Of a stretch of 10,081 bases of DNA, positions 1-10,081 are shown piece by piece. The stretch's first letter is position 1. The number at the start of each line of letters is the position of its first letter. Under the pieces are notes generated by a model. That model saw nothing but the letters and a program-made list of their open reading frames with translations, was not told the origin of the DNA and ran no database searches. The position numbers were made by a program, and so were the translations under genes. The stretch comes from Thermoplasmatota archaeon (lineage in GTDB: Archaea > Thermoplasmatota > Thermoplasmata > RBG-16-68-12 > JAGMCJ01). Where the stretch lies: contig JAJISH010000044.1 in assembly GCA_022848825.1 (NCBI GenBank), positions 1 to 10,081 on the forward strand, in the 5' to 3' direction.

Positions 1-396
1 GCTGAACTCCTTCTTGGATATCGCTACCACGATCAGGCCGATGAGCCCGAAGATGATGCCCGGGCTCAGCAGGGAGAAGATTCCCCCGAGTATCGCAAGC
101 CCGAAGTGAGTTCTCTTGATTGCGAAGATTCCGCCCAGCAGACCTATGATGCCGAATACCAAAAATACGATGCCACATATCATGATTATGCCGGCCAAAG
201 CGTCCGCACCAGGCACTGTCACAGGCATCAGAGTCTCTAAGGTTCCGCCTATGGCTGCTATCCATATGCCAAATACGATCCCAACTAGCGCACCAATTAT
301 TATCAGAATCCCACCGATCACGGGCTTCGCTGTGTGCTCCACAACTGGGCCCATTGGATACGGAGGGGGTCCCGCAGCTTCTTGCATCATATCCAT
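1..396 (-). CDS. Small multi-helix membrane protein (partial)
   Basis: An open minus-strand frame starts at ATG 396 and runs off the left edge of the window, giving 132 visible residues without a stop. A short Pro/Gly-rich cytosolic head (MDMMQEAAGPPPYPMG) is followed by about four hydrophobic segments near residues 28-48, 66-86, 92-106 and 112-126. The last visible residues are AISKKEF. A Gly- and Ile-rich protein of this shape, ending in a basic SKKEF-type tail, resembles small archaeal membrane proteins of the DUF4064-like kind. That resemblance is from memory and no function is known. No earlier start is possible, because the frame hits TAG at 436-438 with only non-start codons between. 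An AT-rich box at 421-431 lies about 30 bases upstream, which suggests a nearly leaderless transcript. The true C-terminus is not visible, so the total length is unknown. Confidence 0.7.
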   Translation of the reverse strand, partial: MDMMQEAAGPPPYPMGPVVEHTAKPVIGGILIIIGALVGIVFGIWIAAIGGTLETLMPVTVPGADALAGIIMICGIVFLVFGIIGLLGGIFAIKRTHFGLAILGGIFSLLSPGIIFGLIGLIVVAISKKEFS

Positions 397-420
397 CCCT
401 GCGCCGAAATAGACTTCCAG

Positions 421-431
421 TATTTTATTCT
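421..431 (-). promoter_or_regulatory. Putative TATA box for the 396 membrane protein gene
   Basis: On the minus strand the sequence reads GAATAAAATA, about 28 bases before the ATG at 396. That is the spacing of an archaeal TATA box from its transcription start, so the mRNA would begin within a few bases of the ATG. This is inferred from composition and distance only. Confidence 0.4.
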
Positions 432-527
432 TTTCCTATTATTCTTTCGAGTGAATGAAAGTAAACCAGAACCACCCGGGTACTGTCGGAGACAGCCACA
501 CGGTCCAGACCATTCTGGCTGGAGCAC

Positions 528-1031
528 CTAGACCTCTTTGAGGAAATAATCCCTGTCAGCGATCTCGTAGACGTTCGATCCCTTCTTCCACGGTCGGAGC
601 CTCTTCCTCTCTGCCAGCTTGGCAAGAGAAGTCGCAACGTTCTGGAGCTTCACATATTTCGACTTTATCGATTTCGGCCTCACGTACCTGAGATTCTCGT
701 TCCTCTCCAGAGCTGTCTTTATTCTCATGGTGACGTACATGACATTGGCTTCCGACGGCTCCGGGTAGTTCTCATCACGAAGTCTGAACTTCCTATCCTT
801 CCCGTCGAACTCGATGTGTCCCAGCTTCAGAAGCACGAAGGGATAGCCGCTCAGGTACTCCCCCCCTCTGAAGACGTCCTGGCGAGCCTCCTCCAAGATA
901 TCGGCCAGACCGTCGATGACGTCGATAGACTCGTTCGCTCGCTCGATTATGCGGTTCACGAAGATCACGAGCCGGCGTCTGTACTCCTTGCTGTACTTCC
1001 CGGTCCTCCTGAACGTCTTGCCCAACGTCAT
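528..1031 (-). CDS. Hypothetical protein, possible C-terminal winged helix
   Basis: This gene encodes 167 residues and I do not recognise the family. The ATG at 1031 is preferred because GGGAG lies seven bases upstream; the frame is open further upstream, but that part reads as an Arg/Ser-rich extension with no start signal. The protein is highly charged and has no signal peptide or membrane helix, so it is probably cytosolic. Residues 10-55 are helical and basic at first (RRTGKYSKEYRRR). A middle region around residues 65-90 looks like beta strands. The C-terminal 65 residues (TALERNENLRYV, then VATSLAKLAERKRL, then GSNVYEI) have the helix-helix-strand-strand rhythm of a winged-helix domain. 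DNA binding is therefore possible but unproven. It is transcribed away from the DUF6125-like gene, with about 180 bases between the two starts. Confidence 0.65.
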   Translation of the reverse strand: MTLGKTFRRTGKYSKEYRRRLVIFVNRIIERANESIDVIDGLADILEEARQDVFRGGEYLSGYPFVLLKLGHIEFDGKDRKFRLRDENYPEPSEANVMYVTMRIKTALERNENLRYVRPKSIKSKYVKLQNVATSLAKLAERKRLRPWKKGSNVYEIADRDYFLKEV

Positions 1032-1073
1032 GATTCCGCTCCCGAGCCTCCTCGCTTCTGTGAATGCCTGCCT

Positions 1074-1084
1074 GAATAAATATG
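1074..1084. promoter_or_regulatory. TATA-like box in the divergent spacer
   Basis: The sequence GAATAAATATG reads as a TATA-like element in both directions (minus strand CATATTTATTC). On the minus strand it would put a transcription start about 20 bases before the ATG at 1031, leaving room for the GGGAG ribosome site. On the plus strand it would start transcripts near 1105, either leaderless at GTG 1113 or with a leader of about 100 bases before ATG 1212. Use in both directions is a guess. Confidence 0.4.
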
Positions 1085-1199
1085 TTCGTCTGATTCGGGA
1101 GCTCGTTCGTGTGTGACTTCGACAGTGACTTGGGGATCGGAACCAAAACTGGCATCTACCACGCATCCATTGGAGTTGGAGGAACGCACGAGAAATCGA

Positions 1200-1205
1200 G
1201 GGAGG
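1200..1205 (+). promoter_or_regulatory. Ribosome binding site deciding the ATG 1212 start
   Basis: GGGAGG ends six bases before the ATG at 1212. The in-frame GTG at 1113 has no such motif and would add a 33-residue low-complexity head, so the downstream ATG is chosen. Confidence 0.6.
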
Positions 1206-1211
1206 AAGCGC

Positions 1212-1748
1212 ATGGTGAGCGGACGTGAATCGGACAGAGAGATGCTATCTGGAATGCCCAAGGAAGACCTCATGGAACTCCTTTTCCTCCATCTGAGGAA
1301 CCTCTTCGCCGTGGACGGTCTCTATTTCCTCGGGATAGAGAATCGGTTTGGAACCCAGACCGCCACGGAGGTCGACGCCGAGGTCTGGAGGGGGATGGGG
1401 AGGATAGAGGCGAGGAGACTGCGGAAGAGGTTCAACATCCACGGTGACGACATCGAGGCTCTCATGCATGCCATGAAGCTCTCCAGCTGGGCGTTGGACA
1501 TCGAGGACAAGGAGGTTGAGGTCCACGGTGACCGAGCAGTGATTCGGAACAGGAACTGCCGTGTCCAGACGACCCGCGCGAGGAAGGGCCTGGACGAATT
1601 CCCGTGCAAGGGGGTCCGCATGGGCTTCATGGAATCATTCGCGAAGGAGCTCAACCCCGCGATTAGCGTGAAGTGCGAAGTATGTCCTCCCGATGATCAT
1701 CCTGAGGACTTGTGGTGTGAGTGGGAGTTCTCACTGAGAAAGGATTAA
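1212..1748 (+). CDS. DUF6125-like cysteine-containing protein
   Basis: This gene encodes a 178-residue cytosolic protein with no signal peptide or membrane helix. The N-terminal half is helical (LMELLFLHLRNLFAVDGLYF, then EVDAEVWRGMGRIEARR). It is followed by a small alpha/beta part with strands around residues 96-120 and a cysteine cluster: Cys116, Cys132 in EFPCKGV, Cys155 and Cys158 in CEVCPPDDHPEDLW, and Cys169 in WCEWEF. The helix, FPC and CxxCPPD...WCEWEF layout is what I remember of the DUF6125 family of archaea and anaerobic bacteria, whose function is unknown. The cysteines and His163 could bind a metal or an iron-sulfur cluster; this is inference. The start is ATG 1212, with GGGAGG six bases upstream; GTG 1113 is the alternative. 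The stop codon lies inside the putative TATA box of the multiheme cytochrome gene, 25 bases upstream of it on the same strand. Confidence 0.75.
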   Translation: MVSGRESDREMLSGMPKEDLMELLFLHLRNLFAVDGLYFLGIENRFGTQTATEVDAEVWRGMGRIEARRLRKRFNIHGDDIEALMHAMKLSSWALDIEDKEVEVHGDRAVIRNRNCRVQTTRARKGLDEFPCKGVRMGFMESFAKELNPAISVKCEVCPPDDHPEDLWCEWEFSLRKD

Positions 1749-1753
1749 ATATC
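1744..1753 (+). promoter_or_regulatory. TATA box of the first multiheme cytochrome gene
   Basis: ATTAAATATC covers the TAA stop of the preceding gene. Its centre is about 26 bases upstream of GTG 1774, the normal archaeal distance from TATA box to transcription start. The transcript would therefore begin at or next to the start codon, giving a leaderless mRNA. Confidence 0.55.
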
Positions 1754-1773
1754 GTGAGTAAGGTCGGACTTCA

Positions 1774-3351
1774 GTGTGGTCGATGGATCGTAAGAAGCTC
1801 CTTGTGGGTGTCACTCCACTTCTGTTCACGCTTATCCTCTTGGTGGTTTTGACCCAGCTCAATGCGCTCGCCGATGACGAGGGCACGAGATCACCAGGGG
1901 TCTATGTTGGCTCGGATGCATGTATGACCTGCCACTCGGAACAGTATGACGGATGGAATGCCACTCTTCATCCCAATTCCTGGGACACTCTCATTGTTGA
2001 TCCTCTGAAGCAGGAGGAATGCGAGCATTGCCATGTTACGGGCTATGATGATGTGGTCAATGGGGGCTTCGACCCGGCCACCGACCTTCCCGTGGAGATG
2101 AGGGGAACCCAGTGTGAAGCCTGCCATGGACCAGGCGAGGATCACGTGAACTCTGGCGACCCTGTAGACACTCAGGTCAACCTGTCCGCGCGGGTCTGCG
2201 GAGCGATTTGCCATCAAGAGGAACACCACCCATACTATGAGGAATGGAACCAAAGCGGCCACTCCCTCTCTCTGATCAGTCTGAGGGGAGCAGCAGGAGC
2301 TGCCGAGGACGCTTGCCTGGAGTGCCATTCGGCTGACTACATACTGAACGAAGAGCCAGATAGACCCTCAATCGCCACCGCCGAGTTCGCAATCACATGC
2401 TCTGTCTGTCACGACCCTCATAACATTACGAATCCGTATCAGCTGAGGTGGCCGAAGGATGAGCTGTGCGAAAGGTGCCATTATCCCGATGGAGCAATTC
2501 CTGGCGATCCGATCTACCACCCGCAGTCCTCCATGAGGGACGGTAGAAGCGGCGCACCGATTCTCGGCGAGGCGTTCATGCCTGATGTTGAGTGCGCCGA
2601 CTGTCACATCTATATGGATATGTCTGACAACATCACGGGCCACAGCTTCACACAGAAGCCGGAGGCATGTGTTGAATGTCACCAGACGACTCCGCCTATC
2701 TATTCGGTGGAACTGGCGGAGATTCAAATCGCACAGTGGCGGACTCAGACCTGGACGAGAATCATCGATGTGCAGCAGGTAGTTGTTCGGGCGGAAGGGG
2801 CCATTGAGGATGCGCCCAATTACGGTTTTCCAGAAAGCACACTTCAAGTCGCTGCCGATTTGTACAATGAGGCGAACTACTCGTTCTCCTTCGTTGTCGC
2901 TGATGGCAGCGGTGGCGCCCATAATCCAGCCTTTGCCAGCGCACTCCTCAACTTCTCCGAAGACAGAAGCAATGAACTCATTGCACTTCTCACTCCAGGA
3001 ACGGTGAGGGGCAGAGTAGTCGATGCCGCCGGTAGCCCGGTCGAGGGGGTCACAATTGAGAAGGATGGTGTCACATGGGCGACCTCTAAGAAGAACGGGT
3101 CATTTGAATTCGAATACGCTCCGGGTGCCCACTCGTTCAGCCTGAAGCTGAGAGGGTCTAACGTGGGTAGCATAGAATCGGTAACAGTTGTCGCCGGGGA
3201 GATCTCGGACATCGGCGACCTTGAAGTGACCGAGCAGGATCTATTCGTTCCCATTATGATATCAATTGGCGTCATCATCATTTTGTCGGTCATCGTGGCC
3301 TACTTGCTCCTCAAGATCAGAGGACTCAGGTCCAAGAAGGAAGAGTCATAG
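1774..3351 (+). CDS. Membrane-anchored nonaheme cytochrome c, paralogue 1
   Basis: This gene encodes a 525-residue exported electron-transfer protein. A basic head and hydrophobic stretch (residues 5-33) form a signal peptide. Eight CxxCH heme sites begin at Cys50, 83, 114, 181, 209, 232, 274 and 299. A ninth, odd site is C142-GAI-C146-H147 (CX3CH). The early order (CMTCHSEQYDGW, a second CxxCH, then CEACHGPG) resembles the cytochrome c554-type fold. Extra histidines suited as distal ligands are His66, 124, 152, 163, 216, 249, 290 and 383. Residues 310-405 are helical and include DGSGGAHNP. Residues 408-485 look like a carboxypeptidase-regulatory-type beta-sandwich. One helix (about 490-513) and a basic tail anchor it with the hemes outside. 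The CXXCK site of nitrite reductase is absent and the substrate is unknown. The start is GTG 1774, or ATG 1783 nine bases on. Confidence 0.92.
   Translation: MWSMDRKKLLVGVTPLLFTLILLVVLTQLNALADDEGTRSPGVYVGSDACMTCHSEQYDGWNATLHPNSWDTLIVDPLKQEECEHCHVTGYDDVVNGGFDPATDLPVEMRGTQCEACHGPGEDHVNSGDPVDTQVNLSARVCGAICHQEEHHPYYEEWNQSGHSLSLISLRGAAGAAEDACLECHSADYILNEEPDRPSIATAEFAITCSVCHDPHNITNPYQLRWPKDELCERCHYPDGAIPGDPIYHPQSSMRDGRSGAPILGEAFMPDVECADCHIYMDMSDNITGHSFTQKPEACVECHQTTPPIYSVELAEIQIAQWRTQTWTRIIDVQQVVVRAEGAIEDAPNYGFPESTLQVAADLYNEANYSFSFVVADGSGGAHNPAFASALLNFSEDRSNELIALLTPGTVRGRVVDAAGSPVEGVTIEKDGVTWATSKKNGSFEFEYAPGAHSFSLKLRGSNVGSIESVTVVAGEISDIGDLEVTEQDLFVPIMISIGVIIILSVIVAYLLLKIRGLRSKKEES
2197..2214 (+). 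other. Non-canonical CX3CH heme site
   Basis: The codons read Cys-Gly-Ala-Ile-Cys-His, three residues between the cysteines instead of two. The aligned sites in the two paralogues are CSNCH and CKSCH, so this is heme site 4 with one residue inserted. The frame is open and conserved on both sides, including the HPYY motif just downstream. Confidence 0.75.
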
Positions 3352-3488
3352 GCCAGCAGTCCCCCTCTGGTGCTGAATGCTTTCGGGACTGTAGAATGAT
3401 GTGGACCATTGCGTTGGTGCGAATCTGTGGTCAGGATTGATAGTGCCTTGGAGGGCTACCATTCCCAAGATACGGAGAGAGGGTGCCC

Positions 3489-3674
3489 CTAGATTAGAAA
3501 CCAGATCACTGAGGAGACAACTATGGCCAGGAGAACGACGACAAGGCGAATCAGTATGCTAAGTTTCTGGTTGGCCGCCTCAATTCCTTCCAAGATAACG
3601 AGATCCTTATCGAGTTTCCGTCCCATCATTTGCAGGTCCACCTCCGTATTCCTGAGCCGACGCTCACCCGCCAA
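3489..3674 (-). CDS. Small tail-anchored protein, third gene of the Tat cluster
   Basis: This gene encodes 61 residues. About 38 charged, helical residues (RRLRNTEVDLQMMGRKLDKD) are followed by one very hydrophobic helix near the end (LIRLVVVLLAIVVSSVIWF), with almost nothing after it. The likely topology is cytosolic N-terminus and membrane tail. The reading frame overlaps the end of tatA by 11 bases if translation starts at TTG 3674, which suggests translational coupling. GTG 3641 or ATG 3629 are alternative starts, and none has a strong ribosome site. I do not recognise the family. Its position directly after tatC and tatA suggests a role in or near the Tat translocase. It is not a TatA or TatB homologue by sequence, because the hydrophobic helix is at the wrong end. 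Confidence 0.6.
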   Translation of the reverse strand: MAGERRLRNTEVDLQMMGRKLDKDLVILEGIEAANQKLSILIRLVVVLLAIVVSSVIWFLI

Positions 3675-4062
3675 GCTTCTCGGAGATTAGTCCCTTCAGC
3701 TCATCGACGCCGGTACCCTCCACATCGATTCCGAGAGCCTTCGCGACCGTCACCGCACCCTTCTTACTTGCCAGATCAACAGCTTCCAGCACCTCATCCG
3801 TTAGCTCCTTCTCATCTCTTCCCTTGGTGTTTATGTTCAGGGCTCTTGCAGCTCTTTCCGCAGGGGGCTCCTGAGGGACTTCAGCCCTCGTTTCGTACGA
3901 CTGCTTCAGCTCCCTCTCAATCTCCATCCTTCCTCTCCGGAACTCTCCCATCGCCCTTCCAAGGGACCTCGCAAGCTCCGGAATCTTTTTCGCTCCGAAA
4001 AGAAGTACGAGAATAATCACCAGAAGGACAATCACCTCGGGCCCCGGGTCAAGAAGCCCCAT
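3664..4062 (-). CDS. tatA: Sec-independent protein translocase subunit TatA
   Basis: TatA forms the membrane-permeabilising oligomer of the twin-arginine pathway, which exports folded proteins in partnership with TatC. The 132-residue product has the family layout. A short outside N-terminus (MGLLDPGPEV) leads into a single membrane helix (residues about 9-22), the FGAKKIPELARSLGRAMGEF hinge and amphipathic helix, and a charged cytosolic tail. The start is ATG 4062, with GGAGG seven bases upstream (4070-4074); a longer reading from 4092 has no support. The tail is unusual: after a Pro/Glu-rich linker it carries two related units of about 22 residues (ALNINTKGRDEKEL and ALGIDVEGTGVDEL), extending the protein beyond typical TatA. 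It is 72 bases downstream of tatC on the same strand and overlaps the next small gene, so the three probably form one operon. TatB is the other possible name. Confidence 0.9.
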   Translation of the reverse strand: MGLLDPGPEVIVLLVIILVLLFGAKKIPELARSLGRAMGEFRRGRMEIERELKQSYETRAEVPQEPPAERAARALNINTKGRDEKELTDEVLEAVDLASKKGAVTVAKALGIDVEGTGVDELKGLISEKLGG

Positions 4063-4069
4063 CTCATAG

Positions 4070-4074
4070 CCTCC
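4070..4074 (-). promoter_or_regulatory. Ribosome binding site of tatA
   Basis: A perfect GGAGG on the minus strand ends seven bases before ATG 4062. It fixes the tatA start, giving a product that begins MGLLDPGPEV, the expected short N-terminus before the membrane helix. Confidence 0.7.
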
Positions 4075-4134
4075 TATTGCTCGATGCCACACACATCCAT
4101 TTCCTCAGAGGCTCACATCCTCCATCGGTCCGAA

Positions 4135-4932
4135 TCATTCGCTTTCACCACCTCTATGCGTTCTCACTGACAGGAAGTAGCCTAATACGTAGAGACCAAG
4201 CATTGGTAATGAAACGAGCATCATGGTGATTCCGCTTCCATCTGGTGTAATCACCGCACCGAAGATAAATATTGCTACTGCTGCAAACCTCCAGTTTCTT
4301 CTCCAAAAATGAACATCCACAACGCCCAGAAACGTAGATCCGACCATTAGGATCGGCAACTCGAATGCAAGCCCAAACGAAAAAAGGAATAGAAGAGTGA
4401 AATCTACGAACTCCGATGGATTCAGGAAGGTATTGTCCACGAGATTGAAGGCGATTTTGTATAGGAAATCGTAGACGAATGGGAGGACGAACAGATAGGC
4501 GAAGACAGCTCCAGTAACGAAAAGCAGAGCGGCAGGAATTGAGAACTGGAGGAGGATTCTTCTCTCTTTGGACTTGAGTGCAGGTGCGAGGAATCTTCCC
4601 AGTTCGTACACGATGATTGGCATGGCGAACAGAATCGAAAGGAAGAGAGCGATCTTGAACTCTACGAGGATTGCGTCCGTCGGACCCATGACAGCGGTTT
4701 CGACACCCTCTGGAATGAGATCAGCTTCCATTTGACCGAAGAACTGGATGGCAATCGGATGGAAGACATTGAACGTGGGATGGACAATGGGAACGCCGGA
4801 TACCTCGGCCGGTTCCACCTCCACAAGAATGAATATCATGAAGAGAATTCCGCACACAGCCAGTATCCTCAGGGTTCGTCTTCTCAACTCATCAAGATGG
4901 TCCAGAAAACTCATCCCAGCAACTTCTACCAT
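4135..4932 (-). CDS. tatC: Sec-independent protein translocase subunit TatC
   Basis: TatC is the membrane receptor of the Tat pathway that recognises twin-arginine signal peptides. The 265-residue product has the hallmark N-terminal MSFLDHLDELRRR motif just before the first membrane helix and six hydrophobic segments in all. An outside loop follows helix 1 and contains PIVHPTFNVFHP. The LAFELPILM segment holds the conserved membrane-embedded glutamate, and the final part includes ITPDG and LVSLPMLGLY. Length and order match the family. ATG 4932 is preferred because GGAG lies about six bases upstream. The frame extends to GTG 4989, adding 19 polar residues without a ribosome site. It is the first gene of a minus-strand cluster with tatA and a small tail-anchored protein, between two multiheme cytochrome genes. 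Confidence 0.93.
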   Translation of the reverse strand: MVEVAGMSFLDHLDELRRRTLRILAVCGILFMIFILVEVEPAEVSGVPIVHPTFNVFHPIAIQFFGQMEADLIPEGVETAVMGPTDAILVEFKIALFLSILFAMPIIVYELGRFLAPALKSKERRILLQFSIPAALLFVTGAVFAYLFVLPFVYDFLYKIAFNLVDNTFLNPSEFVDFTLLFLFSFGLAFELPILMVGSTFLGVVDVHFWRRNWRFAAVAIFIFGAVITPDGSGITMMLVSLPMLGLYVLGYFLSVRTHRGGESE

Positions 4933-5034
4933 TTGAATCTCCGATCCCGTGCCCGTCCTCCCGCTGTCAATGAACGTCCCAGACGTCACTTCATGATGAC
5001 CAAATTGACATCCGAACGAAGAAAGGCAGAAATC

Positions 5035-5042
5035 CTATAAAG
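5035..5042 (-). promoter_or_regulatory. Putative TATA box of the tat operon
   Basis: The minus strand reads CTTTATAG here. A transcription start about 25 bases on, near 5012, would leave a leader of about 80 bases to ATG 4932, or about 23 bases to the alternative GTG 4989. The call rests on sequence and spacing only. Confidence 0.45.
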
Positions 5043-5250
5043 AATGTCCGTCAGCATCGAAGGATGGCGCGGACAGTGAGATAGGATGGGTCACTTCCAG
5101 TGATAGCGGACCATCGAATGCTCTTCTGTCCGTTCCAGAGCCTATCTTGTCTCTTGCGAATCGTGGGAGAAACGAGGGCTGGTAATTAGACGGAAGGTCC
5201 CTTGACGACCAATAGTGCCTCGTGCGGGACACTTGGGGGATAATTACATT

Positions 5251-5262
5251 CTTATAATATAA
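5251..5262 (+). promoter_or_regulatory. TATA box of the second multiheme cytochrome gene
   Basis: CTTATAATATAA is the most AT-rich stretch of the spacer. It would direct a start near 5282, giving a leader of about 20 bases that contains GAGGGG (5292-5297) ahead of TTG 5305. Confidence 0.55.
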
Positions 5263-5291
5263 CGGTGTAATACTCACTCTACCAGACTATT

Positions 5292-5297
5292 GAGGGG
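5292..5297 (+). promoter_or_regulatory. Ribosome binding site deciding the TTG 5305 start
   Basis: GAGGGG ends seven bases before TTG 5305. The other in-frame TTG, at 5290, overlaps this motif and has none of its own. Starting at 5305 also aligns the twin-arginine head with that of paralogue 3. Confidence 0.5.
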
Positions 5298-5304
5298 TTT
5301 CGTC

Positions 5305-6897
5305 TTGAGACGTAGGGAAATCGCCGCACTGGTGTCCACGACCGCACTCGTTTTCTTTGTCTTCGTGTTGCTGTATCTCGTGACAGCACAGGGCGAGGTC
5401 GGAACAAGGGGCGAAGGGGAGTATCAAGGGTTCACTTCTTGCACCGGGCCCGGATGTCATGATAATATTGTCTCGAATTGGTCCCTTACCCCTCATTCAC
5501 TCGCCTGGGACACCCTGAACGCATCCGGTGAGGCCGAGGACTGGTGTGAGGCCTGTCACACAACCGGAGCTGGAGACGAACTTCACAACGGGTTCAACAC
5601 AACAACAGATCTGCCCGATTATCTCAAGAATGTGCAATGCGAATCTTGTCACGGTCCCGATCCCATGAACGCAACTGGGCGTCCAGCGACCACGCTCGAT
5701 TACTCCGCAGAACTCTGCTCGAATTGTCATCGAATTGCGGAATTTGGAGCAACGGAAAGGAGATATCACCCATACTATGATGACTGGCTCAATTCATCTC
5801 ACGCCCGCTCCTTGCAGCTTGCTGGCGGTCAAGTTGTCACAGATCCCGAATGTCGTGGATGCCATGTTTCGCAGGTTGCGATCGTTGAGACATTCGAGGG
5901 TGGGGTGTTCCAGGGACCGCTTGATGACCCCCAACCGATTACCTGTGCAACGTGTCATGATCCTCACGGCTCCGCCAACCCCTATCAGCTGAGAAAGCCC
6001 ATCGCAGACCTCTGTGCTTCTTGTCATCACCCCACAGAAGGACTTCCTGGAACGGGGCTTGAGCACCCGCAGTCAGCCATGCGAAACGGAACCAGCGAAA
6101 TACCTCCATCCGATGTGCCAAGTTCCTACAGCATGGAGAACGTCCTCTGCGCTGACTGCCACATGTATTCAGCTGAGGGACCCCCAAGGGTGACAGGTCA
6201 CGAATTCAAGCCGAAACCCGAGGCTTGCGCAGTTTGCCACGACGGTGGCGCACCTCCCCAAATGGATGTGGCCCAATCAGCTGCGAAGATTCTTGAATTG
6301 AAAGATGCAACTCATGACCATCTGTACAGCGCCGCTGAGAATGTTTCCGTCGCATCTTCCCTCTTATTGCTGTCGGAAGAGCACGGATTCCCTCAAACGG
6401 TCAGGGACCAAGCCCTCTCCCTCTTTGAGCTGGCCAACTACTCTTTGATTTTTGTGGAGGCAGATGGCAGCGAGGGGGTGCACAACCCCACGTATGCCCG
6501 GGATCTCCTCAATTTCTCGAACGAGAAAGCCAATGAGGTCATTTCGCTCTTGGCAACTGGCAGTGTTCAGGGCAAGCTCAAGGATGGCAGCGGAAACGCC
6601 ATCAAAGATGCACGCATCATGAGAGACGGTTACGTCCTCGTTATCACGACGGCTAATGGGAGCTTTGCCTTTGGTCATTCTCCGGGTGTTTTCACGTTCG
6701 ATGTGGTCAAGGATGACAGGACGCTGGGGGAGATTAGCGATGTGGAAGTCGTGGAAGAGGAGACCACAGACTTGGGAACCGTGAATCTTCCTCTAGTGGC
6801 AGATGATTTTGGGCTATACGTTCTGATTGTCGTATCGACAATAGTCATTGTCGCAATCGCCCTCGTGCTCTACGGAATCAGAATCAGGAAGGCTTGA
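5305..6897 (+). CDS. Membrane-anchored nonaheme cytochrome c, paralogue 2
   Basis: This 530-residue homologue of the 1774-3351 protein has the same order of parts. Its head (RRREIA, then a long hydrophobic run to about residue 26) is an export signal with a twin-arginine look. Eight CxxCH sites begin at Cys81, 112, 138, 183, 214, 237, 282 and 308. The first heme site is C46-TGPG-C51-H52 (CX4CH), where paralogue 1 has CMTCH. Histidines kept in all three paralogues occur in TPHS, YHPYY, SSHARS, DPHG, EHPQS, TGHEF and GVHNP. CHGPDPM replaces the CHGPGEDH of paralogue 1. A helical segment, a beta-sandwich (KLKDGSGNAIKDARIMRDG onward), one membrane helix (about residues 500-523) and a basic tail complete it. 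It is closer to paralogue 3 than to paralogue 1. The start codon is TTG. The substrate is unknown. Confidence 0.92.
   Translation: MRRREIAALVSTTALVFFVFVLLYLVTAQGEVGTRGEGEYQGFTSCTGPGCHDNIVSNWSLTPHSLAWDTLNASGEAEDWCEACHTTGAGDELHNGFNTTTDLPDYLKNVQCESCHGPDPMNATGRPATTLDYSAELCSNCHRIAEFGATERRYHPYYDDWLNSSHARSLQLAGGQVVTDPECRGCHVSQVAIVETFEGGVFQGPLDDPQPITCATCHDPHGSANPYQLRKPIADLCASCHHPTEGLPGTGLEHPQSAMRNGTSEIPPSDVPSSYSMENVLCADCHMYSAEGPPRVTGHEFKPKPEACAVCHDGGAPPQMDVAQSAAKILELKDATHDHLYSAAENVSVASSLLLLSEEHGFPQTVRDQALSLFELANYSLIFVEADGSEGVHNPTYARDLLNFSNEKANEVISLLATGSVQGKLKDGSGNAIKDARIMRDGYVLVITTANGSFAFGHSPGVFTFDVVKDDRTLGEISDVEVVEEETTDLGTVNLPLVADDFGLYVLIVVSTIVIVAIALVLYGIRIRKA
5440..5460 (+). other. Non-canonical CX4CH first heme site
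   Basis: The codons read Cys-Thr-Gly-Pro-Gly-Cys-His. The site aligns with CMTCH in paralogue 1 and CQNQPACH in paralogue 3 through the shared W...PH...WDTL segment that follows. CX4CH heme sites are established in tetraheme cytochrome c3, so attachment here is credible. Confidence 0.8.
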
Positions 6898-6939
6898 GAG
6901 TGTGCGGTCATTCTTCATGGTGCATCTGTGTCAAAAAAA

Positions 6940-6951
6940 GTTTAAGTATTC
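6940..6951 (+). promoter_or_regulatory. TATA box of the Ig-like heme protein gene
   Basis: GTTTAAGTATTC follows an A-run (6933-6939) that could act as the purine-rich TFB-recognition element. A start near 6970 would give a leader of about 25 bases before ATG 6996. It suggests this gene has its own promoter despite lying only 98 bases after the preceding cytochrome gene. Confidence 0.5.
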
Positions 6952-6995
6952 TCCGAACTTGACACTTGGAGCCCGCACAGTACAGGTGGGAACGT

Positions 6996-8012
6996 ATGAA
7001 TGACAAGTTTAGGACAATCGTACCTTTGATATCATGTCTCCTACTCTTACTCGTGCTCCTGTCCGCAGCTAGCACTTTGATGGGCTACAGCGGCGGATGG
7101 CGGGACGACGATGAGGACTACAACTGCGGAGGGACCTCGTGTCATTCAGGGGCCGCGAATCACGGGGCGGGAACGATCGAGGTCAGTCTTGACAAGACCT
7201 CGGTGCTTTCCGGACAGAGCCTCACGATTGCCGTCAATGTGACCGAAACGCAGCTTGGCGGCGATTCTCTCATCGGCGTCTTTCTGCTCAGCTCCCAGAC
7301 CGGGTCGAACGATCATCCTTCCAATCAAGGTTGGACAATCGCTCAAGACCCCAACGGTGGGACCGTTGGCGATGGATCAGCGAAGAACTATGTGGAAAAA
7401 GTGTCACCCGGGTCTGGAGTCTCGGTATCCTTCAAGTGGAATCTGGAAGCCCCGCCAACCCCAGGCGACTACGACCTATTCGTAAGAGTCCATCATGGAA
7501 GTGTTGCCAGAAACGCCCTCTGGGAGGATTACGAGGGGACGATTAGCGTGGAGGTGACGCCTCTGCCCTCCGGCACTCCAGAGATTCACCATGAACCTGC
7601 CTCTGTGGGTTATGTTGAGGAGGCCACAACGGTTACAGCTGACGTGGTCAATGCGACGAAGGTCTTCCTGTATTGGAGATTGGCGGGGGAGTCTCAGTTC
7701 AACTCAAGCGAGATGCTCAACACATCCGTCCTATCGGATGCGGGATGGGCGTTCGAGGGCTCACTTCCGCCTCGAGGGGTAGCCGTGCAGATTGAGTACT
7801 ACATTGTTGCGACTCACGAGATTGATGGCGGACCTCTTGTCGCGGACACGGCAATCTTCACCGTATCGATTGAGCCAAGACCCGAGATTCCTAATCTGAC
7901 CGCCTGGACAATTCAGATTGTCATCATAACCGAAGTCGTCGTTTTTGCCGCCATTATCGGCTGGAGAATATCGAAATCAAGAGCAAAGAAGGAAGGTGAC
8001 CGAAACGGTTGA
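6996..8012 (+). CDS. Membrane-anchored Ig-like surface protein with one CX4CH heme motif
   Basis: This gene encodes 338 residues. A signal peptide (residues about 5-28, very Leu-rich) is followed by GYSGG, an acidic patch and C44-GGTS-C49-H50, a single heme-type motif. Next comes a beta-rich domain (about 58-187; IEVSLDKTSVLSGQSLTI, then FKWNLEAPPTPGDYDLFVRV), a second Ig-like domain (about 190-300), a membrane helix (about 308-328) and a basic tail. The GYSGG...CxxxxCHSG beginning before a beta domain recalls proteins described as choice-of-anchor V, which carry a CxxCHSG motif; this is a similarity from memory. It is probably an outward-facing monoheme electron carrier working with the nonaheme cytochromes, but heme binding is unproven. 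ATG 6996 is preferred, with GGTGG seven bases upstream, over TTG 6966. Its end overlaps the next gene by 17 bases, which indicates an operon. Confidence 0.85.
   Translation: MNDKFRTIVPLISCLLLLLVLLSAASTLMGYSGGWRDDDEDYNCGGTSCHSGAANHGAGTIEVSLDKTSVLSGQSLTIAVNVTETQLGGDSLIGVFLLSSQTGSNDHPSNQGWTIAQDPNGGTVGDGSAKNYVEKVSPGSGVSVSFKWNLEAPPTPGDYDLFVRVHHGSVARNALWEDYEGTISVEVTPLPSGTPEIHHEPASVGYVEEATTVTADVVNATKVFLYWRLAGESQFNSSEMLNTSVLSDAGWAFEGSLPPRGVAVQIEYYIVATHEIDGGPLVADTAIFTVSIEPRPEIPNLTAWTIQIVIITEVVVFAAIIGWRISKSRAKKEGDRNG
7125..7145 (+). other. CX4CH heme-type motif
   Basis: The codons read Cys-Gly-Gly-Thr-Ser-Cys-His, and these are the only two cysteines in the mature protein. The spacing matches the first site of the neighbouring nonaheme paralogue 2. 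Confidence 0.65.
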
Positions 8013-8655
8013 CTTGATCGCTGTCCACTCCGTCACCGTTGAGCTCCATGGCGGAATGCTCACACTCGCTGCAGTTTGCATAGGAATCAAGGTCCTGGAC
8101 ATTCTGTGGGGCAGGTTCTTGGGTGACAGGGGAGGGATACTTCGCAGGACTCTCAAGAAAGCATCCGAGTACTCCACTCCGACGATCTTGTTGTCCGCCT
8201 TCGGCGGTGTCGTGGGTCTCGCTCTTTCCGGCATCACTGGATCATCGATAATCCCTTTCGAGACGATCTCCAGTTCCCCGATTGCACTCAATAAAGTGAT
8301 GGTCTCAATATTCGCCACAGAGTTCTGGAGCATTATGATTGCCATGAACATGGTATTCCAAGAGAGTGCCTGGAAGAACAGACAGATGACGGCCCTGATG
8401 GTGCTTTTCGGGGGACTGGGTTACTTCTTCTCAATCACCGGAGGAAGCATAGGAGGGACCATGGCAGGAAAGGAGAGCATCATGGAGCCCTTCTGGCAGT
8501 TCCTGGGCGTAGACCTCCACTCATCCTGGATTCTTTCCTCTGATGTTGTCCTTGTCCTTATCGGCGTGGTCAACGTCGTTGGGATTCTTCTCATCGTCTT
8601 CTCCAATCGTATATTGGAATCCGTGACATCGAGTCGCAAGGCCCCCAACAAGTAG
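7996..8655 (+). CDS. Five-helix membrane protein of unknown function
   Basis: This gene encodes 219 residues with about five membrane helices near residues 20-38, 62-80, 97-120, 131-150 and 178-202. Helices 2 and 4 are Gly-rich (FGGVVGLALSGITG and FGGLGYFFSITGGSIGG). There are three histidines: His11 and His18 just before helix 1 (VHSVTVELHGG), and His175 just before helix 5 (DLHSSW). I do not recognise the family. A histidine-flanked small membrane protein beside exported heme proteins could be a cytochrome b-like partner that passes electrons to or from the quinone pool, but this is inference from position. GTG 7996 is the likely start, overlapping the preceding gene by 17 bases with GGAA close upstream. 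The longer frame from 7945 adds only a shadow of that gene, and ATG 8056 would remove both N-terminal histidines. Confidence 0.75.
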   Translation: MTETVDLIAVHSVTVELHGGMLTLAAVCIGIKVLDILWGRFLGDRGGILRRTLKKASEYSTPTILLSAFGGVVGLALSGITGSSIIPFETISSSPIALNKVMVSIFATEFWSIMIAMNMVFQESAWKNRQMTALMVLFGGLGYFFSITGGSIGGTMAGKESIMEPFWQFLGVDLHSSWILSSDVVLVLIGVVNVVGILLIVFSNRILESVTSSRKAPNK

Positions 8656-8656
8656 G

Positions 8657-8672
8657 GACTTGCTTTGTTTTC
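8657..8672 (+). terminator. Possible T-rich terminator
   Basis: A T-rich stretch (CTTGCTTTGTTTTCC) begins just after the stop of the five-helix protein gene, with no hairpin before it. Archaeal termination often occurs at such tracts. It would separate the 6996-8655 pair from the next cytochrome gene, which has its own TATA box. Confidence 0.3.
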
Positions 8673-8691
8673 CGCGATGCCATCTAGCAAT

Positions 8692-8703
8692 CTAGATATA
8701 TAA
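8692..8703 (+). promoter_or_regulatory. TATA box of the third multiheme cytochrome gene
   Basis: CTAGATATATAA would direct transcription from near 8724, leaving a leader of about 29 bases that contains the GGAGGAGGA ribosome site at 8741-8749. It is the clearest promoter-like element in the window. Confidence 0.6.
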
Positions 8704-8740
8704 CGTCGCTATTATTGGGGAAGAGGAAGGAATCCAACCT

Positions 8741-8749
8741 GGAGGAGGA
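8741..8749 (+). promoter_or_regulatory. Ribosome binding site deciding a TTG start
   Basis: GGAGGAGGA lies just before TTG 8753, with its first GGAGG ending seven bases upstream. The next in-frame ATG (8783) would cut into the signal peptide and lose the paired arginines, so TTG is the start. Confidence 0.7.
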
Positions 8750-8752
8750 TAC

Positions 8753-10081
8753 TTGGGAATCCACAGAAGGGAAATTCTCGGGATGGTTTGTACAGCCGCT
8801 CTCGTATTGCTGCTTCTGGTAATACTCTCTCTTCTCTCATCAGACACTGCAGCCGATGGGCCCGGAACCCGAGGATCTGGGGATTATCAGGGCGCCTTCT
8901 CGTGTCAGAATCAGCCTGCCTGTCATGACAGACACTCTGAGCAGTACGATGCTTGGGTTCTCACTCCACATGCAAACGCATGGGATACCCTGAACAATTC
9001 AAGCGATCACCAGGACTGGTGCGAGAGCTGTCACACAACAGGTGCTGGTGACGACTCGCACAACGGGTTCAATGTGACGACAGACCAGCCTGACTATCTC
9101 AGGGACGTGCAGTGCGAATCCTGTCACGGGCATGACCCGATGAGTCTCGCCGATCCTTCTTCTGCAGTCGACTTCGGAGCCCTCGTCTGCAAGAGCTGTC
9201 ACTCGAACAACAGGTCATATCATCCCTATTATGACGAGTGGATGAGTTCAAAGCACGCGGTCTCTCTAAATGAAGCGGGCGGGAGCGTTGCGACAGACCC
9301 AAGCTGTCAGGGATGTCACGTAGCTCAAGTCGCAATTGCCGAAACGATCGAGGGAGGGACCGTGAGCCGCCCTATCTCCAATCCTCAGCCCATAACCTGC
9401 GCTGTCTGCCATGATCCTCACGGCTCTCCATACGAGAGTCAGCTCAGAATGGATCCCGCAGACCTCTGTGCCACTTGCCATAACCCAGGAGAAACGATAC
9501 CTGGTGAAGAAATAAGGCACCCGCAGTCCTACATGCGCAGCGGGATCAGTGGAATCGACTCCTCGCTAGTGCCAAAGAAAGATTTCATGAAAGATGTCCT
9601 TTGCTCGGACTGTCACTTGTACTCAACGGGGCCTCCCACGAACGTGACCGGTCATTCCTTCAGACCACGGGCGGACGCATGCGTGGCCTGCCACGAAACA
9701 GATCCAACGACATTCCCCATCACCAAAGATCAGGCATTGAGCGCCATTAGTGCCTGGCAGTCCAGCACCGATGATGTCTTCTACTCTGTATTACCAAACC
9801 TCACAGTGGCTCAGACGATGATCGAGGACGCCACTCGCTATGGCTTTGACTTATCATTGATTGAAGTCGCACGGGGACTGTACGAGGAAGCCAATTACTC
9901 AGTCAGTTTCGTTCGCGCCGATGGGAGCCATGGCGCTCATAACCCTCAGTACTCGCTGAGTCTGCTCGATTTCGCAGCGAATAGGACCGAGACTGTCATC
10001 ACTATGCTGAAGCCCGGACACGTCATCGGTAGAGCCGTGGATGCTGAAGGCAACCCCGTTCCGGGAATCGTCATCAGAAGG
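8753..10081 (+). CDS. Nonaheme cytochrome c, paralogue 3 (partial)
   Basis: The frame starts at TTG 8753 and is still open at the right edge, giving 443 residues. Comparison with its paralogues suggests about 85-90 more, ending in a membrane helix. The head MGIHRREILG plus a Leu-rich run to about residue 29 is an export signal, and HRREIL fits the twin-arginine pattern. Heme sites are C51-QNQPA-C57-H58 (CX5CH) and CxxCH at Cys90, 121, 146, 185, 216, 239, 284 and 310. The seven non-motif histidines common to the paralogues are His73, 157, 168, 223, 256, 301 and 396. CHGHDPM matches the Met-containing form in paralogue 2. GSHGAHNP is followed by the start of the beta-sandwich (GHVIGRAVDAEGNPVPG). 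It is closest to paralogue 2, including gapless DNA similarity around heme sites 2 and 3. The substrate is unknown. Confidence 0.92.
   Translation, partial: MGIHRREILGMVCTAALVLLLLVILSLLSSDTAADGPGTRGSGDYQGAFSCQNQPACHDRHSEQYDAWVLTPHANAWDTLNNSSDHQDWCESCHTTGAGDDSHNGFNVTTDQPDYLRDVQCESCHGHDPMSLADPSSAVDFGALVCKSCHSNNRSYHPYYDEWMSSKHAVSLNEAGGSVATDPSCQGCHVAQVAIAETIEGGTVSRPISNPQPITCAVCHDPHGSPYESQLRMDPADLCATCHNPGETIPGEEIRHPQSYMRSGISGIDSSLVPKKDFMKDVLCSDCHLYSTGPPTNVTGHSFRPRADACVACHETDPTTFPITKDQALSAISAWQSSTDDVFYSVLPNLTVAQTMIEDATRYGFDLSLIEVARGLYEEANYSVSFVRADGSHGAHNPQYSLSLLDFAANRTETVITMLKPGHVIGRAVDAEGNPVPGIVIRR
8903..8926 (+). other. Non-canonical CX5CH first heme site
   Basis: The codons read Cys-Gln-Asn-Gln-Pro-Ala-Cys-His. 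The downstream EQYDAW and TPH...WDTL residues align with the canonical first site of paralogue 1 (SEQYDGW), so this is the same heme position with three extra residues in the loop. No other cysteine nearby could make a standard CxxCH. Confidence 0.75.

Follow-up and report, generated by a model that had tools for sequence, protein, structure and literature searches.

Tolerated and reshuffled loop lengths, rather than graded tuning, may explain the variable first heme site of archaeal OcwA-like nonaheme cytochromes

We consider it probable, at roughly 0.58, that the length of the heme-1 loop in a family of nonaheme cytochromes of uncultured archaea is tolerated and reshuffled at a permissive site, and is not a graded tuning specific to each paralogue. 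Heme c motifs are generally assumed to have a constant distance between their cysteines, and the best-known long variant goes with a dedicated maturation protein. Here, one site repeatedly changes length among related copies while the eight others are fixed, in a setting where the maturation apparatus is simplified. The family is thus a natural test of the strictness of the heme-attaching machinery, and its matched natural variants could be used to probe which features System I* recognizes and how far the spacing may vary.

Three nonaheme cytochromes and their first heme site

The window, which is the whole 10,081-nucleotide stretch analysed, is the entire contig C379 of a 1.96-Mb assembly (453 contigs, 88.99% complete); the nearest homologues bearing an organism name in protein searches are from 'Thermoplasmata archaeon'. 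Its forward strand encodes W1 (paralogue A, 525 aa, 1774..3351), W2 (paralogue B, 535 aa, 5290..6897) and W3 (paralogue C, 443 aa, 8753..10081), and all nine motifs of W3 lie inside the window although its reading frame is open at the contig end. Nine CXnCH motifs, that is, predicted heme sites, are present in each protein, which agrees with the nonaheme label of the initial annotation. An N-terminal helix is predicted for these proteins. In W1, sequence and model place nine heme motifs after this hydrophobic helix, then long C-terminal helices, a carboxypeptidase-regulatory-like beta domain and a predicted C-terminal hydrophobic helix. Family matches identify TatC (4135..4989) between W1 and W2 and a TatA/E-like protein (3664..4092), both on the reverse strand. 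Between W2 and W3, the forward strand carries a choice-of-anchor-V-like gene (6966..8012), scoring below the NCBI cut-off of that family, and a gene for a hydrophobic-looking protein of unassigned family (7945..8655), which had no match in Pfam or NCBIfam. The nonaheme family is patchy: it matches in 11 of 61 relatives (E <= 0.001) and, across the class, in 9 of 400 genomes (E <= 1e-40), the genome of the window being included in both counts, and a search of genome contigs found at least 79 loci, mostly bacterial.

As read in the DNA of the forward strand, site 1 is CMTCH (CX2CH) in W1 (1921..1935), CTGPGCH (CX4CH) in W2 (5440..5460) and CQNQPACH (CX5CH) in W3 (8903..8926), and the spacings and coordinates given earlier for these motifs were exact. 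The claim that they represent the same site is likewise borne out, as the three proteins align over their full length and the flanks of site 1 match. The variant cysteines are also conserved, C51, C57 and H58 being invariant columns of a 55-sequence alignment headed by W3; judged from these columns, the site-1 motifs are not due to chance. The alignment of the three proteins also revealed a CX3CH motif at site 4 of W1 (CGAICH, 2197..2214, forward strand), which had been overlooked.

Overlooked as well were three extra residues directly after the CH of W3 (CHDRHSEQYDAW; D-R-H61, 8927..8935, forward strand), which are absent from the other rows; the site reads C51-QNQPA-C57-H58-D-R-H61-SEQYDAW. 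Because of this addition, the distance from the heme histidine to the conserved Trp is 10 in W3 (His58), compared with 7 in 31 of the 32 other rows of the W2/W3 clade; P0014 reads 5 because of an extra, earlier Trp, and 7 to its second Trp. In structure models, which were computed without heme, C51 of W3 closes a helix at 48-52 that is followed by a coil (53-62) and a helix (63-68), with a pLDDT of about 75 for residues 51-60; the corresponding W1 helices span 47-51 and 55-62, with a pLDDT of about 92 around the site.

These features bear on one alternative, namely that the longer variants carry no normal bis-cysteine heme 1, the heme being attached through one Cys, ligated by His61 in W3, or missing. 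His61 lies 7 residues before the conserved Trp, in the register occupied by the heme histidine of other rows, the model confidence of W3 is lower there, and the homologue P0004, excluded from the 55-sequence alignment and from the tables, is without the first Cys of site 1. Nevertheless, the invariance of both cysteines and the histidine, together with the His-to-Trp distance of 7 in the other three CX5 rows, makes this alternative unlikely. W3 is the least clean CX5CH of the four, because of His61 in the usual register and the lower model confidence, and P0003, P0021 and P0147 are better test proteins than W3 for CX5.

Distribution and history of the loop lengths

The spacing table has 73 rows, of which 3 come from the window, 59 from protein searches and 11 from reading related genomes; site 1 was taken as the first CXnCH by pattern. 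The table omits P0001 and P0121, which are the proteins of the window itself, sequences without site 1 (P0011, P0016, P0018, P0029, P0030, P0034, P0138 and P0146) and, apart from nine outgroup-type rows, the more distant homologues. Because it contains near-identical pairs (G001A and P0124, for example, are identical), row counts are not independent events. All 23 rows of paralogue A, to which W1 belongs, have CX2 at site 1 and CX3 at site 4, and one has CX4 at site 9. Nine motifs are present in 32 of the 33 W2/W3-clade rows, the remaining row being a fragment, and site 1 of the 32 is CX4 in 24, CX5 in four and CX2 in four, one of the last (P0149) forming a long basal branch. No row of this clade in the table has CX3 at site 1, so there is some constraint on loop length. 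Sites 2-9 of the clade are CX2 in 256 of 256 cases, and the idea that heme motifs have loosened in general was rejected on this ground. Among the 8 rows of another group, one has CX4 at site 2, and the 9 outgroup rows have CX2 at every site. The constancy of those eight clade sites and of site 1 in paralogue A is an observation that speaks against mere tolerance of loop length.

Another explanation is functional tuning, in which the heme-1 loop would set the potential of an entry or exit heme, or its docking, and each paralogue would keep the length that suits its partner. The paralogue signal is strong, with paralogue A uniformly CX2 and the W2/W3 clade mostly CX4, and the paralogues also differ in what occupies the distal His-His positions of OcwA. 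On the other hand, paralogue C alone holds loops of 2, 4 and 5 (W3, P0002, P0003, P0005, G005-C and P0031), no two CX5 rows are sisters, and close orthologues differ where a gene-conversion tract is found, as described below. Since the three loop lengths share one orthologous group and the difference within one pair coincides with conversion, tuning of the entry heme, which the initial annotation had suggested, is weakened without being refuted, and we regard it as improbable.

The order of the changes was examined in two trees, a quick one built from 73 rows and a careful one built from 40, the latter after removal of all sequence up to 12 residues beyond the site-1 motif. Both trees require a minimum of eight loop-length changes. 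In both, CX5 occurs on four separate tips (W3, P0003, P0021 and P0147) and the CX2 rows P0002, P0005 and P0014 are nested within the CX4 clade, CX4 being the common state in the W2/W3 clade. Forcing the four CX5 rows together lowered the log-likelihood by 1043 (p-AU 5e-43, a descriptive value because the CX5 group was defined once the first tree had been seen). The row closest to W3, P0002 (78% identity over 370 columns), has CX2, and the root state of paralogue C may be either CX4 or CX2. The separate CX5 tips, the nested CX2 rows and the position of P0002 exclude a stepwise series from W1 through W2 to W3. The earlier proposal that a loop growing across tandem duplicates reflects a tolerant archaeal maturation system or tuning is thus partly supported: the alignment of one and the same site, the conservation of its cysteines and an archaeal maturation system without CcmH hold up, whereas the ordered growth from CX2 through CX4 to CX5 is contradicted by both trees.

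Among 162 more distant homologues, whose 1455 motif strings were found by pattern and not by alignment, 159 begin with a CX2 motif, and the last motif is CX4 in 77, CX3 in 10 and CX2 in 73. Five motifs are CX5 or longer (CX5 in P0113 and CX8 in P0100, both at the last motif, CX6 and CX7 in P0164, and CX7 in P0179), so the idea that long motifs are unique to these archaea is not supported.

Exchange among tandem copies and heme attachment

In G005 and G010, the A, B, C and D copies lie together in one cluster. DNA identity between the two C orthologues, measured in 30-codon windows, is 0.86-0.99 away from site 1 and 0.78 (codons 31-60) and 0.74 (codons 46-75) around it. In the same region, G005-C resembles paralogue D, with identities of 0.70 (codons 31-60), 0.88 (46-75) and 0.96 (61-90), as compared with C-D values of 0.39-0.52 before it and 0.40-0.73 in windows starting past codon 120. 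Codons for the same amino acid agree between C and D of G005 in 1/12 cases at codons 1-45, 8/12 at 46-60, 47/51 at 61-120, 72/173 at 121-420 and 9/27 at 421-495; for G010 the same five segments give 2/11, 3/10, 46/53, 74/172 and 9/25. Fisher tests of the tract against the rest gave p values of 2.6e-12 and 4.9e-10, with limits set post hoc from the profile. The tract covers site 1 in G005 and begins after site 1 in G010, which would explain, whatever the direction of transfer, why G005-C has CX4 (CQQSGCH) and G010-C has CX5 (CQELPGCH). Over the same segment, the B orthologues agree in 7/12 and 28/43 codons, compared with 31/33 ahead of it and 246/275 beyond it (p 2.5e-6), a drop suggestive of a further exchange. 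The A orthologues show no drop in identity at site 1. Conversion over site 1 is thus evidenced for one orthologue pair only, the B pair being suggestive.

No comparable tract was found for W3; W2 and W3 agree in 22/39 codons at 61-120 and in 58/136 later. That no tract was found for W3, and that W3 has three otherwise absent residues after CH, are further observations that sit poorly with tolerance and reshuffling. A recent conversion from W1 to W3 as the source of HSEQYD was rejected, given several synonymous DNA differences in the shared residues.

Might the odd loops be assembly errors or chimeras of tandem paralogues? The named matches are metagenome-assembled, the window's genome is itself in many contigs, and the paralogues have segments that are up to 0.96 identical. 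However, the contigs and sources of the CX5 rows differ, the copies of the tract differ by several bases (47 and not 51 same-amino-acid codons agree between C and D of G005), and, P0004 apart, the length changes are in frame and keep the three heme residues. We therefore consider an artifact very improbable.

The maturation genes of the genome fit a System I* apparatus. CcmE, with a C-terminal CSSRY of the CXXXY type, matches above the Pfam cut-off on contig C387, beside CcmC-like (with an N-terminal extension), CcmB-like and CcmA-like genes, which score below NCBI cut-offs, and a gene for a ResA-like redoxin. PF01578 matches above the cut-off at C387 and C231, the C231 protein being CcmF-like with a WWD-type stretch judged by eye. 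CcmH (PF03918) had no match in this genome and matched in 4 of 14 control genomes; its absence is provisional because the genome is 89% complete. The combination of a CXXXY-type CcmE, CcmABC and CcmF, with no CcmH found, is that of the archaeal or System I* form described in PMC9084895 and PMC3601427. According to the latter, the review by Stevens et al., attachment 'goes wrong' at nonphysiological Cys spacing, with an additional sulfur inserted between the cysteine and the heme, and for this reason tolerance of long loops cannot be assumed. The title of the reference cited there names the Ccm system.

We propose that loop length is mostly tolerated variation, because small in-frame changes would create the variants and conversion among copies would move them. 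Site 1 lies within an N-terminal cytochrome-c554-like module, where the first Cys is predicted to end one short helix and the second Cys and the His to precede the next. Extra residues would then lengthen the link between the helices, presumably as a bulge, and leave the flanks unmoved, as the alignment and the heme-free models suggest. The System I* apparatus lacking a detectable CcmH would attach heme to CX2, CX4 and CX5 alike. The tandem B, C and D copies might recombine and so spread the variants through conversion of the part that encodes hemes 1-3, a step for which the DNA evidence comes from one orthologue pair.

A second family may be informative. The choice-of-anchor-V-like protein of the window has a sole CXnCH, CGGTSCH (CX4; 7125..7145, forward strand). 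The family has 28 matches in 21 genomes, of which 23 were counted, the other five being weak and two of these having no motif. A CXnCH is present in 17 of the 23 and absent from 6, and its spacing is CX1 in 3, CX2 in 2, CX3 in 4, CX4 in 4, CX5 in 1, CX6 in 2 and CX7 in 1. An alignment of nine such proteins found 26, two of them from the window's genome, with CX3 in 15, CX4 in 5, CX6 in 1, CX7 in 2 and no motif in 3. By comparison, 38 of the at least 79, mostly bacterial, nonaheme loci led to 38 genomes, of which 7 have a choice-of-anchor-V match; 15 of the 16 matches were read, as CX1 (8) or CX2 (7), none longer. Because this wider set shows only CX1 and CX2, the archaeal lineage may be characterized by wide spacing, which would weakly support tolerance of loop length. 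A broader claim is that the maturation system of the lineage attaches heme to cysteines 1-7 residues apart, with spacing nearly free at exposed sites of two unrelated families, ranging from 2 to 5 residues for the nonahemes and from 1 to 7 for the choice-of-anchor-V family. We hold this as a tentative and somewhat doubtful possibility; if true, counts by CXXCH or even CX2-4CH would underestimate the cytochromes of this lineage.

Comparison with known cytochromes

W1, W2 and W3 resemble OcwA of Thermincola potens (PDB 6i5b), a nonaheme cell-surface terminal reductase. Like OcwA-type reductases, they have nine heme c motifs, a c554-like module, an NrfA-like module and a three-helix bundle. We infer that they are archaeal OcwA relatives, probably membrane-tethered, that would pass electrons to outside acceptors. 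Site 1 of OcwA is CX2CH, and the long segment that follows it is missing from the profile of these proteins; W1, unlike OcwA, has the added C-terminal beta domain and hydrophobic helix. The OcwA His-His positions 281/282 and 380/381, as given in the literature, were matched to the alignment by hand. The distal pair of heme 2 (281/282) is kept in 23 of 23 paralogue A rows, including W1, and in the W2/W3 clade its first position holds Tyr in 21 of 32 rows (W2 and W3 included) and His in 11. The distal pair of heme 5 (380/381) is Tyr-His in W1, Glu-His in W2 and Arg-His in W3, its first His being found in 1 of 23 A rows and in none of 31 aligned W2/W3-clade rows. Because this pair is changed, the proteins are classed as OcwA homologues and not as OcwA itself.

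The second-best match, OmhA, the undecaheme S-layer cytochrome of Carboxydothermus ferrireducens (6qvm), differs in having eleven hemes and an extra N-terminal part. Cytochrome c554 (1bvb, 1ft6) matches the N-terminal part and NrfA/octaheme nitrite reductases the C-terminal half, in each case as separate proteins; NrfA has five hemes and usually one CXXCK site, which is absent here. HAO-like chains scored lower in alignment-based comparison, and absence from the match list excludes no family. The long motif of MccA sits at heme 2, whereas the variable site of these proteins is heme 1. MccA CX15CH requires a dedicated maturation protein, according to PMC3601427; the sole CcmF-like gene found here, by contrast, is on another contig.

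In one open-access literature collection, CX5CH was not found together with heme and cytochrome, and CX5CH, CX6CH, CX7CH, CX8CH and CXXXXXCH were not among the top matches listed. The spacings CX3CH and CX4CH already figure in a Gallionellaceae heme census that searched CX2-4CH (PMC10734462), and Kletzin et al. searched archaeal proteomes with CxxCH (PMC4429474). A CX5CH site would escape both, which suggests that archaeal hemes can be overlooked where only CXXCH or CX2-4CH is sought. The present family differs from that census in having a CX5 spacing beyond its search range and in varying its spacing within one orthologous group.

Spacing within the heme series

In 162 more distant homologues (drawn from P0035-P0120 and P0150-P0225 of our protein searches), in which the motifs were located by pattern and not by alignment, the inner heme motifs were nearly all CX2 (1126 of 1131), and the final motif was CX4 in 77 proteins and CX3 in 10. 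The variable spacing in these homologues is found at the terminal positions of the heme series. The last site was CX3CH (CTSSCH, CTDGCH) in the octaheme proteins of related genomes (706-725 aa), which are encoded at L028 3988-6165, L031 11317-13488 and L040 7677-9797; the L028 and L031 genes share contigs with the nonaheme cluster. Heme site 4 of W1, the window's nonaheme paralogue A, is CGAICH (2197-2214, forward strand), and this CX3CH spacing was invariant across all 23 paralogue-A rows of the motif table. TatA/E-like and TatC genes (window 3664-4989) are interposed between cytochrome genes and run in the opposite direction to them.

Choice-of-anchor-V-like proteins

Choice-of-anchor-V-like proteins of the window's archaeal order (window 6966-8012; L127, L128, L129, L144, L131, L132 and L148) carry CXnCH-like motifs with n from 1 to 7, which are putative heme sites. 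The 15 relatives read from other genomes had a spacing of 1 or 2 only.

Contig C387 of the window's genome

The CcmC-like protein encoded on this contig (L043 1746-2711) matches the NCBIfam CcmC model only at residues 130-301; its N-terminal portion, judged by eye, has a CcmE-type OB-fold likeness. On the same contig, in L043 5386-7791, Rieske, cytochrome b6-like and subunit-IV-like genes adjoin a choice-of-anchor-V protein gene, the product of which has the motif CGSSDVTPCH (CX7). This CX7 protein may serve as a substitute c-type subunit beside the products of these three genes.
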